Origin: Polynucleobacter sp. MWH-Loch1C5 | GTDB taxonomy: Bacteria; Pseudomonadota; Gammaproteobacteria; Burkholderiales; Burkholderiaceae | Length of the DNA: 64,000 bases | Assembly: GCF_018881775.1 (NCBI RefSeq) | Contig: NZ_JACVPR010000001.1 | Coordinates: 1,258,318-1,322,317 of the forward strand | Reading direction: 5' to 3' | In this document: one piece after another, positions 1-64,000 of the stretch | Layout: every line of letters begins with the position of its first letter | Position numbering within the stretch: position 1 is the stretch's first letter | Translations under genes and position numbers: made by a program | Notes under the pieces: generated by a model | Told to the model about the DNA's origin: nothing | The model's database searches: none | Seen by the model: only the letters and a program-made list of their open reading frames with translations

Positions 1-2
1 TC

Positions 3-365
3 GAGGGTGAGTCTGAGATTGTGGCCGGTCATATGATTGAGTATTCAGGTATGGCATTTGCCATGTTCTTCTTGGCTGAGTATGCCAATATGATTTTGAT
101 CGCCACTTTGACTGCCATCATGTTCTTTGGGGGTTGGTCACCGATCGTCGATTTACCTATTCTGCGTGATATCCCAGGATTTTTCTGGTTGGCTGCAAAA
201 ACATTTTTCTTCCTGTCTTGCTTTATTTGGTTGCGTGCGTCTTTCCCACGTTATCGCTATGACCAATTGATGCGCTTAGGTTGGAAGGTATTTATCCCCA
301 TCTCCTTGGTTTGGGTCTTATTGGTTGCTGCTTGGCAGTTATCGCCCTTGAGTATTTGGAAATAG
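3..365 (+). CDS. nuoH: NADH-quinone oxidoreductase subunit H, 3' end (partial)
   Basis: C-terminal part of the membrane subunit at the junction of the hydrophilic and membrane arms of complex I, where quinone is bound. The reading frame is open from base 3 at the left edge, so the start lies outside the window. The segment [16 protein letters not shown] followed by a hydrophobic stretch and the acidic AEYANM motif is a NuoH signature, and at least three transmembrane segments follow. It is the first visible gene of a nuoH-I-J-K-L-M-N series, 15 bases before nuoI. Identity is certain; only completeness is lacking. Confidence 0.97.
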
Positions 366-380
366 GGCAAAGGCATAGAT

Positions 381-872
381 ATGTTGATGAGAATCCGTGA
401 GTTCTTAAGCAGTCTTCTCTTAAAAGAGTTGCTTCAAGGTTTGGCTTTAACTGGGCGTTATTTATTTAAACCCAAAATTACAGTGCAGTACCCTGAAGAA
501 AAAACACCTATGTCACCGCGCTTCCGCGGTTTACATGCTTTGCGTCGCTACCCCAATGGCGAAGAGCGCTGTATTGCTTGTAAATTGTGTGAGGCTGTCT
601 GTCCTGCGATGGCTATCACGATTGAATCCGATCAACGTGATGACGGCACGCGCCGCACTACGCGCTATGACATTGATTTAACAAAATGTATCTTTTGTGG
701 TTTTTGTGAAGAAGCATGCCCAGTAGATGCGATTGTTGAAACGCATATTCATGAATATCACGGCGAAAAACGTGGCGATTTGTATTTCACTAAAGAAATG
801 CTTTTGGCTGTGGGTGATCGTTACGAAAAAGAAATCGCAGCTAATAAAACAGCGGATGCTAAATACAAATGA
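381..872 (+). CDS. nuoI: NADH-quinone oxidoreductase subunit I, 2x[4Fe-4S] protein
   Basis: Peripheral iron-sulfur subunit of complex I, carrying clusters N6a and N6b that pass electrons towards quinone. Two ferredoxin-type motifs are visible: Cys64, 67, 70 with Cys74, and Cys103, 106, 109 with Cys113, each ending in CP. The length of 163 residues is normal for the family. A second Met two codons in could also be the start. The last bases overlap the nuoJ start (ATGA arrangement), which indicates translational coupling within the operon. Confidence 0.97.
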
Positions 873-1489
873 TGCTAGAACCTAAATCTATTCTCTTTTA
901 CGTCTTTGCAGCAATATTGATTATTGCGGCCTTGCGCGTCATCACTGCTAGAAATCCGGTACACGGTGCCTTGTTTTTGGTTCTATCGTTTTTTACAGCA
1001 GCCGCTATTTGGATGCTCTTGGAAGCAGAATTCTTAGCCATTATGTTGGTCTTGGTCTATGTTGGCGCCGTGATGGTTTTATTCCTCTTTGTGGTGATGA
1101 TGTTAGATCTGGATTTAGGACATTTGCGTAAAGATTTCAAGCGCTATATTCCTGTAGCTTCTCTAGTGGGTGCTATTGTGGTTGCAGAAATGGCGATCGT
1201 CCTGATTAGGGGATTCATCGGTACACGTGCACCCGTGCAGAGTTTGCCTCCCGAAGTCGCTGCAAATAACACCAAGGCATTGGGTACTCTGATGTATACC
1301 CAATACTTGTTTGCTTTTGAGGTGGCCGGTTTAGTCTTATTGGTCGCGATTGTGGCTGCCGTGTCTTTAACTTTGCGTCGCCGTAAAGATACAAAAACCC
1401 AAGATATTCCAGATCAAATCCGTACCCGTCGCGAAGACCGTCTACGCCTTGTAAAAGATATGGGTGTTGATGAAGCCCCGAAAAAGTAA
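869..1489 (+). CDS. nuoJ: NADH-quinone oxidoreductase subunit J
   Basis: Hydrophobic membrane-arm subunit of the proton-pumping NADH dehydrogenase. It has about five transmembrane segments and the conserved central helix with [19 protein letters not shown], the pi-bulge helix region of NuoJ/ND6. A charged cytoplasmic tail of about 45 residues rich in Arg, Lys and Asp ends the protein. The start overlaps the nuoI stop by four bases. The 206-residue length and its place between nuoI and nuoK fit the family. Confidence 0.96.
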
Positions 1490-1510
1490 GCCATCGAAAA
1501 GAGATTAATT

Positions 1511-1819
1511 ATGGAAATCACACTCGCCCACTACCTTGTCCTTGCGAGCATTTTGTTTGCCACTGGCGTGGTTGGAATTTTTCTAAATCGTAAGAACTTG
1601 ATTGTTTTGCTGATGTCGATCGAGTTAATGCTCTTGGCTGTGAACCTAAACTTTGTCGCTTTCTCTCATTACTTGGGAGATCTTGAAGGCCAAGTATTCG
1701 TATTTTTTATTTTGACTGTTGCTGCGGCTGAGGCAGCGATTGGTTTGGCAATTTTGGTGACCTTATTCCGTAAGCTTGATTCAATTCAAGCTGAAGACTT
1801 AGGCGAGTTAAAAGGTTAA
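1511..1819 (+). CDS. nuoK: NADH-quinone oxidoreductase subunit K
   Basis: Small three-helix membrane-arm subunit (102 residues, typical length). Conserved Glu residues lie inside the helices: one in the helix [15 protein letters not shown] and one in the last helix after the [11 protein letters not shown] motif. These buried carboxylates form part of the proton path in NuoK/ND4L. It sits 21 bases after nuoJ, with a GAGATTAATT stretch rather than a strong ribosome site before the ATG. Confidence 0.97.
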
Positions 1820-1848
1820 CCACTGGATAAGAGATTTAAGAGAACAAT

Positions 1849-3888
1849 ATGACACCTACCTTGAACCCTCATATCCTACTAGCGATTCCTCTGGCGCCGC
1901 TCGTGGGTGCTGCGATCGCTGGTCTTTTTGGCACTAAATTCTTTGGTAATCTTTTGCCAAGAGCCATGGCGCATATCGTCACCATCCTTGGTGTGGCAAT
2001 TGCTTGCGTACTGTCTTTCATGGTTTTGAAGGATGTCATGGCAGGGGCGCGTTTTAATGAAACGATTTATACCTGGATGCAGTTAGGTGAGTTAAGTCTA
2101 GATGTCGGTTTCTTGATTGACCCATTAACAGCCATGATGATGGTGGTGGTTACCTTTGTTTCTCTAATGGTCCATATCTACACCATTGGTTATATGTCAG
2201 AAGACGAGGGTTATGCGCGCTTCTTCTCTTATATTTCTTTATTCACTTTTGCCATGCTCATGCTCGTCATGAGCAATAACTTCCTCCAACTTTTCTTTGG
2301 TTGGGAGGCGGTTGGTTTGGTGTCTTATTTATTGATTGGATTTTGGTACAAGCGACCCACTGCGATTTTTGCCAATATGAAAGCCTTCTTGGTCAACCGT
2401 GTGGGTGACTTCGGTTTTATTTTGGGGATTGGTTTGTTATTAGCTTATAGCGGCAGCATGAGCTATGACGGTGTGTTTGCGCAAAAAGATGTCTTGGCAC
2501 AACAAACACTGCCAGGTACGGATTGGAACCTGCTTACGGTGGCCTGTATTTGTTTATTTATCGGTGCGATGGGTAAATCAGCGCAATTCCCATTACACGT
2601 GTGGCTGCCTGATTCCATGGAAGGCCCGACGCCAATTTCTGCATTGATTCACGCAGCCACCATGGTGACAGCCGGTATCTTTATGGTCAGTCGTATGTCT
2701 CCTTTATTTGAGCTGACTGATACGGCTTTATCTTTTGTTTTGATCATTGGTTCTATTACGGCACTCTTCATGGGCTTTTTGGGGATTGTGCAAAACGACA
2801 TCAAACGTGTGGTGGCCTATTCAACGCTCTCACAGTTAGGTTATATGACTGTGGCATTGGGCGTTTCTGCATACCCGATTGCTGTCTTTCACTTGATGAC
2901 CCATGCTTTCTTTAAGGCACTTTTATTCTTAGGTGCTGGTAGTGTCATTATGGGTATGCATCACGATCAAGATATGCGCAATATGGGCGGTCTTTGGAAG
3001 TACATGCCGATCACCTGGTTCACTTCTTTGATTGGTTCCTTGGCATTGATTGGTACACCGTTTTTCTCGGGTTTTTACTCGAAGGATTCGATCATTGAGG
3101 CAGTCGCCAAGAGTCAAATTGCCGGTTCTGATTTTGCTTTCTTTGCAGTCATGGCGGGTGTTTTCATTACAGCCTTCTATTCGTTCCGGATGTATTTCCT
3201 CGTATTCCATGGTAAAGAGCGTTTTGGTCAGGCGCATGATGATCATCATGACGCTCATCATGACGATCACCATCATGGTCTGGCCCCAGGACAGAAACCT
3301 CATGAATCACCTTGGGTTGTGACCTTGCCACTCGTACTCTTGGCTATTCCTTCTGTGGCGATTGGTTATTTTGCTATCGGCCCCATGTTATTTGGTGAAT
3401 TCTTTGGTCAAGCCATTTTCATTGATGCCCAAAAACATTCAGCATTAGCGCAGTTAGCGGCTGACTTCCATGGCCCAGTAGCGATGGCTGCTCATGCGCT
3501 TCATACCCCTGTTTTATATCTAGCTCTTGGTGGTGTGGTCACGGCTGCCGTGTTATATCTGTGGTTGCCGCAGATCCCAGCTTTCTTTGCGCGTGTCTTA
3601 GCTCCGCTCAAAAAGATTTTAGATAACAAATACTATATGGATGATTTGAACCAGGCATTATTTGCCAAAGGTTCGATTGTCTTGGGTCGTGGTTTGTGGA
3701 GGGGAGCTGATCAAGGTCTGATTGACGGTTTGATTGTGAACGGTAGTGCCAAATTGGTGGGCTGGTTCTCAGGCAGCGTGCGTCGCGTTCAATCTGGATT
3801 TTTGTATCACTATGCTTTTGCCATGATTCTTGGCTTGATCGGTTTGATCAGCTGGATTCTATATACCCATTTAAAAACTATTCAATAA
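1849..3888 (+). CDS. nuoL: NADH-quinone oxidoreductase subunit L (antiporter-like, His-rich loop)
   Basis: Distal antiporter-like proton-pumping subunit of complex I with the long lateral helix at its C-terminus. The core (about residues 90-430) has the Mrp-type antiporter pattern, with the conserved WEAVGLVSYLLIGFW segment and a lysine-containing GKSAQFPLHVWLPDSMEGPTP segment. An unusual loop near residues 462-485 (bases 3232-3303) is extremely rich in His and Asp. The length of 679 residues fits bacterial NuoL. It lies in the nuo operon between nuoK and nuoM. Confidence 0.97.
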   Translation: MTPTLNPHILLAIPLAPLVGAAIAGLFGTKFFGNLLPRAMAHIVTILGVAIACVLSFMVLKDVMAGARFNETIYTWMQLGELSLDVGFLIDPLTAMMMVVVTFVSLMVHIYTIGYMSEDEGYARFFSYISLFTFAMLMLVMSNNFLQLFFGWEAVGLVSYLLIGFWYKRPTAIFANMKAFLVNRVGDFGFILGIGLLLAYSGSMSYDGVFAQKDVLAQQTLPGTDWNLLTVACICLFIGAMGKSAQFPLHVWLPDSMEGPTPISALIHAATMVTAGIFMVSRMSPLFELTDTALSFVLIIGSITALFMGFLGIVQNDIKRVVAYSTLSQLGYMTVALGVSAYPIAVFHLMTHAFFKALLFLGAGSVIMGMHHDQDMRNMGGLWKYMPITWFTSLIGSLALIGTPFFSGFYSKDSIIEAVAKSQIAGSDFAFFAVMAGVFITAFYSFRMYFLVFHGKERFGQAHDDHHDAHHDDHHHGLAPGQKPHESPWVVTLPLVLLAIPSVAIGYFAIGPMLFGEFFGQAIFIDAQKHSALAQLAADFHGPVAMAAHALHTPVLYLALGGVVTAAVLYLWLPQIPAFFARVLAPLKKILDNKYYMDDLNQALFAKGSIVLGRGLWRGADQGLIDGLIVNGSAKLVGWFSGSVRRVQSGFLYHYAFAMILGLIGLISWILYTHLKTIQ

Positions 3889-3904
3889 GCACAGAGCCTT
3901 TGTC

Positions 3905-5371
3905 ATGATTCTTTCTTACGCAATTTGGTTACCCATTATTTTTGGACTGGTGATTTTGTTCACCGGTTCAGATAACAGCAAGGCTTATGTGCGCGTGATG
4001 GCATTGATTGCCGCTTTGATTAGTTTTGCCGCCACCTTACCTTTAGTCACTGGTTTTGATACGACCACAGCGGCCATGCAGTTTGTCGAGCAATACGCGT
4101 GGGTACCTCGTTATGACATTCAGTATTTCTTGGGTGTAGATGGTATCTCGATGTGGTTTGTTGTGCTCACTGCTTTTATTACAGTGATCGTCGTGATTGC
4201 AGCATGGGAAGTGATTGAGACCAATGTGGCTCAATACATGGCCGCCTTTTTGATTCTTTCAGGCTTAATGATTGGGGTCTTTGCGGCCTTGGATGGTCTG
4301 CTCTTTTACGTATTCTTTGAGGCCACATTGATCCCGATGTACATCATTATTGGTGTATGGGGTGGACCGAATCGTGTTTATGCAGCATTTAAGTTTTTCT
4401 TGTATACCTTATTAGGTTCTTTGTTGACATTGGTGGCGATTCTTTATCTCTACAGTGCCACGGATACTTTCAATATCCTAGCTTGGCATAAAGCACCGCT
4501 AGATATAACAGAACAGATTTTGATTTTCCTGGCTTTCTTCATGGCCTTTGCTGTGAAGGTGCCGATGTGGCCAGTCCACACTTGGTTGCCAGATGCACAC
4601 GTCGAAGCTCCTACGGGAGGTTCTGTAGTCTTGGCGGCCATCATGTTGAAGTTGGGTGCTTACGGTTTCTTGCGTTTTTCTTTGCCCATTGCACCGGATG
4701 CCAGTCAATATCTCGCCCCCGTCATCATCACCTTATCTTTGGTAGCGGTCATCTATATTGGTTTAGTTGCCTTGGTTCAGGCGGACATGAAAAAACTCGT
4801 CGCTTATTCATCGATTGCGCATATGGGTTTTGTCACTTTAGGCTTTTTCATCTTCAGTCCTTTGGGTATTGAAGGGGCGATTGTGCAAATGATTTCGCAT
4901 GGCTTTGTCTCGGGCGCGATGTTCTTGTCGATTGGTGTGTTGTATGACCGTATGCATAGCCGTCAAATCGCTGACTACGGTGGTGTGGTGAACACCATGC
5001 CTAAGTTCACAGCTTTTGCCGTTTTGTTTGCGATGGCGAACTGTGGTTTGCCAGCCACTTCGGGGTTTGTCGGTGAGTTCATGGTGATTTTGGCTGCGAT
5101 TGATTATGACTTCGTCATTGGCATCTTGGCGGCTACCGCTTTGATCCTGGGAGCCGCTTATTCTTTATGGATGACTAAGCGCGTCTTTTTTGGTGAAGTG
5201 GGTAATGAGCAGGTGGCAGCCCTGACGGATCTAAATCGCCGTGAATTTTTCATGATGGGAATCTTGGCAATATTCACGATTGGTCTAGGGGTGTATCCAA
5301 AGCCTTTGACAGATGTGATGCATGTATCTGTGATTGAGTTACTCAAGCACGTGGCTATTAGCAAACTTTAA
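3905..5371 (+). CDS. nuoM: NADH-quinone oxidoreductase subunit M
   Basis: Second of three antiporter-like membrane subunits of complex I, with about 14 transmembrane segments. Conserved features seen are the helix with FFEATLIPMYIIIGVWGG, the lysine-containing AFAVKVPMWPVHTWLPDAH motif and the HMGF/MISHGF histidine segments. The length of 488 residues is standard. The start ATG follows nuoL by 16 bases. No deviation from the family was noticed. Confidence 0.97.
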   Translation: MILSYAIWLPIIFGLVILFTGSDNSKAYVRVMALIAALISFAATLPLVTGFDTTTAAMQFVEQYAWVPRYDIQYFLGVDGISMWFVVLTAFITVIVVIAAWEVIETNVAQYMAAFLILSGLMIGVFAALDGLLFYVFFEATLIPMYIIIGVWGGPNRVYAAFKFFLYTLLGSLLTLVAILYLYSATDTFNILAWHKAPLDITEQILIFLAFFMAFAVKVPMWPVHTWLPDAHVEAPTGGSVVLAAIMLKLGAYGFLRFSLPIAPDASQYLAPVIITLSLVAVIYIGLVALVQADMKKLVAYSSIAHMGFVTLGFFIFSPLGIEGAIVQMISHGFVSGAMFLSIGVLYDRMHSRQIADYGGVVNTMPKFTAFAVLFAMANCGLPATSGFVGEFMVILAAIDYDFVIGILAATALILGAAYSLWMTKRVFFGEVGNEQVAALTDLNRREFFMMGILAIFTIGLGVYPKPLTDVMHVSVIELLKHVAISKL

Positions 5372-5413
5372 GAGAAAACGCTGAGCACTGCGTAATAGAT
5401 AAGGAATAAAAAA

Positions 5414-6895
5414 ATGCAAATGACAGACTTGATCGCTATGTTGCCCGAGTTGGTGATGCTTGTGATCACCTGCTTGATGCTGCTGACTGTTTTCATTAAA
5501 GAGCAAAAAGTCAATGATGAAGATGTTTTTGAGACTCCTCGTGCGAGTCAATTGACCTATCAACTGACATTAGTCACCTTATTGGGCTTAAGTTTTGCTT
5601 TTGGTTTGCAGGCAGTCGACCAGCCAGTACATGCCTTTAATAATATGTTCTTGGTTGATGCGCTATCTAGCTTATTAAAGTCTGTCGCTTGTTTAGCATT
5701 ACTGATTAGCTTGATTTATTCAAAGCAATACTTAGTCGATCGTGGCTTGTTTAGAGTTGATTTCTTTGCTCTCACGATGCTGTCTTTGTTGGGCCAGTGT
5801 ATTTTGATTTCAGGCTCTAACTTAATGAGTCTGTATCTTGGCTTAGAGTTAATGGCTTTGCCTGTCTATGCGCTCGTTGCTATGCAAAGAGATTCGCGCT
5901 GGAGTATTGAGGCGGCGATGAAGTATTTTGTACTCGGTGCTATGGCTTCTGGTTTCTTGCTCTACGGTATGTCGATGCTCTATGGTGCGACAGGTAGCCT
6001 AGACCTCAATGAAATTTATAGAGCAGTCGGTAGCGGTGGTATCAACCGTTTGGTCTTGGCGTTTGCAGTTGTATTCATTGTCTCTGGTTTGGCATTCAAG
6101 CTGGGTACGGTGCCGTATCACATGTGGGTACCTGATGTATATCAGGGTGCTCCTACCGCGGTTACGCTCTTAATTGCTGGTGCACCTAAATTGGCGGCAT
6201 TTGCTTTGGTCTTCCGTCTCTTGGTGGGTGGTTTATTGCCTCTGACTGCTGATTGGCAGCCGATGATTATGATCTTGGCCGTTTTATCATTGATCGTCGG
6301 TAACCTGACTGCGATTGCGCAAAGCAATCTGAAACGTATGTTGGCGTACTCGACTATTTCGCATATGGGTTTCATGATTTTAGGTATGTTGTCCATCTTT
6401 GATCAGCATGCCTATACTGCGGCATTGTTTTACGCAGTGACTTATGTGCTCACTACTTTGGGTTCATTTGGCCTCTTGATGCTCTTATCGCGTCAGGGCT
6501 ATGAGTGTGAAACACTCGATGACTTAAAAGGCTTGAATAAGAGAAATCCATGGATGGCCTTTATTGGTTTGATATTAATGTTCTCTCTAGCAGGTATTCC
6601 GCCAACCGTTGGCTTTGCTGCTAAGTTATCGATCTTGGAAACGATTGTTGATGCGGGTTATCTCTACCTGGCTATCATTGCAGTGCTCACCTCTTTGATC
6701 GGTGCTTTTTATTACCTCAGAGTCGTCAAAGTCATGTACTTTGATGAGCCTATTCAGACTGAAGCGATTGCCGCTCAGGGTATAGCTAAAGCGATTTTTA
6801 CTGTGAATGGCTTATTTGTTTTGTTGGCCGGTATTTTCCCTGCCACTTTAATGGCTTTGTGTTTGAGTGCGATGAGTAAAACTCTGTTAAGCTAA
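5414..6895 (+). CDS. nuoN: NADH-quinone oxidoreductase subunit N
   Basis: Third antiporter-like subunit of complex I (493 residues, about 14 transmembrane helices). Diagnostic segments are [16 protein letters not shown], the proton-channel lysine in [21 protein letters not shown], and [13 protein letters not shown]. The start at 5414 is preceded by a purine-rich AAGGAA at about nine bases. It is the last nuo gene and is followed after four bases by the DUF2818 gene, so transcription probably continues. Confidence 0.97.
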
Positions 6896-6899
6896 TTCT

Positions 6900-7211
6900 A
6901 TGCAGCCAGTCACACTAAGCATTGAGTCTTGGATATTTATATTGGTCGCCCTCGTGGCGGCCAATTTACCTTTCTTGTCCCAAAAATTTTTATTTATCGT
7001 CAGACTCAATAAAAAGCATATCGGCTGGTGTTTGTTAGAAATGTTAGTTTGGTATGCTGTGGTTGGGTTCATCGCTTATGCATTAGAGGCCTCGATTGGC
7101 AATGTTTTTGCTAAACGTTGGGAGTTTTTTGCAATCACGATCAGTCTTTTCTTAGTGGCCGCCTTTCCTGGTTTTACTTGGCGCTTCTTGCTTAAACATC
7201 GCGCCGAATAG
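6900..7211 (+). CDS. DUF2818 family small membrane protein
   Basis: A 103-residue integral membrane protein of unknown function with about three hydrophobic helices and a basic loop (NKKHIGW) after the first. The family is found directly downstream of nuoN in Burkholderiales, and the same position is seen here, four bases after the nuoN stop. This constant linkage suggests a role connected to complex I assembly or stability, but nothing in the sequence shows a catalytic site. The stop codon overlaps the next gene's GTG start by one base. Confidence 0.85.
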   Translation: MQPVTLSIESWIFILVALVAANLPFLSQKFLFIVRLNKKHIGWCLLEMLVWYAVVGFIAYALEASIGNVFAKRWEFFAITISLFLVAAFPGFTWRFLLKHRAE

Positions 7212-7795
7212 TGAAGCCCCCACAACTGCAAGACCTGCCTGAAAGTGATGCGCATTTGCGCGAGACCTGTACCTCATCTGCTGAGGTTTATCAGGGTCAG
7301 TTTTTAAAAGTCAAAAAAGATATCGTGCGTTTGCCCGATGGCCAAGAACACTTTCGTGAGTACTTTGTTCATCCTGGTGCAGTCGCCATCGTGCCGATTT
7401 TGCCGGATGGTCGTATCTTGTTAGAAAGACAGTTTCGCTATCCAGTCGATGCTGCCATGATTGAGATCCCCGCAGGCAAGCTAGATCCCAATGAAGATCC
7501 TTTGGTGTGTGCCCAGCGTGAACTCAAAGAAGAGACTGGCTATACCGCGACAGAATGGTCCTACCTGGGTAGGATTCATCCTGTGATTTCTTATTCGACA
7601 GAAATCATCGAAATTTACATGGCAAAAAATTTAGTGCAGGGGACAGCAAAATTGGATGCTGGGGAGTTCCTTGATGTGTTTGCCGCCACCCTCAGTGAGA
7701 TGCATGAATGGATCGCCACCGGGCAAATTACCGATGTCAAAACCATTATCGCGGTCTATCATCTCAGTCGTTTGCCGCAGTTTCGGGACATGTAA
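7211..7795 (+). CDS. Nudix hydrolase, ADP-ribose pyrophosphatase type
   Basis: Cytoplasmic nucleotide-diphosphate-sugar hydrolase. The Nudix box (G-x5-E-x7-RE-x2-EE-x-G) is complete at residues 89-111, with Gly89, Glu95, Arg103-Glu104 and Glu107-Glu108. An upstream segment IPILPDGRILLERQFRYPVD-like strand pattern and the following EIPAGK are typical of ADP-ribose pyrophosphatases (NudF-like). The GTG start overlaps the stop of the preceding gene, so it is translated with the end of the nuo operon. Exact substrate (ADP-ribose or another ADP-sugar) cannot be told from sequence alone. Confidence 0.9.
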   Translation: MKPPQLQDLPESDAHLRETCTSSAEVYQGQFLKVKKDIVRLPDGQEHFREYFVHPGAVAIVPILPDGRILLERQFRYPVDAAMIEIPAGKLDPNEDPLVCAQRELKEETGYTATEWSYLGRIHPVISYSTEIIEIYMAKNLVQGTAKLDAGEFLDVFAATLSEMHEWIATGQITDVKTIIAVYHLSRLPQFRDM

Positions 7796-7892
7796 GATAG
7801 TCTTGGTTTCAACAAGACGGAAGAGGCAAAAAATAGCCTTAGTTTTTGAAGATTACTTGCCTTAATTGTGCGCTGCAAAATAAAATAGCGTT

Positions 7893-8858
7893 ATGGCCAA
7901 TTTCATCGATCCTGCAATCCTATTTTTCGTTTTCGGCTTTTTTGCTGGCTTTGTTAAATCGAATCTAGAGATTCCTCCGCAAATCTCCCGTTTCTTATCT
8001 CTCTATCTTTTGATGGCTTTGGGGTTAAAGGGTGGTTTTGCTCTCGCACAATCAGGTTTCACAGCGCATGTGGCGCTGAGCTTGGGTATTGCAGTATTTA
8101 TGGCCATCTTGGTGCCGTTGGTCGCTTATTCATTACTGAGTCGAGTCATCAGCCGTTTTGACGCGGCTGCTTTAGCCGCCACTTATGGCTCAGTGAGTGC
8201 GGTCACTTTCATTACTGCCACCCAACACTTAGATCAGTCGGGTATTGCCTATGGGGGCCATATGGCCGCGGCGATGGCTTTGATGGAATCCCCAGCGATC
8301 ATCATTGCGATCCTTTTTGCGAATCGCGTACGTCAGTCTCAGGCCAATGGTCAACAAGTAGAAAATGTGAGCATCGGTAAATTACTTCACGAGTCATTTA
8401 CCGATGGAGCACAGCTCTTGCTCTTGGGGGCGATGGTGGTCGGTTTGGCTACAGGGGATGGTGGTCAAAAAGTCATGGGCCCGTTTTCTGTTGATTTATT
8501 TAAAGGGATGTTGGCCTTCTTCCTCTTAGATATGGGTTTGACAGCGGCACGCAACTTTAAGAGTGTGCTCAGCCAATCATTCTTTGTGGCACTTTATGGG
8601 GTCGTCGCTCCGATCACCCATGCGATGGTGGCACTCGGGCTTTGTTATATCTTTGGCCTGCCTCTCGGTGAGACAGTCTTGCTGATGGTTTTGGCAGCCA
8701 GTGCCTCTTACATTGCCGTGCCTGCAGTGCTTCGAGAGTCCATGCCGGAGGCCAACCCAGGTCTTTACTTTGGCATGTCTTTAGGGCTCACATTTCCCCT
8801 CAACATCATTGTGGGTATACCGCTCTACACTTGGATTGCGGAACAAGTGATACGCTAG
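7893..8858 (+). CDS. sbtA: SbtA-type sodium-dependent bicarbonate permease family
   Basis: Membrane protein of 321 residues with about ten transmembrane segments, of the DUF897/SbtA family of sodium-dependent bicarbonate transporters. Family hallmarks are FGFFAGFVKSNLEIP near the N-terminus, the G-S-V-S-A-V-T-F helix (about residue 108) and the second-half repeat GASAS/YIAVPAVLRESMPEANP. It is shorter than cyanobacterial SbtA (about 370 residues), mainly through a shorter central loop. No adjacent sbtB regulator gene was found. Bicarbonate transport is known for cyanobacterial members; for this heterotroph-like context the substrate is inferred. Confidence 0.85.
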   Translation: MANFIDPAILFFVFGFFAGFVKSNLEIPPQISRFLSLYLLMALGLKGGFALAQSGFTAHVALSLGIAVFMAILVPLVAYSLLSRVISRFDAAALAATYGSVSAVTFITATQHLDQSGIAYGGHMAAAMALMESPAIIIAILFANRVRQSQANGQQVENVSIGKLLHESFTDGAQLLLLGAMVVGLATGDGGQKVMGPFSVDLFKGMLAFFLLDMGLTAARNFKSVLSQSFFVALYGVVAPITHAMVALGLCYIFGLPLGETVLLMVLAASASYIAVPAVLRESMPEANPGLYFGMSLGLTFPLNIIVGIPLYTWIAEQVIR

Positions 8859-8898
8859 GCTTTGTTAAGGGAATACCCCTAGCCTCAAGTTGTATCAC
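8847..8898 (+). terminator. Nested inverted repeat at the end of sbtA
   Basis: Three nested pairs of arms begin just before the sbtA stop codon: GTGATAC (8847-8853) with GTATCAC (8892-8898), AGGCT (8857-8861) with AGCCT (8881-8885), and AGGG (8868-8871) with CCCT (8877-8880). Together they could form one long interrupted hairpin. There is no clear T-run afterwards, so it may be a transcript-stabilising end or a Rho-dependent stop rather than a classical intrinsic terminator. Confidence 0.45.
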
Positions 8899-8964
8899 TT
8901 AGTGTCCAATACAGGCTGTTTTGAGAGATCTTCTCTAAAAAAGCCCCCATAGTCGAGTTCAATA

Positions 8965-9897
8965 GTGAAAAAATGCCAACAATGTGGAACTGAGGTTCTT
9001 CATCAAGAACAACATCAAGACGCCAAATCAAAAGCGTCTTTAGAAATCCTACATTGCCATCATTGTGGTTTGATTCAGCAGGCCCATATTCCAACGGAAG
9101 ACGAGTTAAAGATCTATTACTCGCATCACTATCGTACTGACTACAAGAGTGTTTATCAGCCCAAAATCAAATATGTTAGACGCGCTGGTTTGGCGGCGCT
9201 CGATCGGGTTCATTTTTTAGAAAAGCATTTAGGCAAGATCCATGGTCAGCAGTTGATTGATATCGGTGCTGGTGGTGGTGAGTTTGTTTATATGGCTCAT
9301 AGCCATGGCTTTGCCGCGCGTGGCATTGAGCCTAATCAAGGGTATTCTGAGTTTGCACGCCAGGTCTACGACATGCGGATTGACACTGCGACGATTGATG
9401 CTTTGGAGGCTCAATCAGCGGACGTGATCACGATGTTTCATGTGCTTGAGCATATGCCTAAACCCGATGCGGTGATGCGTAAAGTATTTGAGTCACTCAA
9501 GCCAGGCGGGTATTTTTTTGTCGAAGTGCCCAACATCTTGCAGCAAGATGCATCACCACACAACATTTACTTTAAAGCACATTTGTACTATTTTAGTGAA
9601 TATAGTTTGCGGGCCATTGCTGAACCTTATTTTGAAGTGCAAGCGCTTGAGTCCCACGGTAATTTAAAAATGCTTTTTAAAAAGCGTGAGATTGTGAAAA
9701 ACTTCGCAGCACCCAGCCCAGCGACGATTGAGTTACAGAAAAAAGCGCTGTCTCAAAAGGGGTGGTTGAGTTACTTAACAGTGGGTGGAGGTTGGAAGAA
9801 ACCTCTACGTCGCGTGTCTCAATATCGTGCAGAGGCACAGATCAAAGACATGAGCCCTAAAGTTTTGTTAGACCAATTGCGCTGCGCTAAACCCTAA
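8965..9897 (+). CDS. Zinc-ribbon class I SAM-dependent methyltransferase
   Basis: Predicted soluble methyltransferase of 310 residues. The N-terminus has a four-cysteine zinc ribbon (Cys4, Cys7, Cys31, Cys34). It is followed by a Rossmann-type SAM domain with motif I LIDIGAGGGEF near residue 92, the acidic end of strand 2 in GIEPN, and FHVLEHMPKP (motif of the Methyltransf_23 group). The GTG start is the only start in frame after an upstream TAG at 8950. This architecture resembles sugar or small-molecule methyltransferases, but the substrate is unknown. It converges on the PII-like gene with only three bases between the stops. Confidence 0.8.
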   Translation: MKKCQQCGTEVLHQEQHQDAKSKASLEILHCHHCGLIQQAHIPTEDELKIYYSHHYRTDYKSVYQPKIKYVRRAGLAALDRVHFLEKHLGKIHGQQLIDIGAGGGEFVYMAHSHGFAARGIEPNQGYSEFARQVYDMRIDTATIDALEAQSADVITMFHVLEHMPKPDAVMRKVFESLKPGGYFFVEVPNILQQDASPHNIYFKAHLYYFSEYSLRAIAEPYFEVQALESHGNLKMLFKKREIVKNFAAPSPATIELQKKALSQKGWLSYLTVGGGWKKPLRRVSQYRAEAQIKDMSPKVLLDQLRCAKP

Positions 9898-9900
9898 TTA

Positions 9901-10221
9901 TCACAGGCCCTTAGCAATAAAAGCGGCTTTAGTCACATCAGTCATCCAGACAATGCCGTCACCGACTTGACCGGTTTGGCAGACGTGGATAATTTTGTCC
10001 ATGAGGAGATCTGCGACCTCATCGGGGCAGACGATTTCAATACGGATCTTTTGTGTGTAATCCGTTAACTCATCTTTAATCGACGCTTTTTCTACTTTGT
10101 TAGGGGCGCTGCAACCCTCAGCTTTCGAGACCGTCATTCCTGGAAAGCCAGGGGTATCCATCAAGGTGTTTCTCAGGATGGGTAATTTATTTGGGCGAAT
10201 GATGGCTTTGATTTCTTTCAT
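9901..10221 (-). CDS. PII-like regulator of the PII-NG type, in metal efflux operon
   Basis: Small signalling protein (106 residues) of the PII superfamily. The N-terminal MKEIKAIIRP strand and the nucleotide-binding B-loop TGQVGDG (residues 83-89) are conserved. The T-loop (about residues 36-54) is unlike GlnB/GlnK and lacks their YRGAEY uridylylation site. A PII branch called PII-NG is described as encoded next to heavy-metal RND pumps, and this gene overlaps the end of czcA-1 by four bases. It probably senses adenine nucleotides and modulates the pump or its regulation; that function is inferred. It is not SbtB, despite sbtA lying about 1 kb away. Confidence 0.85.
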   Translation of the reverse strand: MKEIKAIIRPNKLPILRNTLMDTPGFPGMTVSKAEGCSAPNKVEKASIKDELTDYTQKIRIEIVCPDEVADLLMDKIIHVCQTGQVGDGIVWMTDVTKAAFIAKGL

Positions 10222-13200
10222 GCTTCTGTCTCCTTATCTTCAAACCATCCGTAGAGTACGGGTAAAACCAAGAGTGTTAATGAGGTAGAGGTAATCAACC
10301 CTGAAATCACAACGACTGCCAAGGGGCGGGTCACTTCAGAGCCGGGACCGCTGGAGAATAGCATGGGGATCAGTGCGAGCATCGCAACGCTCGCAGTCAT
10401 CATGACAGGTCTAAAGCGATGTGTGCAACCATCGATGAGAGCCTCTCGCAATGAGAGCCCATCTTCACGTAATTGTTTAATGAAGGAGACGAGGACCACG
10501 CCATTCAAAACGGCAATACCCCATAAATTGATGAAGCCGACTGCCGCTGGAACAGAGAGGTATTCCCCTGAGATTAAAAGACCAAAAACGCCACCAATCG
10601 AAGCGAAAGGTAAGACCAAGATAATGAGGCCTGCTAAGCGGACTGACTTAAACAGCATAAATAGCAAGAAGAAGATAGCGGCGATGGTCAATGGAATGAT
10701 GATCATTAGGCGAGCCATGGCACGTTCCATATTCTCAAACTGGCCACCCCATTCTAGGTAATAACCACTGGGGATAGTCATCTCTTTGGCTATCCGAGTT
10801 TGCGCTTCTTTTACAAAGCCACCCAAATCGCGACCGGTGACGTTAACACCAATCACGAGGCGACGTTTACCCGATTCACGGGAGATCTGAGCGGGACCAT
10901 CAATAATCGCAATTTCAGCCAAATCTTTCATTAAGACCAGTGCGCCATTAGGGGAGCGCAAAGCAATATTTTCGATCGCTTTAATATCATTACGGTAGTC
11001 GATAGGGTAGCGTAGGACCAGTGGAAAGCGTCTTTCCCCTTCAAAGACTGTTGTGGCTTGCTTGCCACCGATGGCCGTTTCGATCACATCATTGACATCT
11101 GCTACGTTGATACCATGACGCGCAATCGCATCACGATTAATTTTGATATTGATGTAGTTTTGGCCTGAGACTTGTTCAATACGTAAGTCAGTGCTACCCG
11201 GTGTGCTACTAAGAATCACACCCATTTGGGTGCCTAAATTTTTCAGTGTCTCTAAGTCATCGCCAAAGATCTTGACAGCCACTTGCGAGCGTACGCCCGA
11301 GACCATTTCATCAACACGAGCAGCGATGGGTTGTGAAATCGCTAGCTCAATACCAGGGAGGGTCTTGAGTTTTTCACGAATTTGATTCGCAATTTCTTCT
11401 TGTGTCAGATCGCGATCACCTAATGGTTTTAGAGACACAATCGGATCAGACTCAAAAGGTTGCCCAGGATCTGCGGGTGACTCACCGCGACCTAAGCGGG
11501 AGACGGCTTTTTCTACACCCGGAATGGTCATGATGCGCTTCATCGCCTCGAATTCAAGCTTGATCGATTCTTCTAATGAGATATTTGGAGCGCGCACAAT
11601 TACAGGCGTGACAGCACCTTCTTGCATCACTGGAATAAATGCTTTACCCAAGAGCACAAAGCCTACCAAGCTCGCACCTAGGGCCAATATCGAGCGCTGT
11701 ACAACCTGTTTTGGATTGGCCAAACACCAGTCTAGCCAGCGCATATAGGGCGCCTTGAGTTTGGCGACGAATTTCGTATCGTGCTCAGCGCCCCCCTTGA
11801 GGATGTAGGAGCACAGTACTGGAGACAGGGTGAAGGACAGAAGTAGGGAGATAGTTAATGCAATAGCGATGGTGAGAGCCAAAGGTGCAAACATCTTTCC
11901 TTCCATGCCTTCTAATGAGAGCAAAGGCATGAAGACCAAAATAATGATACCCACGCCAAAGAGCACGGGTTTGCCGACTTCAGCTGCAGCTTCTAAAACA
12001 ATACGATTCTTGGATTCACCTTGCTTTAAGCGCTCACCGAGTTTGGCAAAGGTATTTTCAACCACAACGACTGAACCGTCGACCATAATACCAATCGCAA
12101 TCGCAAGACCTCCTAAGGACATGAGGTTCGCAGAGATGCCATAGCGATTCATCATTAAGAAAGTCAACAATGGTGTCAGTACGAGCGTCGCCACCACAAT
12201 CAGAGATGAGCGCACATCGCCTAAGAAAATAAAGAGCACGATGATCACCAAGATGATGCCCTCAATCAACACCTTGGCCACGTTAAACATAGCCGCATTG
12301 ACGAGATCGGTACGGTCATAGAAGGGGACGATCTGCAAACCTTCTGGTAGCAGACGTAATTCATTAATCTCTTCTACCTTGGTTTTGATACGATTTACGA
12401 CCTCACGCGCATTAGCGCCGCGAACCATTTGCACAATACCGGCTACAGATTCAGTGGCCCCATTTTTAATAATGGCCCCTTGTCTGACTTCGCTACCAAT
12501 GGTGACTTCGGCCACGTTTTTCACAAAGACTGGCGTGCCGCGTACTTCTTTAAGAACAATCTGTCCAATATCTTCGGTTTTTGTAATGAGGCCTAAGCCA
12601 CGAATCAAATAACGTTCGGCAAATACGGGGAGTTGCCCGCCGCCAGAGTTAGCGTTATTGCGTGCCAGGGCTGTATACACATCTTCAAGACGTAGTTGAT
12701 AGTGGCGTAAGCGATCTGGGTTTACTAAAACGTGATATTCCTGTGCATAGCCGCCCATGGTATTAATTTCAGCAACCCCAGGGATGGAGCGCAACATGGG
12801 GCGTACCACCCAATCTTGGATGATGCGACGTTCCTTGAGTTCATCGACTGTCAATTCGCGATTACCATCGCTAGGGTGTTCTATGGTGTATTGGTAGATT
12901 TCACCCAGACCTGTAGAGGGTGGCGCCATGACAGGTGCCACGCCCTCAGGCATACGAGGCACCACCTCCATTAAGCGCTCCATGACTAGCTGGCGAGCAA
13001 AGTAGATATCTGTTTTATCCGTAAACACTAAAGTAACGACAGAAATACCGTTACGGTTTAAAGAGCGCATTTCTACTAGACCGGGCATGCCTGTCATGGC
13101 AATCTCAATCGGTACTGTGATGAAACGTTCGACTTCTTCAGGTGAGCGACCGGGTGCCTCGGTGGCGACCTGGACCTGAACGTTGGTTACATCAGGAAAG

Positions 13201-13313
13201 GCATCTACAGATAATTTCTTGACAGCCAAGAGGCCGACAAAAAACAAGGCAATAGAAATAACAATGACTAAGAGTCGCTGCTGGAGAGCGAAGCGGACAA
13301 TTCTGTCAATCAT
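10218..13313 (-). CDS. czcA: Heavy-metal efflux RND permease, CzcA/CusA family (copy 1)
   Basis: Inner-membrane proton-driven metal exporter of the HME-RND family (1031 residues, 12 transmembrane helices, two large periplasmic loops). The N-terminus MIDRIVRFALQQR and the VDAFPDVTNVQVQV segment are characteristic. In transmembrane helix 4 the pattern is AIAIGIMVDGSVVVVEN, with Asp412 and Glu419 kept but Ala406 where CzcA-type divalent-metal pumps have Asp. The substrate may therefore not be Zn/Co/Cd. It overlaps czcB (four bases) and the PII-like gene (four bases), forming one operon. Confidence 0.93.
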   Translation of the reverse strand: MIDRIVRFALQQRLLVIVISIALFFVGLLAVKKLSVDAFPDVTNVQVQVATEAPGRSPEEVERFITVPIEIAMTGMPGLVEMRSLNRNGISVVTLVFTDKTDIYFARQLVMERLMEVVPRMPEGVAPVMAPPSTGLGEIYQYTIEHPSDGNRELTVDELKERRIIQDWVVRPMLRSIPGVAEINTMGGYAQEYHVLVNPDRLRHYQLRLEDVYTALARNNANSGGGQLPVFAERYLIRGLGLITKTEDIGQIVLKEVRGTPVFVKNVAEVTIGSEVRQGAIIKNGATESVAGIVQMVRGANAREVVNRIKTKVEEINELRLLPEGLQIVPFYDRTDLVNAAMFNVAKVLIEGIILVIIVLFIFLGDVRSSLIVVATLVLTPLLTFLMMNRYGISANLMSLGGLAIAIGIMVDGSVVVVENTFAKLGERLKQGESKNRIVLEAAAEVGKPVLFGVGIIILVFMPLLSLEGMEGKMFAPLALTIAIALTISLLLSFTLSPVLCSYILKGGAEHDTKFVAKLKAPYMRWLDWCLANPKQVVQRSILALGASLVGFVLLGKAFIPVMQEGAVTPVIVRAPNISLEESIKLEFEAMKRIMTIPGVEKAVSRLGRGESPADPGQPFESDPIVSLKPLGDRDLTQEEIANQIREKLKTLPGIELAISQPIAARVDEMVSGVRSQVAVKIFGDDLETLKNLGTQMGVILSSTPGSTDLRIEQVSGQNYINIKINRDAIARHGINVADVNDVIETAIGGKQATTVFEGERRFPLVLRYPIDYRNDIKAIENIALRSPNGALVLMKDLAEIAIIDGPAQISRESGKRRLVIGVNVTGRDLGGFVKEAQTRIAKEMTIPSGYYLEWGGQFENMERAMARLMIIIPLTIAAIFFLLFMLFKSVRLAGLIILVLPFASIGGVFGLLISGEYLSVPAAVGFINLWGIAVLNGVVLVSFIKQLREDGLSLREALIDGCTHRFRPVMMTASVAMLALIPMLFSSGPGSEVTRPLAVVVISGLITSTSLTLLVLPVLYGWFEDKETEA

Positions 13314-14653
13314 TTGCTACCACCGCTTAACTGCTTTTTACGTTCTGTATTGAGGTGGTAAGCCCCTTTGGTGGCAATTTTTTGACCGGCTTCAATGCCT
13401 GAGTAAATGGGGCGCAAGCCTTTGCTCTCAGGCCCTGTTTTGACGGTCACCATCTTGAAAACATTATCTTCGCCACGCACAAACAGGTGGTCATAGTTAC
13501 CATCACGAACGACCGCTTCTGCGGGGACTGTGAGGGCCGGTACAGGTTCACTTTCAATGAGCATAGTCGCTAACATGCCAGGGCGTAAGCGTCGATCTTT
13601 ATTGTTCACCTCGGCACGCATCTTCACAGTACGAGTTTCCGGGTTCACGATAGAGCTGACAAAAGACACTTCACCATCGATGATGGCGTTGTTTAAGGCC
13701 ACAATCTGAATTTGTAGTTTCTGACCCTTTTTAATCAAAGGCGCATTCGTTTCTGGAATATTCGCGATGGCCCATAAATGATCCAAGTTAGCAATCGTAA
13801 ATAAGGCATCAGAAGGCTGCACGACTTGGCCGCGATTAATTTGACGCTCAACCACTTCGCCTGGAATGGTTGCAGTGACGGGGTTGATCGATTCAATCAC
13901 GCCTGTTTGTGCCAAACGATCAATACTTTTTCTGGTCATACCTTGCACCAGTAATTGATCTTGAGAAGCGCGAAGTTCAGCTCGGGCATTGGCAGCCTCC
14001 GATTCACGACGCTGTAATTCAGCCAAAGCAATCACATCTTCCTTATAGAGAATCTTGGCACGTTCAGCGGCGCGGTTAGCCAGATCGCTGGTATTGCGTG
14101 CTTTGATATAAGCCAGTTGTGATTGAGTCAGTTCGGTAGATGTGATCTTTGCTAGTAAATCACCTTCTTTCACGACCTGACCTGGCAATGCGAGCATTTC
14201 GGTGACGCGACCTGTAACATTAGCACCAATGCGAGCTAAGTGGGATTCATGAAAATCAACGCGTCCGGATACGCGCACCACTTCAATGAAAGGGCGCACG
14301 GCGACCTCGCCGATTTCCACCATATTCAGAATATCCTCGTTCACGTACACTACTTCGGGGTCTTGGATACGAACCGGTGAGGGCTTATGGTCGAAGACAT
14401 CAAAAATATAGAGAATGAAAACGAACAAAATGACCCAAGGTAACAAGGGGGTCGCCGATTGAACTGCAGCAGGGGATTTATCAAAAACCTCTACTAGTTT
14501 GGGCGCTTTTTTATTAGCTAGTTCACGAGTCGTTTTATTAATGGTTTCCTGAAACTCCTTGGCGACATCAATCGCTTGGCCCGATTGCTTGATAGCCCAG
14601 TCTTTGATGGGAACCACTTTATCGCGAAGACTTTGTAAGAGAGGTAATTTCAT
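13310..14653 (-). CDS. czcB: Metal efflux periplasmic adaptor, CzcB family (copy 1)
   Basis: Membrane-fusion protein linking the RND pump to the outer-membrane channel (447 residues). After a transmembrane helix at about residues 70-86 come the barrel-sandwich (lipoyl-like) halves, with VTGRVTEMLALPGQVVKEGD, a coiled-coil hairpin of about residues 170-240, and the beta-barrel and membrane-proximal domains. About 69 charged, amphipathic residues precede the transmembrane helix, an extension not usual for adaptors. The stop/start overlap with czcA is four bases and it follows czcC by one base. Confidence 0.92.
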   Translation of the reverse strand: MKLPLLQSLRDKVVPIKDWAIKQSGQAIDVAKEFQETINKTTRELANKKAPKLVEVFDKSPAAVQSATPLLPWVILFVFILYIFDVFDHKPSPVRIQDPEVVYVNEDILNMVEIGEVAVRPFIEVVRVSGRVDFHESHLARIGANVTGRVTEMLALPGQVVKEGDLLAKITSTELTQSQLAYIKARNTSDLANRAAERAKILYKEDVIALAELQRRESEAANARAELRASQDQLLVQGMTRKSIDRLAQTGVIESINPVTATIPGEVVERQINRGQVVQPSDALFTIANLDHLWAIANIPETNAPLIKKGQKLQIQIVALNNAIIDGEVSFVSSIVNPETRTVKMRAEVNNKDRRLRPGMLATMLIESEPVPALTVPAEAVVRDGNYDHLFVRGEDNVFKMVTVKTGPESKGLRPIYSGIEAGQKIATKGAYHLNTERKKQLSGGSK

Positions 14654-14654
14654 C

Positions 14655-15941
14655 TTAAGGGTTTGCTTTGACTAAAAGGTTATCGGGATTGGCGCGTAAA
14701 CGTTCGATTTCAATAATGATGCTAGCGAGTTCGAATTTGGCACGGATCAAGTCTGCACGAGCAGCACGCAAAGTTCTTTGAGCATCCAAGTACTCTAAAA
14801 GGCCACGTTCTCCAAAGCGAAACGAAGCTTCAGCAATTCGACGTGCATCGGTGGCTTGTTGGATCACTTCATTTTCGAGCGTGCGTACTTGATATGAAGA
14901 AATTTCATATTGCTCATAAGCCAGCTCAAGCTGAGTTTCAAGTAATTGAGTTTGATAGTTCAATTGATTCTGTGAGCGAGCGACATTGGCCGCTGCCTCA
15001 CGTACTTGACCGATCCGCCAGTCCCAAATCGGAATCGTCACTACCACGCCATAGCTACGATTGGTAAAGTCCGGTTCTTTGTTTTCTTGCCCTTTAAAGG
15101 CTAATTGAGGTAGGCGGGTATTTCTCTCTAGGCTTAGGCGAGATTGATTACTCTCGAGCTGGAGACGGGCGCGATTAATTTCGGGGTTTTGCGCTTTTAC
15201 TTCAGCCAAGAGAGTCTCTAGCGAAGGAAGGTTGTCCTTCGGAATATCTTGAAACTTAATTTCAAACTGAGTGGGTAGATTTTTAGTGCCCACCACTAAG
15301 CGTAATTGAGCCTTCGCTTGATCTAAGCGTGATTTGGCTGCTTGAGTATTGATTTGCACATTGAGTAAGTCGGTTTCAGCACGAATTAACTCAAACTTCG
15401 CTGTTTCACCGACTTGATAACGTAGGCGGATGCGATCGCGGATTTGGCGAGTTAAATCAAGGTCTTCATTGGCCGCTTTAAGCTCTTCAACACGACGAAT
15501 GTATTCGTAGTAGCGAGTTTTGACGCGCGCCACAATTTCATGTCGTTTTAAGAGCTCTGAGGCCTCAATCGCCTTGAGATTTTTCTCCGCCGCATTGACG
15601 CGAGGTACACGCATATAAGGCATGTCTATGGGTTGTGTCACTGACAGGGATTCCACAGTGCTCACGCTGCCACCTTGGCGTTTTTGGTCACCTCGCAAGG
15701 TTTCAAATTGTGGGTTTGGAATAGCTCGAGCAGTACTCAGTTGTCCTGCAGCTGCTTGAGTCTCATTTTTAGAGATTTGGACTTCCGCATTATTTTCCAG
15801 CGCCAAACTAATTAAATCGTTAAGTTGAAGCTGTTTTATTTTCGCAGTCGGGTTGGCACTCACCCAGGATGAGCTAAGAGCACATGCACTCATAGCAAGG
15901 GCGCTGAGCAAGTGACTCCATTGGAGTCGGCTGGCTTTCAT
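14655..15941 (-). CDS. czcC: Metal efflux outer-membrane channel, CzcC/TolC family (copy 1)
   Basis: Outer-membrane factor of the tripartite metal pump. The ATG at 15941 was chosen because it starts a signal peptide (about 28 residues, ending ...SSSWVSA); a TTG at 15962 would add seven residues. The mature part has two OEP repeats with long alpha-helical coiled-coil segments, for example residues about 135-225 and 335-420. It is the first gene of czcC-B-A-PII on the minus strand and is transcribed away from the DUF1178 gene. No strong ribosome binding site is visible. Confidence 0.9.
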   Translation of the reverse strand: MKASRLQWSHLLSALAMSACALSSSWVSANPTAKIKQLQLNDLISLALENNAEVQISKNETQAAAGQLSTARAIPNPQFETLRGDQKRQGGSVSTVESLSVTQPIDMPYMRVPRVNAAEKNLKAIEASELLKRHEIVARVKTRYYEYIRRVEELKAANEDLDLTRQIRDRIRLRYQVGETAKFELIRAETDLLNVQINTQAAKSRLDQAKAQLRLVVGTKNLPTQFEIKFQDIPKDNLPSLETLLAEVKAQNPEINRARLQLESNQSRLSLERNTRLPQLAFKGQENKEPDFTNRSYGVVVTIPIWDWRIGQVREAAANVARSQNQLNYQTQLLETQLELAYEQYEISSYQVRTLENEVIQQATDARRIAEASFRFGERGLLEYLDAQRTLRAARADLIRAKFELASIIIEIERLRANPDNLLVKANP

Positions 15942-16149
15942 GAGTATTTTTTTATTAGCCAAAATCGTTGTCTCTTATTAATCTAGTCTTACTAGTTTTT
16001 ATGAATGTAATCATCATAGATTGTATTAGGATAACTAGGGTTAGCCCTTATGAAAACGGGGCTTTGTGGCACAATAGAGGTGCAGGTGCACCATTTAAAA
16101 AGTATTTCACTTGAAAACTTCTAGATTGGCACCAAATAGATGACGAATC
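15942..16149. promoter_or_regulatory. Divergent control region between czcC-1 and DUF1178 genes
   Basis: A 208-base AT-rich spacer that must hold the czc-1 promoter (minus strand) and the DUF1178 promoter (plus strand). It contains several short inverted repeats: CTAGT-CTT-ACTAG (15983-15995), ATGA-ATGTAA-TCAT around 16001-16014, AGGG-TTAG-CCCT (about 16027-16038) and the palindrome GGTGCACC (16085-16092). One of these may be the operator of a metal sensor, but no regulator gene lies next to it and none matches an operator I know. Confidence 0.4.
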
Positions 16150-16626
16150 ATGAAAGTTTATAACCTCGCTTGCCCATTAGATCACCACTTTGAAGGTTGG
16201 TTTGCTTCAGAGCAGGATGCGCATGACCAGCAAGAGCAAGGCCTCTTGCGCTGTCCAGTCTGCGATAGTGATGAGATCACTCGTTTACCCTCTGCGCCTA
16301 GAATTTCAAAAAAAATGGCCGAGCCCCCAGTGGAAACCGTCCCAGCCGATACTGGCAATGCCATGGTGCTCTCAGGCAATGAAAGTGCTAAGTTACAGGC
16401 GCAGATCCAGGCGACGATGCTTAAAGCCATGCGTGATCTGATGCAAAAAACGGAAGACGTGGGCGATAACTTTGCCGAAGAGGCGCGCAAGATTCATTAT
16501 CGTGAAGCTCCTGAGCGCAGTATTCGTGGTCAAACGAGTGCTGACGAGGCTGCTGAATTGCGGGAAGAGGGTATTGATGTGATTGCCTTACCGGTTATCC
16601 CCGCTCTTAAAGATACTCTGCAATAA
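16150..16626 (+). CDS. DUF1178 family protein
   Basis: A 158-residue soluble protein of unknown function. The N-terminus MKVYNLACPLDHHFEGWF with a later CPVCDS pair (Cys9, and the CxxC at about residues 37-40) suggests a small zinc-binding ribbon, as is typical of DUF1178. The central part is helical and charged and the end carries the conserved HYREAPERSIRGQTSADEA pattern of the family. It stands alone between the divergent czc-1 operon and a convergent lipoprotein gene. Confidence 0.88.
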   Translation: MKVYNLACPLDHHFEGWFASEQDAHDQQEQGLLRCPVCDSDEITRLPSAPRISKKMAEPPVETVPADTGNAMVLSGNESAKLQAQIQATMLKAMRDLMQKTEDVGDNFAEEARKIHYREAPERSIRGQTSADEAAELREEGIDVIALPVIPALKDTLQ

Positions 16627-16683
16627 GGATTCATTCGGTCTTTATTCGTCCTGCCCTCAAAGATTGGGGCAAATCAGTTGCGC

Positions 16684-16974
16684 TTAACGGGTCGGTACGA
16701 CCTTTTTTTGGCGCGTGAGGTCTTCTACGGGGACCTCGTCGGGTCTTAAACGTCTTTCGCAGACTGGTTTTCCTTCGAATACGCGCATCATGGAGCAATC
16801 TTTGCCTGCTGACTCCGACACAGCATGGTCCGTCGGGCTTTTGCCTGTCGCTACGGTTGTGCCTACGCTAGCCGCTGTGACCGGGTAGGTAGCTACCATG
16901 GCACAGCCACTCAGGCTTGTCGCGCAGAGCGTAAGACCAAAATAGATAAAAGCTCTAAAATAATTGGGTGTCAT
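16684..16974 (-). CDS. Small predicted lipoprotein, unknown function
   Basis: A 96-residue protein with a signal sequence ending in the lipobox LSGC (acylated Cys24). The short mature part contains ATYPVTAASVGTTVATGKSPTDHAVS, a pattern seen in other small Burkholderiales lipoproteins, and two further cysteines (in DCSMM and VCERR) that could pair. It converges on the DUF1178 gene. No function can be assigned; the lipid anchor and cysteines suggest an envelope location. Confidence 0.7.
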   Translation of the reverse strand: MTPNYFRAFIYFGLTLCATSLSGCAMVATYPVTAASVGTTVATGKSPTDHAVSESAGKDCSMMRVFEGKPVCERRLRPDEVPVEDLTRQKKVVPTR

Positions 16975-17068
16975 TAATTAGCAATGTATTGATCGGTAAA
17001 AAGTTCAAACAGGCTATAGTTGCAGCAGTCATACTATAAACACTATAAATGAAGCAGGAGACAAAAAT

Positions 17069-18562
17069 ATGTCAATAATTATTGGCCACCATATTAATGG
17101 GCAACAAGTGCAGTTTGGGGGTGCTACAGCACCCGTTTATGAACCCGCAACGGGGGCTGTTCGTGCCCAAGTTGAATTGGCCAATGCTGATCAAGTCGGT
17201 CAGGCAGTAGCTGCCGCGAAAGCGGCTTTCCCAGCCTGGTCAACGACCCCTGTGACCCGTCGCGCGAAGGTCATGTTCAATTTCAAGCAGATTATCGAGG
17301 CACGCGTTAATGAATTAGCTGAAGCTATTACACGTGAACACGGTAAAACTTTTGATGATGCCAAAGGTGAAATCGCTCGTGGTTTAGAGGTAGTTGATTT
17401 TGCATGTGGTATTCCGCAGTTACTCAAAGGTGAGTACACCGAGCAAATTGCCACAGGCATGGATGCCTGGACGATGCGTCAAGCATTAGGTGTATGTGCC
17501 GGTATTACTCCTTTTAATTTCCCGGCGATGGTGCCGATGTGGATGTATCCCGTGGCGATCGCTTGCGGCAATACATTTGTACTCAAGCCTTCAGAGCGTG
17601 ATCCATCAGCCACTCTACTCGTTGCAAAGTGGTTGGAGGAGGCTGGTTTGCCCAAGGGTGTATTTAATGTGGTGCAGGGAGATAAAACAGCCGTTGATGC
17701 ATTGTTAGCACACCCCGATGTCAAAGCAATTAGTTTTGTCGGTTCAACACCGATTGCTTCTTATATCTATGAGACAGCGGCTAAGCATGGCAAGCGTGTA
17801 CAGGCTTTGGGCGGTGCAAAAAATCATATGGTGGTGATGCCTGATGCAGATTTAAACCAGGCAGTTGATGCTTTGATGGGTGCCGCTTACGGTTCTGCAG
17901 GTGAGCGCTGTATGGCGATTTCTGTAGCGGTGGCTGTGGGTGATGTAGGTGATGCCTTGATTCAGAAATTAGCAGAGCGCATCAAAACCCTTAAAGTCAG
18001 CAATGGACTCACACCGGGTGCTGATATGGGCCCATTAGTAACGAAGGCCCATCTAGAGAAAGTCACTTCTTATGTAGAGTCAGGTCTTAACGAAGGCGCC
18101 AAACTGATTGTGGATGGCCGTGGTATTCAGGTGGTGGGTTGTGAAAACGGTTTCTTCTTAGGAGGTTGCTTGTTTGATCACGTCACGCCTGAGATGAAAA
18201 TCTACCGCGAAGAAATCTTTGGCCCTGTATTAAGTGTCATGCGTGTGCCTGATGTGGCAACAGCGATTAATTTGATTAATGCTCATGAGTACGGTAACGG
18301 TACGGCTATCTTTACGCGTGACGGTAATACCGCCCGCGAATTCGTCAGCCGTATTCAAGTAGGTATGGTGGGTGTGAATGTGCCAATTCCAGTACCTATG
18401 GCATTCCACTCATTCGGGGGTTGGAAACGCAGTTTGTTTGGAGATCATCATGTGCATGGTCCTGAGGGCGTTCGCTTTTACACCCGTATGAAGGCTGTCA
18501 CACAGCGTTGGCCAGAAACCATCGCCGCAGGTCCTAGCTTTACGATGCCAGTCAACGGCTAA
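17069..18562 (+). CDS. mmsA: CoA-acylating methylmalonate-semialdehyde dehydrogenase
   Basis: NAD-dependent aldehyde dehydrogenase that converts methylmalonate or malonate semialdehyde to propionyl-CoA or acetyl-CoA in valine, inositol and beta-alanine breakdown. It has the CoA-acylating ALDH signature: [12 protein letters not shown] near residue 250 and the catalytic Cys281 in [10 protein letters not shown], plus [12 protein letters not shown] in the NAD site. At 497 residues it is full length. The ATG has a good AGGAG site (17056-17060) eight bases upstream. It is monocistronic here. prpE, about 20 kb away, could feed the same propionyl-CoA pool. Confidence 0.93.
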
Positions 18563-18622
18563 AAAAGACCTTTTTTCTGCAAAATCAGGCTTGCATTTGA
18601 TTTAACGCAGAAAGTCTACACA

Positions 18623-18654
18623 GGCTGGTCACTACAATGATGGGGTGACCAGCC
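18623..18654 (+). promoter_or_regulatory. Hairpin containing the hemN start codon
   Basis: Perfect 10-base inverted repeat GGCTGGTCAC (18623-18632) and GTGACCAGCC (18645-18654) with a 12-base loop. The GTG start of hemN forms the first three bases of the 3' arm. The loop holds two adjacent ATG codons that open a three-codon reading frame (ATG ATG GGG TGA) ending across the hemN start. This could limit or couple initiation on hemN. The structure is seen directly; its effect is inferred. Confidence 0.6.
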
Positions 18655-20063
18655 CTCATCTTCGTCTCGTATCTAATGCCTCTGAGGCTTTATTTCAGCC
18701 TGAGCTCTTGCGGCGTTTTGATATTAATGGCCCGCGCTATACCTCCTATCCTACGGCCGATCGATTTAGCGCTGATTTTGGTGAATCTGATTATCTTTTA
18801 GCTCTCAAGCGAGTGGCAGCAGAGCAAAAGCCGCTATCGCTTTATTTTCATATCCCTTTTTGTCCCAATATTTGTTACTACTGTGGTTGTAACAAGATTA
18901 TTACGAAGGATCATCGTCGTAGCGCTCAATACATTCGATATTTGGCGCAAGAGATGGATCAGGTCGTTACTGCGATGGGTCGACTAGGGAGAAAGATTCC
19001 AATTAAGCAATTGCATTGGGGCGGGGGTACACCCACTTTTTTATCGCATGATGAGATGAAAGAGCTCATGGCTCATATCCAAAGCCATTTTGAGTTTTTG
19101 GATGGCGGCGAATACTCGATTGAGATTGATCCTCGCCGTGTGCAAGAGTCTGATATCGCTCTCTTGGCTGATTTGGGCTTTAATCGCATTAGCTTGGGAG
19201 TTCAGGACTTTAATCCCGATGTGCAAAAAGCGGTACACCGCATCCAAACGATTTCTGAAACGCAGGCTGTTCTGGATTGGTCTCGAAAGTATGGTTTTAC
19301 TTCAAGTAGTGTGGATCTGATTTATGGTTTACCGAAACAGACACCGAAGACTTTTTCTGAAACGGTAGCGGCAGTGATTCAGATGAATCCTGATCGCTTA
19401 TCGGTCTATAGCTATGCGCATTTACCTCATTTATTTAAGCCGCAACGCCGCATTGCTGAGATAGATTTACCCATCGCAGTCGACAAGTTACAAATCTTAG
19501 CCAATACCATTGAGCAGTTACAAGATGCCGGCTATGGCTTTATTGGTATGGATCATTTTGCAAAACCAGATAACGAGCTCAGTGTGGCGCAAAGGGAAGG
19601 GCGCTTGCATCGTAATTTCCAGGGTTATTCAACCCAAGCTGAGTGTGATCTATTGGCATTTGGTGTTTCATCCATTGGTAAGGTAGATAATGCCTATGTA
19701 CAAAATGTCAAAACCACAGATGAGTATTATGCAGCGCTTGATCAAGGCCATTTGCCTGTGATGCGTGGATTGATACTCAGCGCTGATGATCTGTTGCGTC
19801 GCGAGTTAATCAGTGAGTTGATGTGTCAATTTTCTTTAGATACAAAAGCATTTGCCCAAAAGTACCAGATTGATTTTCTGACTTACTTCGAGGATGAGTA
19901 TCGCGAGCTTCAAGATTTACAGCGTTCAGGCCTTGTGGAGCTGAGTGAACATGGCATCCATGTGCCATTGCGTGGGCGCTTATTAGCACGTCGGGTAGCG
20001 ATGGTCTTTGATCGTCACTTGCGTTTGGCAAAGACAAGTTCGGCTTATTCGAAAGTTTTATAG
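18645..20063 (+). CDS. hemN: Oxygen-independent coproporphyrinogen III oxidase (radical SAM)
   Basis: Catalyses anaerobic oxidative decarboxylation of coproporphyrinogen III to protoporphyrinogen IX in haem synthesis. The radical-SAM cluster motif is Cys73-x3-Cys77-x2-Cys80-x-Cys82 (as in HemN, with the extra fourth cysteine), preceded by the family start FDINGPRYTSYPTADRF. GGGTPTFL and the C-terminal HemN domain are present; 472 residues is full length. GTG at 18645 is the only in-frame start after an upstream TAA at 18603. No Fnr-like site was recognised upstream. The next gene follows nine bases later. Confidence 0.94.
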   Translation: MTSPHLRLVSNASEALFQPELLRRFDINGPRYTSYPTADRFSADFGESDYLLALKRVAAEQKPLSLYFHIPFCPNICYYCGCNKIITKDHRRSAQYIRYLAQEMDQVVTAMGRLGRKIPIKQLHWGGGTPTFLSHDEMKELMAHIQSHFEFLDGGEYSIEIDPRRVQESDIALLADLGFNRISLGVQDFNPDVQKAVHRIQTISETQAVLDWSRKYGFTSSSVDLIYGLPKQTPKTFSETVAAVIQMNPDRLSVYSYAHLPHLFKPQRRIAEIDLPIAVDKLQILANTIEQLQDAGYGFIGMDHFAKPDNELSVAQREGRLHRNFQGYSTQAECDLLAFGVSSIGKVDNAYVQNVKTTDEYYAALDQGHLPVMRGLILSADDLLRRELISELMCQFSLDTKAFAQKYQIDFLTYFEDEYRELQDLQRSGLVELSEHGIHVPLRGRLLARRVAMVFDRHLRLAKTSSAYSKVL

Positions 20064-20072
20064 GAGAGTATT

Positions 20073-20567
20073 TTGCGTTTATTTTTGAAGAGCATCATAG
20101 GATTCATTTCATTGTTCGCTGTGCACAATATCGTCTTGGCCCAAGCAAATGCGATCACTATTGGTGTCGAAGTGAGTCAGAAAAACTTTACTGATCAATA
20201 CGAAAGAGATCTCTTAATCCAAAAAACGACTGAGTGGATTTTCTTTGCTCCCGATCATGCTGCTAGTGAAATCATGAACCAAGTTTTAGAGGGTAAGGAG
20301 CAGCATGAGCTTGCTCAAAAAAATATGGTCTATTTAGCCGACATTAGCAAAATGCCAAGCTTAGTGAGTCGTTTTGTCGCATTGCCGAATATGCAAAAAC
20401 TCAAATATTCAATCGGTTTGGGCCAGGATGCCCAGACATTGGCCATGTTTCCGCGTCAAAAAGCGTCAGTCACCATCTTGCGTTTGGAGAACTGGCGGGT
20501 CGTTGAAATACGTTTTTCACAAGACAGCCATAAGCTTAAAGACCTCTTGGTGACAGGGCGTCTATAG
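20073..20567 (+). CDS. Secreted or periplasmic protein of unknown function
   Basis: A 164-residue protein that starts at TTG, chosen because AGGAG lies about six bases upstream and because it opens a signal peptide of about 23 residues ending in VLAQA. The mature part has no cysteine and no transmembrane helix and shows alternating hydrophobic strands, for example KLKYSIGLGQDAQTLAMF and SVTILRLENWRVVEIRF. I do not recognise the family. It follows hemN by nine bases and is probably co-transcribed with it. Confidence 0.65.
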   Translation: MRLFLKSIIGFISLFAVHNIVLAQANAITIGVEVSQKNFTDQYERDLLIQKTTEWIFFAPDHAASEIMNQVLEGKEQHELAQKNMVYLADISKMPSLVSRFVALPNMQKLKYSIGLGQDAQTLAMFPRQKASVTILRLENWRVVEIRFSQDSHKLKDLLVTGRL

Positions 20568-20644
20568 TTAGGCTAAAACCCTAGATGACTAATCTAAAAA
20601 CATAATATAAACTTATATATTATTAAGTGATAAAAGGAGTAAAC

Positions 20645-21073
20645 ATGCTACGTTTTGATATCCCTCCCGTGAATGCCAATGTGGCTCGCTTTGAGGCATT
20701 CATTACATTTGCCGTATGTTTAGTGGCGCTCTTAGGCTTTCCATACCTCCTGCCGATCTTGGCTCTGATGGGTTTAGTCAGAGGTTTTTTTGGGCACTAT
20801 CGCTGCCCATCCCATCGTTTGTTCTCAGCGGTCATGAACCGTATGGGCATTGCCGGAAAAAAAGAGAACGCGGGCGCCAAGATGTTTGCTAACAAAATTC
20901 TGTTTATTGCAGCGAGCGTCGCAAGTATCTTGTTTTTTACCGGTCATCCATTTTGGGTCGTACCAACAACTGCGCTGATCATTTTCTCCAGTATGGAATG
21001 GATGTTTTCATTCTGTGCTGCATGTTGGGCTTATGGTTATTGGTATAAGGTTTTTCCGCCTAAAGCCAATTGA
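20645..21073 (+). CDS. DUF4395 family membrane protein
   Basis: A 142-residue membrane protein with about four hydrophobic helices. Seen are the family features FDIPPVNANVARFEAF at the N-terminus, a cytosolic HYRCPSHRLFS loop and FCAACWAYGY near the end. The cysteines in these loops could be redox active; the function is unknown. The ATG at 20645 was preferred over an upstream GTG (20627) because AAGGAG sits five bases before it. An AT-rich inverted repeat, TAATATA (20603-20609) with TATATTA (20616-20622), lies in the promoter region. Confidence 0.8.
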   Translation: MLRFDIPPVNANVARFEAFITFAVCLVALLGFPYLLPILALMGLVRGFFGHYRCPSHRLFSAVMNRMGIAGKKENAGAKMFANKILFIAASVASILFFTGHPFWVVPTTALIIFSSMEWMFSFCAACWAYGYWYKVFPPKAN

Positions 21074-21100
21074 TCTAGACAAACTTCTTACATTCTTTAT

Positions 21101-21134
21101 AAGGGCCTAAATAAAGGCCCTTTCTTAATTTTTC
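21101..21134 (+). terminator. Intrinsic terminator after the DUF4395 gene
   Basis: Perfect eight-base stem AAGGGCCT (21101-21108) and AGGCCCTT (21115-21122), six-base loop, then a T-rich tail. The tail overlaps the PmrA-box-like sequence that precedes eptA. Confidence 0.85.
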
Positions 21135-21140
21135 CTTAAT
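21124..21140 (+). promoter_or_regulatory. PmrA (BasR) box-like direct repeat upstream of eptA
   Basis: CTTAAT (21124-21129), five-base spacer, CTTAAT (21135-21140). This matches the known PmrA consensus YTTAAK-N5-YTTAAK at every position and lies 33 bases before the eptA ATG. eptA (pmrC) is a classical PmrA target in enterobacteria. The sequence lies in an AT-rich terminator tail, so chance is possible, and no pmrAB genes are in the window. Confidence 0.5.
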
Positions 21141-21172
21141 TAAAACAAGCACAAATTCAGCTACTGTGCGGC

Positions 21173-22813
21173 ATGCACAGAATATTTGATATTTATAAGT
21201 CTTGGCCTAAAGTCACAATCCACTCAGAAATCTATACATTGATCCTGAGTTTGTATATTTCTACTCTGCTCAATCAGAAGTTGTGGGCTCAGCTGTCTGA
21301 TATTCAGACAGATCAATCTTTGACCAATCAGGCCATTTTTGGATTGGCACTATTTGTTCTGCTGACGACTCTGAACTATTGGATTCTGAGTCTCATTTCA
21401 TGGGGGCGTAGCCAGAAGATAGTATTAGTACTGGTTACTCTGGCGGTGGCCAGTGCGGCGCACTTTAGTAACACTTATGACGTCCACTATGACACTAGCA
21501 TGATGGCTAATTTGTTAGCAACTGATTATGCAGAATCGCGAGAATTACTGAGTTGGCGTTGGTTGTGGAGTGTGTGGATTTATAGTGTGCCTGTCGTTTT
21601 GTTGGGGCTGAGTACGCGTATTTCAAAGCTGACTGTAACGCGCAAAGTTACGCATAAGTTGATTGGTGTGTCAGTCACACTGGTATTGAGCTTGATGTGT
21701 TTGCTGCCACAGCTTAAGACTTTTACCAGTGTCATGCGCAATCATCATGATTTGCGACACTATGCTATTCCAGTCAGTATGGTGGTGTCTGGCATCAGGC
21801 AGGCCACAGTGCTTAAGGCTGTGCCAGCAGAAAAATTAGTCAAAATAGGAGAAGATGCTCAATATCAGGCTCCAGTCGATAAAAAAAATGAGTTGATGGT
21901 GATTGTTGTGGGTGAGACCGTTCGTGCAGCGAACTGGGGTCTTAGTGCTTACTCACGAGATACCACGCCACTATTGCGTAAAAAGTATGTGATTAACTTT
22001 CCTTATGCAGTCAGTTGCGGTACTAACACTGAAACATCGGTCCCTTGTATGTTTTCTGTTTATGGCCGAGAGAATTACAGTGAGAGAAAGATTAAAGAAA
22101 CACAAAACCTACTTCACATAGTTCATAAAGTCGGTTTTGGAGTGACATGGATTGACAATCAGTCGGGTTGTAAAGGGGTTTGTGCGGGTCTTGAGTTTGT
22201 GGATGCTAAAAAATTCTCAGATCCGAAAGACTGTTTTGAGGGGCACTGCTATGACAGTAATCTTTTGAGTGCTTTGGAGTGGTCAATAGATCACCAAGCC
22301 GGTAATCAGGTGATTGTGCTGCATCAGATCGGTAATCATGGCCCAGCCTATTACAAACGCTATCCTGAAAACCATGCTTTCTATCAGCCAGAGTGTCGTG
22401 ATACTAATCTTGATCGCTGTTCGAAAGAGAGTCTGATCAATGCTTATGACAATAGTATTCGCTATACCGACAAATTGTTGTCTGGCGTCATTGATCTTCT
22501 GGAGAAGCAAAAGAATAAAAATGTGAGCATGATTTATGTCTCAGATCATGGCGAATCATTAGGTGAAAAGGGTGTTTATTTGCATGGTATGCCTTATGCG
22601 ATTGCACCTAAAGAGCAAAAAGAAGTACCCATGATGTTTTGGTTTTCCGAGCAATATCAAAAGACATATGCAAAGTCTGTTGCCTGTTTAAAACAGCAGT
22701 CAAAAGATCCTGCTCATCACGACCATATCTTCCACACAGTTTTAGGCTTACTCAATATACAGACGGCCAGTAAAAAACAAGAGATGGATCTGTCGCAGGT
22801 ATGTCATGGCTAA
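21173..22813 (+). CDS. eptA: Lipid A phosphoethanolamine transferase (EptA/PmrC family)
   Basis: Inner-membrane enzyme with a periplasmic domain that moves phosphoethanolamine from phosphatidylethanolamine to lipid A, releasing diacylglycerol and lowering surface charge. Five N-terminal transmembrane helices span about residues 18-180. The sulfatase-fold domain has VVGET (Glu248), the nucleophile Thr286 in CGTNT, paired cysteines (Cys282/Cys292 and later pairs) and the DHGESLGE zinc site. The length of 546 residues is typical. No good ribosome site precedes the ATG at 21173, so the start is less certain. It overlaps the next gene by eight bases. Confidence 0.93.
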   Translation: MHRIFDIYKSWPKVTIHSEIYTLILSLYISTLLNQKLWAQLSDIQTDQSLTNQAIFGLALFVLLTTLNYWILSLISWGRSQKIVLVLVTLAVASAAHFSNTYDVHYDTSMMANLLATDYAESRELLSWRWLWSVWIYSVPVVLLGLSTRISKLTVTRKVTHKLIGVSVTLVLSLMCLLPQLKTFTSVMRNHHDLRHYAIPVSMVVSGIRQATVLKAVPAEKLVKIGEDAQYQAPVDKKNELMVIVVGETVRAANWGLSAYSRDTTPLLRKKYVINFPYAVSCGTNTETSVPCMFSVYGRENYSERKIKETQNLLHIVHKVGFGVTWIDNQSGCKGVCAGLEFVDAKKFSDPKDCFEGHCYDSNLLSALEWSIDHQAGNQVIVLHQIGNHGPAYYKRYPENHAFYQPECRDTNLDRCSKESLINAYDNSIRYTDKLLSGVIDLLEKQKNKNVSMIYVSDHGESLGEKGVYLHGMPYAIAPKEQKEVPMMFWFSEQYQKTYAKSVACLKQQSKDPAHHDHIFHTVLGLLNIQTASKKQEMDLSQVCHG

Positions 22814-23489
22814 GGCGAGTTATGCTTCTCTAGTACCTCAAGTTAAGGTCTTTGTGGCATTGATTGCAGGGGTTTGGCTTGCTGATTACAGTCATTTAGA
22901 TTTTTGGTTAGAACAACAATTTTTCAATCACCAGACGCAAGTATTTACCTGGAGACATCATTGGCTGCTAGATATGCTATTGCACCATGGTCTCAAAAAC
23001 TTAATGTATCTATTAGGTTTTCTCTCCATACTGTTAGCCATTTATGCTGTCAGAAAAAAATGGATCAGCCACCATCAGGCTATCTGGGGAGCTGGAGGAA
23101 TTCTGTTTTTACCGCTACTGATCACTGGATTGAAGCGCATCACTGCAAAACAATGTCCTTGGAGTATTGATGGCTTAGGTGGTGCCAGTCCATATGTGCA
23201 TCTTTTAGACAATAGTCTAGAAAGTTTAGGAAGCCAATGCTTCCCTGCGGGGCATGCGGCTGGCGGTTATATGTGGCTTGCTTGGGCGGCGACCCTTGCG
23301 GTGTCACATCCTCTCCTGGCTAGAGTGATTTTATGGTTTGGTCTATTGATGGGTAGCTTAATGGGACTTGCACGCATGATGCAAGGAGCTCATTTTTTAT
23401 CTCATGTCATAGCAAGCGCTGCAATATGTTGGGCATACATGCTCACTGTGCAGACGATCTTTAATCGTAGAGTGGGTTATTTGGAATGA
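22806..23489 (+). CDS. PAP2-family membrane phosphatase
   Basis: Membrane phosphatase of 227 residues with about six helices. PAP2 motifs are recognisable: motif 1 around KRITAKQCPW, motif 2 FPAGHA and motif 3 ARMMQGAHFLSHV. In motif 3 the usual final Asp is His, a variant I also know from other proteobacterial PAP2 proteins. Possible substrates are lipid A phosphates, phosphatidate or undecaprenyl pyrophosphate. Because it lies between eptA and dgkA, with overlaps at both ends, a role in lipid A or lipid phosphate turnover is the best guess. Confidence 0.82.
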   Translation: MAKASYASLVPQVKVFVALIAGVWLADYSHLDFWLEQQFFNHQTQVFTWRHHWLLDMLLHHGLKNLMYLLGFLSILLAIYAVRKKWISHHQAIWGAGGILFLPLLITGLKRITAKQCPWSIDGLGGASPYVHLLDNSLESLGSQCFPAGHAAGGYMWLAWAATLAVSHPLLARVILWFGLLMGSLMGLARMMQGAHFLSHVIASAAICWAYMLTVQTIFNRRVGYLE

Positions 23490-23842
23490 GAGTGCTTTCA
23501 TTTTTAAAGCGACGTTTGATCTATGCATTTGCTTACTCGCTAGCGGGCTTGCGTTCTGCGTGGCAAACAGAAGAAGCAATTAAATTTGAGGCTTGTCTTT
23601 TGCCAGTGCTCATAGCCATAGCGATTAACTTTGGTAATAGCAATATTGAAAAAGCACTTTTAATTTCTTCCAGTCTTTTAGTACTCATTGTCGAACTACT
23701 CAACACGGGTTTAGAAAAAGCAATTGATCGAGTATCAATGGACTATCACGAACTATCCAAAGTCGTGAAGGATATTGGTAGTGCGGCGGTTCTTTTGAGC
23801 ATGATTAATTTTTTAATTACTTGGGCTCTGATATTGATGTGA
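23486..23842 (+). CDS. dgkA: Diacylglycerol kinase (DgkA family, copy 1)
   Basis: Small membrane enzyme (118 residues, three transmembrane helices) that phosphorylates diacylglycerol to phosphatidate. The signature ELLNTGLEKAIDR, the N-terminal amphipathic helix with R-x-A-W-x-x-E-EAIKFE, and KDIGSAAVLLS match DgkA. It overlaps the PAP2 gene by four bases. Downstream of eptA its evident job is recycling the diacylglycerol left by phosphoethanolamine transfer, as is known for eptA-dgkA pairs. A second dgkA lies at 58937-59332. Confidence 0.92.
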   Translation: MRVLSFLKRRLIYAFAYSLAGLRSAWQTEEAIKFEACLLPVLIAIAINFGNSNIEKALLISSSLLVLIVELLNTGLEKAIDRVSMDYHELSKVVKDIGSAAVLLSMINFLITWALILM

Positions 23843-25140
23843 TGATTTACTCTAAAAAGAATTTATTCCTTTTAATTCTCTCAAGTTGTTTGAGTGGATC
23901 CGTATTGGCAGAAGACGCGGCCTGCGAAAAAGTTGCCCCAGCACAGCTCAACTTGGCTCAAGCGATGGAGCGTGCGCTTCAATGTGGCCCAGAATTCCAG
24001 ACTTTTCGCTGGCAATATGAAGGTCAATTAGCCGATGCCAAAATACTGAAGCAAAGACCGAACCCGAATTTCAGTTATGGGGTCAGTATGTTGAATCTGC
24101 ACCCTAGCCAATATCCTGAAAATCGCAGTCGTATGGAAACGGGTACGCGCATCGATCAACTCTTTGAGTTGGGTGGTAAGGGGAAATATAAGATTCGCGC
24201 TGCTGATGCGCTCGAAGTGGCAGCGCAATATGACTTGAAGTTCAATGAAAAATTGGCACTTGTGAAGGTGCAGCACGCGTATTTTGATCTTTTGGCAGCG
24301 ACTCAAAGAAATCAAGATTTGCGTGATTTAAGTCAGTTAAATATCCGCGCTAAAGAGGTGGCAGAAATTCGTCATCGTGCTGGGGATATTTCTCAATTTG
24401 AATATCAGCGTTTACTCATCGATATTCAGAGGACCCAAAATGATCTTGAGCTTGCTCAGATTGAGCTAGTTAAAAACCAAACGCAATTCGCTCAATTATT
24501 GGCTTATCAAAAAGGGCTAGAAAGTCTACAGCTCGCTAAAAATTGGCCAACACCCATGCAGTCATGGCCAGCCTTGGATTATGAAAAATTACTGCAACGC
24601 TCTGATTTGCAAGCGCTACGTCAAAAAACAATCAGCGCCGAAAACCAACGCTTGGTGGGGCGTGCTCTAAAAATTCCAGATCCAACGATCGGGCTGCAAT
24701 ACAACCATCAACCGGTGACTGGTCTAGCCAATAATGGCACGATCAATACCTACTCAATTGGTGTGAGCATTCCCTTATTTGTAAGACATGCCTATCAAGG
24801 CGAGGCTCGTAAAGCAGAGGTGGAGTATTACCAGGCTCGTGATCAGCAGTTACGTGCGGAAAGAGATGCCCTACAAGTAGTTCTTGAGCAAGAAAAAATC
24901 CTCAAGGCCAATCAAGCAAGGCATATTCGTTTACAAGAAGACATCTTGCCTGCTGCTGAACATGCTGCTAAGTCAGCAGAATATGCCTATCAAAAAGGGG
25001 CTATTCAATTACTGGACTTACTCGATACGAGGAGAACCCTAAGAATCGTACGCAGTGAGGCTGCACAAATACAGGCCGAGTATGCCAAAAGCCAAGTGCT
25101 TTACCGGCTTTTGATTGAAGTGGAAGACCTAAAACCATGA
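23842..25140 (+). CDS. czcC: Metal efflux outer-membrane channel, CzcC/TolC family (copy 2)
   Basis: Outer-membrane factor of the second metal efflux system (432 residues). The ATG at 23842 overlaps the dgkA stop by one base and opens a signal peptide (KKNLFLLILSSCLSGSVLA); an upstream TTG in the same frame would only lengthen the leader. The mature protein has the two TolC repeats with coiled coils and the conserved NPDF/NPNFSYG type start of OEP1. It has limited likeness to copy 1, so recent duplication is unlikely. Confidence 0.9.
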   Translation: MIYSKKNLFLLILSSCLSGSVLAEDAACEKVAPAQLNLAQAMERALQCGPEFQTFRWQYEGQLADAKILKQRPNPNFSYGVSMLNLHPSQYPENRSRMETGTRIDQLFELGGKGKYKIRAADALEVAAQYDLKFNEKLALVKVQHAYFDLLAATQRNQDLRDLSQLNIRAKEVAEIRHRAGDISQFEYQRLLIDIQRTQNDLELAQIELVKNQTQFAQLLAYQKGLESLQLAKNWPTPMQSWPALDYEKLLQRSDLQALRQKTISAENQRLVGRALKIPDPTIGLQYNHQPVTGLANNGTINTYSIGVSIPLFVRHAYQGEARKAEVEYYQARDQQLRAERDALQVVLEQEKILKANQARHIRLQEDILPAAEHAAKSAEYAYQKGAIQLLDLLDTRRTLRIVRSEAAQIQAEYAKSQVLYRLLIEVEDLKP

Positions 25141-26570
25141 AAAAAATATTTCCCTTTTTGAAAGACAGTCTTGCCTTAATTATTTGGTTGTGGCGATTTG
25201 TTCAGCAATTGCTTATCAAGCTTCTGCGTAGAGCAATTGACTATCTGCGTCATGGACGTCTTCTGCAGAGTGCTCGACAATTGGAGCAAGGGCTGATTAC
25301 ACAATTAAGTACCCATTTACCTGCGGAGCCACAACGCTTTTGGCAGGCACATCATCGGATCGTATTAAAAATCATTTATATCAGTCTGATCATTTGGTGC
25401 TTCGTCAGCATTGCTAAATGTTCCTATACGCCTAGCAAGATCGTTGTTAAGCCTGTGATTGAGGGAAATTATGTGAGCTTTACAGGTACCAATAAGCCCA
25501 TTAACGGGATCAAGGTTGTTGATCTGAGTGCTGGTAGTACGCAAATCATTAGTTTGCCTGGGCGTTTGGTTTGGAACGAAGAAAAAACTGCAAAAATGCT
25601 CAGCCCATTTTCAGGGCGCGTGCAATCTGTTGAGGTGCAGCTTGGGCAAGTGGTCAAGAAGGGTCAAGTCTTAGCCACTATCCAGTCGCCTGATTTTGGA
25701 GTTGCACAAGCAGATGCCAAGAAATCTCAAGCTCAAGCACGTTTAGCTAAAAATAACTTAACGCGTGCCAAGGATTTATATCAACATGGCATTCTTTCTA
25801 AGAGAGAGTATGACCAAATTCAGGCTGATGCTGAGCAAGCAGAGGCGGAGTATCAACGTGCGCATGCCAGATTGAAGAATCTGGACTCTGATTATCAGCA
25901 AGTGAACCAGGTTTTTGCACTCAAGGCGACTCAAGATGGTATGGTCGTCGAGAGAAATATTTATCCTGGTCGTGAAATCACTAGCGATGCAAGCGCGGGT
26001 TATTTGTTCACGATCACAGATCCTAGCCATTTATGGGCTACTTTAGAAGCCGCTGAGGTCGATTTAGGGCGCTTTGCGATTGGGGCAGAGATCAGTCTTT
26101 ATAACAACGCCATCCCAAGTCAAAGGCTGACAGGCAAGATTATTCAGATTGCTGATTTTGTTGACCCTGTGACGCGCACAATCAGAGTTCGTGCTGAGGT
26201 ACCGAATAACTCACGATTATTAAGAGCAGAAATGTACGTCCAAGGCGATATTCCTCTGAGTAATATCGAGGGCATTGTTGTTCCAGCTAAAGCCGTTTTC
26301 TTAGTGGGTACTCATCATTTTGTTTTTGTTGAGGTCGAGCAAAATAAATTTGCGCGTCGAGGTGTTGCTTTAGGCGCTCGCTTTGCCGATAAGGTGGAGG
26401 TGATGGAAGGCCTCAAGCCTGAAGATCGCGTTGTATTGGAAGGTAATTTATATCTCAATGAGATATTGCGTGACCATATGCGCTCACACGGATCTAGAGA
26501 TCCGTCTTTCATAACACCAGCAAAGCCGATTTTGGAGGATTACCCTCTAGATGTTCATGTGGGTAACTAG
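25137..26570 (+). CDS. czcB: Metal efflux periplasmic adaptor, CzcB family (copy 2)
   Basis: Membrane-fusion protein of the czc-2 pump (477 residues). A single transmembrane helix lies at about residues 75-92, later than usual, preceded by a basic amphipathic cytosolic region. Periplasmic domains follow: lipoyl-like half SPFSGRVQSVEVQLGQVVKKGQ, coiled-coil hairpin about residues 195-255, beta-barrel with DFVDPVTRTIRVRAEVPN, and a membrane-proximal domain. It overlaps czcC by four bases and is separated from czcA by two. Most similar in pattern to CzcB/CnrB adaptors. Confidence 0.91.
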   Translation: MKKIFPFLKDSLALIIWLWRFVQQLLIKLLRRAIDYLRHGRLLQSARQLEQGLITQLSTHLPAEPQRFWQAHHRIVLKIIYISLIIWCFVSIAKCSYTPSKIVVKPVIEGNYVSFTGTNKPINGIKVVDLSAGSTQIISLPGRLVWNEEKTAKMLSPFSGRVQSVEVQLGQVVKKGQVLATIQSPDFGVAQADAKKSQAQARLAKNNLTRAKDLYQHGILSKREYDQIQADAEQAEAEYQRAHARLKNLDSDYQQVNQVFALKATQDGMVVERNIYPGREITSDASAGYLFTITDPSHLWATLEAAEVDLGRFAIGAEISLYNNAIPSQRLTGKIIQIADFVDPVTRTIRVRAEVPNNSRLLRAEMYVQGDIPLSNIEGIVVPAKAVFLVGTHHFVFVEVEQNKFARRGVALGARFADKVEVMEGLKPEDRVVLEGNLYLNEILRDHMRSHGSRDPSFITPAKPILEDYPLDVHVGN

Positions 26571-26572
26571 CT

Positions 26573-29500
26573 ATGCTCAATCGAATTATTCAGTTTGCTC
26601 TAGACCAAAAGCTCTTTGTGAGTTTGGGTTTACTGATTCTGATTCTTTCAGGTGCTTTAGCATTTAAAAACTTACCCGTGGAAGCTTTTCCTGATGTCTC
26701 GGATATTCAGGTGAATGTCATTACTCTTTATCCGGGTAGGGCTGCTGAAGAGGTGGAGAAGCAGGTCACGATCCCTATCGAAATCGCGCTCTCGGGGCTG
26801 CCTAATTCTGTGCGTATTTTTTCGCATACGCAATTTGGACTCTCTTTCTTGATGGTCACTTTCAATGACAAGACCACAGACTTTATTGCAAGACAGCAGG
26901 TCGCTGAGCGACTTAGAAGTGTTGATTTGCCGCCCGGGATACAACCTGAGATCGCACCTTTATCAACTGCGATCGGTGAGATTTATCGTTTTCGTCTCAA
27001 AGGTATTGGTAAAGACACGCAAGAGTTAAGAACATTGCAGGATTGGGTGGTTGAAAAACAACTGCGCCAAGTGCCTGGTGTGGCTGATGTGGTCGTGATA
27101 GGTGGGCAGGTCAAGCAGTATGAGGTCAATCCTAATTTAGCCAAGATGCGCGACTATAAAGTTAGCTTAGGAGAATTATTTGAAGCTTTATCCCGGGGCA
27201 ATGCTAATGCGGGTGGAGGTCGAGTTGAAGAAGGACGACAACAATACCTCTTGAGATCTTTAGGGCTATTTAAGTCTTCTGCAGAAATTGGTAGCGTGGT
27301 GGTTGCTGAAAATCGGGGTGTGCCGATTCTGGTTAAAGATATTGCAGAGATCAGAACGACTTATGCACCACCTCAGGGTTTAATGGCTCAAGATGAGGAA
27401 GACGACATCGTTGTAGGTACGGTATTAATGAGAAAGGGCGAGAACCCTTCCTTAGTACTTGAGGGTATTAAGCAAAGAGTAGAAAAGCTCAATGATGAGA
27501 TATTGCCCAAGGGTGTGACCATTGAGCCTTATTACGATCGTTCTTGGTTAATTGATAAAACCTTGAGAACTGTTTTTGGTAATTTAGTCGAGGGTGCCAT
27601 CTTAGTTGTTTTGGTGCTCTACTTATTCTTGGTCAATGCGCGCGCGGCTGCGATCGTAGCGATGACCATCCCGCTAGCGCTATTGTCGACCTTTATTGGT
27701 TTAACTATTGTCGGTATACCTGCCAATTTACTATCGTTAGGCGCCATGGACTTTGGCATCATTGTGGATGGTGCGGTGATTGTGGTGGAAAATATTTTCA
27801 GACGATTAGGTGAACTCAATGATCAGCAGATTAGCCATGCTCGCGAAAGAAAGAGGGCGATTCTAAAAGCCACATCTGAAGTCGCAAGACCGACATTGTT
27901 TTCAATCATCATCATCATTGCGGCACATATCCCGATTTTTACTCTGCAGCGTCACGAGGGCAAGATCTTTGCGCCCATGGCTTATACGGTAACATCCGCT
28001 TTGATTGGGGCGCTGATTGTGTCACTGACGGTGGTCCCCTTATTCTGTTACCTCTTTCTTAAAAAAGACATTGCGCATGAGGACACCTCCATGGTGAGGT
28101 GGTGTAAAGAAAAATACCGCATTGTCTTGGATTGGGCGCTCAATCAAAAACGCAAAGTCATCAAAATCGCTCTCGGCATGATGTTGCTCACCATAGTGGT
28201 GGGTAAATTTTTGGGTAGTGAGTTCTTGCCGGAGTTAGATGAAGGCGCGATGTGGATCAGTATTGATTTGCCAGCCTCAGTGTCTATTACTGAGGCAAAA
28301 GATCAAGCGCGCCTTTTGCGCAGCATCATTGCACAAACACCTGAAGTTTCATCGACGATTTCCAAAGTGGGTCGTCCTGATGATGGTACTGATCCAAAGT
28401 TAATCAACACTGTAGAAATATTAGTTGACCTCAAGCCCGAGAAAGAATGGCGCTTTTGGCATAAGAAGACGCATATTATTCGTGAGATCGAAAATAATCT
28501 GAGAGCCATGCCGGGGATTGAGCCCAATTTCTCGCAACCTGTGCGCGATAACATTCTTGAAAGTATTTCCCAGATTAAAGGACAGATTGTGATCAAGGTT
28601 CTGGGAGATAACCTGGATCACAATAAAGAAGTGGCTGTTGATATCTTAAATCAGGTCAATCAAGTTGAAGGCGTCGTACGTGCCTTTATTGACCGCGAGG
28701 GCGAGTTGCCACAATTTATTCTCGAGATTGACCGAACTCAATCTGCCCGTTACGGACTCAATGTCGGTGACTTGCAGGATGTGATTGAAACTGCTTTAGG
28801 TGGTCGAGTGGCTACTGAATTATGGGAAGGTGAGCGCCACTTCTCAGTTGTGGTTAGGCTGAAGGAGACGCAGCGTTATTTGGGTAATTTACCGAACACC
28901 TTGGTGACTACTAAGACAGGTGCGCAGGTGCCACTCTCTGAGCTCATGAATTTCAAAACCGTCTCTGGCGCCATGAATATCAGTCGTGAGAATGGCCAAC
29001 GTGTTACTTCAATTGGTGTTTTTATTCGTGATCGCGATATGGGTAGTGTCGTCAAAGATATGCAAGCGCGTGTGGCTAAGCATGTGAGTGTTAATGACGT
29101 CAGGATCGAGTGGTCGGGTGAATTTGAGAACCAAGAGCGCGCTATGAAGCGTTTATCGATTGTGATCCCTATCTCTATTTTGGTGATCTTCCTATTACTC
29201 TTTAATGCCTTTAAGTCATTACAAAGTGCTTTATTAATTATTTCGAACGTACCCTTTGCCATGATTGGTGGTGTATTGCTCTTATTTATTACCGGTACAC
29301 CACTATCTGTATCTGCAGCCATCGGCTTTATCGCACTCTTTGGTCAGGCAGTCCTTAATGGTGTGATCTTAGTGACTTACTTTAATCAGCTGCAAATTGA
29401 AGGTTTAACTTTACGAGAGGCGATTGTGCAAGGCGCCACTGAGCGTTTAAGAACCGTTTTGATGACAGCCATGTTAGCGATGTTAGGCTTACTGCCGATG

Positions 29501-29656
29501 GCTTTATCAAGCGGTATTGGTTCGGAGACGCAAAAGCCTTTGGCTTTGGTTGTGATTGGTGGCCTGATTAGTGCCACACTACTCACTTTGGTGGTGTTAC
29601 CAGTCTTGTACGAGGCTTTTGCTAACTACGCGACCCGACATCGCTACGAGGAGTAA
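26573..29656 (+). CDS. czcA: Heavy-metal efflux RND permease, CzcA family (copy 2)
   Basis: Proton-driven divalent metal exporter of the HME-RND family (1027 residues, 12 transmembrane helices). In helix 4 the full acidic triad is present, Asp393, Asp399 and Glu406 in DFGIIVDGAVIVVEN, spaced as in CzcA and CnrA of Cupriavidus. This predicts export of Zn, Co, Cd or Ni. It is the last gene of eptA-pap2-dgkA-czcC-czcB-czcA and is followed by a terminator located inside the 3' end of dnaQ. It differs from copy 1, which lacks the first Asp. Confidence 0.94.
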   Translation: MLNRIIQFALDQKLFVSLGLLILILSGALAFKNLPVEAFPDVSDIQVNVITLYPGRAAEEVEKQVTIPIEIALSGLPNSVRIFSHTQFGLSFLMVTFNDKTTDFIARQQVAERLRSVDLPPGIQPEIAPLSTAIGEIYRFRLKGIGKDTQELRTLQDWVVEKQLRQVPGVADVVVIGGQVKQYEVNPNLAKMRDYKVSLGELFEALSRGNANAGGGRVEEGRQQYLLRSLGLFKSSAEIGSVVVAENRGVPILVKDIAEIRTTYAPPQGLMAQDEEDDIVVGTVLMRKGENPSLVLEGIKQRVEKLNDEILPKGVTIEPYYDRSWLIDKTLRTVFGNLVEGAILVVLVLYLFLVNARAAAIVAMTIPLALLSTFIGLTIVGIPANLLSLGAMDFGIIVDGAVIVVENIFRRLGELNDQQISHARERKRAILKATSEVARPTLFSIIIIIAAHIPIFTLQRHEGKIFAPMAYTVTSALIGALIVSLTVVPLFCYLFLKKDIAHEDTSMVRWCKEKYRIVLDWALNQKRKVIKIALGMMLLTIVVGKFLGSEFLPELDEGAMWISIDLPASVSITEAKDQARLLRSIIAQTPEVSSTISKVGRPDDGTDPKLINTVEILVDLKPEKEWRFWHKKTHIIREIENNLRAMPGIEPNFSQPVRDNILESISQIKGQIVIKVLGDNLDHNKEVAVDILNQVNQVEGVVRAFIDREGELPQFILEIDRTQSARYGLNVGDLQDVIETALGGRVATELWEGERHFSVVVRLKETQRYLGNLPNTLVTTKTGAQVPLSELMNFKTVSGAMNISRENGQRVTSIGVFIRDRDMGSVVKDMQARVAKHVSVNDVRIEWSGEFENQERAMKRLSIVIPISILVIFLLLFNAFKSLQSALLIISNVPFAMIGGVLLLFITGTPLSVSAAIGFIALFGQAVLNGVILVTYFNQLQIEGLTLREAIVQGATERLRTVLMTAMLAMLGLLPMALSSGIGSETQKPLALVVIGGLISATLLTLVVLPVLYEAFANYATRHRYEE

Positions 29657-29686
29657 TTGACTCCCTAAGGTCATGTATCAGTGGTT

Positions 29687-30373
29687 TTATTGCCAAATAG
29701 GCGGCTTTTTAGCCGCCTTTTCTATGGCGACAAGATATTCTCTGTGAGCAGCCTCTTCAGCTTCATTAGCGCGCCGTACCTTAAGATCCTGAGGTAAGGG
29801 TTGGCGTTTGAGCTCTGAAATAGCTTCTAATTGGTCTAAATCGATACCTAAGCCATCTTGGCCACGTGTCATGGCGAGATAGACTTCTGCCAATAACTCG
29901 GCATCCAAGAGGGCGCCGTGCAAAGTGCGATGTTCATTGCTAATTTCAAAGCGTTCACATAGAGCGTCTAGTGAATTACGTTTACCCGGGAACATTTCGC
30001 GTGCTTCTTTGAGTGTGTCAGTGACCTTCGCAATATGCGATTCAAAGGTGCCCAATTTCAGGCGCTTGAACTCCATATCTAAGAAGCCAACATCGAACGG
30101 GGCATTATGAATAATCACTTCAGCATCTTTAACGAAGCTCACTATCTCATCAGCGATACTTGCAAAGACGGGTTTATCTGACAGAAATTCCACCGTCAGT
30201 CCGTGAACAGCGACAGCGCCTGGGTCAATGTCGCGCTCAGGGTTGATGTAGTGGTGTAACTGGCGACCGGTGAGGCGGCGATCGACCATCTCTAAGCAGC
30301 CGATTTCAATAATGCGATCCCCAGTGCTTGGGTTTAAACCAGTCGTTTCTGTATCAAGAATAATTTGGCGCAT
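29687..30373 (-). CDS. dnaQ: DNA polymerase III epsilon subunit (3'-5' exonuclease)
   Basis: Proofreading subunit of the replicative polymerase (228 residues). DEDDh exonuclease motifs are present: ExoI LDTETTG (Asp7, Glu9), ExoII HNAPFDVGFLDMEF and ExoIII LHGALLDAELL. The C-terminal tail after about residue 185 would bind the alpha subunit. Unusually, it begins one base after the stop of a multidrug RND permease gene and has no clear ribosome site of its own, so it may be translated by coupling to that pump gene. Confidence 0.95.
   Translation of the reverse strand: MRQIILDTETTGLNPSTGDRIIEIGCLEMVDRRLTGRQLHHYINPERDIDPGAVAVHGLTVEFLSDKPVFASIADEIVSFVKDAEVIIHNAPFDVGFLDMEFKRLKLGTFESHIAKVTDTLKEAREMFPGKRNSLDALCERFEISNEHRTLHGALLDAELLAEVYLAMTRGQDGLGIDLDQLEAISELKRQPLPQDLKVRRANEAEEAAHREYLVAIEKAAKKPPIWQ
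29700..29723 (+). terminator. Intrinsic terminator of the czc-2 operon, inside dnaQ
   Basis: Seven-base perfect stem GGCGGCT (29700-29706) and AGCCGCC (29711-29717), TTTT loop, then TTTTCT. It is 44 bases after the czcA stop and lies inside the last codons of the convergent dnaQ gene, where it encodes the KAAKKPPIWQ tail. Confidence 0.8.
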
Positions 30374-30374
30374 A

Positions 30375-33300
30375 TCAGTCTTTGAGCATTTCAGGGGCTA
30401 TCTCGAGTGGACCATCACCACTGTATTTATCAAAGTATAGATAAATCACCGGAGTGATTAATAGAGTCACCACTTGTGAGACCAATAAACCACCCACGAC
30501 AGCAATACCCAAGGGTTGGCGTAATTCAGCGCCAGCCCCAAGACCCAAAGCAATCGGTAAGGCACCCATTAAGGCGGCTAAGGTCGTCATCATGATGGGT
30601 CTAAAGCGCAATAGACAGGCTGTACGAATGGCTTCTAAAGGTTTCATGTTTTGATTTCTTTGGGCATCTAGCGCAAAGTCAATCATCAGAATCGCATTCT
30701 TTTTCACAATACCAATCAAGAGCAAGATACCAATTGTGGCAATCATGGTCACTTCTAGATCAAACATGCGTAAAAAGACCAGGGCGCCTACAGCCGCTGA
30801 TGGTAAACCCGCCAAAATCGTTAGCGGGTGAATATAGCTTTCGTATAGGACTCCTAAAAGTACATAAATCACTAAGACGGCAGCCAATAACAAGATCACC
30901 TGGCTACTTTGACCGCTCTTAAATACAGCGGCGTCGCCACCATAACTCGTGATGATGGTCGGTGGCAGTTCAATTTCTTTTGTGAATTGCTCCAGTCGCT
31001 TAGTCGCATCTCCAAGAGCAGCGTCAGGAGATAAGTTAAAGGAGATGGTCACAGCGGGTACCTGGCCTTGGTGATTCACGGATGTGGGGCCAATCGCACG
31101 GCGGAAGTTGGCAATGCTCGATAGCGGGACTAACTTATCACTGCGACCACGCACATAAATACCTGCTAGGTCAGATTCATACTGACGATGTTCAGGCGCT
31201 GCTTGTAAGATCACTTGATAAGTATTCACGCTGGTATAAATCGTAGAAACTTGGCGTTCACCATAGGCGGAGTACAAAGCGCTACGTATATCGGCAATGG
31301 AAACGCCAGCACTGGCGGCTTTTTCGCGATCAATATCAATTTGCGCTTGTAAGCCACGCAATTGTGAGTCGGTCGTGACGTCGCGGAATATCGGATCATT
31401 GCGCATTTTCTCGACCATCTTGGCTGACCACTCATTCACGCCCTCAAAACCCACACTTTGCAAAATAAATTGATAGCGGCTTTTCGTCACCTTGCCACCT
31501 AATTGCAAGTTTTGTATCGGGCGCATATAAACTTGCAAGCCTGGGATGTCGCGTAATTCTTTACGTAATTCTTCCAGCACTTTTTTCATGTGGACACGTT
31601 CGCTACGGGGCTTGAGGTTCACAAACATGCGGCCTGTGTTTGTGCCTGTGCTCGCACCACCCCCTAGGATGGACACAAGGCTATCAATATTGCGATTGTT
31701 GCGCACAATGGCTGCAGCCTGATCTTGCAGTTCGAGCATCGCCGTGAATGAAATATCCTCAGCGGCTTCTGTGGTGATAAATAATTGGCCAATATCCTCT
31801 TCTGGGAAAAATCCTTTTGGGCTCCAGACAAAGAGCACTATGGTCAGGATGAAGGTGGACAGAGCACCTAATAACACCTTATTCCGGTGTGTGAGTGACC
31901 AGTCTAAGGCGCGTTCATAAACTTTGAGTAAGGCTGCGAAGTATTCGTCAAACTGCAGTACTAGAGGATGACGACTTTCACTCATATGACCATCTTTAGG
32001 CAGGAAGCGGCTGGCTAACATTGGTACTAAGGTGAGTGATACCACGGCAGATACGAGGATGGATAGCGAGACCACAACCGCAAACTCTCTGAAGAGTAAT
32101 CCTAATGGGCCGGGCATAAAGAAGATCGGGATAAATACGGCCACCAAAGAAATCGAGATCGAGAAGATCGTAAAGCTCACCTCGCGACTGCCTTTCAGAG
32201 CCGCTTTGAGGGGATGCATGCCTTGCTCAACATAGCGCATGATGTTTTCTAGCACCACAATCGCATCATCGACCACCAGGCCAACGGCAATCGTAATACC
32301 TAAGAGGGAAATATTGTCCAGGCTATAGCCCATCCAATACATCAAGAAGAAGGCGCCGATGAGGGAGACCGGTAAAGATAGAGCCGGAATAATCGTGGCA
32401 ATCGCTTGCTTTAAGAATAAGAAAATTACCATGACCACCAATGCAATCGTGAGCATCAGAGTGAAGTTCACATCATGGATGGATTCACGAATCGATGCGG
32501 AGCGATCGATCAAGAGATTGATTGCGACCGATGCAGGCATTTGCTTTTCAAACTGCGGAATAATTTCTCGAATCTTGTCGACTACTTCCACTGAGTTGGC
32601 CGTGGGTTGGCGCAAGATGGCAATCGCAATTGAGCGCTCACCGTTATAGGCTGCTAAAGTTTTAATCGACTCATAGCTTTCTTGAACCCGCGCCACGTCG
32701 GCGAGTCGAACAGGTAAACCATTGCGTTGCGCAATGACCAAATTACCGTATTCTTTAGCGCGGACCATCTGCGGGTTCGCATAGATCGTCAGCTGTTGGC
32801 GTGGACCATCTAAAACGCCTACAGGTGTATTGGAGTTGGCTGCATTGATGGCTTTAGCAACATCATCAATCGTTAAGTTCTTCGCCGCTAATTGTGTAGG
32901 AATGACATCCACGCGCACGGCGTAACGCTTTTGACCATAGACCAATACTTGAGCAACGCCATTGATGGTCGAGAGCGTCGGTGAGATGAGATTTTCGGCA
33001 TAGTCACTCAGCTCTGATAAGTCCATGGAAGGACTCGTCATGGTCATGATCAGTACGGGTGCATCAGCAGGGTTCACCTTACGATAAGAGGGAGGGGTGG
33101 TCATCTCTATGGGTAAGCGTCGTTGTGCGCGTAATAAAGCCGCTTGGACGTCAACTGCAGCTTTATCGATATCACGATCATTATTGAATTCCAGCGTGAT
33201 ATTGGTGGTGCTCAAAAAGTTGGTTGAGCTGATGACGGTAATACCGTCAATCGTTGAAAATTCTTTCTCTAAAGGCAGTGCCACTGAGGAAGCCATATTT

Positions 33301-33470
33301 TCAGGGCTGGCTCCTGGCAGAGTGGCTGTTACTTGAATAACCGGTGTATTAAAGCTCGGTAAAGCCGCCACTGGAATTTTGAAATAGGCCATCGCTCCTG
33401 CAGCCACTGTAGCGAGTGACAGCAGGATCGTCATCACAGGACGACGAATACATAACTCAGAGATATTCAT
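30375..33470 (-). CDS. Multidrug efflux RND permease (AcrB/MdtB-type, HAE-1)
   Basis: Inner-membrane proton/drug antiporter (1031 residues, 12 helices, two large periplasmic loops). Helix 4 has the hydrophobe-efflux pattern GITIAVGLVVDDAIVVLENI with the adjacent Asp pair of AcrB-type pumps, unlike the metal pumps in this window. The start MNISELCIRRPVMTILLSLA is typical of MdtB/MdtC-like members. It overlaps its adaptor gene by four bases; no outer-membrane channel gene is attached, so a channel from elsewhere would be needed. Substrates are unknown. Confidence 0.92.
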   Translation of the reverse strand: MNISELCIRRPVMTILLSLATVAAGAMAYFKIPVAALPSFNTPVIQVTATLPGASPENMASSVALPLEKEFSTIDGITVISSTNFLSTTNITLEFNNDRDIDKAAVDVQAALLRAQRRLPIEMTTPPSYRKVNPADAPVLIMTMTSPSMDLSELSDYAENLISPTLSTINGVAQVLVYGQKRYAVRVDVIPTQLAAKNLTIDDVAKAINAANSNTPVGVLDGPRQQLTIYANPQMVRAKEYGNLVIAQRNGLPVRLADVARVQESYESIKTLAAYNGERSIAIAILRQPTANSVEVVDKIREIIPQFEKQMPASVAINLLIDRSASIRESIHDVNFTLMLTIALVVMVIFLFLKQAIATIIPALSLPVSLIGAFFLMYWMGYSLDNISLLGITIAVGLVVDDAIVVLENIMRYVEQGMHPLKAALKGSREVSFTIFSISISLVAVFIPIFFMPGPLGLLFREFAVVVSLSILVSAVVSLTLVPMLASRFLPKDGHMSESRHPLVLQFDEYFAALLKVYERALDWSLTHRNKVLLGALSTFILTIVLFVWSPKGFFPEEDIGQLFITTEAAEDISFTAMLELQDQAAAIVRNNRNIDSLVSILGGGASTGTNTGRMFVNLKPRSERVHMKKVLEELRKELRDIPGLQVYMRPIQNLQLGGKVTKSRYQFILQSVGFEGVNEWSAKMVEKMRNDPIFRDVTTDSQLRGLQAQIDIDREKAASAGVSIADIRSALYSAYGERQVSTIYTSVNTYQVILQAAPEHRQYESDLAGIYVRGRSDKLVPLSSIANFRRAIGPTSVNHQGQVPAVTISFNLSPDAALGDATKRLEQFTKEIELPPTIITSYGGDAAVFKSGQSSQVILLLAAVLVIYVLLGVLYESYIHPLTILAGLPSAAVGALVFLRMFDLEVTMIATIGILLLIGIVKKNAILMIDFALDAQRNQNMKPLEAIRTACLLRFRPIMMTTLAALMGALPIALGLGAGAELRQPLGIAVVGGLLVSQVVTLLITPVIYLYFDKYSGDGPLEIAPEMLKD

Positions 33471-34687
33471 TCAGCGGCTTTCTTTGTCTCGCGAATCGTG
33501 CCGCCGGGGCGTAGATTTTGTTTGCCCTCAACCACAATCTTGTCATTCTCGTTGACACCACTCACAGCCGTTTGGCCTTGGTATTGGTAGAGCACTTTAA
33601 TCGGTTTGAGGTCTACCTTATTCTCAGCATTGACGACATAGAGGAAGGTGCCTTTTTGATTAATCACCACAGCTTGTGTTGGAATCACCAGGGCATCACT
33701 CATCGTTTTAGCGGTTAACTTGACGCTCACAAATTGCCCTGGAATCAGCTGACCCTTGGGATTGGGTAGTTGTGCCTTGACACGCACAGCGCCAATGGCG
33801 GGGTCGACTTGGTTATCAATCACATACACTTTACCTTGTACGCTGTCTTTGCTACCCGGTAAGCTGATGCTGACGCTCAGATCATCTTGACCCTGGCGCT
33901 CACCCATAATCAAAGGCAGTTCCTTTTCTGGAACCGTAAATTGCACATTGATGGGGTCCATCTGTGTGATCGTGACTAAAGCGCTAGTAGTGGTGGTGCC
34001 TGAGGCGGTTGTCGCAGTGGTGACGTTGGTCCCTGCTTGTACGAGGCTACCGGGGTAGACGTTGATTACCCCTGCGCGACCTGTAATCGGTGAACGAATA
34101 CGATCGTAGCTCAGGGCGACTTCAGCCGCTTTTGCATTGGCAATAGCAGTTTGCCAATTCGTCTTACTGGTATCGAGCGCAGCTTGAGATAAAAATTTCT
34201 TGGCAAACAACTCTTTGGCACGTTCATATTGGCGCAGAGCATCATCGGCTTGTGCCTTGGCTTTTTCATAATTGGCTTGGCTAGCGCGATCATCCAAAGT
34301 GAAGAGCAGCTCTCCTGCTTTGACAGTTTGACCTTCTTTAATATGAATCTTGCTGACTAAATTAGTGGTTTGAGGGCGAATATCCACAATATTCGCTGAG
34401 GCAATCGTGCCACTAGCTTCTAGAATGATCGGGATTGCCTGCTTTTCAATCACAAAAGTCGTGACTAATTGTGGACCGCCTTTTTTAGTATTCGCAGGGA
34501 AGAAGTAGTTATATGCCGCATTGGCTGCGTAAACCAAAATCACCAGTAAGACTACTTTCCAGCGATGCGCCCATAGCCAAGACATGGATTGGCGTAAGTT
34601 GATTTTCTGAAGGCCGTTTTGTGCCGTATTAACCAGTTTGCAGGCGAGCTGTGTGATTTGATTTTTTATAGTTTTTTCCACTGACAT
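33467..34687 (-). CDS. Multidrug efflux periplasmic adaptor (MdtA/AcrA type)
   Basis: Membrane-fusion protein of 406 residues for the RND pump that follows. One transmembrane helix is predicted at about residues 44-60 rather than a cleaved signal, with a positively charged amphipathic stretch before it. The lipoyl-like domain (TTNLVSKIHIKEGQTVKAGE), hairpin (about residues 140-185) and beta-barrel (SVSISLPGSKDSVQGKVYVI-type strands) follow, and a Thr/Ala-rich insert lies near residue 225. It is the first gene of the adaptor-permease-dnaQ series. Confidence 0.9.
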   Translation of the reverse strand: MSVEKTIKNQITQLACKLVNTAQNGLQKINLRQSMSWLWAHRWKVVLLVILVYAANAAYNYFFPANTKKGGPQLVTTFVIEKQAIPIILEASGTIASANIVDIRPQTTNLVSKIHIKEGQTVKAGELLFTLDDRASQANYEKAKAQADDALRQYERAKELFAKKFLSQAALDTSKTNWQTAIANAKAAEVALSYDRIRSPITGRAGVINVYPGSLVQAGTNVTTATTASGTTTTSALVTITQMDPINVQFTVPEKELPLIMGERQGQDDLSVSISLPGSKDSVQGKVYVIDNQVDPAIGAVRVKAQLPNPKGQLIPGQFVSVKLTAKTMSDALVIPTQAVVINQKGTFLYVVNAENKVDLKPIKVLYQYQGQTAVSGVNENDKIVVEGKQNLRPGGTIRETKKAAE

Positions 34688-34716
34688 AATCTAAAGGCGC
34701 GATGCCTTATCTCCTT
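34688..34716 (-). promoter_or_regulatory. Ribosome site set apart by a hairpin before the adaptor gene
   Basis: On the minus strand AAGGAG (34711-34716) lies 23 bases before the ATG, too far for normal use. Between them a hairpin, AAGGC (34704-34708) with GCCTT (34694-34698) and a five-base loop, could fold out. That would leave an effective spacing of eight bases. Confidence 0.4.
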
Positions 34717-34830
34717 GACTGTATAAGGGGAATTCTCGCACATTGTGGCTAGGGTTGCCGATTTTTAGCAAGTCCAGAAACGAAGCTCAAAAAGGCCTAA
34801 AAACACCCTCAAAAACCACGAAGGACTTGG

Positions 34831-35265
34831 TTAAAGGTAGTCTGCAACGCCTTGATTAGCCAGGGCATCGGCTAATTCATTGCCGGGGTCGCCATTATGT
34901 CCTTTGACCCAGTGCCACCGAATCTCATGCGAGCCTAAGAGGCTGTCTAACTCTTGCCAAAGATCAACATTTTTGACCGCAGCATTACTCGCCGTTTTCC
35001 AGCCGCGGGCTTTCCAACCCGCGAGCCACTCCGTGACGCCTTGCATGACGTATTTCGAGTCGGTATACAGGTCAACGATACAGGGATGTTTGAGGGCTTT
35101 GAGTGCATGAATAATCGCTGTCATTTCCATGCGATTATTGGTTGTCAGAGCTTCACCCCCGTGTAAATGCTTTTCTTTAGCACCGGAGCGCAAGACCACC
35201 CCCCAGCCACCCGGACCAGGATTACCTTTACAGGCGCCATCGGTATAAATGGTCACATGACTCAT
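34831..35265 (-). CDS. rnhA: Ribonuclease HI
   Basis: Removes RNA from RNA-DNA hybrids during replication and repair (144 residues, normal length). Catalytic acidic residues are visible in [14 protein letters not shown] (Asp9), the [11 protein letters not shown] segment (Glu), LYTDSKYV (Asp) and GNELADALA (Asp), with the basic handle region [11 protein letters not shown] in the middle. The start overlaps the stop of the upstream methyltransferase gene by four bases. In many gammaproteobacteria and betaproteobacteria rnhA is next to dnaQ; here the RND pair lies between them. Confidence 0.96.
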
Positions 35266-36059
35266 GATTCAACCTTTTGTTGTTGACCGCCAAGATGTGC
35301 AACGGGATTGAGTTGTGCGGTGGTCGGTAGAGGTTTGGTTTCAATTTTGCCGACCAAGCGTAAATGATTAACGCGTTTAATCGCTGAAACAATAAATACG
35401 GAGCCTAGGACGGGCCACCAACGATCACCGGCTTTTTCTAAAAAAGCCATCTTTTCCATACCTGAGGCACTGCGAAGCGGCAGGCGATAGCAGCCGAATT
35501 TGCCACGATCGACCGAAAAATCTAAGAGCTTGAGCCAATCTTTCACCCTGAGCAAAGCAATAAATTGTCCTTCGCGAGGCAAATAGGGGGTGCCAATCCA
35601 GTGGCTTAGGTACTGGCGTAAGCCCCATAAACTCGCCGGATTAAACCCGGAAATAATCACGCGACCTTCGGGAACTAAGACGCGGTGAACTTCTCTCAGA
35701 ACTGCATGCGGGTCTTCGGCAAACTCGAGTACATGAGGCAATACGATCAAATCTAGACTTTGTGTAGCAAAAGGCAGTTCTTCAGGAATCGCTGAGACTG
35801 TTTGCCATTTTGGTGAATCCTCGCCTTCTGGACGGTCATGAGCACTTCTGACAATCAATTGGCAAGGCATACGATTTTCTTTGAGGGTGTTTATCTGTGG
35901 CAAACCGATTTGCAGCGCGTGGTAGCCAAAAATATCACTCACCATATGGTCAAACTGAGTTTGTTCCCAAGCCAAAACATATTGCCCTGGCGGGGAATTC
36001 AGCCAGCTATCCCATGACAACCAGGGATTGTTTTGTGAGGTGATGGGTGTGTGACTCAT
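35262..36059 (-). CDS. SAM-dependent methyltransferase (YafS-like)
   Basis: Putative class I methyltransferase of 265 residues. The central part has the Methyltransf_11 features [23 protein letters not shown] and [16 protein letters not shown], but the glycine-rich motif I is poorly conserved (HALQIGLPQ), as in Escherichia coli YafS. The location between rnhA and divergent gloB is the same as for yafS. Substrate unknown. It is transcribed together with rnhA and shares a very short (16-base) intergenic region with gloB. Confidence 0.8.
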
Positions 36060-36075
36060 GGTCTAATTATGAATC

Positions 36076-36882
36076 ATGGCGCGCTCTGCATTACAAGTCT
36101 TTCCAATCCCGGCTTATGACGACAACTATATTTGGTTGTTATCAGATGGCGAGCATGCTGTTGTGGTTGATCCTGGTGATGCGCAGCCAGTGATTGCAAC
36201 CCTACGACAAGCCCAGTTAAAACTCACGGCGATCTTAATTACTCACCATCATGCCGATCATGTGGGGGGTATTGCTGAACTCCTAGCTTGGAGCCGCAGT
36301 CAGGGCGACACAGTTCAGGTTTATGGACCTTTAGCGGAAGAGATTCCAGAGTGTCATCAGGGGCTGGTAGCGCGCGATAGCTTACATTTTGCAGCGCCAG
36401 AACTCGATATCAGCGTCTTAGAAGTACCAGGACATACGCGTGGCCACATTGCCTTTTATTTGGAGCATCAGGGTCAGTCGCACCTTTTTTGTGGTGACAC
36501 TTTGTTTGCGAGTGGCTGTGGGCGGCTATTTGAAGGGACTGCCTCACAGATGTGGCAGTCATTAGATCAGCTTCGTCAATTACCCGATAAGACATGGGTG
36601 CATTGTGCCCATGAATACACCTTAAGTAATATACGCTTTGCTTTAAGTATTGAGCCTCATAATGTTGATTTGCAGCAGTGGGAAGCTCGTGCCAAAGCCT
36701 TAAGGCAAGTGGGCAAGCCCACTGTGCCGACCACGATTGGACATGAAAAGAAAGTGAACCCTTTTTTGCGTTGTGAAGAAGATTCTGTGATGAGAGCAGT
36801 TCGGTTAGGCGACCCACAGCTGGCTTGCGACCCTGTCAGTATTTTTGCCAAACTGCGCGCCATGAAAGACGTATTTCGATGA
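36076..36882 (+). CDS. gloB: Hydroxyacylglutathione hydrolase (glyoxalase II)
   Basis: Hydrolyses S-lactoylglutathione to lactate and glutathione, the second step of methylglyoxal detoxification. It has the metallo-beta-lactamase fold with the binuclear metal motif THHHADH (residues 56-62), later ligands in VPGHTRGH and FCGDTLF, and the C-terminal glutathione-binding domain with CAHEYTLSN and KKVNPFLR. The start at 36076 fits the family start (VFPIPAYDDNYIW); another ATG at 36069 is out of frame. Its stop overlaps mltD. Confidence 0.95.
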   Translation: MARSALQVFPIPAYDDNYIWLLSDGEHAVVVDPGDAQPVIATLRQAQLKLTAILITHHHADHVGGIAELLAWSRSQGDTVQVYGPLAEEIPECHQGLVARDSLHFAAPELDISVLEVPGHTRGHIAFYLEHQGQSHLFCGDTLFASGCGRLFEGTASQMWQSLDQLRQLPDKTWVHCAHEYTLSNIRFALSIEPHNVDLQQWEARAKALRQVGKPTVPTTIGHEKKVNPFLRCEEDSVMRAVRLGDPQLACDPVSIFAKLRAMKDVFR

Positions 36883-38219
36883 ACAGCCGTCTCATACAAC
36901 GCATCTTAATTCTTGTATGTGCCACCAGTTTGGCTGCTTGTGCTAGTTTGCAAGAATCTGCTGAGTGGACCAATGAAAATTATTCAGGGCCTAAGCAGAC
37001 CGGTAAGGCGCGTAAGGCGCCGCGCGTGAATATCGACAAACAATCTGTTACGGGTATGCAAGCCCCTTACGAAGATTTGTGGGATCGTATTCGTGATGGT
37101 TTAGTTCTTCAAGAGCCGGAAACGCCGCTAGTGATTAAACATGTACGTTGGTATGCCGATCGCCCTGATTATGTGGATCGCATGATGTCACGTTCTTCAC
37201 GCTACCTCTTTTACATTGTTGAAGAGGTAGAGCGACGCAAGATGCCCATGGAGTTAGCGCTGTTACCGTTTATTGAAAGTGCTTTTAACCCACAAGCGTT
37301 TTCAAGGGCTAAAGCATCAGGGATGTGGCAGTTTATGCCGGCCACCGGTAAAGATTTCAAACTCACACAAAATGTTTTTCGTGATGAGCGACGTGATGTC
37401 ATCCAGTCTACTGAAGCTGCTCTCGATTATTTGCAACGCTTATACCGTATGTTTGGTGACTGGAATCTCGCTTTAGCTGCATACAACTGGGGTGAGGGGA
37501 ATGTTTCAAAGGCGATTAGACGTAATCAAGCGCAAGGTTTGCCCACCGATTATTTGAGCTTGAAGATGCCCGATGAAACACGCAATTACGTGCCCAAATT
37601 AATGGCGGTCAAGCGCATTATTCAAGATCCCAAAGCCTATGGTTTGACATTGCCTTCTATGGAAAACCACCCTTACTTTGTGATTGTCACTACAGAGCGA
37701 GATATTGATGTGGATCTTGCCGCGCAGTTTGCCCGTATGACGGTCGATGAGTTCAAGGCCATGAATCCCTCATTCAATAAGCCCGTGATTCTAGGAGCGA
37801 GTGAGCCTCAAATTCTGCTGCCTTTTGGTCGAGCCGAATCATTCCAAGAAAATCTCAATGCCTATAAAGGTCGTTTGTCATCATGGACCGCAGTGCGTCT
37901 GGGTCAAAGAGAGTCAGTCGATCAATTGGCAAAACGACTAGAGATGGATCCGAATAAAATCCGCGAGATCAATGCGATTCCCAAGGGTATGCGGATTAAA
38001 GCGGGGTCGACCATCATTGTTCCTAAAGGAAATAAATCATCTGATGTGCCGACACACTTAGCCGAAAATGCCAGCTTAAAGCTTGAAAAAGAAGTGGCTG
38101 CGAAGAAGAAAAAAGCGCATAACTCTAACCAAGCGAGCCAGGCTAAAAAAGCCAATACGGCTAAAAACAGCCCTCGTAAAGAGCAAAAAGTCGCAGATAG
38201 CCGCAAAAAGCCTCAGTAA
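36879..38219 (+). CDS. mltD: Membrane-bound lytic murein transglycosylase D
   Basis: Outer-membrane lipoprotein that cleaves peptidoglycan glycan strands. The ATG at 36879 overlaps the gloB TGA and begins a signal sequence with lipobox LAAC (Cys21). The SLT domain (about residues 110-230) has the catalytic Glu in LPFIESAFNP and the GMWQFMPATG motif. One LysM-like repeat is visible near residues 330-385. The last 50 residues are a Lys/Ala/Asn-rich tail that is probably disordered or binds anionic wall polymers. gloB-mltD adjacency is also seen in enterobacteria. Confidence 0.93.
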   Translation: MNSRLIQRILILVCATSLAACASLQESAEWTNENYSGPKQTGKARKAPRVNIDKQSVTGMQAPYEDLWDRIRDGLVLQEPETPLVIKHVRWYADRPDYVDRMMSRSSRYLFYIVEEVERRKMPMELALLPFIESAFNPQAFSRAKASGMWQFMPATGKDFKLTQNVFRDERRDVIQSTEAALDYLQRLYRMFGDWNLALAAYNWGEGNVSKAIRRNQAQGLPTDYLSLKMPDETRNYVPKLMAVKRIIQDPKAYGLTLPSMENHPYFVIVTTERDIDVDLAAQFARMTVDEFKAMNPSFNKPVILGASEPQILLPFGRAESFQENLNAYKGRLSSWTAVRLGQRESVDQLAKRLEMDPNKIREINAIPKGMRIKAGSTIIVPKGNKSSDVPTHLAENASLKLEKEVAAKKKKAHNSNQASQAKKANTAKNSPRKEQKVADSRKKPQ

Positions 38220-38229
38220 GCGCATAGAC

Positions 38230-38257
38230 AGCCCTTCTCCCTTTTATAGAAGGGGCT
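38230..38257 (+). terminator. Possible terminator after mltD
   Basis: Inverted repeat AGCCCTTCT (38230-38238) with AGAAGGGGCT (38248-38257), one bulged G and a nine-base loop. The following T content is low, so termination efficiency is uncertain. Confidence 0.5.
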
Positions 38258-38356
38258 ATTCCCTTAGGTGAATCCCTGATGTGTCAGTCCTCAGTCAGGC
38301 TTAGACTTCAAATTTATAAAGTTTTACTAAATTAATCGTCATCAGAGGGAGTTTCT

Positions 38357-40231
38357 ATGTCTGCTTACAAGACATTTCACGAGCGTTCAATCAAGGATCC
38401 ACAAAGTTTTTGGGCTGAGCAGGCGCAATTGATTGAGTGGTTCAAGCCATTTGATCAAGTACTGGAGTACAGCAAGCCACCGTTTGCAAAGTGGTATGTG
38501 GGCGGCAAAACCAATTTGTGTCATAACGCGGTTGACCGTCATTTAAAGACGCAAGCCGATGCTCGTGCTTTGGTAGCAGTATCGACAGAAACTGATCAAG
38601 AAAAGGTCTATACCTTCAAAGAACTTCATACTGAAGTCAATCGGATGGCTGCGATTCTGAAAGACCAGGGTGTGGCAAAAGGGGATCGCGTATTGATCTA
38701 TATGCCCATGATTGCAGAGGCATGCTTTGCGATGTTGGCTTGTGCGCGTATCGGCGCCATTCACTCGGTTGTATTCGGTGGCTTCGCCTCACACAGTCTC
38801 GCCTCCCGTATTGATGATGCTAAACCCAAGATGGTGATCTCTGCGGAAGCGGGTGCTCGAGGTGGTAAGGCTGTGCCTTATAAGCCGCTTTTGGATGAAG
38901 CGATTCAGTTAGCGACCCACAAGCCTGACCATGTTTTGATTGTTGATCGTCGCTTGGTTGAATTCACGAAAGTGGTAGGCCGTGATTTGGACTATGCCAC
39001 TGAGCGTGCCAAGCATATGGATGCTCAAGTGCCTTGTGAGCACATGGATGCGACTGACCCTTCTTATATTCTGTACACCTCGGGAACTACGGGTAAACCG
39101 AAGGGCGTGCAGCGTGATACTGGTGGCTACGCCGTAGCCTTAGCTGCTTCCATGAAATATATCTATGGGGGGCAAGCGGGTGAGACTATGTTCACCACCT
39201 CTGATATTGGTTGGGTAGTAGGACATAGCTACATTATTTATGGACCCTTGATCAATGGTATGGCGACCATCATGTATGAAGGCACACCACTCAGACCTGA
39301 TGCGGGTATTTGGTGGAAGTTGGTGCAAGATTACAAAGTGAGTGTGATGTTCTCGGCACCGACTGCAGCCCGCGTACTCAAAAAGCAAGATCCTGCTTTT
39401 CTCACTAAATACGACTTATCAAGTTTGCGCTCTATCTTCTTAGCTGGCGAGCCGCTCGATGAGCCGACTGCTACTTGGTTGCATGGTGCAGTGAATAAGC
39501 CGATCGTGGATAACTATTGGCAAACCGAAACAGGTTGGCCGATGTTAGCTTTGCAACGCGGTGTAGAAGTCATGCCACATAAATTCGGTTCACCAGGCGT
39601 TCCTGTTTATGGTTACAACATGAAGCTTTTAGATGATGCGACTGGTGCTGAGTTGGGCGCTGACCAAAAGGGGGTGGTGGCCATTGAAGGACCATTACCT
39701 CCAGGTTGTATGCAGACGGTATGGGGGGATGATGAGCGTTTTGTCAAAACCTATTGGCAAGCTGTACCAGGCAAGATGGTTTACTCCACCTTTGACTGGG
39801 GTATTAAAGATAAAGACGGTTATTTCTTCATCTTGGGTCGAACCGATGATGTGATCAACGTCGCTGGCCATCGCTTAGGTACCCGCGAAATTGAAGAAAG
39901 CATTTCGAGCCATCCTAATATCGCCGAAGTCGCGGTGGTTGGTGTGGAAGATAAGCTCAAAGGCCAGGTCGCTGTCGGCTTTGCAATTCCTAAGGATGCC
40001 AATAAAACGGAGACCTTGGAGGCTGAGGTGATGAAGACCGTTGATTCTCAATTGGGCGCCGTGGCTAGACCTGCGAGAGTTTATATCGTCAATGCTTTGC
40101 CTAAGACTCGTTCAGGCAAGATTGTGCGTCGTTCTTTACAGGCTATCGCTGAAGGGCGTGATCCGGGCGACCTCAGTACGATGGAAGATCAAACAGTCTT
40201 GGCTCAAATCAAAACGATTATGGGTAAATAA
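38357..40231 (+). CDS. prpE: Propionate-CoA ligase
   Basis: ATP-dependent acyl-CoA synthetase (624 residues) that activates propionate via propionyl-AMP. The AMP-binding core YILYTSGTTGKPKGVQRDTGG is present, as are the WQTETGWPML segment and the C-terminal NVAGHRLGTREIEE and SGKIVRR catalytic lysine motif. The ALSxxxAEGTPLRPDAGIWW-type details and GHRLGT favour PrpE over acetyl-CoA synthetase, but some acetate activity is possible. A GAGGGAG site lies about six bases before the ATG. Monocistronic, with a strong terminator after it. Confidence 0.9.
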   Translation: MSAYKTFHERSIKDPQSFWAEQAQLIEWFKPFDQVLEYSKPPFAKWYVGGKTNLCHNAVDRHLKTQADARALVAVSTETDQEKVYTFKELHTEVNRMAAILKDQGVAKGDRVLIYMPMIAEACFAMLACARIGAIHSVVFGGFASHSLASRIDDAKPKMVISAEAGARGGKAVPYKPLLDEAIQLATHKPDHVLIVDRRLVEFTKVVGRDLDYATERAKHMDAQVPCEHMDATDPSYILYTSGTTGKPKGVQRDTGGYAVALAASMKYIYGGQAGETMFTTSDIGWVVGHSYIIYGPLINGMATIMYEGTPLRPDAGIWWKLVQDYKVSVMFSAPTAARVLKKQDPAFLTKYDLSSLRSIFLAGEPLDEPTATWLHGAVNKPIVDNYWQTETGWPMLALQRGVEVMPHKFGSPGVPVYGYNMKLLDDATGAELGADQKGVVAIEGPLPPGCMQTVWGDDERFVKTYWQAVPGKMVYSTFDWGIKDKDGYFFILGRTDDVINVAGHRLGTREIEESISSHPNIAEVAVVGVEDKLKGQVAVGFAIPKDANKTETLEAEVMKTVDSQLGAVARPARVYIVNALPKTRSGKIVRRSLQAIAEGRDPGDLSTMEDQTVLAQIKTIMGK

Positions 40232-40271
40232 GACCTACAAGATCCCATTAAAAACCTTTAAGTGATTGAAT

Positions 40272-40303
40272 TCAGGGGGATTTATCCCCCTGATTCATTT
40301 TTG
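40272..40303 (+). terminator. Intrinsic terminator after prpE
   Basis: Perfect nine-base stem TCAGGGGGA (40272-40280) and TCCCCCTGA (40285-40293) with loop TTTA, followed by TTCATTTTT. Confidence 0.88.
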
Positions 40304-40342
40304 GCCATGCCAACGAGGGTCGGGGTTAACCATGAAGTCGGG

Positions 40343-40478
40343 TATAATTCCGATGTTATTAATTTTGAATACTTGCCCTAGCGCTTAAAGACACATTACC
40401 TCCCGAAAATCTCAGACCGGAGGTGTCTTTTCCGGGTGAGTGAAGTGTCGGATGGCAGCAGGGCTTTGGAGAATTCCT
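40343..40478 (+). promoter_or_regulatory. carA promoter -10 and structured leader
   Basis: A consensus TATAAT (40343-40348) without a clear -35 starts a leader of about 125 bases. Two mutually exclusive stems can form. The first is GACAC + CTCC (40390-40394 and 40400-40403) with GGAGGTGTC (40419-40427). The second is CCCGAAAA (40402-40409) with TTTTCCGGG (40428-40436), one bulge. The first includes a GGAGGT sequence that resembles a ribosome site. This may be a regulatory leader for pyrimidine or arginine control; no matching known RNA family was recognised. Confidence 0.45.
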
Positions 40479-41645
40479 TTGCTGCCCCCGTTAATTCCTA
40501 CTCTACCCCTCGCAGTTTTAGCTCTCGCTGATGGAAGTATCTTTCCTGGTTACAGCATTGGTGCGCCTGGTGAAACTGCAGGTGAAGTCGTGTTCAACAC
40601 GGCGATCACAGGTTATCAAGAAATCCTCACGGACCCAAGCTACTCCAGACAGTTGGTGACATTAACTTATCCGCATATTGGTAATGTGGGTGTTAATCAG
40701 CAAGACTGTGAAGCGAGCAAAATCCATGCAGCCGGTTTAATCATTAAAGATTTGGCAATCGTGGCCTCGAATTTCAGAAGTGAGCAAACCTTAAGTGCGT
40801 ATTTGCAAAGTGAGAACGTGGTCGGTATTGCTGGTATTGATACGCGCAAACTCACTCGGATTTTGCGCGATCAAGGAGCCCAAGCAGGGGCGATTGTCGC
40901 GGGTCGCCAAGGCGAGTCATACGCAGATTTACAAGCGCGCGCACTCAAAGCGGCGCAAGCTTTCCCAGGGATGGCTGGCTTGGATTTGGCTCAGGTGGTG
41001 ACGACGACCCAAGCCTATGAGTGGACAGAGGGTGAATGGACTTTAAGCCTTAACGGTGGCGCACCCGGATTTAAAGTGTTACAAAAACCTCAAAAGCATG
41101 TTGTTGCTTATGACTTTGGTGTGAAGCGCAATATTCTCAGAATGTTGGCTGAGCGCGGTTGCCGCTTGACTGTAGTTCCTGCCAAGACATCTGCTCAGGA
41201 GGTTTTGGCGATGAAGCCAGATGGTGTGTTCTTATCGAATGGCCCAGGCGACCCCGAGCCTTGTGATTATGCGATTGCTGCGGCTAGAACTTTTATCGAC
41301 AAGAGTATTCCTACATTTGGTATCTGCTTAGGGCATCAAATCATGGGTCTAGCCTCAGGCGCCAAGACTCTCAAAATGAAATTTGGTCATCACGGTGCTA
41401 ATCATCCAGTCAAGGATTTAGATGATGGTCGCGTGGTGATTACCTCGCAAAACCATGGTTTTGCTGTGGACGCAAAAACGCTGCCAAGCCATGTGCGCGC
41501 CACCCACGTATCGTTGTTTGATGGCTCATTGCAAGGTTTGGCATGGACCGATAAGCCGGCATTTTGCTTCCAGGGTCACCCCGAGGCCTCTCCTGGACCG
41601 CATGATATTGCCTACCTCTTTGACCGCTTTATTAAATTGATGTGA
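40479..41645 (+). CDS. carA: Carbamoyl-phosphate synthase small (glutaminase) subunit
   Basis: Provides ammonia from glutamine to CarB for carbamoyl phosphate, the precursor of arginine and pyrimidines. The class I amidotransferase domain has the nucleophile Cys283 in GICLGHQ and the His-Glu pair in GHPEASPGP. The TTG at 40479 is chosen because GGAG lies at 40468-40471, seven bases upstream, and gives a normal 388-residue protein; a GTG at 40440 would add 13 residues unlike the family. carB follows nine bases after the stop. Confidence 0.92.
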
Positions 41646-41654
41646 GATTGACGA

Positions 41655-44600
41655 ATGCCTAAGCGTACCGACATAAAAAGTATTTTGATTATTGGCGCAG
41701 GCCCGATCGTCATCGGACAGGCTTGTGAGTTTGACTATTCAGGTGCGCAAGCTTGTAAAGCCTTGCGTTCAGAAGGTTATAAAGTGATCTTGGTCAACAG
41801 CAATCCAGCGACCATCATGACCGATCCAGAGATGGCTGATGTGACCTACATTGAGCCTATTACTTGGGAAGTGGTTGAGCGCATCATTGCTAAAGAAAAA
41901 CCGGATGCTATTTTGCCGACCATGGGTGGTCAGACAGCCTTGAACTGCGCTTTAGATTTGCACAGGCATGGCGTACTTAAAAAGTATGGTTGTGAGTTGA
42001 TTGGCGCCTCACCTGAGGCGATTGATAAGGCTGAAGATCGTCAGAAATTTAAAGATGCCATGACTAAGATTGGCTTGGGCTCTGCCAAATCAGGCATTGC
42101 ACACTCTATGGAAGAAGCTCATAGTGTGCAGCAACGAATTGCTCAAGAGACTGGCGGTGCTGGCTATCCTGTGATTATTCGTCCATCTTTCACCATGGGT
42201 GGTTCTGGCGGTGGTATTGCTTATAACCGCGAAGAGTTTGAAGAGATATGTAAACGTGGCTTGGATTTATCCCCCACGCATGAGTTACTGATTGAAGAGT
42301 CGCTCTTGGGTTGGAAAGAGTATGAGATGGAAGTGGTGCGTGATAAGCACGATAACTGCATCATCGTATGTTCGATCGAAAACTTAGACCCTATGGGCGT
42401 CCATACAGGTGACTCGATCACTGTGGCACCTGCTCAGACTCTTACTGATCGTGAATACCAAATTATGCGTAATGCATCCTTAGCGGTCTTGCGCGAGATT
42501 GGTGTGGATACTGGGGGCTCGAATGTGCAGTTCTCCATCAATCCGCGTGATGGGCGCATGATTGTGATTGAGATGAACCCTCGTGTGTCACGTTCTTCGG
42601 CCTTGGCATCCAAGGCAACCGGATTTCCGATTGCCAAGATTGCTGCTAAGTTGGCTGTTGGCTTTACCTTAGATGAGCTACAAAATGACATTACCGGCGG
42701 TAAAACGCCAGCCTCATTTGAGCCGAGCATCGATTACGTCGTCACTAAGATCCCTCGTTTTGCTTTTGAAAAATTCCCAGCGGCTGATAAGCGTTTGACC
42801 ACGCAGATGAAATCAGTCGGTGAAGTCATGGCGATTGGCCGTACATTCCAAGAATCATTCCAAAAAGCACTCAGAGGTCTAGAGGTGGGTGTCGATGGCT
42901 TAGATGAAAAGTCTCAGGATCTTGATGAAATTACTCAAGAGATTCGTGAGCCTGGCCCAGACCGTATCTGGTACTTGGCTGATGCTTTCCGTATGGGTAT
43001 GAGCCAAGAGGATGCTTTTAAGCATACCGCGATTGATCCTTGGTTCCTAGCGCAAATTCATCAGCTCGTTGAGATTGAAAAAACTCTACAAGCGCGTGAC
43101 TTAAAGAGTATCAGTGTCGCCGAGTTGCGCTTTGTTAAACAAAAAGGCTTCTCTGACCGTCGTTTGGCTAAGTTGTTAAAGACTGAGGCCAAGGCTGTGC
43201 GCGAAGCGCGCCATGCCTTGAATGTTAGACCTGTTTACAAACGTGTAGATACTTGTGCCGCCGAGTTTTCGACCAACACCGCCTATATGTATTCTTGCTA
43301 CGAAGCTGAGCATGGTGAGTGTGAGTCCAATCCTACTGGCAAAGAAAAGATCATGGTTTTAGGCGGTGGCCCCAACCGTATTGGTCAAGGTATTGAGTTT
43401 GACTATTGCTGCGTACATGCGGCTTTAGCGATGCGTGATGATGGTTATGAAACCATCATGGTCAACTGTAATCCAGAAACAGTATCGACTGACTATGACA
43501 CCTCTGACCGTTTGTATTTCGAGCCATTGACCTTGGAAGATGTTTTAGAGATCGTTGCCAAGGAAAAACCCAAAGGTGTGATTGTTCAGTATGGCGGACA
43601 AACACCATTGAAGTTGGCTTTAGACCTAGAAGCTAATGGTGTGCCCATTATCGGTACAACGCCGGACATGATTGATGCGGCAGAAGACCGTGAACGTTTC
43701 CAAAAACTCTTGCATGAACTCGGTTTGCGTCAGCCACCGAATCGCACCGCAAGAACGGAAGAGGAAGCCCTCAAGTTGGCCGACGAAATTGGTTACCCCT
43801 TGGTGGTCAGACCTTCTTATGTATTGGGTGGTCGTGCGATGGAAATCGTACACGATAGCCGTGATCTTGAGCGCTATATGCGTGAAGCCGTCAAGGTATC
43901 GAATGATTCCCCCGTCCTTTTAGATCGTTTCTTGAATGACGCCATCGAATGTGATGTCGATTGTATTTGTGATGGTCAGCGGGTTTTCATTGGTGGTGTG
44001 ATGGAACATATTGAGCAAGCAGGGGTTCACTCAGGTGACTCAGCGTGCTCTTTGCCGCCGTATTCTTTATCTCCAGAGACGGTTAATGAATTACGTCGTC
44101 AGACTAGTTTGATGGCCAAGGGATTGAATGTGGTTGGTTTGATGAACGTTCAGTTTGCGATTCAGCAAGAAGCAGGCAAAGACATTGTCTATGTCTTGGA
44201 AGTCAATCCACGTGCTTCACGTACGGTACCTTACGTATCAAAAGCTACCGGTTTGCAATTAGCAAAAATTGCCGCACGTTGTATGGCGGGCCAAAGTCTG
44301 GATCAGCAAGGTATTGGTGAAGAAGTCATACCGCCGTATTTCAGTGTTAAAGAAGCTGTTTTCCCATTCAATAAATTCCCAGGTGTGGACCCTATCCTAG
44401 GCCCAGAAATGCGCTCGACAGGGGAAGTCATGGGTGTGGGCAAAACTTTTGGTGAGGCGCTCTTTAAATCACAATTGGCAGCAAGCACCACTTTGCCAAA
44501 ATCAGGCACTGTGCTTTTGACAGTCAAAGACAGTGACAAGGCGAAGGCGGTTGAAGTTGCCCAAATGTTGCATGGTATGGGTTATGCGATTGTGGCGACA

Positions 44601-44900
44601 CAAGGAACTGCTGCTGCGATTGAAGCGGCAGGCGTGCCTGTGAAACGTGTTAACAAGGTGAAGGATGGTCGTCCTCATATTGTTGACATGATCAAAAATG
44701 GTGAAATCGAATTGGTCTTTACGACTGTTGATGAAACTCGTACCGCCATTGCAGATTCGCGCTCGATTCGAACCACAGCGCAAGCCAATCGGGTGACGTA
44801 CTACACCACAATCAGTGGTGCCCGTGCGGCAGTAGCTGGCATTAAAGCCATCGACCAGCTTGAGGTCTATGACTTGCAGGGACTGCAGGCTTCTCTGTAA
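41655..44900 (+). CDS. carB: Carbamoyl-phosphate synthase large subunit
   Basis: ATP-dependent synthesis of carbamoyl phosphate from bicarbonate, ammonia and two ATP. At 1081 residues it has two homologous ATP-grasp halves, starting with [22 protein letters not shown] and [20 protein letters not shown], plus the C-terminal methylglyoxal-synthase-like allosteric domain (about residues 945-1081) that binds UMP and ornithine in enterobacteria. No truncation was noticed. It forms the carAB operon and is followed after 42 bases by greA. Confidence 0.97.
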
Positions 44901-44942
44901 AGTAACGGTTTTAATACCCAGAATTAGAAAGCACGAAGTTTT

Positions 44943-45419
44943 ATGAGCACGATCCCTATTACCAAACGCGGTGCTGAACTCCTCAAAGAGGAGTTGCAGC
45001 GCTTAAAACATATTGAGCGCCCAGCCGTGATTAATGCCATTTCAGAAGCACGCGCTCAAGGTGATTTATCTGAGAACGCTGAGTACGACGCTGCTAAAGA
45101 AAAGCAAGCCTTCATTGAAGGACGTATTCAGGAGTTAGAGGGTAAGTTAGCGGCTGCACAGATTATCGACCCCAGCACACTGGATGTAGAGGGGCGGATT
45201 GTTTTCGGTGCGACTGTGGAGTTGGAAGATTTGGAAGATGGCAAAGTGGCTATCTATCAAATCGTTGGTGATGATGAGGCCGATTTAAATAGTGGCAAGA
45301 TTTCTATCAGTTCACCGATTGCTCGAGCCTTAATTGGTAAAGAAGAGGGTGATGTGGCCACCTTTAGTGCGCCCGGTGGTAACCGTGAAGTAGAAATACT
45401 CAGTGTTAACTACGTCTAA
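44943..45419 (+). CDS. greA: Transcription elongation factor GreA
   Basis: Rescues stalled RNA polymerase by stimulating transcript cleavage. The N-terminal coiled coil (residues about 8-75) has the tip residues in [14 protein letters not shown], including the conserved Asp-Glu pair, and the C-terminal FKBP-like domain has [14 protein letters not shown]. The length of 158 residues is normal. It lies after carB and its 3' end overlaps the next frame by 17 bases. Confidence 0.97.
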
Positions 45420-45897
45420 CGACCATCCACGCGCACAGCGCCTTTTTTTGCTTTTGGTTGCCCTATGGGTAGGCACCCTGATTACGATTGGTTACATTGT
45501 CGCCCCGACCTTATTCGCCACACTGACTGACACGCAAGTTGCGGGCATGGTGGCGGGTGTCTTATTTAGAGTAGAAGGCACCTTGAGTTTAATTTTTTCT
45601 GCTGCCTTAATGGTCTTTGCGAATTTACTCGTTAAGCGCGGTCTTTTGCAGTACAAAGTCATCCGTTGGTATCTTTTAGCCATGCTCCTCAGTGCGGCCA
45701 TCGTCGGCTTTGTTTTGCAACCACTGATGAACGCTTTGCGGGAAGAGGCGTTGGCGAATGGCTTTCCTGTGATGCTCTCGCCATTAGCTAGCCAATTTGC
45801 CATGTGGCATGGCTTATCAAGCGCCCTTTACCTTCTCCAGACGCTGATTGGTTTATGGTTGCTTTGGAAGCTGACGCGCTATCGCGAAGCGAGCTAA
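45403..45897 (+). CDS. DUF4149 family membrane protein
   Basis: A 164-residue membrane protein with four hydrophobic helices and the family start [26 protein letters not shown]. Function unknown; it is often found near greA and the YhbY-type gene in betaproteobacteria. The GTG at 45403 lies inside greA (17-base overlap). A start inside the first helix is possible but would remove conserved residues. It converges on the YhbY-type gene. Confidence 0.82.
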
Positions 45898-45918
45898 AGC
45901 TGCTTTAGATAGCCCAAC

Positions 45919-46395
45919 TTAACCGAGTTGTCTTTTCTTGGCGCTCGTTTGGCGTGGCTTAGCTCGTTTGACCGTGCCACCTGCTGCCACGCGTTCATTG
46001 CCTAATACACGGGTGGCAACTGGTTTGGGGCGACGTGTGGGGTTGCGGGTGAACTTTTTCACCATCACTGTTTTAGGACCGCTGCCACGACTTGTTTTTG
46101 ATTCAGCTTTTTCTTTGGCCGGTTTTGGGCGCCAGAGAACCAATAGTTTGCCGATATGTTGTATGGGGGCAGCGTTGAGGGTGTCGCACAAGTGCTTATA
46201 GATTTCTAAACGAGTCTCGCGCTCATCACCGAAAACGCGAATCTTAATCAGGCCATGGGCTTTAAGAGATTGATCAATCTCTTTTAAAACTGCCGGGGTC
46301 AGACCATCGGCACCGATCATTACAACAGGTTTGAGGTCATGTGCTTGAGAGCGGAGGGCGGAGCGTTCGGCGGAGTTAAGTTCCAGTACTGGCAT
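45919..46395 (-). CDS. yhbY: YhbY/CRS1-type RNA-binding protein with basic tail
   Basis: Ribosome-associated RNA-binding protein of the CRM (YhbY) family. Residues about 3-88 form the CRM domain, with LRSQAHDLKPVVMIGADGL and the GLIKIRVFGDERE segment. The remaining 70 or so residues are very rich in Lys, Arg, Pro and Thr and are not present in the 97-residue E. coli YhbY. The ATG at 46395 is preferred over a TTG at 46410 because it starts the family sequence. Divergent from rlmE, as in E. coli, where yhbY neighbours rlmE-ftsH. Confidence 0.9.
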   Translation of the reverse strand: MPVLELNSAERSALRSQAHDLKPVVMIGADGLTPAVLKEIDQSLKAHGLIKIRVFGDERETRLEIYKHLCDTLNAAPIQHIGKLLVLWRPKPAKEKAESKTSRGSGPKTVMVKKFTRNPTRRPKPVATRVLGNERVAAGGTVKRAKPRQTSAKKRQLG

Positions 46396-46546
46396 AGTGT
46401 ATTTTTTCAAAAAAGTCCCACATCATACGTGATTGTGCACCTTCAAGAGACTATTTTTCAGGGCTTTTTGCAAAAACAGGCGAAAATAGAGCTTTCTGAT
46501 CGCAAAAAACAGAAAAACAACGCCGATTAACTGAATAAGTAGTGCT

Positions 46547-47218
46547 GTGGCTAAGAATAAATTCAATAAAGACTGGTTAAACGATCACCTCAATGATCCC
46601 TACGTCAAAATGGCGCAGCGGGAGGGTTATCGCGCGCGTGCTGCGTACAAACTCAAAGAAATTGATGAGCAAGATCGTCTTATTCGGCCTGGCATGGTGG
46701 TGGTTGATTTGGGCAGTACTCCTGGCAGCTGGTCGCAGTACGTACGTCAGCGCCTCGTTGAATTCGGTAAAAAAAATCCTCATGTCTCTGAAGGCAAGCC
46801 TGATGGCCAAATTATTGCCATTGATATTTTGCCCATGGAACCGATTGCTGATGTGACTTATTTACAGGGAGACTTTCGCGAGGAAGAAGTGTTGCGTCAG
46901 TTTGAAGCACTTTTGCCCGGAAACCCTGAAGATGGCCCTCGTGTGGATCTGGTTTTATCTGATATGGCACCTAATTTATCCGGTGTGGGGGTGGCCGATG
47001 CTGCGCGTATGGCGCATTTGGCTGAGTTGGCCTTGGAATTTGCCAAAGCGCACATGAAACCCGAGGGTGCTTTACTGATTAAATGTTTTCATGGCAGCGG
47101 CTATAGCCAAATCGTTGAATCCTTTAAAAAAGTATTCAAAGTAGTAGCCCCCCGCAAGCCCAAGGCATCGCGGGATAAATCCGCCGAAACTTTTCTTTTA
47201 GGTAAAAACTTTAAATAA
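46547..47218 (+). CDS. rlmE: 23S rRNA 2'-O-ribose U2552 methyltransferase
   Basis: Methylates U2552 in 23S rRNA during late assembly of the large subunit. The FtsJ/RrmJ fold is clear: start [29 protein letters not shown] with the catalytic Lys, SAM motif [14 protein letters not shown], catalytic Asp in [12 protein letters not shown] and the C-terminal Lys in [13 protein letters not shown] start at 46547; the ORF has no other plausible start. It precedes ftsH, as in many proteobacteria. Confidence 0.95.
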
Positions 47219-47302
47219 AGTGCTTTTTGCAAGTGGCTTGGGCGTAAGTCTTTGATAACCACAGGAAAATATAAGGTATTAGCTGCAAAATCAAATCAGG
47301 CA

Positions 47303-47331
47303 CTTGAAAAAGGCTCGGAGTAGAATCATAT
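47303..47331 (+). promoter_or_regulatory. Possible heat-shock (sigma-32) promoter of ftsH
   Basis: CTTGAAA (47303-47309) matches the sigma-32 -35 element. After 14 bases AATCATAT (47324-47331) keeps the CAT-T part of the CCCCATNT -10 element. It lies about 45 bases before the ftsH start. ftsH is a sigma-32 gene in E. coli. The -10 match is only partial. Confidence 0.4.
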
Positions 47332-47373
47332 GTGTATAGATTGCATATGGGCATTTAGCCCCAAGGAGAAACT

Positions 47374-49254
47374 GTGAACAATAATTGGATTCAAAAAGTA
47401 GGCGTTTGGTTCATTGTGGGCCTGATCCTGTTCACTGTCTTTAAGCAGTTTGATAAGCCACGTGCTCAAGAAGGTGTGACTTATTCACAGTTCATGGAAG
47501 ATGCCAAAAATGGCAAAGTCAAACGTGTGGATGTGCAGGGTCGCAATATTCAGGTCACACCGGTTGATGGTCAAAAATATTCTGTAACTAGCCCGGGCGA
47601 TATTTGGATGGTCGGTGACTTGATGAAGTTTGGTGTACAAGTCACGGGTAAGCCTGACGAAGAGCAAAGCGTACTCGTATCCGCTTTGTACTATCTTGGC
47701 CCTACCTTATTGATTATCGGTTTCTGGTTCTTGATGATGCGCCAAATGCAAGGTGGTGGCAAAGGAGGAGCATTCTCCTTTGGTAAATCGCGTGCTCGTT
47801 TAATTGATGAGAACAATAATGCGGTCACTTTTGCAGATGTGGCTGGCTGCGATGAAGCTAAAGAAGAAGTATTTGAGTTGGTCGACTTCTTGAAAGACCC
47901 TTCTAAGTTCCAAAAGTTGGGCGGTCGTATTCCGCGCGGGGTTCTCTTAGTAGGGCCTCCTGGAACAGGTAAAACTCTTTTGGCTCGCGCGATCGCGGGT
48001 GAAGCGAAGGTGCCGTTCTTCTCAATTTCAGGTTCTGATTTCGTAGAGATGTTTGTCGGTGTGGGTGCGGCACGTGTGCGTGATATGTTTGAGAACGCCA
48101 AAAAGCAATCGCCTTGCATTATCTTTATTGACGAAATTGATGCGGTCGGTCGTCATCGTGGTGCGGGTATGGGTGGCGGCAATGATGAGCGCGAGCAGAC
48201 CTTGAACCAAATGTTGGTTGAGATGGATGGTTTCGAAGCCAATAGTGGCGTCATCGTCATTGCTGCGACGAACCGTTCTGATGTTTTGGATAAGGCACTC
48301 TTGCGTCCTGGTCGTTTTGATCGCCAAGTACATGTGGGCTTGCCTGATATTCGTGGTCGTGAACAGATTCTCAAAGTGCATATGCGCAAGGTGCCCATCC
48401 ATGGTGATGTAGATGCCAGCATTCTCGCTCGTGGTACACCGGGTTTCTCAGGAGCTGATTTGGCTAACTTAGTCAATGAAGCTGCTTTGTTTGCGGCACG
48501 TCGCAACAAGCGCACAGTAGATATGCAAGATTTTGAAGATGCGAAGGACAAGATTTACATGGGTCCTGAGCGTAAGTCTGCTGTGATGCGTGAAGAAGAA
48601 CGTCGCAATACGGCTTATCACGAGTCAGGTCATGCAGTGGTTGCCAAAATGTTGCCGAAAGCTGATCCAGTCCACAAAGTGACCATCATGCCGCGCGGTT
48701 GGGCTTTGGGTGTTACTTGGCAGTTGCCTGAGCATGACCGTGTCAATATGTACAAAGACAAAATGTTGGAGGATATTTCCATCCTCTTTGGCGGCCGCCT
48801 AGCTGAAGAAATCTTCTTGAACTCCAGCAGTACCGGTGCCTCCAATGACTTTGAACGTGCGACAAAGATGGCGCGCGATATGGTGACCCGTTACGGTATG
48901 AGCGAGACTCTCGGTACCATGGTCTACGTGGATACCGAGCAGCAAGGCTTCTTTGGTCCATCGAGTTCAAAGACAGTGTCTGAGGCGACTCAGCAGAAAG
49001 TCGATGCCGAGATTCGTACTATTTTGGATACCCAGTATGCGGTAGCGAAGAAAATCTTGGAAGACAATCGCGACAAGGTTGAGATGATGGTCAAAGCGTT
49101 GCTCGATTGGGAAACGATCGATGCAGATCAAGTCAATGACATCATGGCGGGTCGTCCTCCACGTCCACCCAAGTATCCACCGAGTTCTAATACAGGTGGT
49201 CCATCAGGGGGTGCTCCAGCGCCTGCTGAAGGTGGAGCCCCGGCTGCTGCCTAA
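47374..49254 (+). CDS. ftsH: ATP-dependent zinc metalloprotease FtsH
   Basis: Membrane-anchored AAA+ protease that degrades unstable cytoplasmic and membrane proteins, including LpxC and sigma-32 in E. coli. Two transmembrane helices (about residues 9-24 and 104-124) flank a periplasmic domain. The AAA domain has Walker A GPPGTGKT near residue 194, Walker [12 protein letters not shown] and the SRH. The zinc site is H416-E-S-G-H420. The C-terminal tail is Pro/Gly/Ala-rich. GTG start with AAGGAG 8 bases upstream. The stop overlaps folP by one base. Confidence 0.97.
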
Positions 49255-50114
49255 TGCGTCATAGTTCATTAACGCCCGTAGCTTGGCGCTGCGGGCGTTT
49301 TTATTTCGATTGGCAAAAAAACCCAGCGCCACTGGTGATGGGTATTCTTAATGTCACACCCGATTCTTTTTCAGATGGTGGTCGCTTTGCCGCCCGTGAT
49401 GCTGCCTTGAGGCAGGCTGAACTCATGATGGCTGAGGGCGCCCAAATCATTGATATTGGGGGTGAGTCGAGTCGTCCAGGTTCAGAACCTTTATCACTCC
49501 AAGAAGAGTTAGATCGTGTGATGCCCGTTTTAGAAGCATTGCAGGGTTGCGATGTAGCTCTTTCGGTCGATACTTATAAAGCGAAAACAATGCAAGCAGC
49601 CCTCGATATGGGGGTGGACTGTATCAACGATATTTGGGCCATGCGTCAACCCAATGCCATTCAGGCTGTTAAAGCCAGTGCCTGTGGAATTGTGCTCATG
49701 CATATGCAAAAAGATCCGCAAACCATGCAATTTAAGCCGGAGTATGAAGATGTGGTCAGTGAGGTCAATGGCTTCTTGGTCGAGCGTTGTGTGGCTCTCG
49801 AGGATGAAGGCATCGCACGGGAGCGTCTAGCGATAGATCCCGGTTTTGGTTTTGGAAAAACCGTCATTCATAATATGCAAATGCTCGGAGCGTTTGATGC
49901 CTTTTCGTATCATGGTTTGCCTGTCTTGGCTGGCATTTCCAGAAAATCGAGTCTTGGTGAGATCACTGGGCGTAAAACAGAAGAGCGAATGGTTGCCAGT
50001 GTCGCAGCGGCCCTCATGGCCGTGGAGAGGGGCGCCATGATCGTAAGAGTCCACGATGTGGGCCCGACAGTGGATGCATTAAAAGTTTGGTCTGCAGCGA
50101 CACAATCCTTATAA
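49254..50114 (+). CDS. folP: Dihydropteroate synthase
   Basis: Joins para-aminobenzoate to dihydropterin pyrophosphate in folate synthesis; target of sulfonamides. The TIM-barrel signatures MGILNVTPDSFSDGGRF and IDIGGESSRPGSEPL are intact, as is the late SRKSSLGEITGR substrate loop. 286 residues, normal. It starts on the last base of the ftsH stop codon, so it is translated with ftsH. glmM follows nine bases later, the usual proteobacterial ftsH-folP-glmM order. Confidence 0.96.
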   Translation: MRHSSLTPVAWRCGRFYFDWQKNPAPLVMGILNVTPDSFSDGGRFAARDAALRQAELMMAEGAQIIDIGGESSRPGSEPLSLQEELDRVMPVLEALQGCDVALSVDTYKAKTMQAALDMGVDCINDIWAMRQPNAIQAVKASACGIVLMHMQKDPQTMQFKPEYEDVVSEVNGFLVERCVALEDEGIARERLAIDPGFGFGKTVIHNMQMLGAFDAFSYHGLPVLAGISRKSSLGEITGRKTEERMVASVAAALMAVERGAMIVRVHDVGPTVDALKVWSAATQSL

Positions 50115-50123
50115 AATATCGAA

Positions 50124-51467
50124 ATGACAAGAAAATACTTTGGTACCGATGGTATTCGCGGTGAGGTGGGGCAGTTTCCGATCGTCCCTGACTTTGTAAT
50201 GCGTTTAGGTTATGCCGCGGGTCAGGTTTTAGCCAAAAGCCCTGATGCTCACGGTAAACCGACAGTACTCATTGGTAAAGATACTCGTGTCTCCGGATAT
50301 CTTTTGGAGGCTGCACTAGAAGCTGGTTTTTCTGCCGCTGGTGTGGATGTCATGCTTTGTGGCCCTATGCCAACCCCAGCGGTAGCTTATTTAACAAGAG
50401 CTTTACGTTTATCGGCAGGTGTGGTGATTTCTGCATCACACAACCCGTATTCAGATAACGGCATTAAGTTTTTTTCAGCCAACGGTGACAAGCTTGCAGA
50501 TAGTGTTGAATTGGCTATTGAAAAAGCCTTAGAGGAACCGATGACGTGTGTCAGTTCAGCGCATTTGGGCAAAGCTAAGCGTATCGATGATGCTGCGGGG
50601 CGTTATGTCGAATTCTGTAAGAGCACTTTCCCTAACCACATGGACTTACATGGTTTGAAGTTGGTGGTCGATTGTGCTCATGGCGCTGCTTATCACATTG
50701 CACCCCATGTCTTTCATGAGTTGGGTGCCGAAGTGATTGCGATGGGGGTGCAACCCAATGGCAAAAATATTAACGATGGTGTGGGGGCGACTGCACCTCA
50801 GGCTTTGATTGAAAAGGTCAAAGAAACAAAAGCAGATTTAGGGATTGCCTTAGATGGTGATGCTGATCGTTTGCAGTTGGTGGATCAGTCGGGTCGTTTA
50901 TTCAATGGTGATGAGCTGCTCTATCTCATTGCTATGGCTCGTTTAGCGGCTGGCGAGAATGTGCCAGGTGTGGTGGGCACGCTCATGACTAATATGGCGG
51001 TAGAAAAAGCACTACAAAAAAATGGCATTGCTTTTGAAAGAGCCAAAGTGGGTGATCGTTACGTTCTAGAAAAGCTCAAAGAGAAATCTTGGCTCTTGGG
51101 TGGTGAAGGTTCTGGGCATTTGATTTGTTTAGATAAGCACACCACAGGCGATGGCATCGTCGCAGCACTACAAGTCTTGGCCGCGATGCGTCAGGAAAAG
51201 CGAAGCCTCGCTGAGCTTTTACAGACAATCCAGCTTTATCCGCAAACATTAATCAATGTACGTTTTGCAGCGGATTATCAATGGCAGAGTGACGCGAAGA
51301 TGAGTGCTGCCATCGGTGATGCCGAAAAGCAACTCAATGGCAAAGGTAGGGTCTTGATTCGTGCTTCAGGAACTGAGCCGGTCTTGAGGGTCATGGTCGA
51401 GGCCGAAGACGCTCACTTAGCTAAAACACAAGCTGAGAAAATCGCTCAAGTGATTCCACGCCAGTAA
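50124..51467 (+). CDS. glmM: Phosphoglucosamine mutase
   Basis: Converts glucosamine-6-phosphate to glucosamine-1-phosphate for UDP-GlcNAc, needed for peptidoglycan and lipopolysaccharide. The phosphoserine loop VVISASHNP (Ser105), magnesium site DGDADR and sugar-binding GEGSGH are present, and the C-terminal phosphate-binding RASGTEP. 447 residues. In related Burkholderiales it is usually followed by pstS; here an arsenic cassette is in between. Confidence 0.96.
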
Positions 51468-51486
51468 TTCGACAACGCAGTCAAGC

Positions 51487-51504
51487 CTGTCATCATCCTG
51501 TCAT
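51487..51504 (+). promoter_or_regulatory. Perfect tandem PhoB box upstream of arsR
   Basis: CTGTCAT (51487-51493), CATC, CTGTCAT (51498-51504): two identical 7-base repeats set 11 bases apart, the exact form of the Pho box. It is followed after 10 bases by a TATTAT -10 hexamer (51515-51520), the spacing expected of a PhoB-activated promoter with no -35. PhoB is encoded about 7 kb downstream. Confidence 0.7.
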
Positions 51505-51528
51505 ATATTTCCATTATTATGGAAATAT
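51505..51528 (+). promoter_or_regulatory. arsR: Palindromic ArsR operator overlapping -10 and start codon
   Basis: Perfect 10-base inverted repeat ATATTTCCAT (51505-51514) and ATGGAAATAT (51519-51528) with spacer TATT. The spacer plus AT forms the -10 hexamer (TATTAT, 51515-51520) and the right arm covers the first two bases of the arsR ATG (51527). Binding here would block RNA polymerase, as expected for an autoregulating ArsR repressor. The likely transcription start is at or near the ATG, giving a leaderless message. Confidence 0.75.
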
Positions 51529-51856
51529 GAAAAATACGGACGCTATCCAAGCCTTCATTGCCTTAGGTCAAGAATCTAGACTCAATGTCTTTCGCCTCAT
51601 AGTGCAAAAAGGGGATGAAGGTTTAACCCCATCACAAATCAAAGAAAAGTTAGGCATACCTTCAGCCACTTTATCTTTTCATCTCAAAGAACTCTATCAA
51701 GCCAATTTAATTGTGGTTGAGCGTCAAAGTCGTCATTTGATCTATCGACCCAACCCCAAACAACTTCAATCTTTATTGGATTTTCTGCTCTTTAACTGTT
51801 GCAGCGGTAAAGGTTGTGATTTGCCAACATTAAAAACCAAAAAGGCCTCACTATGA
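51527..51856 (+). CDS. arsR: Arsenic-responsive repressor, ArsR/SmtB family
   Basis: Winged-helix repressor released by arsenite (109 residues). The helix-turn-helix spans about residues 35-55 (SQIKEKLGIPSATLSFHLKEL). Unlike E. coli ArsR it has no Cys pair in that helix; the likely As(III) site is Cys91, Cys92 and Cys97 near the C-terminus, like the type known from Acidithiobacillus ArsR. The family start AIQAFIALGQESRL supports the ATG at 51527. It overlaps arsI by four bases and heads arsR-arsI-arsC-aqpS. Confidence 0.92.
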   Translation: MKNTDAIQAFIALGQESRLNVFRLIVQKGDEGLTPSQIKEKLGIPSATLSFHLKELYQANLIVVERQSRHLIYRPNPKQLQSLLDFLLFNCCSGKGCDLPTLKTKKASL

Positions 51857-52314
51857 AGCGGATGCATATTCATATTGCTGTTACAGATTTAGATGCAAGT
51901 ATTAATTTTTATAGCAAGATGTTTGCGCAAGACCCCACCATACGTAAAGCTGATTATGCAAAGTGGCAGTTAGATAATCCACGCATCAACTTTGCCATAT
52001 CTGCTCGCGGCGCAAAAGAAGGTCTCAATCATTTAGGTATCCAGGTTGAAGATAACGCTGAATTAGTAGAAATGAAGGCTCGTTTAGACTCTCTTCAAGG
52101 TGAGCTCATTGAGGAGCAGGGGGCTGCCTGTTGTTATGCTCAGTCAGATAAATATTGGGTCAATGATCCAAGTGGTATCGCTTGGGAAACCTTTCATACA
52201 CTAGATAGCATCCCTGTTTTTAATACAAGTGGTGATGACGCTAGTTGTTGCGTCCCACAGCCTACTGCTGTGGGGGTTTCTATAGCCAATATTCAAAAAA
52301 AATCATGTAATTAA
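51853..52314 (+). CDS. arsI: ArsI/CadI-type glyoxalase-fold protein (C-As lyase family)
   Basis: Vicinal-oxygen-chelate (VOC) domain protein of 153 residues. Known ArsI members are non-haem iron dioxygenases that cleave the carbon-arsenic bond of methylated or aromatic trivalent arsenicals. Likely metal ligands are His5, His60 and Glu112, and the vicinal pair Cys93-Cys94 would bind the arsenical. A second CC pair lies near residue 132. Others in this family are annotated CadI (cadmium-induced). The operon context favours arsenic. Confidence 0.85.
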   Translation: MKRMHIHIAVTDLDASINFYSKMFAQDPTIRKADYAKWQLDNPRINFAISARGAKEGLNHLGIQVEDNAELVEMKARLDSLQGELIEEQGAACCYAQSDKYWVNDPSGIAWETFHTLDSIPVFNTSGDDASCCVPQPTAVGVSIANIQKKSCN

Positions 52315-52329
52315 TTAGGGAGAGTATTT

Positions 52330-52821
52330 ATGAAAACCTACAACATTCTATTTCTGTGTACGCATAATTCAGCACGTTCTGTGATCGGGGAAGTCCTAGC
52401 CACGCAAATGTCTGGGGGAAAATTCATTGGCTATTCGGCAGGTTCAACGCCTGGAGGAAGAGTCAATCCATTTGCGGTAGAGATCGCTGAGTCCCTAGGC
52501 TATGACACAAGTAAGCTCAGATCAAAAAGTTGGGATGAGTTTGCGGCACCCGGTGCTCCTCAGATGGATTTCATCATCACTGTGTGTGATAGTGCTGCAG
52601 GCGAGCAATGCCCTTATTGGCCTGGTAAGCCCGCTACTGCTCACTGGGGGTATCCAGATCCATCGGCCGTGCAGGGCAGCGATGAAGATAAGCGTGCCGC
52701 ATTTAAACAAGTGGAGATGGGTCTGAAGCGACGCTTGCAAATACTCATGAATTTGCCCCTCGAAAAATTAGACACCATGTCACTCAATCAAGAGCTCAAA
52801 CGTATTGCGACGGAGAATTAA
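52330..52821 (+). CDS. arsC: Arsenate reductase, low-molecular-weight phosphatase type
   Basis: Reduces arsenate to arsenite using a phosphatase-like loop. The P-loop C10-T-H-N-S-A-R16 is followed by S17, and the general acid Asp lies in the late DPSAV segment. Extra cysteines in VCDSAAGEQCPYW suggest a thiol relay with thioredoxin or glutaredoxin. At 163 residues it is somewhat longer than the B. subtilis type, like those of Pseudomonas and rhizobia. A GGGAGAG site is about seven bases before the ATG. Confidence 0.92.
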   Translation: MKTYNILFLCTHNSARSVIGEVLATQMSGGKFIGYSAGSTPGGRVNPFAVEIAESLGYDTSKLRSKSWDEFAAPGAPQMDFIITVCDSAAGEQCPYWPGKPATAHWGYPDPSAVQGSDEDKRAAFKQVEMGLKRRLQILMNLPLEKLDTMSLNQELKRIATEN

Positions 52822-53478
52822 ATGCCAAGCTTGAGAGTGCAAGTGCTTGCAGAATATTTTGGTACTTTGTTGCTACTCGCTATTGTGGCCGGTTCTGGTC
52901 ACATGGGCGAAACCTTAGGTGCGGGTAATGCAGCCGTCGCACTCTTAGGCAATAGTATTGCCACAGGTGCAGGGCTCTTGGTTCTGATTACGCTCTTAGG
53001 ACCCATTTCAGGGGCGCATTTCAATCCGGTAGTGACCCTCATGTTTTGGGTACAAAAAGAATACGGCATCCAAAAAGCACTGAGCTTCATCGCAGCTCAA
53101 TTCACAGGTGCTATTTCAGGTATTTGGCTCACGCACTTTATGTTTGGTTTGGAGATTCTGCAAAGCTCGAGTAAGCAGAGAACGGGGCCCGGTATTTGGT
53201 TGAGTGAGTTTGTCTCTACCCTGATACTGTTGGGCGTGATTTATCTTGCGATTCGTGTGGCCAAAGACAAGGTGGCATTATTGGTGGCGATGGTTGTGAC
53301 CTCGGGCTATTGGTTTACTTCTTCGACATTCTTTAGTAATCCTGCTGTGACGGTAGCCAGAAGCCTCAGTAACACCTTTGTGGGTATCAGCCCAGTGGAT
53401 ATCCCAGGTTTTATCTTGGCTCAGCTAGCTGCCGTAGTCCTCATGGGATTTGTCATTTCTGCTTTCAAAAAGCCGTAG
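52822..53478 (+). CDS. aqpS: Aquaglyceroporin-type channel, likely arsenite exit (AqpS-like)
   Basis: MIP-family channel of 218 residues with six helices and both pore motifs: NPVVT in the first half (a variant of NPA) and NPAVTVARS in the second. In Sinorhizobium an ars operon carries aqpS, whose channel lets arsenite formed by ArsC leave the cell down its gradient. It begins directly after the arsC stop. No arsB or acr3 pump gene is present here, so this channel probably takes that role. Confidence 0.87.
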   Translation: MPSLRVQVLAEYFGTLLLLAIVAGSGHMGETLGAGNAAVALLGNSIATGAGLLVLITLLGPISGAHFNPVVTLMFWVQKEYGIQKALSFIAAQFTGAISGIWLTHFMFGLEILQSSSKQRTGPGIWLSEFVSTLILLGVIYLAIRVAKDKVALLVAMVVTSGYWFTSSTFFSNPAVTVARSLSNTFVGISPVDIPGFILAQLAAVVLMGFVISAFKKP

Positions 53479-53581
53479 ATGAGGGGATCTATCCCCCATA
53501 AATCAAAAGGATTTTTTATATAAGATACTGTTTTATATAGTCTTTTAATATTAATCCTGAGTAATGAATTTCCTCTGTGAA

Positions 53582-53614
53582 TGTCACAAAACTTTCACAT
53601 ATCCTAGGTATCGT
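53582..53614 (+). promoter_or_regulatory. Pho box and -10 upstream of pstS
   Basis: TGTCACA (53582-53588) and TTTCACA (53593-53599) are repeats 11 bases apart, with a TATCGT -10 candidate at 53609-53614. pstS is the standard PhoB target. The rest of the 170-base gap after aqpS holds a short GGGGA/TCCCC hairpin (53483-53496) and an AT-rich inverted repeat (53517-53539). Confidence 0.65.
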
Positions 53615-53659
53615 TCACTTGTGTTGCATGGGCAGCACATTTAATGAATGAGGAAATAT

Positions 53660-54685
53660 ATGAAAGCTATTTTGACCAGATCTTTAGTTGCAGGTGTCTT
53701 TGCACTTTCAACAGTAACAGCATTTGCCGCTGACATCACGGGCGCAGGTGCAACATTCCCATATCCGATCTATGCGAAGTGGGCAGAGGCCTACAAAGCC
53801 AAGACACGTAATGGTTTGAACTATCAATCTATCGGCTCATCTGGCGGTGTCAAGCAGATCAAAGCTAAAACAGTTGATTTTGGTGCCACAGATAATCCTG
53901 TGAAGTTTGAAGATCTCGAAAAAGACGGTATGGTGCAATTCCCAGCCATCATTGGTGGCGTAGTACCTATTATTAACGTCGATGGTATCAAGCCAGGCCA
54001 GATCAAAGTCACTGGCGACATTTTGGCTCAGATGTTCATGGGTTATATCGTTAACTGGAATGACAAGCAAATTGCTGCCTTGAACCCAGGTGTGAAGTTG
54101 CCCGATGCCAGCATTACTGTAGTGCACCGTGCTGACGGTTCAGGTACTACAGCGATCTTTACAGACTATTTAGCTAAAGTGAACCCAACATGGAAAAAAG
54201 ATGTGGGTGCTGGTGCTGCTGTGAAATGGCCTGCGGCTTCTTCAGTTGGTGGTAAGGGTAACGAAGGTGTCGCTGCTAACGTGGGCCGTATCAAGAACTC
54301 CATCGGTTATGTTGAGTATGCTTACGCTAAGAAAAATAAGATGACACATTTGACATTGCGCAATGCTGCAGGTCAATTTGTGGAGCCTGATGATGAGACA
54401 TTTGCTGCTGCAGCAGCAGGCACAGACTGGGCCAAAATTCCTGGTATGGGTACATTCATTACGAATGCTCCAGGTGCTAAGTCATGGCCAATCACAGGTG
54501 CATCATTCATCTTGATGTACAAGCAGCCTACTAACAAAGCCAACGCTGCAGAAGTGATTAAGTTCTTTGACTTTGCTTTCAAAGAAGGTAAGAAGATGGC
54601 TGCTGAGTTGGACTACGTGCCAATGCCAGATGCTACGACTGACTTCATTCGTAAGAATATTTGGACGCAAATCAACACCAAATAA
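53660..54685 (+). CDS. pstS: Phosphate ABC transporter substrate-binding protein
   Basis: High-affinity periplasmic phosphate-binding protein. The ATG at 53660 is chosen (AGGAA four bases upstream) over one four codons earlier; it opens a signal peptide ending TVTAFAA. The mature start DITGAGATFPYPIYAKW and the phosphate-contact motif RADGSGTTAIFTDYL are typical. Arsenate can also bind PstS, which fits the arsenic cassette next door. A strong terminator separates it from pstC. Confidence 0.96.
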   Translation: MKAILTRSLVAGVFALSTVTAFAADITGAGATFPYPIYAKWAEAYKAKTRNGLNYQSIGSSGGVKQIKAKTVDFGATDNPVKFEDLEKDGMVQFPAIIGGVVPIINVDGIKPGQIKVTGDILAQMFMGYIVNWNDKQIAALNPGVKLPDASITVVHRADGSGTTAIFTDYLAKVNPTWKKDVGAGAAVKWPAASSVGGKGNEGVAANVGRIKNSIGYVEYAYAKKNKMTHLTLRNAAGQFVEPDDETFAAAAAGTDWAKIPGMGTFITNAPGAKSWPITGASFILMYKQPTNKANAAEVIKFFDFAFKEGKKMAAELDYVPMPDATTDFIRKNIWTQINTK

Positions 54686-54710
54686 TTGGTGCGTTTGAAA
54701 CTAAAGTGAT

Positions 54711-54739
54711 AACCGCAGCCCACAAGGCTGCGGTTTTAT
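54711..54739 (+). terminator. Terminator or attenuator between pstS and pstC
   Basis: Perfect ten-base stem AACCGCAGCC (54711-54720) and GGCTGCGGTT (54726-54735) with loop CACAA and a short T-run. It likely keeps pstS expression above that of the downstream transporter genes. Confidence 0.85.
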
Positions 54740-54779
54740 TGATTAAAAATAAGAATAAGTTGTTATCTGAGAGAATTTT

Positions 54780-55760
54780 ATGAATCAAGCATCAGATATG
54801 TTGACACCACAAGCGGAGAAAGTACTCAAGCGCCAGCGCATCGAGGATTTCTTATTCCATAAAACAACCTTGATTTTTGCTTTAACGGTTTTGGTGGCGC
54901 TCATGGGGATCATTATTTCCCTGATCATCAATGCCTGGCCAGTTCTCAAAGAGTTTGGAGTTGGCTTTTTCTTCACGGTTGAGTGGGACATTATCAACGG
55001 TCAATTTGGTGGTTTGATTGCTATTTTTGGTACTGTAGTCACTGCTCTAATCGCTTTGTTGATTGCTGTACCGCTGAGTTTTGGTATTGCTGTTTTTCTG
55101 ACAGAAACTTGCCCGATTCCTCTGCGCCGTCCATTAGGAACTGCGGTGGAATTGTTGGCTGCTGTGCCGTCCATCATTTATGGCATGTTCGGTTTGTTCG
55201 TATTCGCCCCTTTGTTTGCTGAGTACATTCAGCCTGCTCTAGCAGCTACTTTAGGTCAGATCCCAGGTTTGGGAATTCTATTTACCGGTGCTTTCAATGG
55301 CATAGGTATCTTGTGTGCGGGCCTTATTCTGGCCATGATGGTAATTCCATTTATCGCATCGGTGATGCGAGATGTATTTGAGATCGTACCCCCTGTTTTA
55401 AAAGAGTCTGCTTACGGTATTGGTTGTACCACCTGGGAGGTGGTCAATAAAATTGTCCTGCCATACACAAAAACAGGTGTGATAGGCGGCATCATGTTGG
55501 GTCTTGGTCGCGCCTTGGGTGAAACGATGGCGGTGACATTTGTGATTGGTAATGCCCACAAGCTCTCGGCATCTTTATTTGCTCCTGGTAATTCTATTGC
55601 CTCGACTCTAGCAAATGAGTTTGGTGAGGCTGAGCCTGGCTTGCACTTCTCTTCATTATTTGCGCTGGGCTTAGCTCTGTTCATTATTACTTTTTTAGTG
55701 TTAGCGCTCGCTAAATTAATGTTGGCTCGTATGGAAGCTGGACAAGGTAAAAAATCATGA
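54780..55760 (+). CDS. pstC: Phosphate ABC transporter permease
   Basis: Inner-membrane permease of the phosphate importer (326 residues, six helices after a cytosolic N-terminus of about 35 residues). The EAA-type cytoplasmic loop [21 protein letters not shown] that contacts PstB is clear, as is [16 protein letters not shown]. The stop overlaps the pstA start (ATGA), so the two subunits are translationally coupled. Confidence 0.96.
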
Positions 55761-56632
55761 TGAATGCAACTGTCAACAGTAATATGAATCCTGCAATCTA
55801 CGCTAAACGCAAGCGTAGTAATTGGATTGGTCTGACCTTATCTATGTCCGCCATGGGTGTTGGCATGGCGTTCTTGATGTGGATTTTGGCTATCTTGCTT
55901 TACAAGGGTATATCGGCTATTGATTTGAATCTCTTTATTTCAAGTACGCCTGCACCGGGTTCTGAGGGAGGTGGTTTAGCTAATGCAATCGTCGGAAGTT
56001 TGCTGATCGTTTTGTCCTGTACCCTCATCAGCACGCCTATTGGTGTCATGGCCGGGATTTATCTAGCAGAGTATGGTTCACGTAGCAAAATCGCCACCGT
56101 CACACGTTTTGTAACGGATATTATGTTATCCGCCCCATCGATTGTGATTGGCCTATTCGTGTACGCCATTTATGTTGCTCAGGTGAAACATTTTTCGGGT
56201 TGGGCGGGAACGATTGCTCTCTCTTTAATTGCGATTCCTGTTGTGGTCAGAACGACAGAAAATATGCTCAGCCTAGTGCCCATTCAGTTACGTGAAGCCG
56301 CTTATGCTTTAGGTGCACCTAAATGGAAGGTGTCGTTTAATGTGACACTCAAGGCTGCCCAGAGCGGTGTGATCACAGGTATCTTACTCGCCTTAGCGCG
56401 CGTCAGTGGTGAGACTGCCCCATTGTTATTTACGGCACTCAACAATCAATTTTTCTCTACTAATATGAATGCGCCGATGGCTAATTTGCCAGTGGTCATT
56501 TTCCAGTTTGCCATGAGTCCTTATGACAACTGGGTTGATTTAGCCTGGGGTGGTGCCTTACTGATTACCTTTGTTGTGCTGGGTTTGAATATATTGACGC
56601 GTGTTGTCTTTAGAAAAAAAGTACAGGTATAA
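55757..56632 (+). CDS. pstA: Phosphate ABC transporter permease
   Basis: Partner permease of PstC (291 residues, six helices). It has the EAA loop [20 protein letters not shown] and the following [14 protein letters not shown] segment. The N-terminal 25 residues are polar and charged ([12 protein letters not shown]). It overlaps pstC by four bases and precedes pstB. Confidence 0.95.
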
Positions 56633-56685
56633 GAAAGTAAAGTATGAGAACTAGCTTTGAGATTGAAAAAATTCAAGGAACAATT

Positions 56686-57459
56686 ATGGATAACCAACAA
56701 GAATTAAAAAATGCACTTGAGATTAAGAACCTCAATTTTTACTATGGTTCATTTCAGGGTTTAAAGAACATTAATCTAAATATCGCTGAGCGTCATGTAA
56801 CCGCCTTTATTGGGCCATCTGGTTGTGGTAAATCGACTCTGCTGCGAACCTTAAATCGTATGTATGACCTGTATCCAGGGCAGCGTGCTGAAGGTGAGAT
56901 TAATTTCTACGGTATGAATATCCTAGATCCTAAGCAAGACTTGAACTTGCTACGTTCAAGGATAGGTATGGTTTTCCAAAAGCCAACACCATTCCCGATG
57001 ACGATTTATGACAACATTGCCTTTGGTGTCAAGTTGTATGAGTCTTTATCGAAGGCAGAGATGGATGAGCGTGTGGAGTGGGCTTTAAATAAAGCTGCAT
57101 TATGGAATGAAGTGAAAGATAAACTGGGTCAGAGTGGCTTATCTCTCTCTGGTGGTCAACAGCAACGTTTATGTATTGCTAGAGGTGTTGCAGTGAAGCC
57201 ATCCATCTTGTTGCTTGATGAGCCCACATCTGCGTTGGATCCTATTTCCACTGCCAAGGTTGAAGAATTAGTCCACGAACTCAAAAAAGACTATACGATT
57301 GCCATTGTGACTCACAATATGCAGCAGGCTGCGCGTGTATCAGATTTCACGGCCTACATGTATTTGGGTGAGATGGTGGAGTTTGGTAAGACCGATGAAT
57401 TATTTATTAAGCCGAAAAAGAAAGAGACCGAGGATTACATTACCGGTCGTTTCGGCTAA
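56686..57459 (+). CDS. pstB: Phosphate ABC transporter ATP-binding protein
   Basis: ATPase of the phosphate importer. The ATG at 56686 has AAGGA about eight bases upstream and gives 257 residues, the same as E. coli PstB; an earlier ATG at 56644 would add 14. Walker [10 protein letters not shown], the signature LSGGQQQR and Walker [12 protein letters not shown] are intact. It follows pstA closely and is followed by phoU. Confidence 0.95.
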
Positions 57460-57474
57460 AACAGGAGACTAAAA

Positions 57475-58179
57475 ATGGTAGATAAACATTTATCTTCACA
57501 ATTTGATGCTGATTTAAATTCAGTATGTGGCAAGTTGCTCGAAATGGGTGGCCTTGTTGAGTCGCAAGTTTCTATGGGTATGCGTGCTTTCGCGCAGTTA
57601 GATGCTGAGCTGGCTGACCAAGTCATGGCTCGCGAGCGTGATGTTAATACGATGGAAGTAGAAATTGACTCAGCCTGCACAGAGTTAATTGCAAGACGTC
57701 AACCCACGGCTCGCGACTTGCGTTTAGTGATGGCTATCTCAAAAGCCATTACTAATTTGGAGCGTGCCGGTGACGAAGCGGATCGTATCGCACGTCGAAC
57801 CAAGCACATCATGGAAGACAGTGCCTCACACGGCATCAACACTGCTGAAATCCGTTTGGCAGGCCAGATGGCGATTTCTCTTCTCAGAAGAAGTCTGGAC
57901 TCATTTGCTCGTCTAGATACATCAGCTGCTGCTGATGTGGTCAGTGAAGATAAGCAGATTGATGAAGAGTTTCGTGCATTTGTTCGTAAGCTGGTGACCT
58001 ATATGATGGAAGATCCGCGCACGATTTCAGTTGCCTTGGATATGTTGTTCATTGCTAAGGCTGTAGAGCGTATTGGCGATCATGCGAAGAACATCGCTGA
58101 ATTCGTTATCTACATCGTTAAGGGAACTGATGTGCGCCATTTGCCACAAGAAAAACTACAACAAGAGGCAAAAAGCTAA
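57475..58179 (+). CDS. phoU: Phosphate signalling protein PhoU
   Basis: Helical regulator that connects Pst transport state to PhoR and keeps the Pho regulon off when phosphate is ample. Two PhoU repeats are seen (about residues 15-105 and 120-215), with metal-binding acidic clusters such as ERAGDEADRIA and ERIGDHAKNIAEF. 234 residues, normal. phoB starts three bases after its stop. Confidence 0.95.
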   Translation: MVDKHLSSQFDADLNSVCGKLLEMGGLVESQVSMGMRAFAQLDAELADQVMARERDVNTMEVEIDSACTELIARRQPTARDLRLVMAISKAITNLERAGDEADRIARRTKHIMEDSASHGINTAEIRLAGQMAISLLRRSLDSFARLDTSAAADVVSEDKQIDEEFRAFVRKLVTYMMEDPRTISVALDMLFIAKAVERIGDHAKNIAEFVIYIVKGTDVRHLPQEKLQQEAKS

Positions 58180-58182
58180 TTT

Positions 58183-58893
58183 ATGGCAAGTAGTATCTTA
58201 ATTGTTGAAGATGAACCCTCTATTGCTGAGCTCATTGCAGTTAATTTAAGCCATGCGGGCTTTTTGCCGGTGCGGGCGTTTCAAACAGAGCAAGCCTCGC
58301 AATTAATGAAGGAGGTCTTACCTGATTTAGTTGTGCTCGATTGGATGTTGCCAGGTAAGTCCGGAGTGCAGTTTGCGAAAGAACTCAGAGCTAACGAGCG
58401 CACTAAAGATATCCCCATTATTTTACTGACAGCCCGTAGTGAGGAGATGGACAAGATTGCAGGCTTGGAGGCGGGGGCGGATGATTACATCACTAAACCT
58501 TTCTCACCCAAAGAGCTCGTTGCTCGTATACGTGCCGTATTGCGACGCAGAGCTCCTCAGTTGGCAGACGAAGTGGTGCAGATCAATCAATTGAGGCTAG
58601 ATCCAGTATCGCATCGTGTGACTGCCCAAGCTGATGGTCATGAATCTACCTTGGATCTGGGGCCTACTGAGTTCAGGCTACTTCATTTCTTGATGACTCA
58701 TCCAGAACGAGTTCACTCTAGGAGCCAGTTATTGGATAAGGTATGGGGTGACCATGTCTTTGTTGAAGAGCGCACGGTGGATGTACATATTAAGCGTCTT
58801 AGAGCTGCTTTAGCCCCAGCAGGCTGCCAAAACTTGATAGAAACAGTGCGTGGTAGCGGCTATCGTTTAACTAAAAACCCGGTGCTTGAATAG
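58183..58893 (+). CDS. phoB: Phosphate regulon response regulator PhoB
   Basis: OmpR-type activator that binds Pho boxes when phosphorylated by PhoR. The receiver domain has acidic Glu9-Asp10, phospho-acceptor Asp53 (VVLDWMLPG) and ITKPFSPKEL. The winged-helix effector has EERTVDVHIKRLRAAL and RGSGYRL. It ends with a strong terminator, so phoR, 2 kb away, is not simply co-transcribed. Confidence 0.96.
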   Translation: MASSILIVEDEPSIAELIAVNLSHAGFLPVRAFQTEQASQLMKEVLPDLVVLDWMLPGKSGVQFAKELRANERTKDIPIILLTARSEEMDKIAGLEAGADDYITKPFSPKELVARIRAVLRRRAPQLADEVVQINQLRLDPVSHRVTAQADGHESTLDLGPTEFRLLHFLMTHPERVHSRSQLLDKVWGDHVFVEERTVDVHIKRLRAALAPAGCQNLIETVRGSGYRLTKNPVLE

Positions 58894-58912
58894 CTTGGTT
58901 AGGAAGATATCC

Positions 58913-58940
58913 AAAGGCCACGGATTGTGGCCTTTTTTAT
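58913..58940. terminator. Terminator shared by phoB and dgkA-2
   Basis: Perfect nine-base stem AAAGGCCAC (58913-58921) and GTGGCCTTT (58927-58935), loop GGATT, then TTTT. On the minus strand it is followed by an A/T-rich run, so it may serve both convergent genes. Confidence 0.85.
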
Positions 58941-59332
58941 ATAAATTGATAAAGGATTAGACCCCAGGTCATGGCGCATATCAAGAGGGCCACCATCACT
59001 GCCGCACTACCAAAGTCTTTAGCTCGTTTTGATAAATCGTGAACCTCAAAAGAAATGCGATCAATCGCAGCCTCAACGCTGGAATTGAGTAATTCGACCA
59101 CTAGAACGGCCAGAACTGAGCTAATCATTAATATTTTTTCTACCGCTGTGACCGGAAGAAAAATAGCAATCGGAATCAAAATTAAAGCCAGAAATAGTTC
59201 TTGTCGGAATGCACTTTCTTCGCGATAGGCAAACAGCAAGCCATTCCATGAGTTCACTGCCGCGCGTATAGCTCTGGTGATCCCTTTATTGCCTTTGTGT
59301 GGGTTATCTTCAATACGATAATTCGCGCTCAT
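58937..59332 (-). CDS. dgkA: Diacylglycerol kinase (DgkA family, copy 2)
   Basis: Three-helix membrane kinase that turns diacylglycerol into phosphatidate (131 residues). The signature ELLNSSVEAAIDRIS and KDFGSAAVMVAL are present, after an N-terminal NSWNGLLFAYREESAFRQE amphipathic part. AAGGAG precedes the ATG closely on the minus strand. It is divergent from ugd and lies in the pho region, suggesting diacylglycerol recycling when lipids are remodelled; that is inferred. Sequence differs considerably from copy 1. Confidence 0.93.
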   Translation of the reverse strand: MSANYRIEDNPHKGNKGITRAIRAAVNSWNGLLFAYREESAFRQELFLALILIPIAIFLPVTAVEKILMISSVLAVLVVELLNSSVEAAIDRISFEVHDLSKRAKDFGSAAVMVALLICAMTWGLILYQFI

Positions 59333-59371
59333 AGATCTCCTTTTATTTCAGGCACATTAAGCAATAGCTAT

Positions 59372-59432
59372 GTGACAAGATGATGTCATTACTTGACTTC
59401 AATTTGTCACCAAGTCGTTAAATTTCTATCAC
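59372..59432. promoter_or_regulatory. Pho-like repeats between dgkA-2 and ugd
   Basis: Minus strand: ATGACAT (59383-59389) and TTGTCAC (59372-59378) are 11 bases apart. Plus strand: TTGTCAC (59404-59410) and CTATCAC (59426-59432) are 22 bases (two helical turns) apart, with a degenerate middle repeat. Each matches the CTGTCAT/C unit at 5-6 of 7 positions. These could be PhoB sites for both genes, but are weaker than those at arsR and pstS. Confidence 0.4.
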
Positions 59433-59475
59433 ATTGCCTTTGCACACTGTGAGTAATTTATGAACAGGGGGCAAA

Positions 59476-60924
59476 ATGAAAGTCACAGTCATTGGCACGG
59501 GTTATGTAGGTCTAGTCACAGGCGCTTGTCTAGCTGAATTAGGTAATGAAGTATTTTGCTTAGATGTTGATGCTGAAAAAATTAATTTATTAAACCATGG
59601 CGGTATCCCAATTTACGAGCCAGGCTTGAAAGAAATCGTAGATCGTAACCGCGCTTATGGACGTTTAACTTTTTCGACAGATGTCGCCGCTAGCGTAGCC
59701 CATGGTGATATTCAATTTATTGCAGTTGGCACGCCTCCTGATGAAGATGGCTCAGCAGATATGCAGTATGTATTGGCTGCGGCTCGGGCGATTGGTCGTT
59801 GCATGACCACTTTTAAAGTGATTGTTGATAAATCCACGGTACCCGTAGGTACGGCTGATCGTGTGACTCAGGTCATTGCAGAAGAGTTGGCCATCAGGGG
59901 TTTACCTGCAGAAAACTTTTCAGTGGTCTCCAATCCTGAGTTTTTAAAAGAGGGGGCAGCTGTAGAAGATTTTATGAGGCCAGACCGGATTGTGATTGGT
60001 ACTCAAACTAATGCAGCAGGTTTGGCCGCTAAAGAGCTGATGCGAAAGCTATATAGCCCATTTAATCGTCATCATGAACGTACTTACTATATGGATGTGA
60101 GAAGTGCGGAATTAACTAAATATGCAGCGAATGCCATGTTGGCTACCCGTATCTCCTTCATGAACGAAATTGCTAATTTAGCTGATCAAGTAGGGGCTGA
60201 TATTGAGTCAGTTCGCCTAGGCATTGGTTCAGATAGCCGCATTGGTTATGGATTCTTATATGCGGGCACGGGGTATGGGGGTAGCTGTTTTCCAAAAGAT
60301 GTGAGTGCACTTAATAAAATCGCCCAGCAATGTGGTCAAGATTTAAAGTTGCTCAGTGCCGTAGAAGCTGTCAACGAACAACAAAAACATATCCTAATCA
60401 AGAAAATCACCAGTAAGCTTGGCAAGGATTTAACAGGTAAAACTTTTGCCTTATGGGGTCTGGCATTTAAGCCTAATACAGACGATATGCGTGAAGCGCC
60501 GAGTCGAGTGATTATCCGTAATTTGTTGATGCGCGGTGCCTGCGTACAGGCCTTTGATCCTGTGGCGCAATTAGAAGCTCAAAGGGTGCTTTATCAAGAT
60601 ATGGCTGATATTCCAGAGTTATTGGATCAACTAGATTTTGTCGCAGATCCCCAGGATGCTCTTCGAGGATCTGATGCTTTAATTATCGTGACTGAATGGA
60701 AGCAATTTAGAAGTCCCGATTTTCACTTGATGAAGCAACAGCTCAAGCTCGGTATGATTTTTGATGGGCGTAATCTCTATGATCCACTACATCTTCAGGA
60801 ATTAGGTCTGGAATATTACGGTGTTGGTAGAGCATCTCATGGGGCCGCGGACCCATTTGCCTTTGTTGATCAGAATCATCTTCCAACGAGTCGCGAGCCT
60901 CTCTATACACACTTCACTGCCTGA
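59476..60924 (+). CDS. ugd: UDP-glucose 6-dehydrogenase
   Basis: Oxidises UDP-glucose to UDP-glucuronate, a precursor of capsule, aminoarabinose-modified lipid A and glucuronosyl lipids. The NAD fold has [19 protein letters not shown], and the catalytic Cys271 sits in [10 protein letters not shown]. Full length at 482 residues, with a somewhat long polar tail. It starts downstream of the Pho-like repeats and 26 bases before phoR, so PhoB may control it and phoR together. In other Burkholderiales phoB and phoR are normally adjacent. Confidence 0.94.
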
Positions 60925-60950
60925 TCTAAATAATTGGTAAGATTCGAGCT

Positions 60951-62252
60951 ATGTTGTCTTTTCAAGCTCGCATTGTTACGATTATTCTAATCACCATCGT
61001 TTTGGGATGGATTTTCTCCCAGCTTTATGGTTTGGTAGGTGGTTTACTAGCAGCCCTGATTTTTTTGACTATCTTATTAGTTCATCAGCTTTGGCATGCC
61101 CAGAACTTCACTAAGCTTTTAATGACCGCGCGCTACGGAGATGTGCCCGGAGCATTAGGTATATGGGGTGAAATCTACTATCGCCTACATAAATTGGTCA
61201 AAGGGTGGCGTGACCAAGTCCTTGAGGTTGAGAAACAGCATCAGCGGTTTATTCAAGCGATTCAGGCATCTCCTAATGGTGTGATCATGCTGAATGAGGA
61301 TGATCAGATTGAATGGTGCAATGAAGTCGCTGAGCAACATTTTGGCATACAAGCACGTCGCGATGCTATGCAAAGAATCACCCATATTCTGCGTAAGCCG
61401 GCTTTTGTTCAATATATATTGCGTCAAAATTATCGTGATCCGGTTCGCCTGACTAATATGGGTCTTTATGAGCAATATTCTTTGGATGTGCAAATTTTCC
61501 CCTATGGCGATAAGCAGAAGCTAGTGCTTTCCCAGGATATCTCTCAGATTGAAAAAACAGACGCTATGCGAAGAGATTTTGTGGCAAATGTTTCACATGA
61601 GTTAAAAACACCTTTGACTGTCATGGCCGGTTTTCTTGAAACCGTACAGGAGTTAGATTTAACTGCTGAAGAGAGACAGAAGTACCTTGGCCTGATCAGT
61701 GCTCAAACGGGTAGGATGAAAAATTTAGTGGATGATTTATTAACTTTGGCTAAATTAGAAGGAAATCCTGAGCCGCCGATCTCTCAGACCGTTCGGGTTT
61801 CTCAATTGATGCAGCGTCTAGTGATGGATGCAGAAGGTTTATCACAGGGTGCGCATCGTATTCGTTCGGAAATCTTGTCAAACAAAGACTTCTTGGGGGA
61901 TGAGGCTGAAATTTACTCTGCCTTTAGTAATTTGGTTTCTAACGCTATTCGCTATACGCCTGCTGGTGGTGAAGTAACCGTCATTTGGAAGGATGCTGAT
62001 GAGGGTGGTGTTGAGTTTGTTGTGATGGATACTGGGCCAGGTATAGCAGAGGAACACATACCACGTTTAACAGAACGCTTTTATCGGGTTGACCGAAGTC
62101 GTTCCCGTGAGACGGGTGGTACTGGTCTTGGTTTAGCCATTGTGAAGCATGTGGCCACACGCCATCAGGGAGAGTTGCGTATTACTTCTTCCTTAGGGAT
62201 TGGTAGTCGCTTTACTATCTTTATCCCAGCTCAACGTGTGGTTTCTGAATAA
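60951..62252 (+). CDS. phoR: Phosphate regulon sensor histidine kinase PhoR
   Basis: Membrane sensor that phosphorylates PhoB under phosphate limitation. Two transmembrane helices (about residues 8-46) with almost no periplasmic loop are followed by a charged linker like that of E. coli PhoR, a PAS domain (about residues 100-190), HisKA with phospho-acceptor His216 in VSHELKTP, and an HATPase domain with VSNAIRYTPAGG and GTGLGLAIVKH. It lies just after ugd and converges on ppk. Confidence 0.95.
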   Translation: MLSFQARIVTIILITIVLGWIFSQLYGLVGGLLAALIFLTILLVHQLWHAQNFTKLLMTARYGDVPGALGIWGEIYYRLHKLVKGWRDQVLEVEKQHQRFIQAIQASPNGVIMLNEDDQIEWCNEVAEQHFGIQARRDAMQRITHILRKPAFVQYILRQNYRDPVRLTNMGLYEQYSLDVQIFPYGDKQKLVLSQDISQIEKTDAMRRDFVANVSHELKTPLTVMAGFLETVQELDLTAEERQKYLGLISAQTGRMKNLVDDLLTLAKLEGNPEPPISQTVRVSQLMQRLVMDAEGLSQGAHRIRSEILSNKDFLGDEAEIYSAFSNLVSNAIRYTPAGGEVTVIWKDADEGGVEFVVMDTGPGIAEEHIPRLTERFYRVDRSRSRETGGTGLGLAIVKHVATRHQGELRITSSLGIGSRFTIFIPAQRVVSE

Positions 62253-62260
62253 TTCAGAAT

Positions 62261-64000
62261 TTAATCTGAGAGCAGTTTGACTAATTCTAATTGACCAATA
62301 AACGGCTTACTGCTAGACCTTGCTTGTAGTTGTTTATAGCTGCCCTCAGCTTGCATGATCCACGCGGTGGTGTTATCTTTTAAAAGCATCATAAAGCCTT
62401 CACGAATCACTCTGGCTTTTAGTTTCTTATCCAAGACTGGGAAGGCGACTTCAACACGTCTAAAGAGATTGCGATCCATCCAGTCTGCTGAGGATAGATA
62501 TAAGGTCTCAGCACCATCTGCATAGAAATAATAAATACGGTGATGTTCTAAAAACTTACCAATAATGGAGCGAACTTTGATATTTTCAGAGAGTCCCGGT
62601 ACGCCCGGTTGTAGTGCGCAGACACCACGAATGATCAAATCAATCTTGACGCCAGCGGCTGAGGCTTTATAGAGCTCGGCAATGATGGTCGGTTCTAGTA
62701 GGGCATTCATCTTAGCCATAATTCGTGCCTTACGGCCGGCTTTGGCAGCGCGTGCTTCAGCACGAATGTGCGCGATGAGCTCGCTATGCATAGTAAAGGG
62801 GGACTGCCATAATTGCTTGAGTTCAGTGCGGCTACCTGTACCAGTGAGTTGCATGAAGACATGATGCATATCTTCACAAATTTCTTGGTTGGCTGTCATT
62901 AGGCCAAAATCACTATATAAGCGAGCCGTTCGTGGGTGATAGTTTCCTGTACCTAAATGGGCATAGCGCTTGAGCAAGACCTTAGATTTGCGACGACCTT
63001 GTGCAGGAACGACTTCTCGCCGCACAATCAATAGCATCTTGGCATGACATTTATGGCCGACTACGCCATAGACCACATGAGCGCCCACTTTTTCTAATTT
63101 GGCCGCCCAAGATATATTGGTTTGCTCATCAAAGCGCGCCAGGAGTTCTACCACGACGGTCACTTCTTTACCGTTACGGGCTGCTTCCATGAGTGCATCC
63201 ATCACTTGAGATTGATCGCCGGTTCGATAAACAGTTTGTTTAATCGCTAAAACATCAGGGTCACGCGCAGCTTCTTTGAGCATTTCAAGTACCGGATCAA
63301 AAGCCTCGTAAGGATGATGAAGTAATACATCTTTCTCATCCAAAATATCAAAAATGCTATGTTGACCAGGTTTTGGCGTTACAGATTTTGTCGGGGAGTG
63401 TTTGGGAAATTTAAGATCGGGCCGGTCGACCAGATCAGGAATTTGCACCAGTCGTACAAGATTGACGGGGCCGTTGACGCGATAACAATCTGCTTCGTTC
63501 AAATGATTCATTTGACGAAGATATTTAATCAAGCCTTCTGGCATGGTGTCGGTTACTTCGAGCCTTACGGCGTCTCCAAGATGGCGTGTGGGCAACTCAC
63601 CCTGTAAGGCCGAGCGCAAATCGGTAATGTCATCTTCATCGACAAATAGATCCGAATTACGCGTGACCCTAAATTGGTGACAGCCGGTGACTGCCATCCC
63701 GGGAAAAAGCTGTGGGACAAAAGCTTGCATAAAGGATGATAGTAGTACAAAGCCATGGGGTGCATCACAGAGGTGACTTGGCATCGGTACCACACGCGGT
63801 AGGGAGCGCGGGGCTTGGACTACGGCTAAGCTAGCTTCACGCCCAAAGGCATCTTGACCTGAGAGGCTGACAAAAAAGTTCAAGCTCTTATTGATTACCT
63901 TGGGGAAAGGATGTGCTGGATCTAGTGCTATTGGGGTTAGAAGGGGAACCAGTTCGGTATTAAAGAATTCTTGAGCCCATTTTTTTTGCCCTGCACTCCA
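62261..64000 (-). CDS. ppk: Polyphosphate kinase 1, 3' part (partial at right edge)
   Basis: Reversible synthesis of polyphosphate from ATP. The frame is open to the right edge; the last 39 codons translate to PLLTPIALDPAHPFPKVINK and following residues, the N/H-domain junction of PPK1. About 580 residues are visible, with about 110 more expected upstream. The autophosphorylated His lies in VGHKCHAKML. ppk is classically next to or within the pho cluster. Eight bases separate its stop from that of phoR. Confidence 0.95.
   Translation of the reverse strand, partial: WSAGQKKWAQEFFNTELVPLLTPIALDPAHPFPKVINKSLNFFVSLSGQDAFGREASLAVVQAPRSLPRVVPMPSHLCDAPHGFVLLSSFMQAFVPQLFPGMAVTGCHQFRVTRNSDLFVDEDDITDLRSALQGELPTRHLGDAVRLEVTDTMPEGLIKYLRQMNHLNEADCYRVNGPVNLVRLVQIPDLVDRPDLKFPKHSPTKSVTPKPGQHSIFDILDEKDVLLHHPYEAFDPVLEMLKEAARDPDVLAIKQTVYRTGDQSQVMDALMEAARNGKEVTVVVELLARFDEQTNISWAAKLEKVGAHVVYGVVGHKCHAKMLLIVRREVVPAQGRRKSKVLLKRYAHLGTGNYHPRTARLYSDFGLMTANQEICEDMHHVFMQLTGTGSRTELKQLWQSPFTMHSELIAHIRAEARAAKAGRKARIMAKMNALLEPTIIAELYKASAAGVKIDLIIRGVCALQPGVPGLSENIKVRSIIGKFLEHHRIYYFYADGAETLYLSSADWMDRNLFRRVEVAFPVLDKKLKARVIREGFMMLLKDNTTAWIMQAEGSYKQLQARSSSKPFIGQLELVKLLSD

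Follow-up and report, generated by a model that had tools for sequence, protein, structure and literature searches.

The window, by which we mean the whole 64-kb stretch of DNA analysed here, carries a run of plus-strand genes in the order folP, glmM, arsR, an arsI/cadI-type gene, arsC, a MIP-family channel gene, pstS, pstC-, pstA- and pstB-like ORFs, a phoU-like ORF and phoB (Table 1). The names folP, glmM, pstC, pstA, pstB and phoU were assigned from sequence features and are presumptive. The first gene of the arsenic operon with arsC is arsR, whose product exceeded the cut-offs of the Pfam models HTH_20 and HTH_5 and scored 54.9 bits against NCBIfam model NF033788 (cut-off 55). Three C-terminal cysteines of this protein are in register with the solved ArsR 6j05, and we take them to be the arsenite ligands. 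At the far end of the run, the DNA-binding domain of the phoB product matched E. coli PhoB structures, including 1gxp, with an E-value of about 3e-37. The MIP-family channel gene (52822-53478) stands where several of the examined relatives have an Acr3-like transporter; arsenite may leave the cell by a channel instead of a pump in this operon.

The gap between glmM and arsR, 59 nt on the same strand, holds two CTGTCAT repeats, a TATTAT hexamer and a palindrome. The first-pass annotation of this DNA had described the repeats as lying 11 bp apart upstream of arsR, which they do, starting at 51487 and 51498. It had also described a palindrome with the -10 element as its spacer; the perfect 10+10 arms reaching the ATG were found as described, but the spacer is TATT only, and the -10 hexamer runs from this 4-nt spacer two bases into the right arm. 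The palindrome reads ATATTTCCAT-TATT-ATGGAAATAT, with 0 mismatches between the arms, and its right arm ends inside the ATG of arsR at 51527. As a predicted ArsR operator it shares 4 bp with the flank of the Pho box and 2 bp with the start codon. The promoter thus described has a good -10 in TATTAT and no good -35. The exact pair CTGTCAT-N4-CTGTCAT has a single occurrence in the window, which is part of contig 1, and in the 1.65 Mb genome (10 contigs). Looser copies of the pair mean little: at up to 3 mismatches there were 8 in the window versus 6.6 expected, and at up to 2 mismatches there were 16 in the genome versus 5 for the reversed control. The palindrome at up to 3 mismatches appeared in 0 of 100 shuffles of the window, and at fewer than 3 mismatches its place in the genome is unique.

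Table 1. Features of the arsR promoter and of the downstream ars, pst and pho genes, in window coordinates.
Feature	Position	Strand	Basis or remark
Pho box, predicted 22-bp PhoB dimer site	51487..51508	+	half-sites plus 4-nt flank; occupies the -35 place
Pho half-site 1, CTGTCAT	51487-51493	+	read from sequence
Pho half-site 2, CTGTCAT	51498-51504	+	11-bp period relative to half-site 1
Predicted ArsR operator	51505..51528	+	perfect 10-bp arms, 4-nt spacer
-10 element, TATTAT	51515-51520	+	10 nt past half-site 2, 6 nt ahead of ATG
arsR, ArsR/SmtB-type repressor	51527..51856	+	C-terminal CC...C aligned to 6j05
arsI/cadI-type VOC enzyme	51853..52314	+	NF041414 above cut-off
arsC, arsenate reductase, low-molecular-weight phosphatase fold	52330..52821	+	LMWPc above cut-off; arsC models below theirs
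MIP-family channel, AqpS-like operon position	52822..53478	+	Pfam MIP above cut-off; other models below cut-offs
pstS own Pho box, ATGTCACAAAACTTTCACA	53581..53599	+	matrix score 23.2
pstS	53648..54685	+	NCBIfam
pstC-, pstA-, pstB-, phoU-like ORFs	after pstS to 58179	+	named from sequence features
phoB, response regulator	58183..58893	+	alignment of the DNA-binding domain with 1gxp (E. coli PhoB)

A total of 34 pstS upstream regions were collected from the genus, and a 19-nt PhoB-box matrix was trained solely on 33 Polynucleobacter pstS promoters (25 different boxes), with locus L086 excluded since its pstS promoter is arsR-like. Left-out pstS boxes scored 16.9-28.6. The arsR box of the window scored 15.4 on this independent, pstS-trained matrix, which bears out the identification of the repeats as a Pho box; within the window it ranked second after the box of pstS, and the next site scored 10.3. 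Across the window's own genome, the consensus TGTCAYNNNNNNKTCAYA gave 5 matches (reversed control, 0), which lay at arsR, at pstS, twice with overlap in the ppk-ppx gap, and once within a coding ORF; ppk and ppx are presumed names, given to the genes beside the window by sequence features. The gap between these divergent ppk-/ppx-like genes contains three tandem Pho half-sites, TGTCATCGCCATGTCATAAAGAAGTCATA, at G000:C1:1322722-1322750 (locus L267; about window 64405-64433, just beyond the window edge). This suggests that the polyphosphate genes belong to the same putative Pho regulon.

Comparison within the genus was based on a search in which 132 of 151 genomes had a match to ArsR with an E-value of 1e-8 or less. 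Promoter rows were drawn from 30 loci of this search, 106 further matches, a few others, and 26 titled loci with a related ArsR (23 titled Polynucleobacter and 3 titled Burkholderiaceae or Betaproteobacteria bacterium), while most of the weaker ArsR paralogues (E above about 1e-36) were left out. After removal of rows with less than 60 nt upstream or less than 40% identity and merging of identical ones, 150 genus rows and 30 outgroup rows remained, the latter being mainly best-scoring matches in other genera of the family rather than a random draw. L053, counted with the genus rows, bears no title beyond Burkholderiaceae bacterium. Among the 150 are also a fragment (L064), two promoterless paralogues (the second copy in L082, and L184) and L086, where the promoter of arsR itself has no Pho box.

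The matrix was run over 100 nt upstream of arsR in the 150 genus rows, with 1500 dinucleotide shuffles as the control. A score of at least 6 was reached in 120 of the 150 rows, which share ancestry and are not independent cases, versus 1.5% of the shuffles, and 115 of these 120 sites end 21-23 nt ahead of the start codon. When only the expected position was considered, genus rows reached at least 6 in 119, at least 4 in 134 and at least 0 in 142 of 150 cases, and outgroup rows reached at least 0 in 2 of 30; a score of at least 6 anywhere upstream was seen in a single outgroup row (1/30), at a different distance. Of 891 upstream regions of non-arsR ORFs at the genus loci, 28 reached 6, and since these include 7 pstS genes and 14 genes sharing a PPK2-type N-terminus (the Pfam PPK2 call having been checked in L139 only), most are phosphate genes themselves. 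A chance origin of the repeats was set aside on the basis of the shuffle, ORF-upstream and outgroup controls. The fit to a Pho box is incomplete across the genus, in that 16 of 150 arsR rows have no site of at least 4 at the expected place, 31 of 150 have none of at least 6, and half-site 2 is degraded (TGAAAT, TGTAAT) in some clades.

Two further sets of Pho-like boxes were noted in these loci. In L139, a PPK2-family polyphosphate kinase gene near arsR (8031-8936, minus strand) has its own Pho-like box, as has the same gene at other loci of its clade; these boxes score about 9-15 in 14 loci, where the Pfam assignment comes from L139 only. A second Pho-like box farther upstream of arsR, with its end 52-76 nt before the ATG, was present in L010 (which carries tandem boxes), L011, L013, L014, L021, L022 and L041, all of the window's own arsR clade; the corresponding flag was raised in 11 of 150 rows, of which L064 is an artefact.

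Per-position conservation was taken from 148 genus rows unselected for the motif, in preference to a version split by Pho offset, which is biased because its classes were chosen with the matrix. Information content was 0-0.2 bits at -60 to -40, 0.5-0.8 bits over the first half-site (-39 to -34), 0.2-0.4 bits in the spacer and 0.4-1.4 bits over the second half-site (-28 to -23), and it rose to as much as 2 bits in the operator, remaining high over most of that element and into the first codons. These peaks against a decayed flank, in rows that were not selected for them, argue that the repeats are not due to chance. A palindrome with at least 7 of 10 pairs at the fixed geometry is carried by 144 of the 150 rows from the genus and by 17 of the 30 from the outgroup; of 3000 sampled upstream 24-mers used as a control, 31 reached this level. 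Both motifs of the first-pass annotation are therefore conserved in relatives (a Pho site of at least 6 in 120/150 and the operator in 144/150 genus arsR rows). Its placement of a TATTAT -10 at a fitting spacing also agrees with the wider set: the 10-nt gap from half-site 2 is the one found in 32 of 33 pstS promoters, and 115 arsR promoters have gaps of 9 nt (49), 10 nt (30) or 11 nt (36). The -10 ends 6-7 nt ahead of the ATG in 139 of 150 genus rows.

Operator-positive rows differ in what lies upstream of the -10. A TTG -35 at 16-18 nt was present in 5 of 144 such rows from the genus versus 13 of 17 from the outgroup, and in Polynucleobacter a Pho box seems to have taken the place of the -35 throughout the genus. 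The simplest history would start from a promoter with a -35 and an operator that spanned the -10 and took in the start codon, and its -35 would have been exchanged for a Pho box on the Polynucleobacter lineage. An ArsR tree built from sequences of at least 85 residues (145 of the 150 genus rows, 29 of the 30 from the outgroup) set all 29 outgroup rows apart by a branch supported at 100/99; it has few columns, and long branches meet at the outgroup split. On this tree, the label of a Pho site of at least 6 needs 20 changes, which reflect either repeated weakening within the genus or threshold noise. Further outgroup loci were L260-L263 (L258 and L259 repeat L195 and L196). One of these, L260 (G172, another genus of the family), has a Pho-like site scoring 18.4 that ends 44 nt ahead of arsR, and a looser link between arsR and Pho sites may be older than the genus arrangement or may have arisen twice.

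Linkage of ars and pst, as seen in the window, is infrequent: only 9 of 101 genomes (G000, G005, G006, G027, G029, G032, G057, G085 and G090) have arsR at most 5 kb ahead of pstS, a count made from coordinates from which contig breaks may hide a few more cases. No pstS match was obtained in 9 of the 101, all of them drafts. At L086 (G077), pstS sits between a hybrid promoter and arsR (about 6471-8000, minus strand) in the order pstS-arsR-arsC-SBF-family (Acr3-like) transporter. The pstS promoter at this locus, a copy of the hybrid promoter, combines a Pho box scoring 11.5 with an arsR-like operator, and the former arsR start region looks decayed within the pstS leader. Apart from L086 pstS, no arsR-like palindrome was seen by eye in the pstS promoters of the genus.

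Based on the elements, their spacing, their conservation across the genus and the motif held in common with pstS promoters, we consider it probable that the ars promoter is a composite, activated by PhoB, repressed by ArsR and probably leaderless. What we infer for this promoter, namely binding by PhoB and ArsR, a response to phosphate, a leaderless start and AND logic, would operate as follows. Phosphorylated PhoB on 51487-51508 would recruit RNA polymerase despite the poor -35, and arsenite-free ArsR, sitting at 51505-51528 over the -10 and the start codon, would block transcription until arsenite released it. Full expression would then require phosphate starvation, with Pst on and arsenate entering, together with intracellular arsenite produced by ArsC. 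As the predicted PhoB site overlaps the operator by 4 bp, the two proteins could compete. The 5' end of the arsR mRNA would lie at or adjoining the A of the ATG; this mRNA is probably leaderless, given a -10 that ends 6 nt ahead of the ATG and the leaderless arsR of Cupriavidus metallidurans.

How strictly PhoB would control this promoter is less certain. It is tentatively conceivable, at somewhat below even confidence, that the genus, by exchanging the -35 for a Pho box, has rewired ars into a true AND gate, in which the operon belongs obligatorily to the phosphate-starvation regulon and stays silent in high phosphate even with arsenite, and PhoB and ArsR compete on a leaderless promoter. Strict AND logic is one of two live readings, since read-through from glmM and the strong -10 of relatives could give PhoB-independent transcription. 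The other reading, which we regard as possible and distinctly short of probable, is that PhoB modulates rather than gates: arsenite would induce the operon in high phosphate as well, and PhoB would lift the ceiling several-fold. A modulating role is favored by the perfect TATAAT in 72 of 115 arsR promoters, which may fire without PhoB, by the position of glmM immediately upstream on the same strand, from which read-through could yield a PhoB-independent, leadered transcript, and by the degradation of half-site 2 in some clades. The scarcity of a TTG at the right spacing in the genus relative to the outgroup, which leaves a poor -35, and the retention of the half-sites while their flank decayed speak for a stricter dependence on PhoB. 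A further consideration is the route of arsenate entry. Of 61 genomes of the genus, 24 gave a match to Pit-type transporters (PF01384), 23 of them over the cut-off; the window's own genome is among the 24, so that here arsenate may enter with PhoB off and the simple logic is weakened. The other 37 genomes, which include drafts, gave no Pit match, and in these Pst may be the principal route for both phosphate and arsenate.

The remaining explanations concern the identity of the repeats. OmpR-family sites are generally direct repeats, and contact between PhoB and these repeats is a prediction, so a different regulator of that family might bind them; we regard this as improbable because the matrix derives from pstS promoters, a consensus of the same kind matches only pstS, the ppk-ppx gap, arsR and one intragenic site genome-wide, and the PhoB DNA-binding domain encoded here closely matches that of E. 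coli. That the repeats are an extension of the ArsR operator, or a neutral inheritance with no role in the phosphate response, appears very improbable. The genus arsR rows are related, a single supported branch dividing them from the 29 rows of the outgroup, which would allow passive inheritance, yet positions -60 to -40 have decayed while the half-sites keep 0.4-1.4 bits. An extended operator was set aside, as outgroup arsR genes with the same operator are without repeats at that place. Lastly, the location of ars between glmM and pstS in the window would permit the Pho box to belong to the pst operon, with ars riding on the pst promoter. As a general explanation this is hardly tenable and was set aside, given that a separate and stronger box at 53581 serves pstS and that the hybrid promoter occurs genus-wide at arsR genes of which few are linked to pstS.

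Arsenate enters cells via phosphate transporters, and the need for arsenic defence should therefore track phosphate starvation. If the composite promoter operates as proposed, defence would switch on when uptake under phosphate starvation also admits arsenate. In this lake-dwelling genus, arsenic defence and phosphate starvation seem to have been coupled through the exchange of one promoter element, and the genus would offer a clean case of regulatory rewiring in a compact two-input promoter of about 40 bases.

We take the host to be a betaproteobacterium, which places it outside the Alphaproteobacteria that the first-pass annotation had named as precedent. Like other genera of the family, in which 17 of 30 outgroup rows have it, the arsR promoter of Polynucleobacter has an operator over the -10 and a start codon in the right arm; unlike them, it has a Pho box where they have a TTG -35 (13 of the 17 operator-positive rows). 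The Pho box and its 10-nt gap to the -10 resemble those of the 33 Polynucleobacter pstS promoters (32/33 for the gap), which differ in that their leader is longer and carries a GAGGA/AGGA-like stretch ahead of the ATG. Leaderless transcription of arsR has a parallel in the same family, as a passage on Cupriavidus metallidurans names arsR among leaderless mRNAs (PMC7563307).

Among the open-licence PubMed Central titles, abstract openings and passages covered, none gave an account of an arsR promoter that has a Pho box, whether or not the box is nested with the operator, which is weak evidence of absence. Links between arsenic and phosphate genes are described in several of these sources. According to the passages concerned, arsenic islands combine aio, ars, pst and phn genes (PMC3834237; PMC3954881), PhoB, AioR and ArsR are tied to aioBA, phoB and pstS (review, PMC4415409), and a figure legend lists an arsR within Prochlorococcus P-acquisition clusters (PMC10504305). 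In Nodularia, most arsenate-related genes are reported to be without marked change under phosphate limitation, with few exceptions (PMC9846622). The excerpts on Halomonas sp. HAL1 describe PhoB binding to a Pho box just before aioBA and affecting arsenite oxidation in low phosphate (PMC4563254), which resembles the present case in having a Pho box immediately ahead of an arsenic gene; the target there is arsenite oxidase, with no ArsR operator overlap described in those excerpts, and here it is an arsR detoxification operon. In Agrobacterium tumefaciens 5A, ArsR1 represses phoB1 and pstS1, and the ArsR-based control is termed insensitive to environmental phosphate in the available passages (PMC7965956); a review adds that PhoB1 acts on aioXSR and ArsR on pst1/pho1 (PMC7533571). 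As in the Agrobacterium ArsR1/pst1-phoB1 system, an arsenic repressor and phosphate-starvation genes would be wired together in Polynucleobacter. In contrast to Agrobacterium, where, as excerpted, ArsR acts on pst/pho, here the Pho box lies in the ars promoter and is nested with the operator (PMC7965956). The components are thus known, and the nested arrangement and its genus-wide spread look new.
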